Source: an uncultured Lactobacillus sp.
Lineage (GTDB): Bacteria > Bacillota > Bacilli > Lactobacillales > Lactobacillaceae
Assembly (NCBI GenBank): GCA_910589675.1
Contig: CAJUTO010000013.1
Coordinates: forward strand, 1-44,079
Direction: 5' to 3'
Length of the DNA stretch: 44,079 nucleotides
The position numbers and the translations under genes are program-made. Below are positions 1-44,079 of this stretch, in pieces (within the stretch, counting starts at the first letter, position 1; each line of letters opens with the position of its first letter). The notes under the pieces were generated by a model. It was not told the origin of the DNA and made no database searches. It was given only the letters and a program-made list of their open reading frames with translations.

Positions 1-1
1 T

Positions 2-58
2 ACCCGTGATCCGTATTTCAACGGACTAGATGTAATATCATGCCCGACACACATATAG
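2..58 (+). CDS. possible 3' end of an unidentified plus-strand gene (partial)
   Basis: Frame 2 is open from the window edge to a TAG at 56-58 and would end in a peptide containing DPYFNGLDVISCPTHI. A strong hairpin follows at once, which is where a gene end would be expected, and the next gene is convergent. Eighteen codons are too few to name a family, and the frame could be open by chance. The upstream sequence outside the window would settle it. Confidence 0.35.
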   Translation, partial: TRDPYFNGLDVISCPTHI

Positions 59-59
59 A

Positions 60-91
60 AAAAAGCGTTCATATCAAAATGAGCGCTTTTT
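60..91. terminator. bidirectional intrinsic terminator after carB
   Basis: A 13-bp stem pairs positions 60-72 with 79-91 around a 6-nt loop, with one G-U pair. It has A/T tracts on both sides, so it can stop the carB transcript on the minus strand and a converging transcript on the plus strand. Confidence 0.85.
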
Positions 92-130
92 CTATAGTCT
101 CTAAATTTACATAATAAATAATATTTAATT

Positions 131-3100
131 TTACAAAGGCTGAGTAGTCATTGCTAAAGTTTCAAGTACTATTAAAACATCTTGCGCTGATTGTAAACTA
201 GAAAAAACAGGAATATGTGTGCTTAAAGCTGCATCTTTAATCATAATTGCATCATGACTAGCAGAGTCGGATAAACTGGTTACATTGATTACTAGATTAA
301 TTCGATGCTGCTTTATCTTTTCAAGTAAGCTATTGCTTCCCTCTTGAACCTTTTCAATAATTCCTGTTGTTATTCCCTCTTCAGCTAATACATTTGCAGT
401 ACCTTCAGTTGCTAAAAGCTTAAAACCTAACTGATGAAAACGTGCAGCTATTTTAATTGCATTATGTTTTTCAGAATCTTTAACCGAAATAAAGACAGTA
501 CCATATGTTGAAATCATTAAATCACTGCCTTCATATCCTTTAAACAAGGCAGTCGGCAAATGCTTGGCTCGTCCCATCACACTACCAGAGGTCTTCATCT
601 TAGAATCAAAGGTATTTTCACTACTATATGATAAATAAGAAAAGACGGGCATTTTAACGTGAATTAAGTCGTTTGATGGCCAAATATCGCTTGGAAGATC
701 TAATTCAGACAATGTACTTCCTAACAAAACTTTCATTGTTATAGCTGTAATATCTTTTTTTAGTGCTTTAGTTAGAAAAGCTACATTGTGTCCAGAGTAA
801 CTTTTAATTTGTAATAAATAGATTTGATCATTAGCTAGTAAAAAGTGTAAGTTAACTGGTCCTCTTAAATTAAGTTTAGTGGCAATACTAATTGCACTAT
901 CACGTAATCTACGCTGATCATTAGTTGATAAATTTTGTGGACGATAGACAGCTATGGAGTCACTGGCATGTGAGCCGGTCTGTTCAAAGTGTTCAATAAT
1001 TCCGGGAATAGTAACATTTTTACCATCAGAAATAGCAGTCACTTCATACTTTTTACCTTCAATAAACTTCGAAACATTCATATGCTCTAATGAATTTTCA
1101 GCAATATATCTTTGTAAAGCTGGTAAATCAAAGACCACAGCAGATTTTTGCTTCTTACCGTTACTTGTACCACCAATTAAAGCTGGAAAACCATTTCTTT
1201 TAACAAAAGCTAAAATGCTTTCTTCATTGTCGCATTGAAGAGCTGGGACTGGATTAACGCCGGCCTGATATACTTCGTCTGCATGATCTTCCCTTAGAAT
1301 TTCCTTCAAATTAGGCTGACCTAAAATTGTTAGCCCATGTTCTAAGAGTGAACTGCGATATTCATTAATCTGTTTGCCAGAAAATTGCGTTACCACTTCT
1401 TTGATATTTTCTTTCCATGCAACTTCAAGAATATTTTCTAAAGTAATTGGTTCAAAGTAAATTCGATCGCATACATCATACGCTGCACTCACACTTTCTG
1501 GATTATTACTAATAATCACAGGACTAATTCCTTGCTCTTTTAAGGTCTTGGCAGCATGGTAGAGCATATAATCAAATTCTCCAGTTAGAGATACTTGAAA
1601 TGGTTTTAATCCTAAAAGAAGGCATTTTTTCGAATTAGATAGTGGTATTATTTCATCTTCAATTCCATAACTACTGTAAACAGCTTGAATATTAGGATGA
1701 ATTAATCCAGCTGTTCCATCAATTTCAATATAGCTAGGCTTAATTGACCATTTTTTACATAAATCAGCAATTGATTTTTCATCTCGCTGCGTAATTTCAG
1801 CAATTAATCGATTAGAAAAACCATTTTTCTTTACTTTCAGCATTAAATCAGCTGTAAGTTCATCATTACGTAATTTCTTTAATAAAATCAAAATATGATT
1901 AAACTTCTGCAAAAATACTAAATGAATATGTAAAAGCTGGTGAAGAGTGTGGTAATTAATTCCCTTTGCTATCGCGGCTAATAGTGTAATTAGGTGTATT
2001 TCATTAGGCTTCGATAGATCTTGCAATAATTCTTTTTCGCTTTTTTTATATTCCTTTTTAAAGGTCTTAACATTATTAGAAAAACCAGTAGTTGACTGGA
2101 GAGCCTTTAAAAATGCACTTTCAAAGTTACGACCAATTCCTAGAGCTTGGCCTCCGGAAGTGGTTTTATTATTAAGAGTGTAGTGATTATAACCAGCTTC
2201 TGTGAAAGACCAATAAGGTAATTTTACAAAGCAAGCATCTTGCACGGGATCAACAGCAGCAGAAATTCCAGATTGTGGATCGGTAATTTCATTTAAATTA
2301 TAGCCAAGTGCAATTTTGGCCGTTACATATCCAATAGAATATACGCCACTTCTATAAGAAAGCAAACTACTCTGAGTCAAACGGGGCTTAATACTTAATA
2401 CTTTAAAATTAAAGTCTTCCCCACTTTGCTTAACAGAAAAATGAATACTCAAAGCTCCATGTAAATTAAGACAATTAGCAATCTTTCGACAGCAATTTCT
2501 TAAGCGTTGAATTTGATTATTATTTCTAGTTAAAATTGGCGTCACTAATAAAGAATCTGAAGAATTAATACCAACTGGTTCTAAACTACCAATATTTCCT
2601 ACAAATACAAAATTTCCATTATTATCCCGAACAATATCAAAAATTAATTCTTCCCAATTCGATAAATCTTCAGTTAAACGATAATCTTTCCAATTAAAAT
2701 GGTCATCAGCTTCTTCGTCTAAGAAGTATTGCTCTAATTGAGTTAGATTTTCTAAAGAGATCATGCTATCGGGGCGATAATGCTGCTTTTTTGATAAAAG
2801 CAAAGGAAAATGAGCATGTTCAATTACTCGCCTTAAGTCCTCTTCTTTTTCTAACAGCCATTGATTGGCCACCGCAATCTTATTTGCTTTAAGAAAACTA
2901 TAGAAATTATGAGGAGCTGATAGACTCAATGCCAAGCTGTTAATAGTTAGTAACTCAATATTCATTTGGGTTAAGATGCCCGACTCTAATAATTCACTGG
3001 TAAGTTTTAAAGCCGGTTTGCCCCCAAAAGCCGGAATAATAGCATCTGGCTTCTCCATCCGAATGATTCGCTTCACAAAAGGCAACGTCATTGGTTCAAG

Positions 3101-3295
3101 ATATACATTTACATTAGGATGCGGATCTGTTGTGACGGTTGCAGGATTGGGATTAATCAATACAACTTGTACGTTACTTTCTTCAAAAGCCGTTAACGCT
3201 TGTTTAGCAAGAATATCAAGTTCTGTTACTTCTCCAACAATACTTGGCCCCGCTCCAATAACAAGAACTTTATTAATTTCATTATGTAAAGGCAT
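131..3295 (-). CDS. carB: CarB-like protein with degenerate ATP-grasp sites (carbamoyl-phosphate synthase large subunit homologue, probably inactive)
   Basis: The 1054 residues match the normal CarB length and domain order: ATP-grasp half 1 (about 1-400), oligomerisation region (about 410-550), ATP-grasp half 2 (about 555-930) and a C-terminal MGS-like allosteric domain (about 930-1054, with LATEGTA at 961-967). Both catalytic halves are badly eroded. The E-x-N-P-R metal-binding motif of half 1 is S301-I-K303-P-R, and its counterpart in half 2 is Q829-I-K831-S-Y. The Gln of the usual QFA/QFAV strand is His in both halves. The glycine-rich loops normally reading RPxxxxGGxGG are unrecognisable near 165-178 and 705-718, and HTGDS is N244-S-S-D-S. 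The frame is intact over 3.1 kb. It lies 3 nt after carA. It is either a pseudoenzyme with a retained effector domain or a gene at an early stage of decay. The homology is certain; lack of activity is inferred. Confidence 0.85.
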   Translation of the reverse strand: MPLHNEINKVLVIGAGPSIVGEVTELDILAKQALTAFEESNVQVVLINPNPATVTTDPHPNVNVYLEPMTLPFVKRIIRMEKPDAIIPAFGGKPALKLTSELLESGILTQMNIELLTINSLALSLSAPHNFYSFLKANKIAVANQWLLEKEEDLRRVIEHAHFPLLLSKKQHYRPDSMISLENLTQLEQYFLDEEADDHFNWKDYRLTEDLSNWEELIFDIVRDNNGNFVFVGNIGSLEPVGINSSDSLLVTPILTRNNNQIQRLRNCCRKIANCLNLHGALSIHFSVKQSGEDFNFKVLSIKPRLTQSSLLSYRSGVYSIGYVTAKIALGYNLNEITDPQSGISAAVDPVQDACFVKLPYWSFTEAGYNHYTLNNKTTSGGQALGIGRNFESAFLKALQSTTGFSNNVKTFKKEYKKSEKELLQDLSKPNEIHLITLLAAIAKGINYHTLHQLLHIHLVFLQKFNHILILLKKLRNDELTADLMLKVKKNGFSNRLIAEITQRDEKSIADLCKKWSIKPSYIEIDGTAGLIHPNIQAVYSSYGIEDEIIPLSNSKKCLLLGLKPFQVSLTGEFDYMLYHAAKTLKEQGISPVIISNNPESVSAAYDVCDRIYFEPITLENILEVAWKENIKEVVTQFSGKQINEYRSSLLEHGLTILGQPNLKEILREDHADEVYQAGVNPVPALQCDNEESILAFVKRNGFPALIGGTSNGKKQKSAVVFDLPALQRYIAENSLEHMNVSKFIEGKKYEVTAISDGKNVTIPGIIEHFEQTGSHASDSIAVYRPQNLSTNDQRRLRDSAISIATKLNLRGPVNLHFLLANDQIYLLQIKSYSGHNVAFLTKALKKDITAITMKVLLGSTLSELDLPSDIWPSNDLIHVKMPVFSYLSYSSENTFDSKMKTSGSVMGRAKHLPTALFKGYEGSDLMISTYGTVFISVKDSEKHNAIKIAARFHQLGFKLLATEGTANVLAEEGITTGIIEKVQEGSNSLLEKIKQHRINLVINVTSLSDSASHDAIMIKDAALSTHIPVFSSLQSAQDVLIVLETLAMTTQPL

Positions 3296-3298
3296 AGT

Positions 3299-4354
3299 CT
3301 ACTCCATCATATTTAAAAACTGATCATAAATGCTGGCTGCATCAAAATTACCTGGTGAACCTTCTGGATTAAAGGCAGTTGCTAAAACTTTATCTTCTTT
3401 GATACTATAGCCCGCTAATAACTCCGACCTTAAATCAAAATATTTACGTGAAAGATTCAAAGATAAACTATCAGGTACTACCAGTTGATCAATATTCATT
3501 GCAGTTTGCCAAATTCGATTATTAGTTTGTTCAATAACTGGAAAATTACTGCCATTATAGGCTGGAATTAAGTCCAAGAGTTCCAGATTTAAATAATTAC
3601 TAATTGCTAAAAAGCCTAAGCCAATTCCTAGAATAGGCAATTTTCCGTAAAACTTATCAAATACTGGTTTTAAAAATGGTGCAACTTCTTCTACTCTACT
3701 TGGCCCATTAGAAATAACAATTGCATCAGCTCGAAGATTAATAATATCGTAAATCGATGCATTGTATGGTAAAACCACACTATTAATTTTCCGTAAAGAA
3801 AGGGAGCGCAGTAATGAATGCTTTAAACCAAGATCAATTACAGCTACAGTTTTTCCAATATTTGGGGCAGCATAAGGATGCGTTGTAGATATTTGTGCTG
3901 TTTTGTTTTTTGGTAAAACCAGGGCCTTTATTTGATCAAAAGCATGGGCATCATCTGTATCCATAATAGACGCTTTAATAACCCGCTTATTCTTCAATTT
4001 TTGAACTAAAGCGCGAGTATCAACACCGTAGATTGCTGGAATTCTTTTCTCTTTTAGAAAATCATTTAAATCTTGAAAAGTTGGATTAGCAGAAATATGA
4101 AAAGCAATATCGTTAGCAATTATTCCACGTACACTTGGATCAATTGATTCATAGTCGATTGCATTAATACCACTTCCACCAATCATTGGAGTAGTAAAAG
4201 CCAAAATCTTACCAAAATTGGCAGGGTCGGAAATTGCTTCCTGATATCCAAAATTGCTTGTTTGAATACCGAGCTCCCCTGTAGCAGTAATGGGAGCACC
4301 AAAACCGTGTCCCGAAAATGCAGTTCCGTCTTCAAGAATTAAATATCTTTTCAT
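3299..4354 (-). CDS. carA: CarA-like protein lacking the glutaminase catalytic Cys and His (carbamoyl-phosphate synthase small subunit homologue)
   Basis: The 351 residues begin with the characteristic LEDGTAFSGHGFG segment of the CarA N-terminal domain, followed by a class I glutamine amidotransferase fold. In active CarA the nucleophile sits in G-I-C-L-G-H. Here it is G243-I-G245-L-G-F248, so the cysteine is glycine. The catalytic His before P-E is Asn (N329-P-E331), leaving only the Glu of the triad, and the glutamine-site Q-N-H motif reads M-N-I. The oxyanion-type SNGP segment is partly kept, and the SPG..DAA tail is kept. The protein should not release ammonia from glutamine. It starts 3 nt after rluD and ends 3 nt before carB, so all three are probably co-translated. 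No PyrR-type attenuator fits in these gaps. Confidence 0.87.
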   Translation of the reverse strand: MKRYLILEDGTAFSGHGFGAPITATGELGIQTSNFGYQEAISDPANFGKILAFTTPMIGGSGINAIDYESIDPSVRGIIANDIAFHISANPTFQDLNDFLKEKRIPAIYGVDTRALVQKLKNKRVIKASIMDTDDAHAFDQIKALVLPKNKTAQISTTHPYAAPNIGKTVAVIDLGLKHSLLRSLSLRKINSVVLPYNASIYDIINLRADAIVISNGPSRVEEVAPFLKPVFDKFYGKLPILGIGLGFLAISNYLNLELLDLIPAYNGSNFPVIEQTNNRIWQTAMNIDQLVVPDSLSLNLSRKYFDLRSELLAGYSIKEDKVLATAFNPEGSPGNFDAASIYDQFLNMME

Positions 4355-4357
4355 AAT

Positions 4358-5272
4358 CTATTGCTTCATTTCTTGTCGTAAATTCTTTAATTGTTTTTCA
4401 AAAATTGTTGGCAATGGTGCAGAAAATTCCAACCATTCATTCGTAGAAGGTTGATAAAATCCCAAAGTCTTGGCATGCAAAAATTGTCCATGACCTGACA
4501 AGGTTCTCTTTGGGCCATATAAGGGATCGCCAGCTAATGGATGACCGATGTACTTCATATGCACTCTAATTTGATGCGTTCTACCCGTTTCCAGTACACA
4601 TTTGACTAAACTATAATTTTTAAATTGCTCTAGTACTGTAAAGTGTGTAACTGCAGCTTTCCCCTTTGGATTAACCGCCATTTGCTTTCGATTATTTGGA
4701 TTTCTACCAATCGGAGCATTGATTACGCCATTTTTTACTTCAAAGTTGCCATGAACAATTGCCAAATATTCTCTTTTATTTATCTTTTCTGCTAATTGCT
4801 TTTCTAAGCTTTCACGTGCTTTATCATTTTTAGCTATCATTAATAAACCAGAGGTATCTTTATCAATTCGATGCACAATCCCTGGACGAAACCTTTCAGG
4901 ACTATCAGCTAAATCACGTGTATGATAAAGTAATCCGTTGACTAAAGTATGATCTGGATGACCGGCTGAGGGATGAACAACCATCCCTTGAGGCTTATTA
5001 ACCACAATCACATCCGAGTCTTCATAAACAATATCAAGATGTAAGTTTTCAGCTTCTAATGATAATGGTTTAACAGGCGGAATAGTAACATCAATTACAT
5101 CCCCAGACTGTACTTTATAAGATACTTTTTCAGCTTTATTATTAACTAAAATATTTTTATCATTAACTAATTCCTTAATCTTAGTTCGACTTAAATCTGT
5201 AATTTTCTCAGCGATTACCTTATCTAAACGTCCTTTTTCGTCATCAATTACTAATTTATAATTTTTAGTCAT
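4358..5272 (-). CDS. rluD: RluD-family 23S rRNA pseudouridine synthase (YlyB type)
   Basis: The 304-residue protein has an N-terminal S4 RNA-binding domain (about 15-75, including GRLDKVI and the DIDVTIPP-like end) and a RluA/RluD catalytic domain. The signature HRIDKDTSGLLMIAK includes the catalytic Asp137, and RTHQIRVHMKYIGHPLAGD forms the second conserved block. It isomerises uridines in 23S rRNA; the exact sites cannot be read from sequence. In Bacillus the same gene (ylyB) sits between lspA and the pyr operon. Here it follows lspA by 14 nt and precedes the carA homologue by 3 nt, which supports the view that this is the old pyr locus. Confidence 0.93.
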   Translation of the reverse strand: MTKNYKLVIDDEKGRLDKVIAEKITDLSRTKIKELVNDKNILVNNKAEKVSYKVQSGDVIDVTIPPVKPLSLEAENLHLDIVYEDSDVIVVNKPQGMVVHPSAGHPDHTLVNGLLYHTRDLADSPERFRPGIVHRIDKDTSGLLMIAKNDKARESLEKQLAEKINKREYLAIVHGNFEVKNGVINAPIGRNPNNRKQMAVNPKGKAAVTHFTVLEQFKNYSLVKCVLETGRTHQIRVHMKYIGHPLAGDPLYGPKRTLSGHGQFLHAKTLGFYQPSTNEWLEFSAPLPTIFEKQLKNLRQEMKQ

Positions 5273-5286
5273 TTACTCTTCGTCCT

Positions 5287-5751
5287 TTAGTCTTTTTCGC
5301 TTATAAATATTAGATAGATAAAAACTAAGATAATTCCAACTGTAATTGCGCTGTCAGCAATATTAAAGATATTAAATTGAATAAAATCTAGTTGCAACAT
5401 ATCAATTACATATTTTAGATGCAAACGATCAATAAAGTTACCAATGATTCCACCTAAAACTAAGGCTAATCCTGTATCAAAAAGGCCATTTTTATACTTT
5501 GGATTAAAAAGATAGTAAATTACAACTGCAATAGCGGCAATACTGATTAAATAAAATAAAATCATTTGTCCACTGAAGATATTCCAGGCTGCTCCATCGT
5601 TTTGTAAATATGTAAATGAAAGGACACCAGGAATAATGGTTTTTTCATCACCAATTTTAAAATTAGTAACTATATAATTCTTTAATAATTGATCTGCAAT
5701 AATTACTAATAAAGAAATTATTAGATATAAGGCTTGTTTAGCTTTACTCAT
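5287..5751 (-). CDS. lspA: lipoprotein signal peptidase (signal peptidase II)
   Basis: This 154-residue membrane protein has four hydrophobic segments (about 6-27, 62-81, 93-106 and 134-150). It carries the family blocks NDGAAWNIFSG, GNFIDRL and FNIADSAI, and the two catalytic aspartates are D117 (VID) and D133 (IADS). It removes signal peptides from prolipoproteins after lipidation at the cell membrane. Its start ATG overlaps the fhs stop codon by one base (TAATG), so translation is coupled to fhs. Confidence 0.96.
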   Translation of the reverse strand: MSKAKQALYLIISLLVIIADQLLKNYIVTNFKIGDEKTIIPGVLSFTYLQNDGAAWNIFSGQMILFYLISIAAIAVVIYYLFNPKYKNGLFDTGLALVLGGIIGNFIDRLHLKYVIDMLQLDFIQFNIFNIADSAITVGIILVFIYLIFISEKD

Positions 5752-7430
5752 TAGAATAATCCTGAAATCTTTCCGTTATTATCTACATCAATATCTAAGG
5801 CAGCTGGATGTTTTGGCAATCCTGGCATATCTAAAATAGATCCCGTAGCTACCACAATAAAACCTGCTCCATTTTTAAGAGCTAAATTCTTAACATGGAG
5901 TGTAAAATCTTCTGGAGCTCCTAAGATACTCTTTTTATCAGTAAAGCTATACTGTGTTTTAGCCATAATTACTGGTAAGTTGTCTTTACCCATTTTCTTA
6001 ATTTCTGCTAATTGATCCTTAGCTTTATCAGAATATTCAATATCCTTGGCATGATAAATATTATGGGCGATTTTACTAATTTTTTCTTCTACAGAGTCAG
6101 TAGGTTCATATACTGAGGTAAAGTCACTAGCTTTATTAGTTAACTCAACCACTTTTTCTGCCGCCTTAATTCCGCCCTTTGATCCTTCATCATGGTAAGA
6201 GACCACTTCACATTCAAAACCATCAGCTTTAACAAGTTCTTTCAATTTTGATAGTTCTTGTTCAGTATCACTAGCAAATTTATTTATTAGTACAATTACA
6301 GGTACACCATAATGAGCCATGTTTTCCATATGGCGCTTTAAGTTCTCAAAACCTTTTTCTAAAGCTGGAATATTTTCTTCATCTAAGTGATCAGTTGTCT
6401 CTTCTGCTTGATACTTCAACGCTCTTACAGTTGCAACAACTACCACAGCATCAGGACGTTTGTCCAAATGGTTAGAAACAAAGTCCATAAACTTTTGGCC
6501 ACCCAGATCTGCCCCAAAACCAGCTTCAGTCAAAACATAGTCGCTTAAGTGTAAAGCAGTATTAGTAGCAATTACTGAATTAGCACCATGAGCAATGTTA
6601 GCAAATGGACCGCCGTGAACAATTGCTGGGGTATGTTCAAGTGTTTGAACTAAGTTAGGCTTTAATGCGGTTGATAAAAGCGCAGCAATTGCCCCCTCAA
6701 ACCCTAAGTCTTTAACATAAACAGGTTCATCTTTCACAGAAAAGCCAACTAGCATATTTCCAATGCGCTTTTTCAAGTCATCAATATCAGTTGCTAAACA
6801 TAAAATAGCCATTAATTCATTAGCTACAGTAATTGCAAAGCTAGCTTCATGTTCTATTCCATTAAAACGTGAACCTTGTCCGATAGTGATTTTTCTTAAA
6901 GTACGATCATTAACGTCAATTCCACGTTTTAATAAGATACGATTAGGATCTAGCTCTAGACTATTATCTTGATAAATATAGTTATCAACTAAAGCAGCCA
7001 AAGTATCAATTGCACTAGTTAATGCGTGCATATCACCAGTAAAGTGTAAATTAATATCTTCCATTGGGATGATCTGTGCATATCCACCACCAGTTGCACC
7101 ACCTTTTAATCCAAAAACAGGACCCATTGAGGGTTCTCTTAATGCAATTAAAGTATTTTTGTGAAGTTGGTTGCTGATTGCATCCCCTAAACCAATGGTA
7201 ATAGTAGATTTTCCTTCACCAGCCGGTGTAGGACTAATTGAAGTAACAAGAATTAGCTTACCAAGCTTTTTACCTTGTTTAATTCTGTTAATTCCCTTCC
7301 AGCTAATCTTAGCCTTATCATTACCATAAAGTTCAATTTCATCTGGTTGAAGATCAACTTTTTTTGCAATTTCTGTAATAGGTAATTCTTTAGTGTCTTG
7401 TGCGATTTTAATATCTGACTTCAAATTCAT
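5751..7430 (-). CDS. fhs: formate-tetrahydrofolate ligase
   Basis: The protein has 559 residues, the usual family length. It ligates formate to tetrahydrofolate using ATP and feeds the 10-formyl-THF pool for purine synthesis and initiator tRNA formylation. The ATP-binding loop reads [11 protein letters not shown] (near 66-76). The family signature is present in [20 protein letters not shown], and the conserved NKF of the C-terminal third is seen in [10 protein letters not shown]. The start overlaps the stop of the small upstream membrane gene by 4 nt (ATGA). With folD at 42.4 kb, the window holds two enzymes of one-carbon folate metabolism. Confidence 0.96.
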
Positions 7431-7771
7431 TTCTTCTTTCTTTTAAGTGCTAAAAGCAAGTAAGTATTAATCTTACTCTTTGCTTCATATACAACAAATA
7501 CCTTCCATTGCCACTTAATCTTTAAATTTTGAAGCTGAAGTTTCTGACGATATGGTAGTTTTAGCCAGTAAATACTTGCTTCTTTCTGAAAATAAGAATT
7601 AAACCAGGTATAAATAACTATAACCACAAAAATAGCTCCTAAGCTAAGTGCAGGATAGCTAATTGCTTTATTGCTTTCATACCCGACAATAAAGGCTACA
7701 AAAATTAGTGCTAGGAGCCAGGAGTAATAAATTACACCAGCAGCGCCTAAAAAAATAAAATGTTTTTTCAT
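7427..7771 (-). CDS. small membrane protein, possibly EbsA-like
   Basis: A 114-residue protein with two predicted membrane spans (about 5-28 and 40-57) and a basic C-terminal cytoplasmic part rich in Lys, Trp and Tyr. The IYYSW segment in the first span and the overall layout resemble EbsA-family proteins of Lactobacillales, but I recognise this only weakly. No catalytic motif is visible. It is the first gene of the fhs-lspA-rluD-carAB operon and overlaps fhs by 4 nt. The ribosome-binding site before its ATG is poor. Confidence 0.7.
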
Positions 7772-7812
7772 AATTTAGAATTTAGGTCACACCCTATTTG
7801 TTAATTACCTCT

Positions 7813-7818
7813 ATTGTA
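7813..7818 (-). promoter_or_regulatory. candidate extended -10 promoter of the fhs-lspA-rluD-carAB operon
   Basis: On the minus strand the sequence TGTTACAAT gives an extended -10 (TG, one base, TACAAT) about 40 nt upstream of the first gene. No good -35 element is seen. It is back to back with the degV promoter. Confidence 0.5.
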
Positions 7819-7843
7819 ACAAAAATCAAGCAGATTTACGTTT

Positions 7844-7872
7844 TTGTTTAAAATAGCGTTCTAGACTATAAT
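7844..7872 (+). promoter_or_regulatory. sigma-A type promoter of degV
   Basis: TTGTTT at 7844-7849, a 17-nt spacer and a perfect TATAAT at 7867-7872. Transcription would start near 7879, leaving a leader of about 25 nt with GGAGG at 7888-7892. Confidence 0.8.
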
Positions 7873-7903
7873 ATTAAACAAGAATATGGAGGAAAATAAC
7901 AAC

Positions 7904-8827
7904 ATGAAAATCGGCGTTTTAACTGACAGTTCATCTTATTTAACTAAAGAACAATGTGAAAAATATGGAATTGATGTCTTACCAATTCCAATTATCTGGG
8001 ATAATAAAGAATATCTGGATTTAATTGATATTGGTTTCCATGAATTCTATGAAAAGCTAAGCACTTCTTCTACTCTTCCCACTACCTCTCAACCCTCAAC
8101 TGGAACCGTAAAAAAATATGTTGATAAATATATTGATGAAGGTTATACTGATCTAATTATCATTACTCTTTCAAGCGGTATTTCTAGCTTTTACAATAAT
8201 GTTTTAAGTGTGGCTGATGAAGAAAGCAGAATTAATATTCATCCCTTTGATTGTAAAATAACCTGTGCAGGAGAAGCTAATGCTGCAATACTAGCTGGTC
8301 GACTAGTCAAGGCTGGGGCTGACATTGATTTAATCATGCATGACTTAAAGGATTTAAGAAACACTACCGATGTTAGATTTATGGTAGCCAATCTTAATCA
8401 TTTAAAAAGAACAGGCCGCTTATCAAATGCCGCTAGTTTCGTAGGTTCTATTTTAAAGATCAAGCCAATCTTATCTATGGACGTTCAAAATGAGGGTAAA
8501 ATTTCAGCAATTGCCAAAGAGAGACATTATAAACGTGCCTATAATCATATTAAAAAAGACTTTGATAGTTTAACTTCTGATATGCCTTATCCAATTCAGT
8601 TAACAATTTTTCATGCTGATGATGAAGAAAGAGAAGCTGAATGGGTTAGTGATTATGAAAGTAGTTTTCCTAAGGTCAAAATTTATCAAAGTATTATCGG
8701 ACCAGTAGTTGGTGTTCATGTAGGACAACATACTATGGCTATGATTTGGGGCAGAGATTTAGATTCTTATTTCGATGAAAATGGCAAGCCGATTAAGGAT
8801 ATTAAGTCAAAAGTTGTTGAAGATTGA
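7904..8827 (+). CDS. DegV-family fatty-acid-binding protein (FakB type)
   Basis: The 307-residue product has the DegV (EDD) fold signatures: the N-terminal KIGVLTDSSSYL, a central TLSSGISSFYNN loop and LKRTGRLSNAASFVGSILKIKPI. DegV proteins bind a fatty acid and, as FakB, present it to the kinase FakA for phosphorylation. The ATG at 7904 is chosen over one 18 nt upstream because the Shine-Dalgarno GGAGG lies inside that longer version. It is monocistronic, with its own promoter and terminator. No fakA is in the window. Confidence 0.9.
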   Translation: MKIGVLTDSSSYLTKEQCEKYGIDVLPIPIIWDNKEYLDLIDIGFHEFYEKLSTSSTLPTTSQPSTGTVKKYVDKYIDEGYTDLIIITLSSGISSFYNNVLSVADEESRINIHPFDCKITCAGEANAAILAGRLVKAGADIDLIMHDLKDLRNTTDVRFMVANLNHLKRTGRLSNAASFVGSILKIKPILSMDVQNEGKISAIAKERHYKRAYNHIKKDFDSLTSDMPYPIQLTIFHADDEEREAEWVSDYESSFPKVKIYQSIIGPVVGVHVGQHTMAMIWGRDLDSYFDENGKPIKDIKSKVVED

Positions 8828-8848
8828 TACTATTTAACTAATATAATT

Positions 8849-8888
8849 AAGAGAAGCAAGAATTTTATTAAATTTGCTTCTCTTTTTA
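8849..8888 (+). terminator. intrinsic terminator of degV
   Basis: An 11-bp perfect stem (8849-8859 with 8874-8884) is followed by a T-tract. Confidence 0.85.
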
Positions 8889-8913
8889 ATTTATAACTTT
8901 AAGAGTGCTAATT

Positions 8914-10041
8914 ATGAAAAAATATAAATATTCTAGTTACGATATTGCAGATATTGGTGACTATTTAAAAGTTTTTGCTTGTACGGCGGTCATGTCGCAG
9001 CCAATTATGAGCCTTATTATTAATCTGCCCCAGTCTCAGCAAACGCAAGTTGGTTTTGGTATTCTTTATAATCTAGTTAAATATACTGCTCCAGCCTTTA
9101 TTTTTGGTATTTTATACACGACTATTAGGACTAGTGACTTAAACGGTCATTTCTCTTACTTCAAGCATCTGCAAAAGAATTGGTCCAATCTCTTTGTACC
9201 AACGATTTGGTGGACTTTAATTTATTTATTAGGGATGCCATGGCTTCAGCAAGGTAACAAGTTTAATAGCTTTGGTACTTTTTGCTGGCAATTTATTAAT
9301 GGTAATGCAGCACCTCACTTATGGTATAACACGATGATGCTACAGTTTATTATTCTAATGCCGTTTTTCTGGTTAATTAGTCGCTATGTAAGAAATAATA
9401 TTAAACGTGGTTTTGCAGTGGCAATTGTTACTTTAATTCTTTACTTAGCCTGGTTAGCATTTTACGACTATTATGTTTTTCATGGTGTTCACCAAAATGA
9501 CTGGTATTTATTAGATCGAGTATTTATCTCTTTTTTTATTTATGCTGTTTTTGGTGTTTTAGCCTGGCAATTTAGATCGTACTTTAATCAATTTATAACT
9601 AAGTTTTGGTGGTTAATCGTAGTAATCTTTATTCTTTGCTTCATCTGGACTAATTATGAATTAAGTCAATTCGGTTACCCTGTTAATTTCTATAATGCGC
9701 TTTACTATAAACCATCAATGACGTTTTACTGTTTGGCAGTAATTTGTTTAATTGCTGCTTTCTGTTTATATCAAGTTCGTAAAAGACAGATAAATAGCTT
9801 GAGAATATTCCATTTTTTAGCTATTTATGCTTATAGAGCCTATCTTGCTAATGTCTTTTGGAATCAGTTAGTCTGGCGGGGATTAAATATGCAATATCAT
9901 GCAAAATTCCATCCATTTTTAACCTTATTTGGTTGCTGGTTATTAACCTGGATCTTATCATTTTCATCTGCGTATCTTTTACATATGTGGTGGACAAAAG
10001 TAAAGAAAATGATAGCTAGAAATACCCACCTATATATCTAA
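8914..10041 (+). CDS. acyltransferase-3 family membrane protein with atypical active-site motif
   Basis: About ten hydrophobic segments and the family landmark HLWYNTMMLQFIILMPFFWL identify an acyltransferase-3 (OatA/YfiQ-like) integral membrane protein of 375 residues. Such proteins O-acylate surface polysaccharides, teichoic acids or peptidoglycan. Family members usually carry Arg/Lys, ten residues, then His in the first helix. Here K19 is followed ten residues later by P30 (preceded by Q29), so the expected His is missing. The ATG at 8914 is preferred over GTG at 8905 because the weak AAGAG ribosome-binding site ends at 8905. It is a single gene between two terminators. Substrate unknown. 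Confidence 0.75.
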   Translation: MKKYKYSSYDIADIGDYLKVFACTAVMSQPIMSLIINLPQSQQTQVGFGILYNLVKYTAPAFIFGILYTTIRTSDLNGHFSYFKHLQKNWSNLFVPTIWWTLIYLLGMPWLQQGNKFNSFGTFCWQFINGNAAPHLWYNTMMLQFIILMPFFWLISRYVRNNIKRGFAVAIVTLILYLAWLAFYDYYVFHGVHQNDWYLLDRVFISFFIYAVFGVLAWQFRSYFNQFITKFWWLIVVIFILCFIWTNYELSQFGYPVNFYNALYYKPSMTFYCLAVICLIAAFCLYQVRKRQINSLRIFHFLAIYAYRAYLANVFWNQLVWRGLNMQYHAKFHPFLTLFGCWLLTWILSFSSAYLLHMWWTKVKKMIARNTHLYI

Positions 10042-10085
10042 AAAACTCTGAAAATTGCCACTAGGAGCAGTTGTCAGAGTTTTTT
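10040..10085. terminator. bidirectional terminator between convergent genes
   Basis: A 12-bp perfect stem pairs 10040-10051 with 10074-10085, with A-tract and T-tract included, and overlaps the stop codon of the acyltransferase gene. It serves that gene and the metallophosphoesterase gene. Confidence 0.85.
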
Positions 10086-10089
10086 ATCT

Positions 10090-11322
10090 TTAGTATTTAA
10101 TTTTTACATGCAAGTTATCATGATTTGACATATCGTATAACGTTTGTAAATACAATTCATAATGTGGGTTGTCCGCAATTAAACGTTGATAAATTGGTGA
10201 CTTTTTAAGTTTTTGCAATTCTTCACTTTCAATATGATTTTTTCCAGTAAAAAAGTGATAATTCATTTCGCCGAAAAGACGCCCCATTTTTCTGACAGTA
10301 TCTAAATCATCATGATTTTGATAAAGATTTTTCTGCATTAATTCTGCCGAAATAGTTCCTAGTTGAATATTTTCTAAATAATCATGAAAGTGAGTTAAAG
10401 TCCAGTTTTGTTTTTCTTTGTCAGTTAAATAGTCCTTCATCTTAAAATGATGACAAGTATAACTAACTTCTTTCGGCGAAACTTTAACTACCCCATAGCC
10501 TTGATCATTGGAGCAAAAACTAGCAGTTACAACTTCGGTAGCTGGGCAAGGATCTTGCGGCAACATAATATTCTGAGCATGAATATGACCAGAGAAAACT
10601 AATTTTACATTATATTGAGCTAATAACTTACGCAGTTCACGATAATCACCAACAACATATCCTTTGTTTACAGCTGGATTATGGGCATAGAGGTTATGAT
10701 GCATACAAAAAATCACTTGAAGATTGTTCTCACTAGCATATTGTAGTTGTGCCTTAATCCAGCGCCGTTGCTCTCTTCCTAAAAAGCCAGCTGTCGCAGG
10801 TGCAGTAGTAGCTTCTTCTTTACCATAGTCATTAGAATCAGCTAAAATCAACAAATAATCAGGATTAAGCTGAACACTATAAGCTAAAGATTTATCATCA
10901 ACACTAACTGCATTTTTATAGGATGTTTTAAAAATATTACGCCACATTCTAGGACTAATTTGACCAGCGTAGTATTGTTTCTTTCCGCGGAATTCTCTGG
11001 CCCAGCCATCATAAATATCATGGTTTCCAGGAAGAACTAAAAGCTGTGTTTCTTCTAAAGGTTTAAAAATCTCAGCGAATTTTTCTGCTGACACTCTCTC
11101 GCCATTAAAAGTTACATCCCCCGTAACAACGATTGCAGCCGGTTTCTTTTTTTGCGCCATTCTTACAAATGCGCTTAAAGCAGTTTCTTGATAGTATAGA
11201 TCTTTACCCTGACTAGTTTTTTGCATTTGTGAAAAAGCCTGTCCATGATCATGTAAGCTATCTGCAATTAAATGAGTATCACTAATAACCCAAAAACTAG
11301 TCTTCTTATCTTGCGTTAACAT
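10090..11322 (-). CDS. calcineurin-like metallophosphoesterase (CpdA/Icc-type)
   Basis: All five metallophosphoesterase motifs are present in the 410-residue protein: SDTH at 14-17, VTGD, LPGNHD, CMHHN and FSGHIH. These coordinate two metal ions in the active site. There is no signal peptide, so it is cytoplasmic. The length and the C-terminal extension of about 130 residues resemble the cyclic-nucleotide phosphodiesterase-like group in Firmicutes, but the substrate cannot be read from sequence. It starts 5 nt after the ypsC stop, and its AAGAG-type ribosome-binding site lies within the end of ypsC, so the two are probably co-expressed. Confidence 0.88.
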   Translation of the reverse strand: MLTQDKKTSFWVISDTHLIADSLHDHGQAFSQMQKTSQGKDLYYQETALSAFVRMAQKKKPAAIVVTGDVTFNGERVSAEKFAEIFKPLEETQLLVLPGNHDIYDGWAREFRGKKQYYAGQISPRMWRNIFKTSYKNAVSVDDKSLAYSVQLNPDYLLILADSNDYGKEEATTAPATAGFLGREQRRWIKAQLQYASENNLQVIFCMHHNLYAHNPAVNKGYVVGDYRELRKLLAQYNVKLVFSGHIHAQNIMLPQDPCPATEVVTASFCSNDQGYGVVKVSPKEVSYTCHHFKMKDYLTDKEKQNWTLTHFHDYLENIQLGTISAELMQKNLYQNHDDLDTVRKMGRLFGEMNYHFFTGKNHIESEELQKLKKSPIYQRLIADNPHYELYLQTLYDMSNHDNLHVKIKY

Positions 11323-11327
11323 AATTG

Positions 11328-12452
11328 TTATCTCTTATTAGCCCAATATTGATAATAGTCGGTCCGTAAATTACCATTATAGAATTTTCTCTTCTTAGTG
11401 GCCTTTGCACCAAAGTATTTTTCAAATTGAGGATCAGATGTAAGGTAGTACTGACTAAAAGAAGTAAGAGGACGCAATGTCTGTCCCATTTCTTCATAGA
11501 TCTTTTCAGCTGCTTCTCGATCCTTAAGCCGTTTACCATAAGGAGGATTTGCAACAATAACTCCATTTTCTAAGTCAGTTGAAAAGTCTTTTACAGCGAC
11601 TTGCTTAAATTTTACATCTTGTAATACGCCCGCATTATGCGCGTTCACTTTAGCAATTTCTAAAATTGATTGATCAATATCGCTAGCTAAGATTGGAGCA
11701 TGCTCCTTTTTTTCTTGTGCTTTAGCTTCTTCTACTAATTCGGGATGCAATTTCTTATCAAACCAATCAAAATTATCAAATGCAAATTTTCTCCAAATAC
11801 CAGGAGCTACATTTTTTGCCTTAAGAGCCGCTTCGATTGCAATTGTTCCGGAACCAGTCATAGGGTCAATAAAGGGATGAGAACCATCAAAAGGAGTTAG
11901 TTCAATCAAACCTGCTGCAAAATTTTCTTTTAAAGGAGCTCCACCATGCTCGACACGATAGCCACGTTTAAATAAACTTTGACCAGTAGTATCTAAGCTT
12001 AAACGTGCAGTGTCTTTGTAGAGATGGATGTCTAGCGGATACTCGGCCCCGCTTTCTGGTAAAAATCCACGTCTTCGATATTGATCGGTCAACTTATCTA
12101 CAATAGCCTTTTTTACAATTGATTGAACATCAGGTTCAGAATGTAACTTACTACGGACGCTTCTTCCCTTTACAGGAAATTGAGCATCTACCGGTAATAA
12201 TTCTGCCCAATCATAGCTATAAACTTCATCATATAATTGGTCAAAACTGGTGGCCTTAAATTCTTTTAGTAAGATCTTTACGCGGTCAGCACTTCTCAGC
12301 CATAGATTAGTTCTTACAATATCTTTTTGGGTTCCTTTAAAAAATACACGGCCATTTTCAGTTGTTGTTTCATAACCTAAATTGTTTAATTCTTTTGCAA
12401 CTACACTTTCAAATCCAGCGCCCATTGTTGCATATAATGTATATTCTTTCAT
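11328..12452 (-). CDS. ypsC: THUMP-domain class I 23S rRNA guanine methyltransferase (YpsC/RlmL N-half type)
   Basis: The 374-residue protein has a ferredoxin-like/THUMP N-terminal part (about 1-160) followed by a SAM-dependent methyltransferase domain. Motifs: DPMTGSGTIAIEAA (SAM-binding loop, about 196-210), ASDIDQSIL (motif II) and the base-flipping NPPYGKRL (motif IV). It most probably makes an N2-methylguanine in 23S rRNA. It is located downstream of rnpB, as in Bacillus (gpsB-rnpB-ypsC). Confidence 0.92.
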   Translation of the reverse strand: MKEYTLYATMGAGFESVVAKELNNLGYETTTENGRVFFKGTQKDIVRTNLWLRSADRVKILLKEFKATSFDQLYDEVYSYDWAELLPVDAQFPVKGRSVRSKLHSEPDVQSIVKKAIVDKLTDQYRRRGFLPESGAEYPLDIHLYKDTARLSLDTTGQSLFKRGYRVEHGGAPLKENFAAGLIELTPFDGSHPFIDPMTGSGTIAIEAALKAKNVAPGIWRKFAFDNFDWFDKKLHPELVEEAKAQEKKEHAPILASDIDQSILEIAKVNAHNAGVLQDVKFKQVAVKDFSTDLENGVIVANPPYGKRLKDREAAEKIYEEMGQTLRPLTSFSQYYLTSDPQFEKYFGAKATKKRKFYNGNLRTDYYQYWANKR

Positions 12453-12486
12453 TTTATATTTTCTCTATCTATATAAATTTTTCTAT

Positions 12487-12513
12487 AAAAAAAGGCTGAG
12501 CCAAAGCTCAACC
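12487..12513 (-). terminator. intrinsic terminator of rnpB
   Basis: Positions 12494-12501 pair with 12506-12513 (8 bp, one G-U) around CAAA. On the minus strand the hairpin is followed by a run of T's (complement of 12487-12493). Confidence 0.85.
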
Positions 12514-12518
12514 CTAAC

Positions 12519-12898
12519 CTACAAATCTCTATAAGCCACGTTCTGTTCCAATAGGATTTGGTTAATTCCTATTTTCAGCGACCATCTATCTTCATTAAAA
12601 ATGACCTCGTCTTTAGTTCATTTACTTAGACGAAAGCGCCCCTACCAAATTTGGGTTGCCCGCTTGCAGGGTTTACCTCGTTCCACCAGCAAAGTTTCCT
12701 TCACTGCTTCGTCACTGTGGCACTTTTCAGGATAGTCACACATGTCAAAAATGATTTAGTGCTTTTTCCGCCGTAACTTGTAAAAACAAGTTCCCCAGCT
12801 TATTGGGCTGAGTACAAAAACTACAAGCATCTCAGCTTGTGCGTGCGTGGACTTTCCTCAGCTAGCATAAGCTAACCGCGATCGCTCGAAATTTGCAA
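12519..12898 (-). ncRNA. rnpB: RNase P RNA (bacterial type B)
   Basis: About 378 nt on the minus strand contain the universal RNase P landmarks: GAGGAAAGTCCACGC near the 5' end (P4/CR-I area) and ACAGAACGTGGCTTATAGA near the 3' end. The terminal helix P1 can be drawn directly: minus-strand GCAAATTTC (12896-12888) pairs with GAGATTTGT (12529-12521). The ends given are those of P1 plus one or two bases and are approximate. The RNA is the catalytic part of RNase P, which matures tRNA 5' ends. It lies between gpsB and ypsC as in Bacillus. Confidence 0.95.
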
Positions 12899-12903
12899 TA
12901 ATT

Positions 12904-12933
12904 ATTATACCATAGTTTTAATTAGCTTGGTAA
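12904..12933 (-). promoter_or_regulatory. rnpB promoter, overlapping the 3' end of gpsB
   Basis: Minus strand: TTACCA (12933-12928), an 18-nt spacer and a perfect TATAAT (12909-12904) preceded by TGG, giving an extended -10. Predicted transcription starts at about 12897, exactly at the P1 helix. The -35 lies inside the last codons of gpsB. Confidence 0.75.
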
Positions 12934-13355
12934 GTTCTATCTTGTTGATTCATTCTTTGTTCAAGGTTGTAAACTTTACGCTCTAAAGTAGAAATACGTT
13001 GAATCATAGCAACATTAGTAGTTAATTCCGGTGCTTCTTTGTCTTCATTAGTATTATTTACAGCAGCTTTTTGTACTTTCTGAGGAGTATAAGTTTTAAC
13101 ATCATCTTCAATTTCCTCATTCTTAAAATCTAACTTAGGTGCAGTACTTTTAGCTGTTTGCTGTTTTTGTTGAGCTTTTAAATCACTGATTTGTGTTTGC
13201 AAATCTTCAATAATAGTCGCAAAAGTACTGTAGTCTGAAATAATTGTATCAAGATATGAATCTACTTCATCAGAATCATATCCCTTCATTTTTGTTCTAA
13301 ATTGCTTTTTTAAAATACTTTGTGGATTTAATTGAATATCATTTAAACTTGCCAT
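12918..13355 (-). CDS. gpsB: cell division regulator GpsB (DivIVA family)
   Basis: The product is 145 residues when started at the ATG at 13355. An in-frame TTG at 13367 is only one base from the AAGGAG Shine-Dalgarno (13374-13369) and is rejected. The N-terminal DivIVA-like membrane-binding and coiled-coil region (LKKQFRTKMKGYDSDEVDSYLD, with the typical GY-x-x-x-EVD pattern) is followed by a variable Gln/Thr/Lys-rich linker. A C-terminal helix (about 120-140) fits GpsB trimerisation. GpsB coordinates septal and peripheral peptidoglycan synthesis by binding PBP1-type synthases. ponA lies 1.5 kb away. Confidence 0.93.
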   Translation of the reverse strand: MASLNDIQLNPQSILKKQFRTKMKGYDSDEVDSYLDTIISDYSTFATIIEDLQTQISDLKAQQKQQTAKSTAPKLDFKNEEIEDDVKTYTPQKVQKAAVNNTNEDKEAPELTTNVAMIQRISTLERKVYNLEQRMNQQDRTYQAN

Positions 13356-13378
13356 TGGTTTCGTCAAACTCCTTAGTT

Positions 13379-13394
13379 ACAGACTAACGTCTGT
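13379..13394 (-). other. small hairpin just upstream of the gpsB ribosome-binding site
   Basis: ACAGAC (13379-13384) and GTCTGT (13389-13394) form a 6-bp stem with a 4-nt loop in the roughly 100-nt gpsB leader, ending 4 nt before the Shine-Dalgarno. Function unknown. Confidence 0.4.
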
Positions 13395-13461
13395 TTTAAT
13401 TTAGGCGATAAAATGTTAGCTAGTTGATAGCTTAATGGCACTCATTCTATCGTATACAACT

Positions 13462-13490
13462 AGTATAAGTTATAAGTATCCTTCAAGCAA
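13462..13490 (-). promoter_or_regulatory. gpsB promoter
   Basis: Minus strand TTGCTT (13490-13485), a 17-nt spacer and TATACT (13467-13462). It predicts a 5' leader of about 100 nt. Confidence 0.75.
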
Positions 13491-13560
13491 TAATAGTAAT
13501 ACCATCTAAAAAAAATCTTATTTTCTTAGGTATATAAAAAATTAAAGAGTATATTTATTT

Positions 13561-14124
13561 TCAATAAAAATTCTTTCGATGATTTTCTTCATATTCTTCT
13601 GCAGCTTCTTGTAAGTCATAAAAATCAATTATATCCAGTGGATAGTCACTTTTTTCTTGATACTTTTTAATGGCTTCATAGTCATATTTTGTTTTACCGG
13701 GATGCTCAGGATCATAAAGTAAAAGAGCTCGATCTGTGTGTTCTAACATAAAATTTTGATAGTTTTTAAGCTGGGATGGCCTCATGTAGGGATAGTCAGA
13801 AGTAGAAGCAGTAAAATCAACCTGTTCAGTAAGGTTTTGATACTTCATTTGATTACTATCATTCCACCTTTTGGAAAATTCTAAATAAGGTGTCATCAAA
13901 GCCGTATGAACACTGTATTCATTTTGAAGACTAATTGCTGTTTCTAGCGCCCATTGTTCGACACCAAGGTTTGCCCCACTAATTACCCAGTCAATCTTTC
14001 CTTCTTCAAGTAAACTCTTTAGATAATTGCTTAGAGCATACTTAATTACGGTCAACTTCGGATCTTTATCGCTAAAAACTCCCAATTCATAAGAACGATA
14101 TCCGGTAACCCATAGTCGCTTCAT
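13561..14124 (-). CDS. ypsA: YpsA-family protein (DUF1273, SLOG-like nucleotide-binding fold)
   Basis: The 187-residue protein carries MKRLWVTGYRSYELGVF at the N-terminus, a SGANLGVEQWALE glycine motif and DRALLLYDPEHPGKT. Together these define the YpsA family, which has a Rossmann-like SLOG fold predicted to bind a nucleotide-derived ligand. In Bacillus, YpsA is linked to cell division and is a neighbour of gpsB, as here. Biochemical activity is not established. It is divergent from recU. Confidence 0.9.
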   Translation of the reverse strand: MKRLWVTGYRSYELGVFSDKDPKLTVIKYALSNYLKSLLEEGKIDWVISGANLGVEQWALETAISLQNEYSVHTALMTPYLEFSKRWNDSNQMKYQNLTEQVDFTASTSDYPYMRPSQLKNYQNFMLEHTDRALLLYDPEHPGKTKYDYEAIKKYQEKSDYPLDIIDFYDLQEAAEEYEENHRKNFY

Positions 14125-14162
14125 TCTGATCCTTCCTTTCTCTAAAAATGATTTAAAATCTT

Positions 14163-14171
14163 TGCTATAAT
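14163..14171 (+). promoter_or_regulatory. extended -10 promoter of recU-ponA
   Basis: TGCTATAAT (14163-14171) combines the TGN extension with a perfect TATAAT. The -35 region is AT-rich and not recognisable. The start point would be near 14178, very close to the AGGAG at 14179-14183, so the leader is very short. Confidence 0.6.
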
Positions 14172-14191
14172 GCTAAACAGGAGTGATGTTG

Positions 14192-14803
14192 ATGGTAAAA
14201 TATCCAACAGGCAGTTTAACACATTATACTAAAGATCAAACTGACCTTTTACATCCAAGAAAGCAAAAACATCGTAAAGATGTTGTATTTTCTGATCGTG
14301 GAATGAGCCTAGAACAACAAATCAATGAGTCTAATAAGTATTATCTTCTTGAAGATATTGCCGTTGTTCATAAAAAGCCAACCCCAGTCCAGATTGTTAA
14401 AGTAGACTATCCTAAACGATCCCGTGCAGTTATAAAAGAAGCTTACTTCAGGCAAGCTTCTACAACTGACTATAATGGCGTATATCAAGGACGCTATTTG
14501 GACTTTGAAGCTAAGGAAACGAGAAATAAGAGCTTGTTTCCTTTAAAGAACTTCCATGAACACCAAATTATTCATCTTGAAAGATGTTTAAAGCAAAAAG
14601 GAATTTGCTTTACGATTATTCGCTTCGTAACTCTTAATCGATATTTTGTAACTCCTGCTAGTTTTGTGATTGAAGCTTGGAAGACACCACATAAGAGTTC
14701 AATGACCTTGCAAGAGTTAATTGATAATTCAATTGAGATTAAAAGTGGATTTCGCCCAACTCTCCCATACTTGGATGCAATCGATAATTTTATAGATAGA
14801 TAG
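14192..14803 (+). CDS. recU: Holliday junction resolvase RecU
   Basis: The 203-residue protein starts MVKYPTG. Three earlier in-frame starts (14183, 14186, 14189) overlap or crowd the AGGAG ribosome-binding site, and the ATG at 14192 has the right 8-nt spacing. The nuclease core is visible as YQGRYLDFEAKETRNKS, with the acidic residues and the ExK motif of this fold. RecU cleaves Holliday junctions and modulates RecA in Gram-positive bacteria. ponA starts 10 nt downstream; recU-ponA is the classical Firmicutes pair. Confidence 0.94.
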   Translation: MVKYPTGSLTHYTKDQTDLLHPRKQKHRKDVVFSDRGMSLEQQINESNKYYLLEDIAVVHKKPTPVQIVKVDYPKRSRAVIKEAYFRQASTTDYNGVYQGRYLDFEAKETRNKSLFPLKNFHEHQIIHLERCLKQKGICFTIIRFVTLNRYFVTPASFVIEAWKTPHKSSMTLQELIDNSIEIKSGFRPTLPYLDAIDNFIDR

Positions 14804-14813
14804 GAACAAAAGA

Positions 14814-17201
14814 ATGGCAGATAATAATCAAAGGCCAAGTAATTCTAGAATGGCTAAGCTTCACCCAAAAGGTAAGCCTCGTAAACGAATTTGGCTACAA
14901 ATAATCAAGTGGTTCTTTATCGTAGCAATGTTAGTAGTTGTTTCTGGAGTAGGTTTATTTGCATACTATGCTAAAGACGCTCCAAGCATCTCACAGGCTC
15001 AACTTCAAAGTGGTGGGACAAGTAGTCTGTATACTCGTGATGGAAAATTTCTTCTTTCTCTAGGGTCAGAAAAAAGAACCTATGTTGATAATAATGAAAT
15101 CCCTAAAGAACTTAAAAATGCCATTGTCTCTGTTGAAGATAGGCGTTTTTATAAAGAAGGCATTGGACTCGATCCAATTAGAATTATTGGGTCTGTCTTA
15201 GTTAATGCTAAAAGTAAAGGCGTAGCTGCAGGTGGATCAACTATTACTCAGCAATTAGTTAAGTTATCGGTCTTCTCCACTGCTGCTTCTCAAAGAACCC
15301 TTCGTAGAAAAGCTCAAGAAGCATGGCTTTCAATGAAGGTAGAACGAGAATTTAGCAAAGAACAAATCTTGGAATTTTATATTAATAAAGTTTATATGAA
15401 CTATGGTAATTACGGGATGGGTACAGCAGCCGACTATTACTATGGGAAAGATCTAAAAGATCTTGATTTAGCTCAGACTGCTCTACTTGCTGGGATGCCT
15501 AATGCCCCGGTTACATATGATCCATATGTTTATCCAGAAAAAGCAAAATATAGACGTGACATTGTATTAAAAGCAATGCTCAGAAATGATAAAATTTCAA
15601 AAGCCCAATATAAACAAGCAGTTAATGAGCCCATTACTCAAGGTTTGCAGCCTAAGAAGAATAATTCTACTTCTGAATTACGAAAAGTAGATGATCCATA
15701 CATCAAAGAAGTAATTAATGAAGTTAAGAGTAAAGGCTTTAATCCATACAACGATAATTTAAAGATTACAGTTAATATTGATCAAGATGCTCAACAAAAG
15801 CTTTATGACTTAGTAAATGATGGTTCGGTTCCATTTACTAACGATAAGATGCAAGTTGGAGCTACAATTATTGATCCTCGAACTGGTCATGTTATTGCCA
15901 TTATTGGTGGACGTAAACTTCCTGCAGTTCAATTAGGTTTAAATCGTGCTGTTCAAACTGGTCGTTCAACTGGTTCTACTGTTAAGCCTGTATTAGATTA
16001 TGGTCCTGCAATTGAGTATCTTAACTGGCCAACTTCTCATATGTTAGATGACTCTAAATATGTTTACCCTGGTACTAACATTCAACTTTATGACTGGGAC
16101 AATAAATATGAGGGTAAAATGACTATGCGTCACGCTCTTGAACAATCTAGAAATGTTCCAGCTGTTAAAACTTTAAGCAAGGTTGGAGTGGCAAGAGCTT
16201 CTCTTTTTGCAAGAAAACTCGGAGTTAATGTTCCTTCTGATTCTGGTCTATCAGTCGCAATTGGTGCTAATGCATCCTCTCTTCAAATGGCAGGCGCATT
16301 TGGTGCATTTGCTAATGACGGTATTTACCACAAACCACAATTTGTTTCAAAAATTGAAACTCCAGACGGCTTGACTAGAAATTATGATAGTAGTGGTACA
16401 AGAGTAATGAAGGAATCAACCGCCTATATTATGACCGACATGCTTAAAGGGGTTATGACTAAAGGTTCGGGTACACAGGCACGTATTAAAAACTTATACG
16501 AAGCTGGTAAAACAGGAACGGTTAAATATTCTGATGAAGAGTTAGTAAGATATCCTCAATACAAAAATTCACCAAAAGATTCTTGGTTTGTTGGTTATAC
16601 CAAACTCTATTCAATGGGAATTTGGACAGGATATGATAATCTGAAAGATGGTACTCCTTCAGGTGTTGGCTCATCATCTGCGCAACTTCTATATAAGCAA
16701 ATGATGTCATATTTAATGAGTGATAAAGCTAATAAAGACTGGTCAAAACCAAGCACAGTTGTTAGACGCAGAATTGCTAATGGTACCCAAGATAAAGTCG
16801 TTTCTCCGAATGCAAGTAATTCTAGCTGGCAACTATTTGTTAAAGGTCATGCACCAAGTAATCCGTATAGTGATGTGACTGTTGATAGACGAAAAGAGGA
16901 AGACGACGATATTGATACACGAGTTGATACAGAAGATGATACTTCTTCTAAGGGCCAATCTCGTTCCCAAAGCAGTAGTTCTTCATCATCGAGTCGTGCT
17001 GAACAATCTTCAAGTCAAAGACAATCTTCTTCTACTTCTAACAACAACTCCAATACTCAAACGCAAAATAATAATCGCCAGACTGAAAAACAACCAGAAA
17101 ATAATAACAATAATTCACAACAGAATCAGAATACAAATAATCAGGGTAACAATCAAAATCAACAACAAAATCAGGGAAATAACTCCAATAATAATCAATA
17201 A
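14814..17201 (+). CDS. ponA: class A penicillin-binding protein PBP1a (peptidoglycan glycosyltransferase/transpeptidase)
   Basis: A 795-residue bifunctional cell-wall synthase. In order: a basic cytoplasmic tail (1-25), one membrane anchor (about 26-53), the GT51 glycosyltransferase with the catalytic Glu in SVEDRRF (E108) and GGSTITQQLVK, then the transpeptidase with S388-T-V-K391, S445-R-N447 and K566-T-G-T569. All catalytic motifs are intact. The last roughly 95 residues are an extracellular low-complexity tail: first Asp/Glu, then a Ser run (about 718-740), then nearly pure Asn/Gln. The partner regulator GpsB is encoded nearby. Confidence 0.96.
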   Translation: MADNNQRPSNSRMAKLHPKGKPRKRIWLQIIKWFFIVAMLVVVSGVGLFAYYAKDAPSISQAQLQSGGTSSLYTRDGKFLLSLGSEKRTYVDNNEIPKELKNAIVSVEDRRFYKEGIGLDPIRIIGSVLVNAKSKGVAAGGSTITQQLVKLSVFSTAASQRTLRRKAQEAWLSMKVEREFSKEQILEFYINKVYMNYGNYGMGTAADYYYGKDLKDLDLAQTALLAGMPNAPVTYDPYVYPEKAKYRRDIVLKAMLRNDKISKAQYKQAVNEPITQGLQPKKNNSTSELRKVDDPYIKEVINEVKSKGFNPYNDNLKITVNIDQDAQQKLYDLVNDGSVPFTNDKMQVGATIIDPRTGHVIAIIGGRKLPAVQLGLNRAVQTGRSTGSTVKPVLDYGPAIEYLNWPTSHMLDDSKYVYPGTNIQLYDWDNKYEGKMTMRHALEQSRNVPAVKTLSKVGVARASLFARKLGVNVPSDSGLSVAIGANASSLQMAGAFGAFANDGIYHKPQFVSKIETPDGLTRNYDSSGTRVMKESTAYIMTDMLKGVMTKGSGTQARIKNLYEAGKTGTVKYSDEELVRYPQYKNSPKDSWFVGYTKLYSMGIWTGYDNLKDGTPSGVGSSSAQLLYKQMMSYLMSDKANKDWSKPSTVVRRRIANGTQDKVVSPNASNSSWQLFVKGHAPSNPYSDVTVDRRKEEDDDIDTRVDTEDDTSSKGQSRSQSSSSSSSSRAEQSSSQRQSSSTSNNNSNTQTQNNNRQTEKQPENNNNNSQQNQNTNNQGNNQNQQQNQGNNSNNNQ

Positions 17202-17220
17202 TTGAAATTAAACTAAAATT

Positions 17221-17263
17221 AAAAGATCCCAAAGTCGTTAAAACGACTTTGGGATCTTTTTTA
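17221..17263. terminator. strong bidirectional terminator between ponA and nth
   Basis: A near-perfect 17-bp stem (17221-17237 with 17244-17260) closes a TTAAAA loop, with A and T tracts at the two ends. It can end ponA on the plus strand and nth on the minus strand. Confidence 0.92.
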
Positions 17264-17272
17264 CATTATTTA

Positions 17273-17902
17273 TTAGTTTAATGGTGGTAAGAAAGAATAC
17301 GGATCTTGATTTTTAGTCCGAGCGGGCATTGTATATCTGCCGAATAAAATCATAGCATGATGAGTATGAATCCATTCTTCTTTTGGAAGCAATTCTTCAA
17401 GCCGCTTCTCAACTTCATGAGGAGTCGCTTTTGCACTAACGATATTAAATCTTTTAGAAATACGAGATACATGTGTATCTACTGCAATTGCTGGTACTTT
17501 GAAGCCTTCTGCTAAAACAACATTAGCCGTCTTTTCCCCCACGCCAGGTAAGGTCATCAAAATCTTTTTATCTTTTGGAATCTGACCATCAAATTTTTCG
17601 GTAATAATTTGTGCTGTCTCTTTTAAATGCCTAGCTTTTGTACGATATAAACCAATTGTACGAATGTGATTTTCAATATCTTTGATATCTGCTTGGGCTA
17701 AAGTGGCACTATCTGGATAGTCCTTAAAGAATTTAGGTGTGGTTCTATTAACCATTTTATCAGTGGTCTGGGCACTCATTAAAACAGCACATAATAGGTG
17801 AAACTTTGTGTCCCAATTCAATTCTCCTTTAGCATCTGGATATAAAGAAAGAATCCTTTTTAAAACCAATCGTGCTTCATCGTCTGATAATAATTCTTCC
17901 AT
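17273..17902 (-). CDS. nth: endonuclease III without the iron-sulfur cluster motif
   Basis: The 209-residue DNA glycosylase/AP lyase removes oxidised pyrimidines. The helix-hairpin-helix LPGVGEKTANVVL contains the catalytic Lys124, and VDTHV contains the catalytic Asp142. In most Nth proteins GRYTC is followed by three more cysteines that hold a 4Fe-4S cluster. Here the region reads GRYTMPARTKNQDPYSF and has no cysteine at all; the only Cys is C38. The tail has normal length, so this is replacement rather than truncation. It is the last gene of the dnaD-nth pair (9-nt gap). Confidence 0.93.
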   Translation of the reverse strand: MEELLSDDEARLVLKRILSLYPDAKGELNWDTKFHLLCAVLMSAQTTDKMVNRTTPKFFKDYPDSATLAQADIKDIENHIRTIGLYRTKARHLKETAQIITEKFDGQIPKDKKILMTLPGVGEKTANVVLAEGFKVPAIAVDTHVSRISKRFNIVSAKATPHEVEKRLEELLPKEEWIHTHHAMILFGRYTMPARTKNQDPYSFLPPLN

Positions 17903-17911
17903 CTTAATTAC

Positions 17912-18556
17912 CTAGTTTCTTTGAAGAAAATTTTTAATTTGATCTAACGTAGTAAGGCCATGGCGCTGCCAATTTAGGAGGATTCTGTCAACATATTTAA
18001 AATTATATACCTGCGCTAAAATGGCTTCTCTAAGAGCTAGCTTGACTATTTCTGGGTCATAGTGATCAATATTAATCCAAGCAGCAATTTCTTGTTTTTC
18101 AATTGGGCTCAATAAACGGCCAAATTCTATCTCAAATTGTCTTACCAACTCTTGAATTGGATTTGCGGATTGTTGAGTAGATGTAGAGGATTTAAAAGTA
18201 GCTTGATCTTGATAAGATTCTTCCCTCTCATCAATAAGCGTATCTAATTTCTGATATAAATGATTTAAATCATAGAAATTAGTTATGCGACCTTCCCCAT
18301 CTCTTTTTTGCCCCAATTCAATTAAATTTTTATCAATTAAGTTTTGAATTAGCTGGGAAATCTCAATCGGAGACAAATTCATTCTCTCTGATAAATTGTT
18401 ATCGCTAGGGAAAAACTTTTTCTCCTGTTTGAAAGATTCTAGCTGCAATAATAGCATTGCTTCAGTTTCAGATATTTTTAAAGAGGGATAGTAACGTAAA
18501 AGACTATTAGAAATAACCGTAAAACCTTCATTTTGAATAGCCGAAAAAGACGCCAT
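17912..18556 (-). CDS. dnaD: replication initiation protein DnaD
   Basis: The 214-residue protein has an N-terminal winged-helix domain (about 1-110, including LSERMNLSPIEISQLIQNL) and a C-terminal DnaB_2/DnaD domain with the motif YxxxILxxW in FKYVDRILLNW near 190-200. DnaD acts with DnaB and DnaI to load the replicative helicase in Firmicutes. It lies between asnS and nth, as in Bacillus. An intrinsic terminator separates it from asnS, so it either relies on readthrough or has a weak promoter of its own. Confidence 0.92.
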   Translation of the reverse strand: MASFSAIQNEGFTVISNSLLRYYPSLKISETEAMLLLQLESFKQEKKFFPSDNNLSERMNLSPIEISQLIQNLIDKNLIELGQKRDGEGRITNFYDLNHLYQKLDTLIDEREESYQDQATFKSSTSTQQSANPIQELVRQFEIEFGRLLSPIEKQEIAAWINIDHYDPEIVKLALREAILAQVYNFKYVDRILLNWQRHGLTTLDQIKNFLQRN

Positions 18557-18570
18557 ATAATTTTCCTTTC

Positions 18571-18605
18571 AAAAAAAGCTGAACTAAAATAGTTCAACTT
18601 TTTAT
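18571..18605 (-). terminator. intrinsic terminator between asnS and dnaD
   Basis: A stem of 14 bp with one G-U (18573-18586 with 18590-18603) around a 3-nt AAA loop is followed on the minus strand by a T-run. It lies directly before dnaD, whose ribosome-binding site AAAGGAAAA is next to it. Confidence 0.8.
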
Positions 18606-18627
18606 ATTTATGATATTAGATTATCAA

Positions 18628-19926
18628 TTATGGTTGCATTCTGTTGATCAATCTTGGGAATGGAATAGCTTCACGAATGTGATCTAACTTACAAATCCAA
18701 GCGATTGTACGTTCAAATCCCATACCAAATCCAGAGTGAGGAACACCACCGAATTTACGCAAGTCAAGGTACCATTGGTAATCTTCTAAGTTAAGACCTG
18801 CTTCTTCAATTTGTTGTTTCAAAATTTCGTAGTTACCTTCACGTTCAGAACCACCGAAAATTTCACCGTATCCTTCTGGTGCAATTACATCAGCACATAA
18901 ATATTCTTTAGGATTATCAGGATTTTTCTTCATGTAGAAAGGCTTAATTGTGGTTGGGTAGTTAACGATGAAGACTGGACGATCAAATTGTTCTGAAATG
19001 TATCCTTCGTCAGGTGCACCAAAGTCGTCACCCCATTTAATATCACGACCAGCTTCTTGAAGCATTTTAATAGCATCATCGTATGAAAGACGAGTAAAGT
19101 TACCTTCAGTAGTCGGACGTAATTTTTCAGGATCTCTACCCAAGATCTTTAATTCATATTCATTATTTTCAAGAACTTGTTTAACCATATAAGCCAAGTA
19201 TCTTTCTTGGATATCTAAAGACTCATCTTGGTGCATCCATGCCATTTCTGGTTCCATCATCCAGAATTCTGTCATATGACGACGGCCCTTGGATTCTTCT
19301 GCTCTAAATGTTGGTCCAAAAGTAAAGATTTTTCCGTAAGCCATAGCACCAGCTTCACCATATAATTGACCAGATTGTGACAAGTAAGCATCATTATTGA
19401 AGTATTCTACATGGAATAATTGGGTAGTACCTTCTGGAGCAGAATGCATGAAGATAGGAGCATCAAACTTAATGAATCCTTCTTTTTCAAAGAAATCAAC
19501 AGTTGCTTTAAACATAGTATTTCTAATTTGCATAATAGCAAACGGACGCTTAGATCTTAACCATAAATGACGATTATCGAGTAAGAAGTCAACACCATGT
19601 TCCTTATTACCAATTGGGTAACCTTCGTTGTTAGAAACAATTTCTAAATCTGAAATTTGAATTTCATAGCCAAAGTGTGAGCGCTTATCTTCGTGAACAG
19701 TACCAGTGATGTAAAAACTAGCTTCTTGACGCAAAGATTTAGCTGCTTCAAAAACTTCTTCAGAAACATCATTCTTACGAATAACACCTTGGAAAAATGC
19801 TGTTCCATCACGTAATTGTAAGAAAATAATCTTACCACTTGATCGTTTATCAGTTAACCAAACATGCATTTTAACTTCTTGGTCTACATGTTTAGAAGAA
19901 TCTTTAATTGAGATTAATTCTGTCAT
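18628..19926 (-). CDS. asnS: asparagine-tRNA ligase
   Basis: The 432-residue class IIb aminoacyl-tRNA synthetase has an OB-fold anticodon-binding domain (about 10-115) and a class II catalytic core. Motif 2 is [19 protein letters not shown], and motif 3 is [13 protein letters not shown] near the C-terminus. The segment following motif 2 fits AsnRS rather than AspRS. Only 68 nt separate it from ypmB, too little for a T-box leader. Confidence 0.96.
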
Positions 19927-19959
19927 TACTTACCAACCTTTTTAATTAAATTTAATTTT

Positions 19960-19965
19960 ATTATA
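19960..19965 (-). promoter_or_regulatory. -10 element of a candidate asnS promoter
   Basis: Minus strand TATAAT 34 nt before the asnS start. The -35 (TAAACT at 17 nt) is poor. Ribosome-binding site AAGGTTGGTAAG. Confidence 0.5.
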
Positions 19966-19994
19966 CTAAAAAATCACTCTTTAGTTTAACAAAT

Positions 19995-20489
19995 TTATAA
20001 ATTATCCGCATAGACTACTTCTTTTCCATTTCTAAAATCATAAAGAACATAGCCATAATTACCATTTTTCTTTTTATATGTTACTTCCCAAACTGGCATC
20101 CCCTTATACCAACCTAGCTGGCATTTAGGGTTATTGTGTCCAGGATGCTCATCATTAAAAGTATTTAAAATCTGTTCTTCACTTTTACCTTTATTTGCTT
20201 GATAAAGGTAAGCTTTTTTACTTTTTGGAAGATAAATGAAGTAATACTTTTTACCCTTCTTACTCATTCCTTCTAAACTATTGCTCTCAACGCTACGACT
20301 TAAATGGTAGTTCTTGGTAACTGTAGTAATTGGGGTCTTTTCAAGGGCAATTTTATTAGTTTCTTTAACTGTGTCACTTGCTGGCTTAGTTGCAATATAA
20401 AACACAATACAAAGACATAGATAAATTGCTGCCAAAATCCCAACCACAATTCCAGTGATTTTAAGTCCTTTTTTTACATATTTATTCAT
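19995..20489 (-). CDS. ypmB: YpmB-like membrane-anchored PepSY/DUF5590 protein
   Basis: The 164-residue protein has a short basic N-terminus, one membrane anchor (about 9-34, GLKITGIVVGILAAIYLCLC) and an extracellular domain. The repeated pattern YLYQANKGKSEEQIL and WEVTYKKKNGNYGYVLYDFRNGK fits the PepSY-like fold of YpmB. Its position between dinG and asnS agrees with ypmB in Bacillus. Function unknown; PepSY-type domains often inhibit or fold secreted enzymes. It overlaps the end of dinG by 8 nt. Confidence 0.8.
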   Translation of the reverse strand: MNKYVKKGLKITGIVVGILAAIYLCLCIVFYIATKPASDTVKETNKIALEKTPITTVTKNYHLSRSVESNSLEGMSKKGKKYYFIYLPKSKKAYLYQANKGKSEEQILNTFNDEHPGHNNPKCQLGWYKGMPVWEVTYKKKNGNYGYVLYDFRNGKEVVYADNL

Positions 20490-23298
20490 TCTGTTTACTA
20501 TTCCTTAAAACATTTAGTAGTTGCTGCTTGCTAACCTTTTTAGCACTCACAGGTAGTCCTGATAAAAACTGTTCGCCATAAGATTTATTCCAAACTCGTT
20601 GATCTAAAACTACAAAGACTCCATGATCACGCTCATTTCTGATCAAACGACCGCATCCCTGCCTAAATCTTAAAATTGCTCGTGGAAGTGTATCCACTTC
20701 AAAAATTTTATCAGCTCCAACTTGCTTTTTTAAACATTCTGTTCGTAATTTTACCTCGGGTTGATCGGGTGACTCAAAAGGTAAACGCGTAACAATTGCA
20801 AGATCTACCCCATTATGTTTAAAATCAATTCCTTCCCAGAAACTATTTGCTCCAAGTAAAATGGCTTTTTCAGCAATTCCGAAACGTTTAGCAATTTTTT
20901 CATTAGAACCAGTTAAGCCTTGAGCCAAAATTTCATAGTCCTTTAAAGCATTACTGTTTTCACTTAATCTGCTAAAAACATCCCGGATAACATCTAAATT
21001 AGTAAATAAAACTAACACATGCTTATAGTCTTTAATTTGAGTAAGTAAATTACTAATAAATGTTTCATATTCAGGACTGTTTGGATCCTCCGGAGCATTA
21101 TTATCGGAAAGTGCATATACTTTTAAATGCTTTTCAACTTTGAAAGAAGGCTTTGCTCGATAAGTAAGTGTTTTTTTAGGATCTAAATATAGGTTTTTGA
21201 TAGTGTATGAGAAGTCGTCTTGTTCTGCTAAAGTAGCAGAAATAAATAATTTTTTATCAAAGTAATGATATAACTGTTTAACTTCTTCTTCAGGATCAAG
21301 TGTTAACCAAGTTAAATTAGTAGATAGTGGGTCATCTTCATTACTTATTTCTAAAACAAATCCTTCATGGTCTAACTTTTTAGGGTCACTTAATTGATCA
21401 AGTAAAAGATAGTTTTGCTCTGAGTAATAATCTAACTGATCTATTTCTTCCTGAAGATCTCTTATTAAAACATCATCGCTCGTTAAAAGATTCTTTTGTT
21501 GATGATATAGCAAAAAGAGGAGTTGATTAGTCTCTTGGCGCACAATTTCAATATTATCTTGCATAAGATTTAACAAATGCTTGAAGTGCCCAATATTGTT
21601 GAACAAATCCTGTCCCTGAAATCCGAGACTAATAGCATTTTGTCTCTTCTCTTCCCAACTGGTAGCAAATTTTCGATTATCATAAAGGGCTTGCTGGATC
21701 TTGTTAATAGAATGAATTAAATTATTTGTATCTTTTTCAAGTTTATCTAAGATCAATTTGAATTCTAAATTATTACCAAAACGTGCCTTAGCACTATCTT
21801 CTGCATAAAAAAGTAAGTTACGTAAGTGACTACACATCCCCCAGAAGCTTTCAAATTGAAGTGAATCATTTCTTGAACTTGCTACATTTTCAACAAAACG
21901 ATGCGCCTCATCAACAACTAGGAACGGATTCTGGCCCCAAATTGAGTCCATATAGTGATTAGCTAAATAGGCATGATTAGTAATTAAGATATCGGCTTGT
22001 TCTTGTCTACTACGTGCTAAATTCCAGAAATCATATTCTGCAAAAGCTGTTCCAATTCTCGCATCTCCAGGATGTTCAATTGCTGCAAAGAGAGGTGCCT
22101 GATAGTTAGTTAACTGGAGTTCATCTAAATCACCAGTTTCTGTTTCAGTAAGCCAGATCAAAATCCCCATTTGTAAAATTAAAGTTTGCTGAATCGGATT
22201 ATCAGTCTGATAAAGAGAATTGTAAAATCCATCTAAATCTAAATAATGACTGCTTGATTTAACAATTTGGGCATCTAAGTCTAAATGAGTAACCCGTAAA
22301 AGTTGCGGAATTTCCTGCTTTAGAATTTGTTCCTGTAAAACCTTAGTGGGCGTTGCTACGACTAATTTTCTCCCAGAATATAGCTCATATGCATAAGCCA
22401 TTAAGTAACTAAACGTTTTTCCGCTACCATTTGGTGCTTCAACAACTAGTGAGTTATCTGAGTCACTGTAAACAAAGTCGTGGAGTCTATTAATTAGACT
22501 AACTTGTCCCCGTCTAAAGCGGAGATTCTTTTTAAATAATTCTTTCTTTTCATCATCGCTTTGAGGAAATGATCCAGGACTTGCTACATCATTACGACGT
22601 GGAGCTATATTTTGCTTTTTCAATATTAAATGTTTTACCTGAACCAAATCTTTAGGCAACGGTCTCTTAGTCTGCCGAGCAACTTGACCAATTTCATAAA
22701 AAATATAATCAGTATCTCGTAGCAGTCCTTTTGATAAGGAAGTCAAAGTATTGAGAGTTGCCTGAGGAAGATTTTCCAGTTTCTTAATTGCTTTTAGTAG
22801 TAACTTTGCCGTTACTAGTGCATCTGAATCAGCTCGGTGCGGGTTTAAGTGTTTAATTCTCAAGCGAGCTGTTAAATCTCGTAATTTATAAGATGGAAAA
22901 GTTGGAAAAGCAATTTGTGCTAACTCCACCGTATCAACTGCTTTTCCAGTTAGTGGCTCTAAGCCCGCATTTACAAGCTCATAGTTTAAAAACGGAAGAT
23001 CAAAGTTTACATTATGTGCAACAAAAATCGTATTTTCTAAGATTTTTCGTATCTTTGGTGCATAGTAGCTAAAATCATGAGCCTGCGCCACGTCTTCATT
23101 ACTAATATGAGTTAAGTTTTCAACAGCTTGAGGGATTTCACGATGAGGATTGATTAAGAATGAATATGTTTTTACTACCTTACGCTTTTTGATGATTGCA
23201 CAACCAAATTGAATAATATGATCGCCTTGATTGCGCTGGGTGCCCGTAGTTTCAAGATCGACGACGGCAAAAACATCATCTGTAAAGGCTTTTTTCAT
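20482..23298 (-). CDS. dinG: DinG-type protein: DnaQ-like 3'-5' exonuclease fused to a superfamily 2 helicase
   Basis: In this 938-residue protein, residues 1-170 are a DnaQ-like exonuclease with FAVVDLETTG (D14, E16), NVNFDLPFL and HRADSDA. The rest is an XPD/DinG-like helicase with a P-loop EAPNGSGKT (about 286-294), VVDEAHRF (DEAH box) and the C-terminal RFRQGCGRLIRNERD motif VI. No iron-sulfur cysteine cluster is visible in the helicase part, as is usual for the Gram-positive form. Whether the helicase is active is uncertain; the Staphylococcus homologue has been described mainly as a nuclease. It follows addA by 24 nt. Confidence 0.92.
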   Translation of the reverse strand: MKKAFTDDVFAVVDLETTGTQRNQGDHIIQFGCAIIKKRKVVKTYSFLINPHREIPQAVENLTHISNEDVAQAHDFSYYAPKIRKILENTIFVAHNVNFDLPFLNYELVNAGLEPLTGKAVDTVELAQIAFPTFPSYKLRDLTARLRIKHLNPHRADSDALVTAKLLLKAIKKLENLPQATLNTLTSLSKGLLRDTDYIFYEIGQVARQTKRPLPKDLVQVKHLILKKQNIAPRRNDVASPGSFPQSDDEKKELFKKNLRFRRGQVSLINRLHDFVYSDSDNSLVVEAPNGSGKTFSYLMAYAYELYSGRKLVVATPTKVLQEQILKQEIPQLLRVTHLDLDAQIVKSSSHYLDLDGFYNSLYQTDNPIQQTLILQMGILIWLTETETGDLDELQLTNYQAPLFAAIEHPGDARIGTAFAEYDFWNLARSRQEQADILITNHAYLANHYMDSIWGQNPFLVVDEAHRFVENVASSRNDSLQFESFWGMCSHLRNLLFYAEDSAKARFGNNLEFKLILDKLEKDTNNLIHSINKIQQALYDNRKFATSWEEKRQNAISLGFQGQDLFNNIGHFKHLLNLMQDNIEIVRQETNQLLFLLYHQQKNLLTSDDVLIRDLQEEIDQLDYYSEQNYLLLDQLSDPKKLDHEGFVLEISNEDDPLSTNLTWLTLDPEEEVKQLYHYFDKKLFISATLAEQDDFSYTIKNLYLDPKKTLTYRAKPSFKVEKHLKVYALSDNNAPEDPNSPEYETFISNLLTQIKDYKHVLVLFTNLDVIRDVFSRLSENSNALKDYEILAQGLTGSNEKIAKRFGIAEKAILLGANSFWEGIDFKHNGVDLAIVTRLPFESPDQPEVKLRTECLKKQVGADKIFEVDTLPRAILRFRQGCGRLIRNERDHGVFVVLDQRVWNKSYGEQFLSGLPVSAKKVSKQQLLNVLRNSKQNE

Positions 23299-23322
23299 AA
23301 TAATCTCCCTTCTATTCTGTTT

Positions 23323-26300
23323 CTAGTCTACTGGGACCACTTTCCTTGCGTCAAGCAAAATTAAATATTTTCCAATTACCTTTTTATTTTCCGATATTTC
23401 ATTTAATGCTTGTTCATATAAACGTAGTTGCCCAGTATATTTTTGCTTAATTTTGTCTATAGCTTGTTCTTCATGAGTTTTATCAACAAAATCAGTTTTA
23501 TAGTCAAATAAAATTAAACCTTCATCTGTTTCAAAATACCCATCAATTGTTCCGTGAACTAGAATTTTAGCTGCTGAGTCAGAAAAATCATTAAACAGTT
23601 CACTAGCATTCACTAAGCTTGAAAATTGGCTTTCTCTATGTAATTTTTCTGGTTTTTGCCAAAATTCTGCCGCAAATTCACTCATTACAAACCAATTTAA
23701 AGCTTCTTTTGATAAATGTGGCACCATCAATGGGTTTAATTTACCTAATTCTACAAGCTCTTCAATTTCTTGTTCTAAATTTATCTCAGTTTTATCACCC
23801 TGATAATCATAATACTGTAAAACTAGGTGCATCGCTGTTCCGATCTCTGCTCCAGTAAATTTTTGTTTTTCTAAAAATACGGGAGTCTCATCAATTGGTT
23901 GTAAATATCGATTACTTGAAGAAATAAGACGTGAATTCTCAAGTTCAGTATCCATAGGATCATTAAATACTTTTTTTATCTCAGAAACAGACTGATAGGC
24001 TGTAGTCTTAGTGGCATCCGCAAATGGATATTCAAAATTATAAAGGGTTTTGACTACATCATTCATTTTAGAACTTAATTTTTGAGTATCGTCTTTTTGC
24101 TCATCCTTTTCTTCTATATCTGACTGCACAGCAAACTTTAAGTAATATATCTTATCTTGCTCTTCTAAAGCTAAGGTCATGTCTTCAATCGTTTGATCAA
24201 ATTCATGCTTTTGTTCTAGCTTAGGTCCTAGAAAATCTAGTGGAGACTGGGCATTGATTTTTCTTATTAATGGAAGGATGTTCGTTTTTTGATCAATTTC
24301 ACTTTCCCACTTTTTCTGCTTAGCTTCCATCTCACTTACACTAGCAACTAAGATGAGCTTTTGTTGAGCACGTGTTAAACCAACGTATAAGATTCTAGCT
24401 TCTTCTTCAAGCATTTGTTGTCTTTTTTCGACATCGGCTAAAGATTTAACTAGGGAATCAATTCGATAATCTTTTTCTTTAATTGTTAACCCTAGTCCAT
24501 CTTTACTAATCGTAAAATTGCCACTTAAGTCACGTGTCTGATACTTGTGACCTAGTCCCATGACAAACACTACCGGAAATTCGAGACCTTTAGAAGCATG
24601 GATAGTCATTAGTTTTACAGCCTTATCAGCCTTATCACTTAAAAGTGGTTGTGCTAAATCCTTTTGATTTTTCCGCATGCGCTCGATAAAACTAATGAAT
24701 TGATATAATCCTTTAAAACCGGCACTTTCGTAAGAAGTGGCTCTCTCATATAGAGATTCTAGGTTTACTCTACGCTGTTGTCCATTAGGCAAGCCAGTTA
24801 CAATTTCTAACAGATGGGTTCTTTCGTAAATACTCCAAATCAATTCAGAAATTCGATGGGTTGCCGCAAATGAACGCAGAGATTCTAATTGCTGAAGGAA
24901 GTTTTTACATTTTTGACCAAGATCCGAATTGACTGATGCAAAGCTGGTTAAAGCATTATAAAAATTTCCGGATCTAGTTTTGACCCTGATTTGCGCTAAT
25001 TCAGGCTCTTTAAAGTTAAAAAGCGGTGAACGTAAGACTGCCACTAGAGGGATGTCCTGTTGTGGATTATCAATCAATCTCAAGTAATTCATGATCATCA
25101 CTAATTCAAATGTTTGAAAATAGTTCTGAGCATCAGTTACAAATAAAGGTAGATCTGCCTTTGCAAATTCTTGCATTACCTGTAAATTGTCACTTCTAGT
25201 ACGCGTAATAATGGCAATATCAGAATATTCCAGCGGGCGTTTAAGCTGTGTTTTTCGATCCCAGACTTGGAAATTCTCTTCCTTAAGTTGCTTAATTCTG
25301 GCAATAACCATTTGAATTTCACTGAAGTCCATTTCGTCTCCGAAATTTTCTTCAAATGAAGCTTGCGTTTGTTTTTTATCCGTGAAAATATATTCACTTG
25401 CAGTAGGCAAGTCAGTAGGATAATAAGTCGCGCCAAATTGTAATTGTCCTTCTTTTTTGTAATCAATTCCGCCAAAATTTGCAGTTAGAATTGGATTGAA
25501 CAAAGAGTTAACTGTCTTAGTAACTCTTTTTGTTGACCTAAAATTATCTGATAAGACAATTTTTTCACTATCATCATTCTGTCCATAAGCATGATATTTG
25601 CTTAAAAACAAGTCAGGACGTGCTTGTCTAAAACCGTAAATAGATTGTTTTATATCTCCAACCATAAATAGGTTGTTTTGTCCCTTCTTTTTGATAGCTG
25701 CAATGATATTTTCCTGCAAAGCGTTAACATCTTGATACTCATCAATTAATATTTCATTGAATTTTTCTTGGTAATACTCTTGGGCAATATGAGCATTTGA
25801 AGTATCGGTAGTAAGAATGCTGAAAGCAAATTGCTCCATGTCACTATAGTCAATTAAATTCTGTTCTCGTTTTAATTGACCAAATCTCTTAATTAATTTT
25901 TTTTCAGCATCAACAATGGTTTTAACTAATTTTTCTGATTTTTTGAGAATATTTACCTGTTCTTTTTCTTCTACTACAAAAAAGTTAGCAAAGATCTTCT
26001 TAAGTTGATCATTTAAATCAGATTTTAGCTTTTGACTTTCTTGGTAAGTTTCAAGACTTTCCTCTGACCACTTTTTAGACTTGCGAATATTCTTTTCAAA
26101 CTTACAATTCATTAGACTAGCTCGAATTTCATTATAAGAATGATCATCTTCCAAAGCATTTAAGAATTGCTCTAAACGACTGGTAAAGATATCGTAGTTT
26201 TCCTTAACCTTCACTAAATCTGGATTTTCCATTTGAGGATTTTCAAAGAACTGTCTTATTTCAGTTTGTAGATCCTTTATCTCTTTTATTAAAAGCGGTT

Positions 26301-26937
26301 TAATTTGAGTCTGCCACAGGTCAGATTCAATTAAATCATCTTGAACTTGATAAGAATTAGGTAAATTATTGAGAAATTTTTCATAATTAGGCTCAGTAAC
26401 TACAGTATTGTACAACTGCAATAAAAGATTTCGAGCTCCTTCTGCATCCCTATCACCAGAAAAATTATCATAAAAGTCCTGAAAATCTTGATCATTTTTT
26501 TCAAGGTACTCAATTTCTATTTCATGGAGAGCACGCTCTTTTAAAAGCTCAGCTTGGGTTTCATCAGTTAAAACACTAAATTGTGGGTCAAGATCAATTA
26601 CATAATAAAAACGTCTAATTACATCTAAACAAAAAGAATCAATTGTAGATATATTAGCAGTATCCACATCAAGTAATTGGCTACGAAGAAATTGATTATT
26701 AGGCTCTTTTTCAATCTGATTACTTATTTTTTGCTTGATTCGTTCCTTCATTTCACGAGCAGCAGCTTTAGTAAAAGTGATGATCAAAAGCGACGAAACT
26801 GGTGTACCAGATAAAATGCGTTTCAAAACACGTTCAACTAATACTGTGGTCTTTCCTGAACCAGCGGATGCTGAAACTAGGATATCTTTCCCATAATCGT
26901 TAATTGCTTGATTTTGTTCCTTAGTAAATTTCGTCAA
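23323..26937 (-). CDS. addA: ATP-dependent helicase/nuclease subunit A (AddA/RexA)
   Basis: The 1204-residue UvrD-like helicase fused to a C-terminal RecB-family nuclease processes double-strand breaks together with RexB. Motifs: Walker A SASAGSGKTTVLVERVL (about 37-53), the DEYQDVNALQ Walker B, QSIYGFRQARPDLF, TIHASKGLEFPVVF, YVGLTRAQQKL and the nuclease motif LILFDYKTDFVD. The start is TTG at 26937, directly after the addB stop codon, and gives the family N-terminus MTKFTKEQNQAI. Translation is probably coupled to addB. Confidence 0.95.
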   Translation of the reverse strand: MTKFTKEQNQAINDYGKDILVSASAGSGKTTVLVERVLKRILSGTPVSSLLIITFTKAAAREMKERIKQKISNQIEKEPNNQFLRSQLLDVDTANISTIDSFCLDVIRRFYYVIDLDPQFSVLTDETQAELLKERALHEIEIEYLEKNDQDFQDFYDNFSGDRDAEGARNLLLQLYNTVVTEPNYEKFLNNLPNSYQVQDDLIESDLWQTQIKPLLIKEIKDLQTEIRQFFENPQMENPDLVKVKENYDIFTSRLEQFLNALEDDHSYNEIRASLMNCKFEKNIRKSKKWSEESLETYQESQKLKSDLNDQLKKIFANFFVVEEKEQVNILKKSEKLVKTIVDAEKKLIKRFGQLKREQNLIDYSDMEQFAFSILTTDTSNAHIAQEYYQEKFNEILIDEYQDVNALQENIIAAIKKKGQNNLFMVGDIKQSIYGFRQARPDLFLSKYHAYGQNDDSEKIVLSDNFRSTKRVTKTVNSLFNPILTANFGGIDYKKEGQLQFGATYYPTDLPTASEYIFTDKKQTQASFEENFGDEMDFSEIQMVIARIKQLKEENFQVWDRKTQLKRPLEYSDIAIITRTRSDNLQVMQEFAKADLPLFVTDAQNYFQTFELVMIMNYLRLIDNPQQDIPLVAVLRSPLFNFKEPELAQIRVKTRSGNFYNALTSFASVNSDLGQKCKNFLQQLESLRSFAATHRISELIWSIYERTHLLEIVTGLPNGQQRRVNLESLYERATSYESAGFKGLYQFISFIERMRKNQKDLAQPLLSDKADKAVKLMTIHASKGLEFPVVFVMGLGHKYQTRDLSGNFTISKDGLGLTIKEKDYRIDSLVKSLADVEKRQQMLEEEARILYVGLTRAQQKLILVASVSEMEAKQKKWESEIDQKTNILPLIRKINAQSPLDFLGPKLEQKHEFDQTIEDMTLALEEQDKIYYLKFAVQSDIEEKDEQKDDTQKLSSKMNDVVKTLYNFEYPFADATKTTAYQSVSEIKKVFNDPMDTELENSRLISSSNRYLQPIDETPVFLEKQKFTGAEIGTAMHLVLQYYDYQGDKTEINLEQEIEELVELGKLNPLMVPHLSKEALNWFVMSEFAAEFWQKPEKLHRESQFSSLVNASELFNDFSDSAAKILVHGTIDGYFETDEGLILFDYKTDFVDKTHEEQAIDKIKQKYTGQLRLYEQALNEISENKKVIGKYLILLDARKVVPVD

Positions 26938-29900
26938 CTATTCTTCACCATCCAAGTCTAATTTTTCTCTTATTAGGGTCAAAAGTGTCTTTTTATCAAT
27001 AGATTTAATCTTATGATAGTTATTTTCTTTAAGCATTGCATCAAAGAAGAATATGTCTTTAAAGTCAGAATAAGTAAGGGATGTTTGTTGCCCATAAGAA
27101 TAAGGATCTAGCTCAATCTTTCCTGACAAAATCTCATTACCAGCATTTTTTATTAAGTAGGAGTTATAAGCTAATAGCAAATCTAGTTGATCCGGAGTAA
27201 AACTCTGGTTTTGTGGCCAGCTAATATCGCCGTTTACTTTTCGTTTAACACTGGTATATAGATCAGAGACAGCACGATCTTTTTCCATTCCAGGTTCTAT
27301 TAGATCAAGCATTTCTTCATCTGCAATTAAGATTCCGTTATACATTAGCTTCTTAGTACTTTCTTTAGCCAAATCTTTAATTTGATAATTGCTTAAGATC
27401 ATTTTTTCACTGCTCAAACGTTCAAGACTACTAGTAATATTTTGGTAAAATGCGCCTAAAACATCTAAATCCTTACCTTGAGCAAAAAACTTATTATTAT
27501 TTTTTAAAACTTCTAAGTAGGAAATCATCTGCATTGAAATTCCGTTTGCAAATAAACCTAGGTCAAATTTTTTTGCGGATGACTTATAATCGATCACCTC
27601 ACCTAAAACTCGATCATTTACTTGAGCCAAATCAACTCGGTCCATCTTTCCGCGAAGATCTACAATCTTCTTTTTATTATTATCATCTTTCCAGCTATAT
27701 GAAAGACCACTTACCTTTTGATTTTTACCAAAACTTAATTCGGAATATTGTGGTCTAAAAGTCGTCTTATTTACATTGCTATGCCAGTAATGAGCTACAT
27801 TAGCTGTAGTTTGGTCTAACTTATGAAATAGATACTTATTAAATGGATCATTTAAAAGCTGACGATATCTGCCCTTTTCTTTTAGTTCTTCTCTTACTTC
27901 AATTAAAAGCTCGCCTAACTTCTCCTCCGTTAGATCAGCAAAGTTTAACTTCTTTTCTTTAATTCTTTTAACAAGATAATCAAAAGTTTCATGGTAGTAG
28001 TTTCCCGCTTGAATTACATCAAGTTCATTTTCAAAGCGTTTCTTCAAATGTAAGCCATAGTTTAGAAAGTATTCAAAAGAATTTTGATAATACGTTTCTA
28101 GTTGTGAAACGGAAGTTTCAATACGATCACCGTACAGCTGTTGGGCTAGCTCAGGCGAAAGATCTTGAGGTATATTCTTAAAACTGCTCCCTTCAAGCAC
28201 ATTTTTCGCTATTTCACCAATTTTTTCTTCCGTCATATCTAGTAGAGACTCTACATCAGTAGCTGCTTTATTCTTTAAGTAAGTCAGGTAACCTAAACTT
28301 GCTTCTGGATTAGTTATAAAAGTTAAAACCTCTCCATTATTCTGAGGTAAATCATGTTGAGCAAATTCATCAGCGCGAGTTAACTTTAATAACTGCTTAT
28401 AAAAAATTGAAGGTTCTAATTGTTCATTTGCAGTATTAATTACTGGATAAGAAATATAAATCTTATCACTAGCCAAGCTCAAAGCATTTCCAAATTGGTA
28501 ATTTTGGTCTAAGTTATTGATTTTTTGCTGATCTTCTAAGTATCCATTAGCTTCATTTCCTTCATTTAGCTGTTCTAAATTTTCAGAGCTAAAGAAACCT
28601 GGTATTTTTTCAATTTGGGGCAAGTTAGTACTAGTTGCACCAATAATGAAAACCTGTTTATATCCTTGGCCTTGAACCATACCTAATTCAGAAATGTTAA
28701 CTGCATCAAGAGTAGACGGAATTTGTGAAAAATTAGCTTCACTAAAGCCGCTGATTAACAGATCAAAAAATTGATCTACAGAAAACTTATTTGCTACCAG
28801 TAAGTAGTCCTTTAATAAGTCAGTTAAAGTTGACCAAACTTGCTCTGGTTGCTGGGCTAATTGTAAATCACCAGTATCATTAGCTTCTTTGCGCCAACTT
28901 TCTAGACGTTTCGCAACACGATTTTTAATTAGAAAATTCCAGAAAACTGTTACTCCAGCTTGGGGATCCTCTTCTTTATCAAGTTGCTCAAAAAACTTAG
29001 TTAAAGCATCAATAAAGTAATCTCGTAGTCGATCAAGATCCTCTACTTCTTTCTCAGATTTATCTAAGGCAATTACATCTGCATCTACAAAACTCTTTAG
29101 TGATTTCGTCCATAGCTTCCCTTTTATACCGTGGGCTAAGACAAAATTTTCAAGTAGGTCAACATCATTTTGATAGCGAGCAGAATTTTTGTACCAGTCA
29201 GGGATGAATAACTGCGTCTTCATTAAAGCAATTACATTATCCGTTTGAAAACCACGCTTAAAAATTTGCTGTAGATTTTCAACAGCAACTACTAGGGGAT
29301 GGTATTTCATTTCTCTTTGCAAATCATTAAAGAAAGGAATTTGGTTTTTCCTTAAAATCGGAGTTAAATATGTTTCATATTCACTTAAATTAGGTGCTAA
29401 AACTAGAAAATCCTGATAGCGATAGTTATTTAAGGCTACCTGTTGGTAAATTGTCCGCGCAACAAAATAGGCTTCTGCATACCGCGAGTCTGCTTTGACT
29501 GGCTGCAAAAACTTACTTAAACGTTCATCAAACCCACTCGTTTTTGTCCAAACCCCATTTAGTAAAGAGCTAGGACTTGTTTGAGTAAGTGGATACTCTT
29601 GAGTTTGATAATCTAATTGCTGATTTTGCCAAAAATGCTCTAATTGGCCGATTGTACGTTGCACTACGTAGTCATAGTCACCTGGTTCAGCGTTATTATC
29701 AATTTTGCCAATTTTTGTCTTAAAAGCTAAAGTTGTATTTTTTGCTTTTTTTGAAATTAAACGAACCGAGGTTAACTCTTGTAAAGAAAAATGTGAAAAA
29801 TCAGAAAAATAAAATTCCATCGTACTCAAGTTATTGCTTTTTGCTAAGAACTCATTAAGCAATAATTGCATTTCATCTTTGGTAGCAAATTTTTCTGATA

Positions 29901-30414
29901 AACGTTCAATAAACTCATCATAAATAATTCTTAAGTCATGAATTTTATAGCTGGTCTCTTCATTTAATTTCTTTTCATCAATATTGTCTAGTTCAATATT
30001 ACCGGCTCGTACAGATAAAATAGCCTCATACATTTGTCTTAAGGCACCGGATGTAACTTGAGTTTGATTCTGAAATAGTTTTAATTCATCTTGATGATCT
30101 TTAACAATTTGCTCTAGTAGCATGACACTAGCGGCATCATCTAGAATTTGTGGTAGTTTAATTGCCTCATCTCTCAAGAAATACCAAGCTAGCCGTGAAA
30201 AAGAAAGGATGTGCAATTTATTTACTGCAACTTGTTTTTTATTTGTTAAAACAGAGAGCTTGCTAAGTGCGCGTACTTCTGTGGTAAACTTAATATGGTT
30301 TGGCACGATAATAAAAACATCGTGTCTTTTATCTTGGTAGTATGACTTAACAGCTTGATCAATTATTTCATTTTGCAAGTTGTCTACTTGTCTACCAGTA
30401 ATTACATTAATCAT
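26938..30414 (-). CDS. rexB: ATP-dependent helicase/deoxyribonuclease subunit B, RexB type
   Basis: The 1158-residue partner of AddA has a helicase-like N-terminal half (here MINVITGRQVDNLQNE, without a clear Walker A) and a C-terminal nuclease with GEVIDYKSSAKKFDL. The protein contains no cysteine. In AddB of Bacillus a 4Fe-4S cluster is held by one Cys before the nuclease (in a CPF context) and three near the C-terminus. Here those positions read YYQNSFEYFL and SLTYSDFKDIFFFD. This matches the RexB subclass known in Lactobacillales. It is first in the rexB-addA-dinG-ypmB operon, with AAGGAG 11 nt upstream of the ATG. Confidence 0.94.
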   Translation of the reverse strand: MINVITGRQVDNLQNEIIDQAVKSYYQDKRHDVFIIVPNHIKFTTEVRALSKLSVLTNKKQVAVNKLHILSFSRLAWYFLRDEAIKLPQILDDAASVMLLEQIVKDHQDELKLFQNQTQVTSGALRQMYEAILSVRAGNIELDNIDEKKLNEETSYKIHDLRIIYDEFIERLSEKFATKDEMQLLLNEFLAKSNNLSTMEFYFSDFSHFSLQELTSVRLISKKAKNTTLAFKTKIGKIDNNAEPGDYDYVVQRTIGQLEHFWQNQQLDYQTQEYPLTQTSPSSLLNGVWTKTSGFDERLSKFLQPVKADSRYAEAYFVARTIYQQVALNNYRYQDFLVLAPNLSEYETYLTPILRKNQIPFFNDLQREMKYHPLVVAVENLQQIFKRGFQTDNVIALMKTQLFIPDWYKNSARYQNDVDLLENFVLAHGIKGKLWTKSLKSFVDADVIALDKSEKEVEDLDRLRDYFIDALTKFFEQLDKEEDPQAGVTVFWNFLIKNRVAKRLESWRKEANDTGDLQLAQQPEQVWSTLTDLLKDYLLVANKFSVDQFFDLLISGFSEANFSQIPSTLDAVNISELGMVQGQGYKQVFIIGATSTNLPQIEKIPGFFSSENLEQLNEGNEANGYLEDQQKINNLDQNYQFGNALSLASDKIYISYPVINTANEQLEPSIFYKQLLKLTRADEFAQHDLPQNNGEVLTFITNPEASLGYLTYLKNKAATDVESLLDMTEEKIGEIAKNVLEGSSFKNIPQDLSPELAQQLYGDRIETSVSQLETYYQNSFEYFLNYGLHLKKRFENELDVIQAGNYYHETFDYLVKRIKEKKLNFADLTEEKLGELLIEVREELKEKGRYRQLLNDPFNKYLFHKLDQTTANVAHYWHSNVNKTTFRPQYSELSFGKNQKVSGLSYSWKDDNNKKKIVDLRGKMDRVDLAQVNDRVLGEVIDYKSSAKKFDLGLFANGISMQMISYLEVLKNNNKFFAQGKDLDVLGAFYQNITSSLERLSSEKMILSNYQIKDLAKESTKKLMYNGILIADEEMLDLIEPGMEKDRAVSDLYTSVKRKVNGDISWPQNQSFTPDQLDLLLAYNSYLIKNAGNEILSGKIELDPYSYGQQTSLTYSDFKDIFFFDAMLKENNYHKIKSIDKKTLLTLIREKLDLDGEE

Positions 30415-30438
30415 AAGTCTCTAGTCTCCTTAGCAAAT

Positions 30439-30447
30439 ATTTTAGCA
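30439..30447 (-). promoter_or_regulatory. candidate extended -10 promoter of the rexB-addA-dinG operon
   Basis: Minus strand TGCTAAAAT, about 25 nt upstream of the rexB ATG. No clear -35 is seen. The intergenic region is shared with mvk, whose own promoter I could not define; a TATAAT at 30480-30485 is too close to the mvk ribosome-binding site to serve. Confidence 0.45.
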
Positions 30448-30500
30448 TATGAGACAAGGCAATTAGACTTAATGAAATTTATAATATAGGAAAGATAATT

Positions 30501-31418
30501 GTGAATAAAAAAATAGAAGTCAAAGCACATGGAAAAGTGATTCTTATTGGTGAGCATTCTGTAGTTTATGGCTATGATGCCCTCGCTCTTCCAATCCAGG
30601 CCTTAAATATCACCACAACTGTTGAAGAAACTGATGGTCCTACTTGGATGGATACAACTCATTATCATGGTGCTTTTTTTGATGCGCCGGATGAATACGA
30701 TGGTATTAAATATATTGTGAAAACTTTACTTGAAAGAGTAGAAAACGCTCCTAATCTTAAAATTACTTATACTGGTGAAATTCCTATGGAACGGGGTTTT
30801 GGATCAAGTGCTGTTGTAGCTTTAGGAACTACCAAGGCTGTTTCACAATTTTTAGGATTAACTCTTTCTGAAGCTGAGATCATGGAAATCACTAATCATG
30901 CAGAAATGATTAATCATGGAAAAGCTTCCGGCCTTGACGCTGCTACCGTAAATTCCGATTACTTAGTTTTCTTCAATAAACAAGACGGACCAAAACAGCT
31001 TTCTCAAAAATTAGGTGCTACCTTATTAATTATGGATACGGGTGAACTTGGAAATACCAAAGTCGCAGTTCAATCAGTTAAAAAGCAAATGGATGAAAGT
31101 GATCTTAAAAAGAAACAAATTGCACGGCTTGGAGAATTAGCTACCGCAACACGACAAAATTGGTTTAACCAAAATGCAGAAGAGATCGGGAAGATTTTTA
31201 ATGAAGCCGAAGACATCCTTGCCTCCTTTAAGCTTTCAACTGAAAGAATCGATAATATTTGTAAAATTGCCAATGAAAATGGCGCTTTAGGAGCTAAATT
31301 ATCTGGTGGTGGCTTAGGTGGCATTGTAATTGCACTATGTCCTAATCAAGAAGTTGCTAAAAAAATTGCCGAAAAGGCTAAAGCTAATTTTGATAATGAC
31401 TGGATTGAGGAAATTTAA
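30501..31418 (+). CDS. mvk: mevalonate kinase
   Basis: The 305-residue GHMP kinase phosphorylates mevalonate to 5-phosphomevalonate. Motifs: AHGKVILIGEHSVVYG at the N-terminus, the ATP-binding loop MERGFGSSAVVALG (about 95-108) and the C-terminal GALGAKLSGGGLGGIVIAL. It starts at GTG with AGGAAAG upstream. It is the first gene of the mevalonate operon (isoprenoid synthesis for undecaprenyl phosphate and quinones) and overlaps mvaD by one base (TAATG). Confidence 0.95.
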   Translation: MNKKIEVKAHGKVILIGEHSVVYGYDALALPIQALNITTTVEETDGPTWMDTTHYHGAFFDAPDEYDGIKYIVKTLLERVENAPNLKITYTGEIPMERGFGSSAVVALGTTKAVSQFLGLTLSEAEIMEITNHAEMINHGKASGLDAATVNSDYLVFFNKQDGPKQLSQKLGATLLIMDTGELGNTKVAVQSVKKQMDESDLKKKQIARLGELATATRQNWFNQNAEEIGKIFNEAEDILASFKLSTERIDNICKIANENGALGAKLSGGGLGGIVIALCPNQEVAKKIAEKAKANFDNDWIEEI

Positions 31419-32383
31419 TGAAGAAAACTGCTCGTGCCCACACTAATATCGCCTTAATTAAATATTGGGGAAAAGCTGACCAAGCTTTAAAGACACCGTT
31501 AATGTCTAGTCTTTCAATGACATTAGATGCTTTTTATACTGATACTACATTTGAACATAATTCTTCATTAACTGAAGATGTCTTTATTTTAAATGATCAA
31601 AAACAATCATTAGAAAACAGCAAGCGAGTTTTTAATTATATTCATTTATTACAAGAAAAATTTGGCGTTATTGATCATTTTACAATTAGATCTACAAACC
31701 ATGTTCCTACTTCTGCTGGCCTTGCTTCCTCAGCATCAGCTTTTGCGGCTCTTGCAACAAGCTTTGTTGCAAGCTATGGATTAGATCTTTCTAAAAAGGA
31801 GCTTTCAAGACTTGCACGCCTTGGGTCTGGGTCAGCGACTAGATCAGTTTATGGCGGCTTTGTTGAATGGAAAAAAGGATTTGATGATGAGAGCTCCTAT
31901 GCAGCTCCAATTGATGAAAATCCTGATCTTGATCTTTCTCTACTAGCAATCGAAGTTAATACAAAGCAGAAAAAAATTTCTTCAACAAAAGGAATGCAGT
32001 TAGCCCAAACCTCTCCTTTTTATCAACCTTGGTTAGCTAGAAACGAAGAAGAAATTGCTGAAATTAAACAAGCTATCCAAAATAATGACTTTACTAGAAT
32101 TGGTGAACTTAGTGAACTAAGTGCCAACGAGATGCACGCTTGCAATTTAACTGCTAAAGAACCCTTTACTTATTTTGAACCGGAAACAATTAAAATTATT
32201 AAATTAGTTGAAGATTTAAGAAAAAATGGCATCGAATGTTACTATACAATTGATGCTGGTCCAAACGTAAAAATTCTCTGCACCTTAAGAAATAGAAAAG
32301 ATATTATTTCAGCTGTTCAGAAAACCTTGACTAATGTTAAAATAGTCGTTGCGAGTTTCGGCCCAGGCGTTACTCTGCTTTAG
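31418..32383 (+). CDS. mvaD: diphosphomevalonate decarboxylase
   Basis: The 321-residue GHMP-family enzyme converts mevalonate diphosphate to isopentenyl diphosphate with ATP-driven decarboxylation. Typical blocks: ARAHTNIALIKYWGKAD at the N-terminus, PTSAGLASSASAFAALA (phosphate-binding loop), LARLGSGSATRSVYGGFVEW and the C-terminal YYTIDAGPNVKILC, which contains the catalytic Asp in DAGPN. Its start codon overlaps the mvk stop by one base. Confidence 0.96.
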   Translation: MKKTARAHTNIALIKYWGKADQALKTPLMSSLSMTLDAFYTDTTFEHNSSLTEDVFILNDQKQSLENSKRVFNYIHLLQEKFGVIDHFTIRSTNHVPTSAGLASSASAFAALATSFVASYGLDLSKKELSRLARLGSGSATRSVYGGFVEWKKGFDDESSYAAPIDENPDLDLSLLAIEVNTKQKKISSTKGMQLAQTSPFYQPWLARNEEEIAEIKQAIQNNDFTRIGELSELSANEMHACNLTAKEPFTYFEPETIKIIKLVEDLRKNGIECYYTIDAGPNVKILCTLRNRKDIISAVQKTLTNVKIVVASFGPGVTLL

Positions 32384-32417
32384 TAATTTGAAAATAAAAA
32401 GATTAGAGGAATATTCG

Positions 32418-33491
32418 TTGATTACAGAACAAGCACCAGGAAAGTTGTATATTGCGGGAGAGTATGCAGTTCTTGAGCAAAACTGCCCTGCCATTTTAGT
32501 TGCAGTAAATGAATTTGTACGTGTTTCAATTGCAAAGAGTACAGGTACAAGTGGGTTAATTCATTCTAAACAGTATTCTCAAGATTCAATTCACTGGATC
32601 CGTAAAGGTAACCAAATGGTTATTGATAATCGTGATAATCCGTTTGAATACATTTTATCTGCTATTAACTTTACAGAACGTTTTTGTCTTGAACAAAAAG
32701 TTTCAATGTCTTTATATGACCTACATGTTAATTCAGATCTTGATTCAGCCGACGGTAAAAAATACGGTCTTGGCTCTTCAGCGGCTGTAACAGTTGCTAC
32801 GGTGAAGGCTATTCTTAATTTCTATGGATTACACTGTACAAAAGATCTTATTTTTAAACTTTCTGCTATTTCTCACTATAGCGTTCAAGGTAATGGTTCT
32901 GCTGGTGATATTGCAGCAAGTGTTTACGGTGGTTGGCTTGCTTATCAAACTTTTGATAAAGCATGGCTTAAGAAAGAATTAGCTACTAAATCTCTTAGCG
33001 AAGTTTTAAATGAAGCTTGGCCTGGTCTTAAAATTCAATTATTAACTCCTCCAGAAGGACTAAACTTGGTAATTGGCTGGAGTCAAAAGCCTGCTTCAAC
33101 TTCTCAATTAGTTGATAAAACTAATGCAAAGAAAAAGTTTATTAAGACTCAATATGACACTTTTTTAGATGAATCACGGAAATGTGTTCTTGATATGATT
33201 AAGGGCTTTAATGAAAAAAATATTTCTTTAATTCAAAAACAAATTCGTTTAAATCGTCAGTTATTAAAAGACTTTGCTTCTCTTAACCATATTGCTATCG
33301 AAATTCCACGTTTAACTAAATTAATTAATATTGCCGAACAATTTAATGGCGCTGCTAAGACTTCTGGTGCAGGAAATGGCGATTGTGGTATTGTGATTGC
33401 AGATGAAAAAACTGATATCGAAGAAATGAAAAATAATTGGCGTAAAAATGGAATTATGCCATTGAACTTTCTAGTTCACTCAATTGCTTAG
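32418..33491 (+). CDS. mvaK2: phosphomevalonate kinase
   Basis: A GHMP kinase that makes mevalonate diphosphate. The N-terminal QAPGKLYIAGEYAVLE, the loop KKYGLGSSAAVTVATV and the C-terminal AAKTSGAGNGDCGIVI are typical. I place the start at TTG 32418, preceded by AGAGGA at the correct 7-nt distance, giving 357 residues. A longer frame beginning inside mvaD would add 23 residues that do not resemble the family. The gene order mvk-mvaD-mvaK2-fni follows the order usual in lactic acid bacteria. Confidence 0.94.
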   Translation: MITEQAPGKLYIAGEYAVLEQNCPAILVAVNEFVRVSIAKSTGTSGLIHSKQYSQDSIHWIRKGNQMVIDNRDNPFEYILSAINFTERFCLEQKVSMSLYDLHVNSDLDSADGKKYGLGSSAAVTVATVKAILNFYGLHCTKDLIFKLSAISHYSVQGNGSAGDIAASVYGGWLAYQTFDKAWLKKELATKSLSEVLNEAWPGLKIQLLTPPEGLNLVIGWSQKPASTSQLVDKTNAKKKFIKTQYDTFLDESRKCVLDMIKGFNEKNISLIQKQIRLNRQLLKDFASLNHIAIEIPRLTKLINIAEQFNGAAKTSGAGNGDCGIVIADEKTDIEEMKNNWRKNGIMPLNFLVHSIA

Positions 33492-33502
33492 TGGGAAAAA
33501 TT

Positions 33503-34528
33503 ATGTCACAAAGATCTCAAAGAAAAGAAGAACATCTAGCATTAGCTAAGATGTTTTTTAATAGTAATAAAGATAATGATTTTAATCATGTTCATTTAAT
33601 CCGCCCTGCTCTTCCAGAAAGTGCAGTAAGTAGAGATAGTATTTCAACTGAAATGTTTGGTCATACTATCAGTGCTCCCTTCTTTATTAATGCAATGACT
33701 GGCGGCTCTGATACTTCCTATACCATCAATCAACGTTTAGCTAAAGCGGCTGCTGCAGAAAATATTCCGATGGCTTTAGGATCCGCTAGCATTCTTGAAA
33801 AAGAAATTGATCAAATAAAGAGCTTTGAAGTTGCACGTCAAGAAAATCCTGATGGACTAATTTTTGCAAATGTTAATCCAACTACTGATCCAAAAATAGC
33901 TCAAAAGATTGTTGACGCTTTAGATGCAAATGCATTACAGATTCACCTTAATAGTGTTCAAGAAGCTGTAATGCCTGAAGGCGATCGAGATTTTCATTGG
34001 ATAGATAATCTAAAAGAAATTAGAGATACAGTTGATGTGCCAATTATTATTAAAGAAGTTGGAATGGGAATTGATCCTGAATCTCTTCGTACCCTTTTAA
34101 TCAATGACTTTTCAATTATCGATTTAGGTGGAAGTGGCGGAACTAATTTTGCGCAAATTGAAAATGAAAGACGAAAGACTCAAAAATTAAACTTTTTAGA
34201 AGATATTGGTCTTTCTACTGTTAAAACGCTGCTTGCAGCACGCCCTATCCCTGTTAATAAAACTATTATTGCAGCTGGTGGCATTACAAATGCACTGGAC
34301 ATTTTTAAGTCTTTAGTTTTAGGTGCACAGTATGTTGGTATTGCAAACTATTTCTTGCAGTTTGCTAGCCAAGATTCCGAGACTTTAATTGCTGCTATTC
34401 AAAACTTAAAATATGAATTGAAACTTTTAACTGCTCTATTTGGGTTAGATCATATTTCTAAAGCCGATGAAGTTAAATATTATTTGGATACAGACCTTTA
34501 CAATTTCACTCGACAACTCTATAATTGA
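33503..34528 (+). CDS. fni: type 2 (FMN-dependent) isopentenyl-diphosphate delta-isomerase
   Basis: This enzyme, 341 residues from the ATG at 33503, interconverts isopentenyl and dimethylallyl diphosphate using reduced FMN. Supporting motifs: FFINAMTGGSDTSYTIN, ANVNPTTDP, HLNSVQEAVMPEGDRDFHW, IIIKEVGMGI and DLGGSGGTNFAQIENER. The start is preferred over GTG 33491 because GGGA lies just upstream of it and nothing suitable precedes the GTG. It closes the mevalonate operon. Confidence 0.95.
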   Translation: MSQRSQRKEEHLALAKMFFNSNKDNDFNHVHLIRPALPESAVSRDSISTEMFGHTISAPFFINAMTGGSDTSYTINQRLAKAAAAENIPMALGSASILEKEIDQIKSFEVARQENPDGLIFANVNPTTDPKIAQKIVDALDANALQIHLNSVQEAVMPEGDRDFHWIDNLKEIRDTVDVPIIIKEVGMGIDPESLRTLLINDFSIIDLGGSGGTNFAQIENERRKTQKLNFLEDIGLSTVKTLLAARPIPVNKTIIAAGGITNALDIFKSLVLGAQYVGIANYFLQFASQDSETLIAAIQNLKYELKLLTALFGLDHISKADEVKYYLDTDLYNFTRQLYN

Positions 34529-34540
34529 TGCTATTTCGTT

Positions 34541-34570
34541 GGATGGCTGCTGTAAGCAGCCATCCTTTTT
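34541..34570 (+). terminator. intrinsic terminator of the mevalonate operon
   Basis: An 11-bp perfect GC-rich stem (34541-34551 with 34555-34565), a GTA loop, then five T's. Confidence 0.95.
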
Positions 34571-34624
34571 GTTTTGTTATATATTAATGTTAAAGTAACA
34601 ATTTTATTAATTTAAATATAAACA

Positions 34625-34681
34625 TAAAAAAGTTCATTAAATTAAATTTGGACCTATACCACAAGTTAATTTAATGAACTT
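34625..34681 (-). terminator. terminator of the ABC exporter genes
   Basis: A 16-bp perfect inverted repeat (34630-34645 with 34666-34681) around a 20-nt loop. On the minus strand it is followed by six T's. It is unusually long and AT-rich. Confidence 0.8.
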
Positions 34682-34718
34682 CATTCTCCTAAATATCAAA
34701 AGTCAATTGATATTGGTT

Positions 34719-36302
34719 TTATTCTTTTATCAAATGAATTTCGCGGTCAAATAATTCATGCATTTCTTCAGTAAAATTATGGGCAATAAATACAATTGTC
34801 GCTTTACTTTTTAATAATTTGTCTAAAATATCAATGGTTCCACTTTGATCAATCGCACTCGTCCCTTCATCAATTAAAATAATATCACTCTCATGAACTT
34901 GAGCCCTTGCTAAAACAATTTTCTGCCTCTGTCCTCCCGAGATGTTTAATTTATCAAGATCCAATTGTTTATTAATGCCCTCATCAAATTTTTGCAGATC
35001 AGCAGATAAATTTACTTCTTCTACTGACTTTTCAACCTTATTATCTAGCTTGTTGTTAAACATAGTAATGTTTTCTTTAATTGAAGCTGGGAATATAACC
35101 GGATCTTGCGGTAAGTATCCAATTGTTTTCAAATCTGGATTAATTTCATTTCCATCCTTATCTTCAAAAATAATCTTCCCAGCACTAGGTGCTAATTCTC
35201 CCAATATTAATTTAAATAGAGTTGATTTACCAGTACCAGAATCTCCTGTTAAGAGAATCTTTTCACCCTGATTAATCTGAATATCCGGATAACTTAGTTT
35301 TTCGCCATTTGGAAAATTTAGTCTTAATGATTCTGTTTTAATTACAGTAGGCATATTTGTTTTTTGCTTATCTGAAACTTGAACTTTTTCCGCTACTTCA
35401 TTTACTTCTTCAATTAGACTCTTTACTCCCTTCATTTCTCCCCTAGCCTGAGAGATTTCATTAATTGCTTGATTTAAATAAAATCTGAAATTTCCCACTA
35501 TTAATAGAGTACTCATTTGTACTAAGCCATTTTTGACTAAAAATCCAGTCAAAACAAATATGATCAACCCAAACAATGCAGAAGCTATCCCGTTAATCGC
35601 ATTAAGTAATTTAGTATAAGTAGTTTGCTTAACAGTTGCGTCTTCAAGTTTTTTACTAGCATTTTGAGTGACAGAAAATAGCTTTGCACCAGCTGCAAAT
35701 TGTCTTAATTGATCTAAACCGCGTAGCCAGTCATTTAAAGTATCTAAATATATTTCATTGCTAGTCGAAATAAGTTTATTAGCTTTTTGGAGTGGTTTTT
35801 CAATCAATTTTGGCAAAGCTAGAGAAATGGCTACAATTATACAAATTGTAATTAAGAGAGCCCAACTTAACATAATTAAATATATGATAATTGCAATAAG
35901 TTGAACAACTCCAAAAATTAGATTTAGAAGAGAGCCGTAGTAATTATCATTAATTAATTCTAAATCATTAGTTAGTCTACTTTGAATTTTTGAAACCGGA
36001 TGATCTCTATCATCATGGAAATAATGATCTACTATCTTTTCTCTTACACTATTATTTAAATCTTGCGTTTGAGCAAGAAGTAGATATTGGGTCAAACTAA
36101 ATAATGCATAAAACATTATACACACAGTTAAACTAATAGCTGAAATTATCAAAAAATTTGGTAAATTTCTTGAAAGAATAATACTCGTCTCTATTTGAAC
36201 TAAGGCCGTCATCGCAATTGTTAAAAGAGGAGAAAGAATAGCTAAAATTAAAAACAGAAAAAAACGTGTCCTATTAATTCGAATAAAATTTCTTAAATTC
36301 AT
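34719..36302 (-). CDS. ABC exporter half-transporter (permease fused to ATPase), subunit 2
   Basis: The 527-residue protein has six hydrophobic helices in the first roughly 290 residues, then an ABC ATPase domain. Walker A is TGDSGTGKSTLFKL, the Q-loop is GYLPQDPVIF, the signature is ISGGQRQKIVLARAQ, Walker B plus catalytic Glu is IILIDEGTSAID, and the switch His is in FIAHNF. The site is canonical. It overlaps the preceding half-transporter by one base (TAATG), and the two are similar in length and layout, so a heterodimeric exporter is likely. The cargo is unknown: there is no C39 peptidase domain and no adjacent double-glycine precursor. Confidence 0.9.
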   Translation of the reverse strand: MNLRNFIRINRTRFFLFLILAILSPLLTIAMTALVQIETSIILSRNLPNFLIISAISLTVCIMFYALFSLTQYLLLAQTQDLNNSVREKIVDHYFHDDRDHPVSKIQSRLTNDLELINDNYYGSLLNLIFGVVQLIAIIIYLIMLSWALLITICIIVAISLALPKLIEKPLQKANKLISTSNEIYLDTLNDWLRGLDQLRQFAAGAKLFSVTQNASKKLEDATVKQTTYTKLLNAINGIASALFGLIIFVLTGFLVKNGLVQMSTLLIVGNFRFYLNQAINEISQARGEMKGVKSLIEEVNEVAEKVQVSDKQKTNMPTVIKTESLRLNFPNGEKLSYPDIQINQGEKILLTGDSGTGKSTLFKLILGELAPSAGKIIFEDKDGNEINPDLKTIGYLPQDPVIFPASIKENITMFNNKLDNKVEKSVEEVNLSADLQKFDEGINKQLDLDKLNISGGQRQKIVLARAQVHESDIILIDEGTSAIDQSGTIDILDKLLKSKATIVFIAHNFTEEMHELFDREIHLIKE

Positions 36303-37882
36303 TATTCCTCTTCCCCTTTCTTAGCTAACTTTATTTCTTGATCAAACTTAGCTCTTAACTCTGGTGTAAAATTATGGGCAATCATTAAAATTGTCTGATC
36401 AGTTTTTAGCAACGCAGTAATAATCTCTTCAGTAGCTTTTTGATCAATTGCACTAGTTACCTCATCCATTAATACAAATGGTTGATGATAAATTTCACTT
36501 CTAGCTAATACGATCTTTTGTCGTTGGCCTCCGGATAGATTATTTTTCTTTAAATTAACTTCTGTATCAATTCCAGAAGGCATTTTATCTAAATCATTTT
36601 TTAGTTCGACATTATTAATAATATTCATTAATTGTTTTTCTGTTCTTTTAACAAACATCGTTATATTATCTTTAATTGAAATCGGAAAAACTATTGGATC
36701 TTGCGGTAAATAACCAAGGTTAGCATTGGTTATTGGTCGACTTTCTTTATCAAAATAAGTAATCTTACCACATTTAGTCTCAATTTTCCCCAACAATGCT
36801 TTAAATAAGGTGGACTTCCCTGTTCCCGAATCTCCAGTTAAAAGTACTTTTTCACCAGGTTTAATAGTGAAATTTGGATAAGTGAGAGTCTCACCTTCAT
36901 CGTATGTGACTTTCAAATTTTCAACCGATACACCATAAGCAGCTGTCTTTACAGGCTGCTTTTCTTTTTTGCGTAAAGTTAAAATTTCCTCTCTTAATGT
37001 TTTAGTTGATTTAACTAAAGTAATTGAATGGGTAATTTCCCAAACTGCTGAAAAGATAGCTGATCCAAATGCACCCGCTACAGCGAATTCTCCAAAAGAA
37101 ATCACATGATTTAAGAATAAAATTCCTGCAAAAAATGATATTCCTATTTGTGCTAAGGCATTTCCGAAACCATTGAATAAGTAAGAAGTAGTTTGGTACC
37201 GATAGTTTTTCTTATTTGCCTTCGTGTAATCGTCACTTGCCTTATGTAGCTGTCTTCTCAATCTCTCATATGCACTAAAGCGTCTTAACTCTTGCAGTCC
37301 ACCAAACCAATGTTCAATCGTATTTAGCAACTTTTCATTTTTATCATTTACGTTCTTAGTTGCCTGAGCTGTTTTCTTTTCCATAATTTTAGGTAGAAGA
37401 AAATTAATCGCTAGTAATATCGCACTAACTAAAATTAAGCTCCAGTTCATAGTAAATAACAAAACAACTGCGATTAAAATTTCAAGAGTTCCACTCAAAA
37501 TTGATACCCATGGCATAGCAAAGTTGGTAGTTAATAGCTTAAGATTTGCTGTTAATTGATTTTGCATTTTGGAAGTTTTTTCATCTTCTGAAGAAGCATA
37601 GTAATGCTCAATAATTTCTTCTCTAATCTTATGAACATAGTCTTGGGTTTGTCTTGTGAAAGCAATTGTTGCAATTGGTAATAAAACTGCCGTCCCTATT
37701 TCCATCCCAGCCTGAATAAAAGTCCAAAAAAGATATCCATTTAAGTTACCTTTAAGAATATTGTTTAATGAATCTTTAAAAAGATATTCTCCCATTGAAC
37801 CCGCAACTGCATATAAAATATACAAACAAAAAATCAGTATTGAACGGGGAACATTAATTTTAACCAACTCTTTAAACGTCAT
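36302..37882 (-). CDS. ABC exporter half-transporter (permease fused to ATPase), subunit 1
   Basis: The 526-residue partner of the following gene has six membrane helices in the N-terminal part and an ATPase with TGDSGTGKSTLFKALLG, GYLPQDPIVF, NLSGGQRQKIVLARSE, FVLMDEVTSAID and MIAHNF, all canonical. It has a strong ribosome-binding site (AGGAGGGG) and its own promoter. It is divergent from the leader ORF-MFS-AAC(3) unit and shares a 165-nt intergenic region with it, which suggests common control. Exporters of this form in lactobacilli carry drugs, lipids or peptides; the substrate is not readable here. Confidence 0.9.
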   Translation of the reverse strand: MTFKELVKINVPRSILIFCLYILYAVAGSMGEYLFKDSLNNILKGNLNGYLFWTFIQAGMEIGTAVLLPIATIAFTRQTQDYVHKIREEIIEHYYASSEDEKTSKMQNQLTANLKLLTTNFAMPWVSILSGTLEILIAVVLLFTMNWSLILVSAILLAINFLLPKIMEKKTAQATKNVNDKNEKLLNTIEHWFGGLQELRRFSAYERLRRQLHKASDDYTKANKKNYRYQTTSYLFNGFGNALAQIGISFFAGILFLNHVISFGEFAVAGAFGSAIFSAVWEITHSITLVKSTKTLREEILTLRKKEKQPVKTAAYGVSVENLKVTYDEGETLTYPNFTIKPGEKVLLTGDSGTGKSTLFKALLGKIETKCGKITYFDKESRPITNANLGYLPQDPIVFPISIKDNITMFVKRTEKQLMNIINNVELKNDLDKMPSGIDTEVNLKKNNLSGGQRQKIVLARSEIYHQPFVLMDEVTSAIDQKATEEIITALLKTDQTILMIAHNFTPELRAKFDQEIKLAKKGEEE

Positions 37883-37913
37883 TATTTGCCCCTCCTATTT
37901 TTATTTGTTATTA

Positions 37914-37941
37914 ATTATACTAATATTTTTTTAATTTACAA
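37914..37941 (-). promoter_or_regulatory. promoter of the ABC exporter genes
   Basis: Minus strand TTGTAA (37941-37936), a 16-nt spacer and TATAAT (37919-37914), about 30 nt upstream of the ATG. Confidence 0.75.
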
Positions 37942-37956
37942 TCATATTTTTATAAG

Positions 37957-37997
37957 CGGACAAATTTATGACCTAAGTGGTATATTTTCGGACTTAA
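37957..37997. promoter_or_regulatory. repeated GAC boxes in the divergent promoter region, possible operator
   Basis: GACAAAT (37959), GACCTAA (37970) and GACTTAA (37991) lie in the same orientation at distances of 11 and 21 nt, close to one and two helical turns. The same region can also be read as the dyad TAAGT (37974-37978), 13 nt, ACTTA (37992-37996). It lies between the two divergent promoters. No regulator gene is adjacent. Confidence 0.35.
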
Positions 37998-38003
37998 CGA
38001 GTA

Positions 38004-38012
38004 TGCTATACT
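38004..38012 (+). promoter_or_regulatory. extended -10 promoter of the leader ORF-MFS-AAC(3) unit
   Basis: TGCTATACT gives a TGN extension and TATACT. The -35 region is poor, so it may need an activator. Transcription would start near 38019, about 14 nt before the GAGGTGAT ribosome-binding site of the leader ORF. Confidence 0.6.
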
Positions 38013-38046
38013 TATTTTATCTATGATAAATCGAGGTGATTACTAA

Positions 38047-38163
38047 GTGTTTATTCTAAATAACTTAGGATTAAGCTTAAAACTGAATTATTTTCTTTCA
38101 GTTATTAAGCTATATTTAATAAATATCCCCAAATTTGATGAAAGTTTGGGGTTTGTTAACTAA
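38047..38163 (+). CDS. 38-codon leader ORF upstream of the MFS exporter
   Basis: GTG start with an excellent ribosome-binding site GAGGTGAT (38033-38040) at 8-nt spacing. The peptide begins MFILNNLGLSLKLNYFLSVI and ends IPKFDESLGFVN. It is hydrophobic and Leu/Ile-rich, with no secretion cleavage site or double-glycine motif that I can see. The entire coding sequence is covered by RNA hairpins, one of which is terminator-like (see the attenuator). A well-initiated short ORF that overlaps a hairpin and sits 68 nt before a drug-efflux-type gene fits a regulatory leader peptide better than a structural product, but a secreted peptide is not excluded. I know of no named homologue. Confidence 0.6.
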   Translation: MFILNNLGLSLKLNYFLSVIKLYLINIPKFDESLGFVN

Positions 38164-38193
38164 AATCTAGCTATCTTTTCCCTAAACTTTCAT
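38074..38193 (+). promoter_or_regulatory. putative ribosome-controlled attenuator with mutually exclusive hairpins
   Basis: Hairpin A: 38074-38087 pairs with 38097-38111 (14 bp with one bulged A). Hairpin B, terminator-like: CCCCAAATTT (38127-38136) pairs with 38141-38151 and is followed by TTTGTT. Alternative hairpin C: 38138-38151 (ATGAAAGTTTGGGG) pairs with 38180-38193 (CCCTAAACTTTCAT), 14 bp with one G-U. B and C share the same strand and cannot coexist. C has no T-tract behind it and so would act as antiterminator. A ribosome halted around leader codons 24-30 would cover the left arm of B and free C. Confidence 0.55.
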
Positions 38194-38231
38194 GTACTCA
38201 ATAAATTTAAGTATTAAAAAGGAACGGGAAA

Positions 38232-39446
38232 ATGACTAACAAAAATAACTATAACATTATAAACCTCTTAATCGGCCGGATCGGAACAAATGTTGCTGAC
38301 TCTCTTTTCTATATGGCGATATTGTGGTACTTTAAAACCCATTTTAATTCACCAATGCTTCTTTCCGTAATATTCATAGCTGAATCTAGCATTGATATGT
38401 TTTCGTTTACTTTAGGACCTATAATTGATCGTATAGAGATCAAAAAAGCATTAAAATTAGTGACAATTACTCAAACAATGCTGAGCGTAATCATTATTCC
38501 GCTATTTAATAATCAAAAATTACACTTTTTAGGAATTACATTTTTGATAGTAGTCTATGTTTTGTCAACTATCGGCTCAACATTAATCTATCCTGCTGAA
38601 GACAAGATACTGCCCAATATAGTAGAAAAGAAAGAATTACCTAAAGTTAATGGGATTTTTCAGATGTCTTATCAAACTTTAGACTTATTCCTCAATGCTG
38701 GAGCAACAATTTTAATTACCTTTTTATCTATAAAAAATACAATTATTATTTCAGCATTAGTATTTGCATTTGCACTTTTGTTCTACACGCGTTTACACTT
38801 TAAACTTCCAGCTGCCTCATCACCTGAAGGTAATACTAGCTATTTCAAAGATTTAGTAAGTGGTTGGCAAGCATTACGCACTAATAAAAATATTTTAATT
38901 TTAATCTTGCCTTTTGCTCTAACTAACTTATTTTATGGAATATCATCTGTTGGTTTACCTTACTTTGCCACCAAATACTTAAACAATAGTGCACTTAGCT
39001 ATGGAAGTTTAGAACTTGCCTCTTCAATTGGAGGATTACTAGGCAGCCTTATCGTACAGCGACTTTACGTGAAAGACAGCCAACTAAGACTATTAATTGT
39101 TACTTGCTTAATGCTATCTGGATTAGCAATTGTTTTAGAAGTAATAAGTGCCCCAATTTGGCCTATTTTAATTCTAATATTTGCTCTATGTAGTACTTTC
39201 TGGATTAGCATCATGAACATTAATTTTAAGGTTCTAGTTCAAGAAAGTTTTTCTTCTAATTTATTAGGACGAATTATCACGATTAACAGCAGCATTGTTA
39301 ATTGCATGATTCCGATTGGATCATTTTTAGGAGGATTTATTGTTAAAAACTACGGTGCTTGTCCAGCCATTATTCTTGAAGGGCTGGCTCAGCTAGTAAC
39401 AGCTGTCTTCTATCTAATAATATTTTTAAAAAGAAAAAGAGCATAA
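38232..39446 (+). CDS. major facilitator superfamily exporter (Mef-like MFS_3 group)
   Basis: The 404-residue protein has about 12 hydrophobic segments and the MFS landmark after helix 2, GPIIDRIEIKKALK, matching the G-x-x-x-D-R-x-x-R/K-K motif. The layout (IGRIGTNVADSLFYMAILW at the start, a central charged loop near 200-220, and FGISSVGLPYFA after it) fits the macrolide efflux-type MFS_3 group, but many of these export other compounds. It is preceded by the 38-codon leader ORF and attenuator and followed by a 24-codon ORF and an AAC(3)-like gene, with no terminator between them. Substrate unknown. Confidence 0.85.
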   Translation: MTNKNNYNIINLLIGRIGTNVADSLFYMAILWYFKTHFNSPMLLSVIFIAESSIDMFSFTLGPIIDRIEIKKALKLVTITQTMLSVIIIPLFNNQKLHFLGITFLIVVYVLSTIGSTLIYPAEDKILPNIVEKKELPKVNGIFQMSYQTLDLFLNAGATILITFLSIKNTIIISALVFAFALLFYTRLHFKLPAASSPEGNTSYFKDLVSGWQALRTNKNILILILPFALTNLFYGISSVGLPYFATKYLNNSALSYGSLELASSIGGLLGSLIVQRLYVKDSQLRLLIVTCLMLSGLAIVLEVISAPIWPILILIFALCSTFWISIMNINFKVLVQESFSSNLLGRIITINSSIVNCMIPIGSFLGGFIVKNYGACPAIILEGLAQLVTAVFYLIIFLKRKRA

Positions 39447-39453
39447 ATGCTCT
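39438..39453 (+). other. hairpin across the stop codon of the MFS gene
   Basis: A perfect 7-bp stem (AGAGCAT/ATGCTCT) with an AA loop includes the TAA stop at 39444-39446. It has no T-tract and ends 4 nt before the ribosome-binding site of the next small ORF. It may protect or process the mRNA. Confidence 0.45.
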
Positions 39454-39470
39454 AACTAAGGAGTTTTCTA

Positions 39471-39545
39471 ATGAGTAATAAAAAAGTAAAAATTAATAAT
39501 GCTGAAATAAAAACAAGAGTAGTTTTCTATCGTCCAAGTCAATAA
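39471..39545 (+). CDS. 24-codon ORF between the MFS and AAC(3)-like genes
   Basis: ATG start with a perfect AAGGAG (39458-39463) at 7-nt spacing, which is better than the ribosome-binding site of the acetyltransferase gene itself. The peptide begins MSNKKVKINNAEIKTR and ends VVFYRPSQ. It is strongly basic, has no Cys, and carries no signal peptide or double-glycine motif. It ends 28 nt before the acetyltransferase start. It could be a translational leader (it contains a K-T-R, the basic-x-basic pattern at which macrolide-bound ribosomes tend to stall), a small peptide modified or exported by its neighbours, or a micro-protein. No homologue recognised. Confidence 0.6.
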   Translation: MSNKKVKINNAEIKTRVVFYRPSQ

Positions 39546-39573
39546 TTAATTTTAATTTAGAAAAGAGATTTTT

Positions 39574-40380
39574 ATGGCGAAAGATTTGATTACTACAGTT
39601 ACAACAAAAAATGATTTCAAACAGGCATTTAACAGTGCTCATCTTAATGCCTCCGACACAGCTATTGTCCATACATCATTAAGCAAGTTCTACTATGTTC
39701 CCGGTGGTCCTGAAACGGTCATCCTGGCACTTAAGGAGACGATAAGTAAAGGAACCATTATGATGCCTTCAGAAGTTTCGACAAATTGTGATCCAGCAAG
39801 CTGGGAGTATCCTCCAGTTCGTTCTGATCTAATTCAAACAATTAGAGATAATATGCCACCCTATGATCCAATAACCTCAGCTACTGAGGGACTCGGAAGA
39901 ACACCTGAATGTTTCAGAACTCTGCCTGATGTAGTTAGAAGTAACCATCCCTATCTACCAATCGCAATTTGGGGTAAAAATAAAATTCAAATAGCCAAAG
40001 AACAACCATTAAATCTTCCATACGGCATTAATAGTCCTTTAGATTATCTCTACAAAAATAATGGTAAAATAGTTTTTCTAGGAACAGACTATGAAACTTG
40101 TACTGCCCTTCACTATGCCGAATCAACAATTAATCGGCCAACCGAAACATGGTCAGCTGCTACTGGTCTTGATGATCAAGGTAAAACTACCTGGACTAAA
40201 TATCAAAATGTTGACCTAGACTCTTATGATGATTTTAATGAGCTTGGATTAGCTTTTGAGAAACAATATCCCGAGTGCTTTAACCAGCTGAGCTTGAACA
40301 ATAGTTTTATCAAGGTAATCGAAATGAGACCTTTAATTGACTTTGCTAGAGACTGGTTTAAAAAGAAAGATAATAATTGA
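39574..40380 (+). CDS. AAC(3)-family (YokD-like) N-acetyltransferase
   Basis: The 268-residue protein of the antibiotic_NAT fold uses acetyl-CoA. Family blocks: VHTSLSKFYYVPGGPETV, GTIMMPSE, VVRSNHPYLPIAIWG, SPLDYLYKNNGKIVFLG and TALHYAE with H180 and E183. Two usual positions differ: the Ser after HPxx is Pro129, and the His normally preceding L-D-x-x-x-G-x-x-S-P is Gln144. A classical aminoglycoside substrate is therefore doubtful. It is last in the unit with the MFS exporter and the 24-codon ORF, which suggests modification of the same compound that the exporter handles. The ribosome-binding site AAGAG is weak. Confidence 0.85.
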   Translation: MAKDLITTVTTKNDFKQAFNSAHLNASDTAIVHTSLSKFYYVPGGPETVILALKETISKGTIMMPSEVSTNCDPASWEYPPVRSDLIQTIRDNMPPYDPITSATEGLGRTPECFRTLPDVVRSNHPYLPIAIWGKNKIQIAKEQPLNLPYGINSPLDYLYKNNGKIVFLGTDYETCTALHYAESTINRPTETWSAATGLDDQGKTTWTKYQNVDLDSYDDFNELGLAFEKQYPECFNQLSLNNSFIKVIEMRPLIDFARDWFKKKDNN

Positions 40381-40385
40381 TAACA

Positions 40386-40415
40386 AAAAAAGTAGGATTT
40401 AAATCCTACTTTTTT
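40386..40415. terminator. bidirectional terminator after the AAC(3)-like gene
   Basis: A perfect 30-bp palindrome centred at 40400/40401, with A6 and T6 ends. It serves the plus-strand unit and, on the other strand, rbsU. Confidence 0.92.
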
Positions 40416-40449
40416 CTATAAGTTTCTTTTTTTACAAAAACTCTATACG

Positions 40450-41340
40450 TTATACGATCACTGTCATCGTAGCAGCTCCGATAATGATGGCTAAACCAAT
40501 TAAAGTAACTACCATTTCTTTCTTAGTCTTCTTTTCATGCAAAAACCAGATTCCTGTTAAAGTTGCTAATACTACAGATGTCTGTGACAAAATAAAACCA
40601 GTTGCTAAACCATTCATATTTGGTTGAGCCGAAATTAAATATGTCAATGCAGCAAATGCAAAGAAAAATCCAGAGATAATTTGTTTGTAAGAAACCCCTT
40701 GAGCTAAAGCGCTTCTTTGACTTGGTTCTTTAACTTTTAAGTAAACTGCATAACAAATAGCAACTAAGCACATTCCAATAGCTTGTGGTAAAAATGCTTT
40801 GGATCCATCAATTTTAGCAGCTTGAGGGGCTGCAGAATATGCCCAATATCCAATTTCACCAACTAATAAAATGATTACGGCTTTTCTTAACTTAGCACTG
40901 TTTTCATCAGTTTTATGTTCACTCCAGGTTGTCATCCAAGCACCTAAAATGATCAGCGCTAATGCAAGAAAACCTACTAACTTATCACTCGTACTTGGCC
41001 AATCTCCTAAAGCAAATACTCCCCATAAAGAAGTACCTAACAACTGAAAGGCAGTTGTAATTGGCATTGCGCGTGATGATCCAACCAAAGTAAAAGAATG
41101 AAAAGTAAGAATCTGCGCACTAGCCCAGCCTATTCCGGAGATAATTGACCAGATCAAAGCAGCACCGCTAGGCAACGCTATTCCTTGAACTAAGTTATAG
41201 ACTAAAGCAAAGATAAAAGTACCAAATGTAGTACCAATAATTTGATTTACTGGTTTACCGCCAATTTTTGAGGCAATTGTCGGAAACAAGCCCCATCCAA
41301 GTAATGGCCCTAAACCAATTAATAAAGCTATTCCATTCAT
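40450..41340 (-). CDS. rbsU: GRP-family sugar transporter, probably ribose uptake protein RbsU
   Basis: The 296-residue protein has ten hydrophobic segments in two similar halves, as in the glucose/ribose porter (GRP) family. The N-terminus IALLIGLGPLLGWGLFPTIA and the charged EHKTDEN loop in the middle are typical of GlcU/RbsU. The family alone does not separate glucose from ribose. The neighbouring rbsD, 75 nt upstream on the same strand, makes ribose the likely substrate, as in the rbsUDK locus of other lactobacilli. The ribokinase gene rbsK is not present here. Confidence 0.85.
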   Translation of the reverse strand: MNGIALLIGLGPLLGWGLFPTIASKIGGKPVNQIIGTTFGTFIFALVYNLVQGIALPSGAALIWSIISGIGWASAQILTFHSFTLVGSSRAMPITTAFQLLGTSLWGVFALGDWPSTSDKLVGFLALALIILGAWMTTWSEHKTDENSAKLRKAVIILLVGEIGYWAYSAAPQAAKIDGSKAFLPQAIGMCLVAICYAVYLKVKEPSQRSALAQGVSYKQIISGFFFAFAALTYLISAQPNMNGLATGFILSQTSVVLATLTGIWFLHEKKTKKEMVVTLIGLAIIIGAATMTVIV

Positions 41341-41360
41341 ACACTAAACTTTCCTTAAAA

Positions 41361-41401
41361 TATAAAAGTAATTGTAGTTTACATACGCAATTACTTTTAT
41401 A
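41361..41401 (-). other. intercistronic hairpin between rbsD and rbsU
   Basis: A perfect 14-bp inverted repeat (41361-41374 with 41388-41401) around a 13-nt loop fills most of the rbsD-rbsU gap. On the minus strand it is followed by TATTTTAAGG, a weak T-tract. It could be a leaky terminator lowering rbsU expression or a stabiliser of rbsD mRNA. Confidence 0.6.
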
Positions 41402-41415
41402 GCTAAATATCTACT

Positions 41416-41811
41416 TTAAAAAACTACTCCACTTTCCAAAATTACATTAGAATATGGAGTTTCTTCACCAGTTCTAATAAATGCTTTAGAAGACTTTAAA
41501 TCCTTCTTTAGTTCTGAATGAGGAATAAATTCAATCTCAACATTCGGAACTGCCTTCTTAATAGCTTCTAATTGCTTTGGATTTTCAGTTTTAATTTCCT
41601 CTGCAATATACATTTTTTGAACTTCTAATTCTTTCAAGACTTCTTCTAGAACATCAATAAATGATGGCAAGCCTGGACGCACAGATAAATCAATCTTTTC
41701 AGTCTCAGCTGGAACTGGAGTACCAGCATCTCCAACTCCTAGCCAATCCATGTGGCCCATGTCCGCAATTACTCTTGAAATATTAGAATTCATTACGCCA
41801 GTTTTTTTCAT
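41416..41811 (-). CDS. rbsD: D-ribose pyranase
   Basis: 131 residues, exactly the usual RbsD length, from the ATG at 41811. An earlier ATG at 41817 is only 3 nt from the AGAGGA ribosome-binding site and is rejected. It interconverts pyranose and furanose forms of ribose so that ribokinase can act. The N-terminus [20 protein letters not shown] contains the catalytic His20. [11 protein letters not shown], the AEEIK segment and the C-terminal [15 protein letters not shown] are the other conserved blocks. Confidence 0.95.
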
Positions 41812-41941
41812 AGTCATTAGTCCTCTTCTTAAAACGTATTTACTAATATTCTAATATCTCTTTTTAATATTAACACTTTTAAAGCAGTTTATGTACCGAA
41901 TTTATTTTACTCGCTTCTCTCTCCTACCTCCTTAATCTTGT

Positions 41942-41972
41942 ATAAAAACCACCTAAGAGTTCCTAGGTGGTT
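41942..41972 (-). terminator. orphan terminator of the arginase-like relic
   Basis: A 9-bp perfect stem (41947-41955 with 41964-41972) is followed on the minus strand by TTTTTATA. It lies 57 nt beyond the end of the broken gene, with no intact gene to serve, so it is probably a remnant. Confidence 0.7.
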
Positions 41973-42028
41973 CTATGCTTATTAAATTATTCTACTCGTC
42001 AAAAAAGATTTTTGTATTTCCCATCAGA

Positions 42029-42211
42029 TTATACATTTTCTGGATTATTGGGTTCTGGACTCATCACATCGACATCTAAGTGAATATAAATATAATCAAA
42101 ATTATTTTCTTTAATCCATTCCTTAGCCCTTTCAAAATTTAGGACATTTCCTTTTTCAATCGTATACTTAAGAATACCTTTTTGTCTTTCTGTAAAGAAG
42201 ATTACTACGCA
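42029..42211 (-). pseudogene. fragment of an arginase/agmatinase-family gene
   Basis: On the minus strand an open frame of 60 codons begins directly after a TGA (42214-42212) and ends at TAA 42029. It reads CVVIFFTERQKGILKY, then about 25 further residues, then YIYIHLDVDVMSPEP. The HLDVDV-x-SP block matches the metal-binding DxDxxDP motif of ureohydrolases (arginase, agmatinase, formiminoglutamase). Those enzymes have around 270-300 residues, so both ends are missing. Upstream, AAGGAG (42231-42226) followed by ATGATG opens only a 15-codon frame that is shifted by one base from the fragment. This is a decayed gene, not a functional small protein. Confidence 0.7.
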
Positions 42212-42422
42212 TCATTAGAAATTCACTCCTTTTAATTGTATGATAAAGTCTATAGCAACTAGAGAGTCAAGAAAAGAATATATTTTCAATTGGAAAATAT
42301 CTGGAGTTGTCTACAAACTTTTACTTGATGACTTAATAGATATTCTATAGATTTATTAAAGGAACTTTGAATACAAATTTTCTGCTCTAAAGTAGTATTT
42401 TTTGAAAGGAGCGTTTTCATTA
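42212..42422 (+). other. upstream region of folD
   Basis: Apart from the small out-of-frame start of the relic on the minus strand, this AT-rich stretch holds no gene. TTGATG (42325) with TATAGA (42346) at 15 nt is the only promoter-like pair I see, and it is weak. AAAGGAG at 42405-42411 is the folD ribosome-binding site. Confidence 0.4.
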
Positions 42423-43274
42423 GTGACAAATATTATTAACGGCCGTCAAATTGCCAAACAACTTAATCAAGAAACCAAAACCAGAGTTGATAAATTAAAA
42501 GAAGAAGGGATAATTCCAGGAATTGTAGTTATTCTTGTAGGAGATGATCCGGCTAGTGTAATTTATACACGTAATAAACAGAAAAATGCTGAAAAGTTAG
42601 GCATGAAATCTATCTTGAGAAAATTTCCAAAAGATGTCAGTCAAGTTGAAGTTTTACAAGCAATTCATCACTACAATGATGATCCAACTATTCACGCGAT
42701 TTTAATTCAGCTTCCTTTGCCTAAGCATCTTAATCAAACTGAACTAATTGAAGCAATTGCTCCTGAAAAAGATGTGGATGGTTTTAATTCAAAAAACGTT
42801 GGAAAACTCTATAACAATGAAGAAGGGCACTACCCCGTTTCTTGTACTTCCCGCGGAATTATGACTTTGCTTCATACTTACTTAGATAAAATTGAAGGCT
42901 TAAATGTCACAATTGTCGGCCGCAGTATCTTAGTAAGTCGCCCTCTTCAATCGCTCCTCATTAATGAAAATGCGACCGTCACTATGGTGAGTCTACACAC
43001 CGATAATATCGATTATTACACTAAACATGCTGATATTTTAGTTGTGGCTGCTGGCAAACCTAATTTGATTAAAAAAGATCAGGTTAAACCTGGTGCAACC
43101 GTGATCGATGTGGGGATTAATCGAATGGCAAATCATCATTTAGTTGGGGATGTCGATTTTGATGATGTCAAAGAAGTCGCTAAAAATATCACCCCAGTTC
43201 CTGGTGGAGTAGGTCCAATGACTATCGCAACTTTAATGCAACAAACGGTCGATTTGGCTGAATGGAATAAATAG
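42423..43274 (+). CDS. folD: bifunctional methylenetetrahydrofolate dehydrogenase/cyclohydrolase
   Basis: 283 residues, the normal FolD length, from GTG at 42423. A TTG 21 nt upstream would place the AAAGGAG site inside the gene and is rejected. The enzyme interconverts methylene-, methenyl- and 10-formyl-THF. The catalytic segment [16 protein letters not shown] has the Tyr and Lys of the active site. The folate site [11 protein letters not shown], the DVDGFN block, the NADP-binding [18 protein letters not shown] and the C-terminal [19 protein letters not shown] are all present. Confidence 0.96.
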
Positions 43275-43315
43275 AAAAAGATGTTAAACAGTATTACATT
43301 ACTTAACGTCTTTTT
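43275..43315 (+). terminator. intrinsic terminator of folD
   Basis: A 13-bp stem with one G-U (43275-43287 with 43303-43315) around a 15-nt loop, beginning right at the folD stop. The A-tract on the other side could also serve the ASCH gene. Confidence 0.8.
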
Positions 43316-43431
43316 ATCTTCTACTACTTCCTCTATCTCAATTGATTCGAGCTAGAGCCAAAGATTTGTTTAATGGTCTGTGAATCATGGTGATCAAAAG
43401 ATTGATCAATGTTTTTATCTAATGAATTTTT

Positions 43432-43881
43432 TTACTCTACCTTTTCAAAAACTTCACATACCATTGGTGCCTGAAGATAAAATACTTTACCTGCTTCTCG
43501 ATATTCCCAATCAAAAAAATCATCATGGGCTCGACGCCAATATTCATAACTTCGATCACCCTCACCTTCATGATAGGCGTACTCTTTAGAAATCAAATTA
43601 TAAGGAACAATTTCCACTACCTTATCTTGAATGACACAAACAGGTTCTTCTTTACTATTCAAAACAATACTCCACTCCCCTGCAGTAGGTAATTTTTCAT
43701 TTTTATCATAAAGTTCGTAAGCAGAAGTAGTAGCCGTTTTTATGCCCTGACTTACTAATTGAGCCAATTCGTCTGCCTGCTGCGGCGTTGCACCAAAAGC
43801 CCATACTTCTACCGGAGTATCATATTCTAAGTTATGCCTTTGACAAAAATCTTGCCAAAATTGTTTCAATTGTTTATTCAT
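43432..43881 (-). CDS. ASCH-domain protein
   Basis: The 149-residue protein belongs to the small ASCH family (a PUA-like beta-barrel thought to bind RNA or modified nucleosides). Motifs: VEVWAFGATPQQADELAQLV, GIKTATTSAYELYD, LPTAGEWSIVLNSKEEPVCVI and the charged GEGDRSYEYWRRAH with FF after it. All match this family, some members of which act as amidohydrolases on acylated cytidines. It overlaps the preceding nucleoside phosphorylase gene by 8 nt, so a role in nucleoside salvage is an attractive inference. The frame stays open for 32 codons past the stop (see findings). Confidence 0.9.
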   Translation of the reverse strand: MNKQLKQFWQDFCQRHNLEYDTPVEVWAFGATPQQADELAQLVSQGIKTATTSAYELYDKNEKLPTAGEWSIVLNSKEEPVCVIQDKVVEIVPYNLISKEYAYHEGEGDRSYEYWRRAHDDFFDWEYREAGKVFYLQAPMVCEVFEKVE

Positions 43882-44079
43882 TTTTACCTAATTTCGTTAA
43901 AACTTTAGATCCAATCTCTAACCCCGCACTGTGAGATTCATACCCCCAGTCGCGTTCATCATAGTTTTCTATATCAGCCAATGTATCAGCAGTAAATAAA
44001 ATTTGAGCAAAATCCACTTTTCTAAATTGCGCACACGCTGCCAAAGATGCACATTCCATTTCAACAGTTGCAGCTCCTA
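43874..44079 (-). CDS. nucleoside phosphorylase family protein, C-terminal part (runs off the window)
   Basis: The visible 68 codons begin GAATVEMECASLAACAQFRK. This is the V-E-M-E purine/uridine-nucleoside-binding motif of the PNP/UDP phosphorylase-I family, where the Glu contacts ribose. They continue to IGSKVLTKLGKNE and the stop at 43874. The 5' part lies beyond position 44079. Whether the substrate is uridine, a purine nucleoside or a thio-nucleoside cannot be decided from this part. It overlaps the ASCH gene by 8 nt. Confidence 0.85.
   Translation of the reverse strand, partial: GAATVEMECASLAACAQFRKVDFAQILFTADTLADIENYDERDWGYESHSAGLEIGSKVLTKLGKNE

Follow-up and report, generated by a model that had tools for sequence, protein, structure and literature searches.

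An apparently non-catalytic CPSase pair maintained across Lactobacillus, with a probable regulatory role

Organization of the locus

Why would a genome that carries a separate intact, active-type carAB elsewhere also keep a second, full-length pair in which every catalytic center appears to be lost? The question is raised by the window analyzed here, a whole stretch of 44,079 nucleotides from an uncultured Lactobacillus sp. (GCA_910589675.1, contig CAJUTO010000013.1), in which two adjacent frames we call CarA' and CarB' retain the complete domain order (Pfam) and fold (predicted models) of CarA and CarB. The features of this locus are listed below.

131..3295, minus strand: CarB', putative pseudo-CPSase large subunit, 1054 aa
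134..490, minus strand: MGS effector domain, aa 936-1054, effector residues retained (Pfam, alignment; divergence ratio 1.09, 0.87-1.38)
491..1300, minus strand: CarB' C-terminal ATP-grasp half, aa 666-935, apparently dead, with newly fixed residues (32 switched fixed columns; divergence ratio 2.30)
803..811, minus strand: codons of Q829-x-K831, replacing metal-binding E841-x-N843 (Q and K in 74/74 rows)
2081..2935, minus strand: CarB' N-terminal ATP-grasp half, aa 121-405, apparently dead, the part with the lowest constraint relative to the active enzyme (alignment; divergence ratio 5.56, 4.34-7.48)
2387..2395, minus strand: codons of S301-x-K303, replacing metal-binding E299-x-N301 (at 299, E in 0/74 rows; at 301, K in 58/74 and R in 11/74)
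3299..4354, minus strand: CarA', putative pseudo-CPSase small subunit, 351 aa (ORF list, Pfam, predicted models)
3368..3370, minus strand: codon of CarA' N329, replacing catalytic His353 (N in 74/74 rows)
3620..3622, minus strand: codon of CarA' G245, replacing nucleophile Cys269 (G in 74/74 rows)
4358..5272, minus strand: rluD, immediately upstream and co-oriented, 3 bp from CarA' (ORF list; name from similarity and context)
5287..5751, minus strand: lspA, upstream member of the same cluster (ORF list; name from similarity and context)

The order lspA-rluD-CarA'-CarB' is conserved across Lactobacillus, with a spacing between rluD and CarA' that is mostly -4 to +12 bp. By sequence, the nearest relatives of the pair are the CarA of pyr operons.

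Catalytic centers and effector site

Alignment of the Lactobacillus orthologs reveals CarA' replacements C269G, Q273L and H353N, and CarB' replacements R715G, E761K, E841Q and N843K, each fixed in 74/74 rows, a repetition that rules out a sequencing artifact. Both ATP-grasp halves of the window's CarB' have replaced their metal ligands (E299/N301 and E841/N843) as well as the glycine-loop residues G175/G176 and G721/G722, so that the pair is apparently left without any intact catalytic center and is, judging from these residues, catalytically dead. The effector site of the MGS domain is kept: K954 is present in 73/74 rows, T974, T977 and K993 in 72/74, and N1015 in 72/74. Within the C-terminal ATP-grasp half 85 columns are almost invariant, 32 of them newly fixed residues; G708, K749, H776, Q829, K831 and H836 occur in all 74 rows, H817 and Y833 in 72. 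A preliminary description of the window had noted dead-looking catalytic centers in open frames with complete domain order and a well-kept MGS domain; alignment with active CarAB confirmed the catalytic losses, and the ORFs, Pfam matches and alignment agree with the remainder.

Compared with active CarAB (E. coli 1bxr/1jdb; the Lactobacillaceae pyr operon), the pair thus shares architecture, subunit order and MGS effector residues, but it lacks the catalytic Cys and His, the ATP-grasp metal ligands and the glycine loops, has newly fixed residues, and is retained without the pyrimidine pathway (see below). Human CPS1 is a CPSase whose glutaminase nucleophile has been lost naturally; it retains both ATP-grasp sites, which CarA'B' does not, and makes carbamoyl phosphate from ammonia. 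CPS1 (5dot, 6uel) also resembles CarA'B' in having an allosteric C-terminal domain.

Selection on the pair

An ortholog of CarB' was matched in 74 of 75 Lactobacillus genomes, one of them with a stop (G016) and two truncated at contig ends. Over 30 close, partly overlapping pairs dN/dS ranged from 0.02 to 0.12 for CarB' and from 0 to 0.08 for CarA', far below 1 and within the range of neighboring genes. The pair is therefore, on sequence criteria, a homolog of an enzyme with its catalytic residues gone and under purifying selection, that is, a pseudoenzyme in this sense, in line with one reading in the preliminary description; the frequent stops in orthologs that would have refuted that reading were not seen (1/74).

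For a matched control, the divergence of CarA'B' was taken relative to that of active CarAB in the same 30 genomes, the best-scoring 30 of 51 with full-length active CarB when G050 was the query. The resulting pseudo/active ratios were 1.09 (0.87-1.38) for MGS, 0.92 (0.67-1.24) for the CarA N-domain, 1.97 for GATase, 2.1 for the CarB' oligomerization domain, 2.30 for ATP-grasp-C and 5.56 (4.34-7.48) for ATP-grasp-N. The MGS domain of CarB' is constrained equally to, and no more strongly than, that of the active enzyme, which is compatible with ligand sensing. An apparently stronger MGS conservation than in active enzymes, seen when 69 pseudo rows were set against 24 active rows, disagrees with this control and is rejected, since that comparison mixed unequal breadths and overstated MGS conservation.

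We propose that CarA'-CarB' is an ancient, full-length non-catalytic CPSase paralog kept by selection as a ligand-sensing regulatory complex, a proposal to which we give about an even chance. In Lactobacillus the pair probably performs a different, regulatory job, and is probably a nucleotide (UMP/PRPP-type) sensor. CarA' and CarB' would still form a pair; the MGS domain would bind a UMP-, IMP- or PRPP-type ligand; and the induced conformational change would reach a partner with a role in pyrimidine homeostasis by way of the C-terminal ATP-grasp half, now re-tooled, and the N-domain of CarA'. It would mean that a large two-subunit enzyme was turned whole into a non-catalytic complex, its allosteric domain still at active-enzyme constraint.

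The same fixed residues could instead belong to a neofunctionalized enzyme whose C-terminal ATP-grasp half is a new, rewired active site under allosteric control by MGS. Such a site would comprise the fixed K749, H776, H817, Q829, K831, Y833 and H836, and it would suit both the 32 switched columns and a divergence in the C-half that stays below that of the N-half. Both ATP sites have had their metal ligands replaced and both glycine loops are gone, which argues against it, and we know of no ATP-grasp chemistry without acidic metal ligands. The C-half is moreover partly deleted in the 12 genera, described below, whose CarB' is short (Companilactobacillus L201 retains 149 of 265 columns), and we consider a new enzyme unlikely.

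Relation to the active pathway

The pseudo pair persists after the pyrimidine pathway is lost. Among Lactobacillus genomes of at least 95% completeness with neither canonical CarB nor ATCase above cut-off, 11 of 12 have an intact pair; in G008 and G056 active carB is broken and CarA'B' whole, and across the genus the genomes with a missing or broken active carB outnumber those in which CarB' is affected in this way. The second, intact carAB that the preliminary description had suggested seeking is present in the source genome. The 11 genomes with an intact pair and no active CarAB rule out that the pair serves solely as a partner of active CarAB.

These genomes also bear on a structural or chaperone role, in which CarA'B' would be a dead subunit required for the assembly or stability of another enzyme. 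There is a precedent within the pyrimidine pathway: the pseudo-dihydroorotase of Pseudomonas aeruginosa is reported to be an inactive subunit needed by the active ATCase (PMC7053772), and like CarA'B' it is a retained dead paralog of a pyrimidine-pathway enzyme. Retention of the entire architecture, and a CarA' N-domain under the same constraint as active CarA, would fit. However, active CarAB and ATCase, the partners one would expect first, are missing from the 11 genomes, and CarA'B' outlives its pathway, whereas pseudo-dihydroorotase is part of an active enzyme; a chaperone role alone also leaves the invariance of the effector residues unexplained, and we rate it as improbable as a new enzyme.

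That the pair is a working CPSase with unusual chemistry appears very improbable. Databases annotate it as CPSase, and the NCBIfam PRK models score above cut-off (NF003671, 676.5 vs 599; NF009475, 414.4 vs 221), but the stricter TIGR models fail (TIGR01369, 651.3 vs 1027; TIGR01368, 240 vs 307.35), the pair has kept neither the nucleophile nor the catalytic His nor either metal site, and it persists where no ATCase above cut-off would consume carbamoyl phosphate. An apparently dead copy is labeled a working enzyme in nearly all Lactobacillus species, and metabolic models crediting these genes with CPSase activity would err, worst where the pair is the sole 'carAB'. Least probable of all is a pseudogene in the making through recent relaxation of selection, the dull alternative of the preliminary description, which could appeal to the raised divergence of the N-half (5.6-fold) and oligomerization domain (2.1-fold) and to the G016 stop but is refuted by identical substitutions fixed in 74/74 rows, dN/dS of 0-0.12, a stop in only one of the 74 matched genomes, and an active carB that is missing or broken more often than CarB'.

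Distribution across Lactobacillaceae and linkage to pyrR

A survey of 34 Lactobacillaceae genera, with g27, g29, g30, g31, g33 and g37 not among them, places related Cys-to-Gly pairs downstream of rluD in 20. The single johnsonii-group locus first described is thus a real instance of the pair, and too narrow a frame for the family. The partner frame was unrecognized in g10, nothing CarAB-like adjoins rqcH in nine genera (g2, g7, g8, g17, g19, g20, g23, g24, g39; 1-2 genomes each), and a second g38 genome (L297) has nothing CarAB-like within the ~9.5 kb examined.

CarB' lacks the MGS effector part in 12 of the 20 genera, as judged by length and alignment, with a Pfam check in two of them. MGS nucleotide sensing, raised in the preliminary description, fits the constraint seen in Lactobacillus but therefore cannot be the family-wide function; where MGS is missing the job would have to have shifted, or to be carried by the N-half together with PyrR. 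The former bicarbonate/ATP half is retained in the short, L. plantarum-type CarB', and MGS in Lactobacillus.

In 15 of the 20 genera pyrR is found just upstream of the pair, directly or with pyrP between. A PyrR leader RNA (RF00515) is present at three loci, ahead of pyrP-CarA'B' in L115 and ahead of pyrR-pyrP-CarA'B' in L116 and in L270. L270 belongs to a set of nine loci scanned from further genera, and the other eight lack the leader. In Lactobacillus proper the pair does not adjoin pyrR, and none of the three loci scanned (L055, L077, L114) has this leader at gathering score. The position of pyrR and the three leaders link the pair to pyrimidine regulation, and in these relatives the likeliest partner would be a product of the neighboring genes, either PyrR or the uracil permease PyrP.

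PyrR2 of L. plantarum (lp_1782) is an inorganic-carbon-dependent pyr regulator, and a pyrR2 mutant reportedly requires high CO2. It belongs to the PyrR family and is not a CPSase; its likeness to the pair lies in L296, where a PyrR gene is directly upstream of CarA'-CarB' and CarA' is 93% identical to an L. plantarum protein, from which we infer that lp_1782 is the PyrR gene beside the L. plantarum pair. A more specific version of the sensing proposal, which we regard as a long shot, is that dead CarAB forms the ligand-sensing half of a Lactobacillaceae pyrimidine/CO2 control module with a PyrR2-type regulator, in which the former bicarbonate/ATP half or MGS signals the availability of inorganic carbon or of nucleotides to the expression of pyr genes. 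If true, it would account for the response to inorganic carbon that in L. plantarum has been reported to depend on PyrR2. The pair also offers a direct lead on the way in which CO2 could act on PyrR2-type regulators. In the accessible portion of the literature (including PMC3616900, PMC3582564, PMC5712122, PMC7911632 and PMC7053772) we found no description of an inactive CPSase pair in lactobacilli, which is weak evidence of novelty because most subscription papers were outside our reach.

Origin of the pair

In the first CarA trees the pseudo rows formed one clade (SH-aLRT 99 and 97). With all genera included, a single Cys-to-Gly origin is allowed for CarA (AU 0.66) and for the CarB N-half (AU 0.50); when active-site columns and four long rows are dropped, the free tree is better by 11 lnL (AU 0.13). 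The Cys-to-Gly change may thus have arisen once or a few times. The AU test did not reject placing Schleiferilactobacillus together with Agrilactobacillus (0.063). Loigolactobacillus rennini (G107/L251) shares replacements with Lactobacillus, N301K, E761K, N843K and R845Y among them, and a test for convergence between the two was not significant (11 of 32 shared vs 7.3 expected, P = 0.07). CarA'B' sits at the ancestral pyr locus, and most simply descends from the CarAB of an ancestral pyr operon between rluD and rqcH.

The pseudo-CPSase pair and its orthologues

The pair in the window, CarA'-CarB', is a full-length, apparently catalytically dead paralogue of carbamoyl-phosphate synthase (CPSase), arranged as follows:

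131-3295, reverse strand: CarB' (1054 aa), open reading frame
3299-4354, reverse strand: CarA' (351 aa), open reading frame
Upstream of CarA', reverse strand: rluD, lspA and fhs, named from similarity and context

Alignment with E. coli CarAB reproduced exactly the catalytic-residue replacements listed in the preliminary description. Pfam detects CPSase domains in the pair, including the C-terminal effector (MGS) domain; strict NCBIfam equivalog models are not passed, and two looser models are. The second, intact carAB that the preliminary description proposed looking for does exist in the same genome, within an active cluster of pyrimidine synthesis (pyr) genes (G000:C9; pyrR, pyrB, pyrC, carA, carB, pyrD, pyrF, pyrE), and its CarB is 29% identical to CarB'.

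CarB' matches occur in 74 of 75 Lactobacillus genomes (48-100% identity for full-length matches), the sole genome lacking one being G046, which is 59% complete. Stops among orthologues had been named beforehand as a mark of simple decay; just one matched Lactobacillus genome bears a stop in CarB' (G016, presumably L. hamsteri; locus L125), and CarB' is partial at contig ends in G040 and G062. G016 is a draft genome, also without ATCase (the pyrB product) or canonical CarB over cut-off.

The replacements are fixed across an alignment of 74 rows, comprising 71 of the 75 Lactobacillus genomes (all except G032, G040, G046 and G062) plus G101, G113 (presumably Holzapfeliella floricola) and G137. 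CarA' adjoins CarB' in every row (L038 of G137 is partial). All 74 carry C269G, Q273L and H353N in CarA, where E355 and K202 are retained throughout, and R715G, E761K, E841Q, N843K and R848H in CarB; Q829H, Q285H and R845Y each appear in 72, and position 299 is never E. MGS residues are retained at K954 (73 rows), T974, T977, K993 and N1015 (72 each), the exceptions being gaps and one D at N1015. Nearly all of the best database matches listed carry the same nucleophile replacement, with Gly in 116 of the best 120 of 2211 matches in one protein search and in 120 of the best 120 of 7234 in a second, where one record is partial and frame-doubtful. In the matches listed, the source name is carbamoyl phosphate synthase small subunit, in this or a similar form, except for one 'hypothetical protein'.

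Selection and persistence

Ratios of dN/dS (NG86) lie far below the value near 1 that decay had been expected to give. Means for five johnsonii-group genomes, where dS is near saturation, were 0.016 for CarA' and 0.039 for CarB', compared with 0.03-0.04 for rluD, lspA, rqcH and fhs. Thirty closer, partly overlapping pairs gave 0-0.079 and 0.020-0.124, and medians in Companilactobacillus (two pairs only) were 0.012 and 0.024, for CarA' and CarB' respectively.

The pair also persists where the pyrimidine pathway does not. ATCase exceeds the cut-off in 52 of 75 Lactobacillus genomes. Among genomes with a completeness of 95% or more, twelve have no canonical CarB and no ATCase over cut-off (G004, G016, G018, G022, G036, G037, G039, G044, G045, G047, G067, G074; G018, G022 and G036 are presumably L. 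hominis, L. jensenii and L. psittaci); 11 of them, all except G016, retain the pseudo pair whole. The pair is likewise intact in two genomes despite a broken active carB: in G008 (presumably L. colini; G008:C1:386968-388086) carB is reduced to a 179-residue piece adjoined by a stop-bearing pyrB piece, and in G056 (G056:C14:94933-96510) it has an internal deletion.

Judged from sequence, CarA'-CarB' is almost certainly non-catalytic and maintained. The best reading of its role in Lactobacillus, with about an even chance of being right, is that it serves as a regulatory ligand sensor.

Distribution and origin

We surveyed the locus in 34 of the 40 Lactobacillaceae genera, many of them represented by one or two genomes. 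At the rluD-rqcH locus, 20 genera have a CarA' with the Cys-to-Gly change and, beside it, a degenerate partner, whose frame in g10 did not register as CarB; 5 carry an active operon (g34 being assigned from the rluD side only); and in 9, represented by one or two genomes each, nothing CarAB-like was found near rqcH. The MGS part of CarB' is kept in 7 genera; in 12 it is missing and CarB' is cut down to some 790-900 aa (five examples were checked with Pfam). PyrR, the RNA-binding pyr regulator, is encoded just upstream of the pair in 15 of the 20 genera, directly or with the uracil permease gene pyrP between.

In Agrilactobacillus (L245, L246) and genus g26 (L131), the interval from rluD to rqcH holds an active operon ordered pyrR-pyrP-pyrB-pyrC-carA-carB, with pyrF-pyrE. 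The order is rluD-pyrR-pyrP-CarA'-CarB' in Holzapfeliella and rluD-pyrP-CarA'-CarB' in g28, a PyrR leader RNA being present in each of these two; in Lactobacillus it is rluD-CarA'-CarB'. Given this series, CarA' is therefore most simply derived from pyr-operon CarA; CarA' nests beside active pyr-operon CarA in trees, and the two share a linker motif.

In g22 (L286, L287) and Schleiferilactobacillus (L190-L192), the N-terminal ATP-grasp half of CarB' has every checked residue and the C-half is dead; such a protein may possibly act as a bicarbonate-dependent ATPase only. One g34 genome (L251 of G107, Loigolactobacillus rennini) has a degenerate CarAB with the Cys nucleophile retained, H353L and dead ATP sites; a sister genome of the same genus has the full active operon, and the CarA and CarB trees disagree on the origin of the L251 pair.

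PyrR neighbours

Locus L296 of genus g38 is ordered lspA-rluD-PyrR-CarA'-CarB', and the CarA' encoded there shares 93% identity with a protein of L. plantarum. A passage in PMC7911632 identifies lp_1782 as L. plantarum PyrR2, and part of PMC3582564 describes a control role for PyrR1 and PyrR2 in that species; we infer that the pseudo pair of L. plantarum has lp_1782 as its neighbour.

The active pyr cluster of the window's own genome holds two PyrR genes (locus L127, G000:C9:33000-50000), one at the cluster head and one directly after carB, at these L127 positions:

4412-4948, reverse strand: PyrR gene
11626-12192, reverse strand: PyrR gene

In g10 (L268, L269), the PyrR adjoining pseudo-CarA is without the PRPP-binding loop present in the other 38 of 40 aligned PyrRs, and is a predicted pseudo-PyrR beside a pseudo-CarA.
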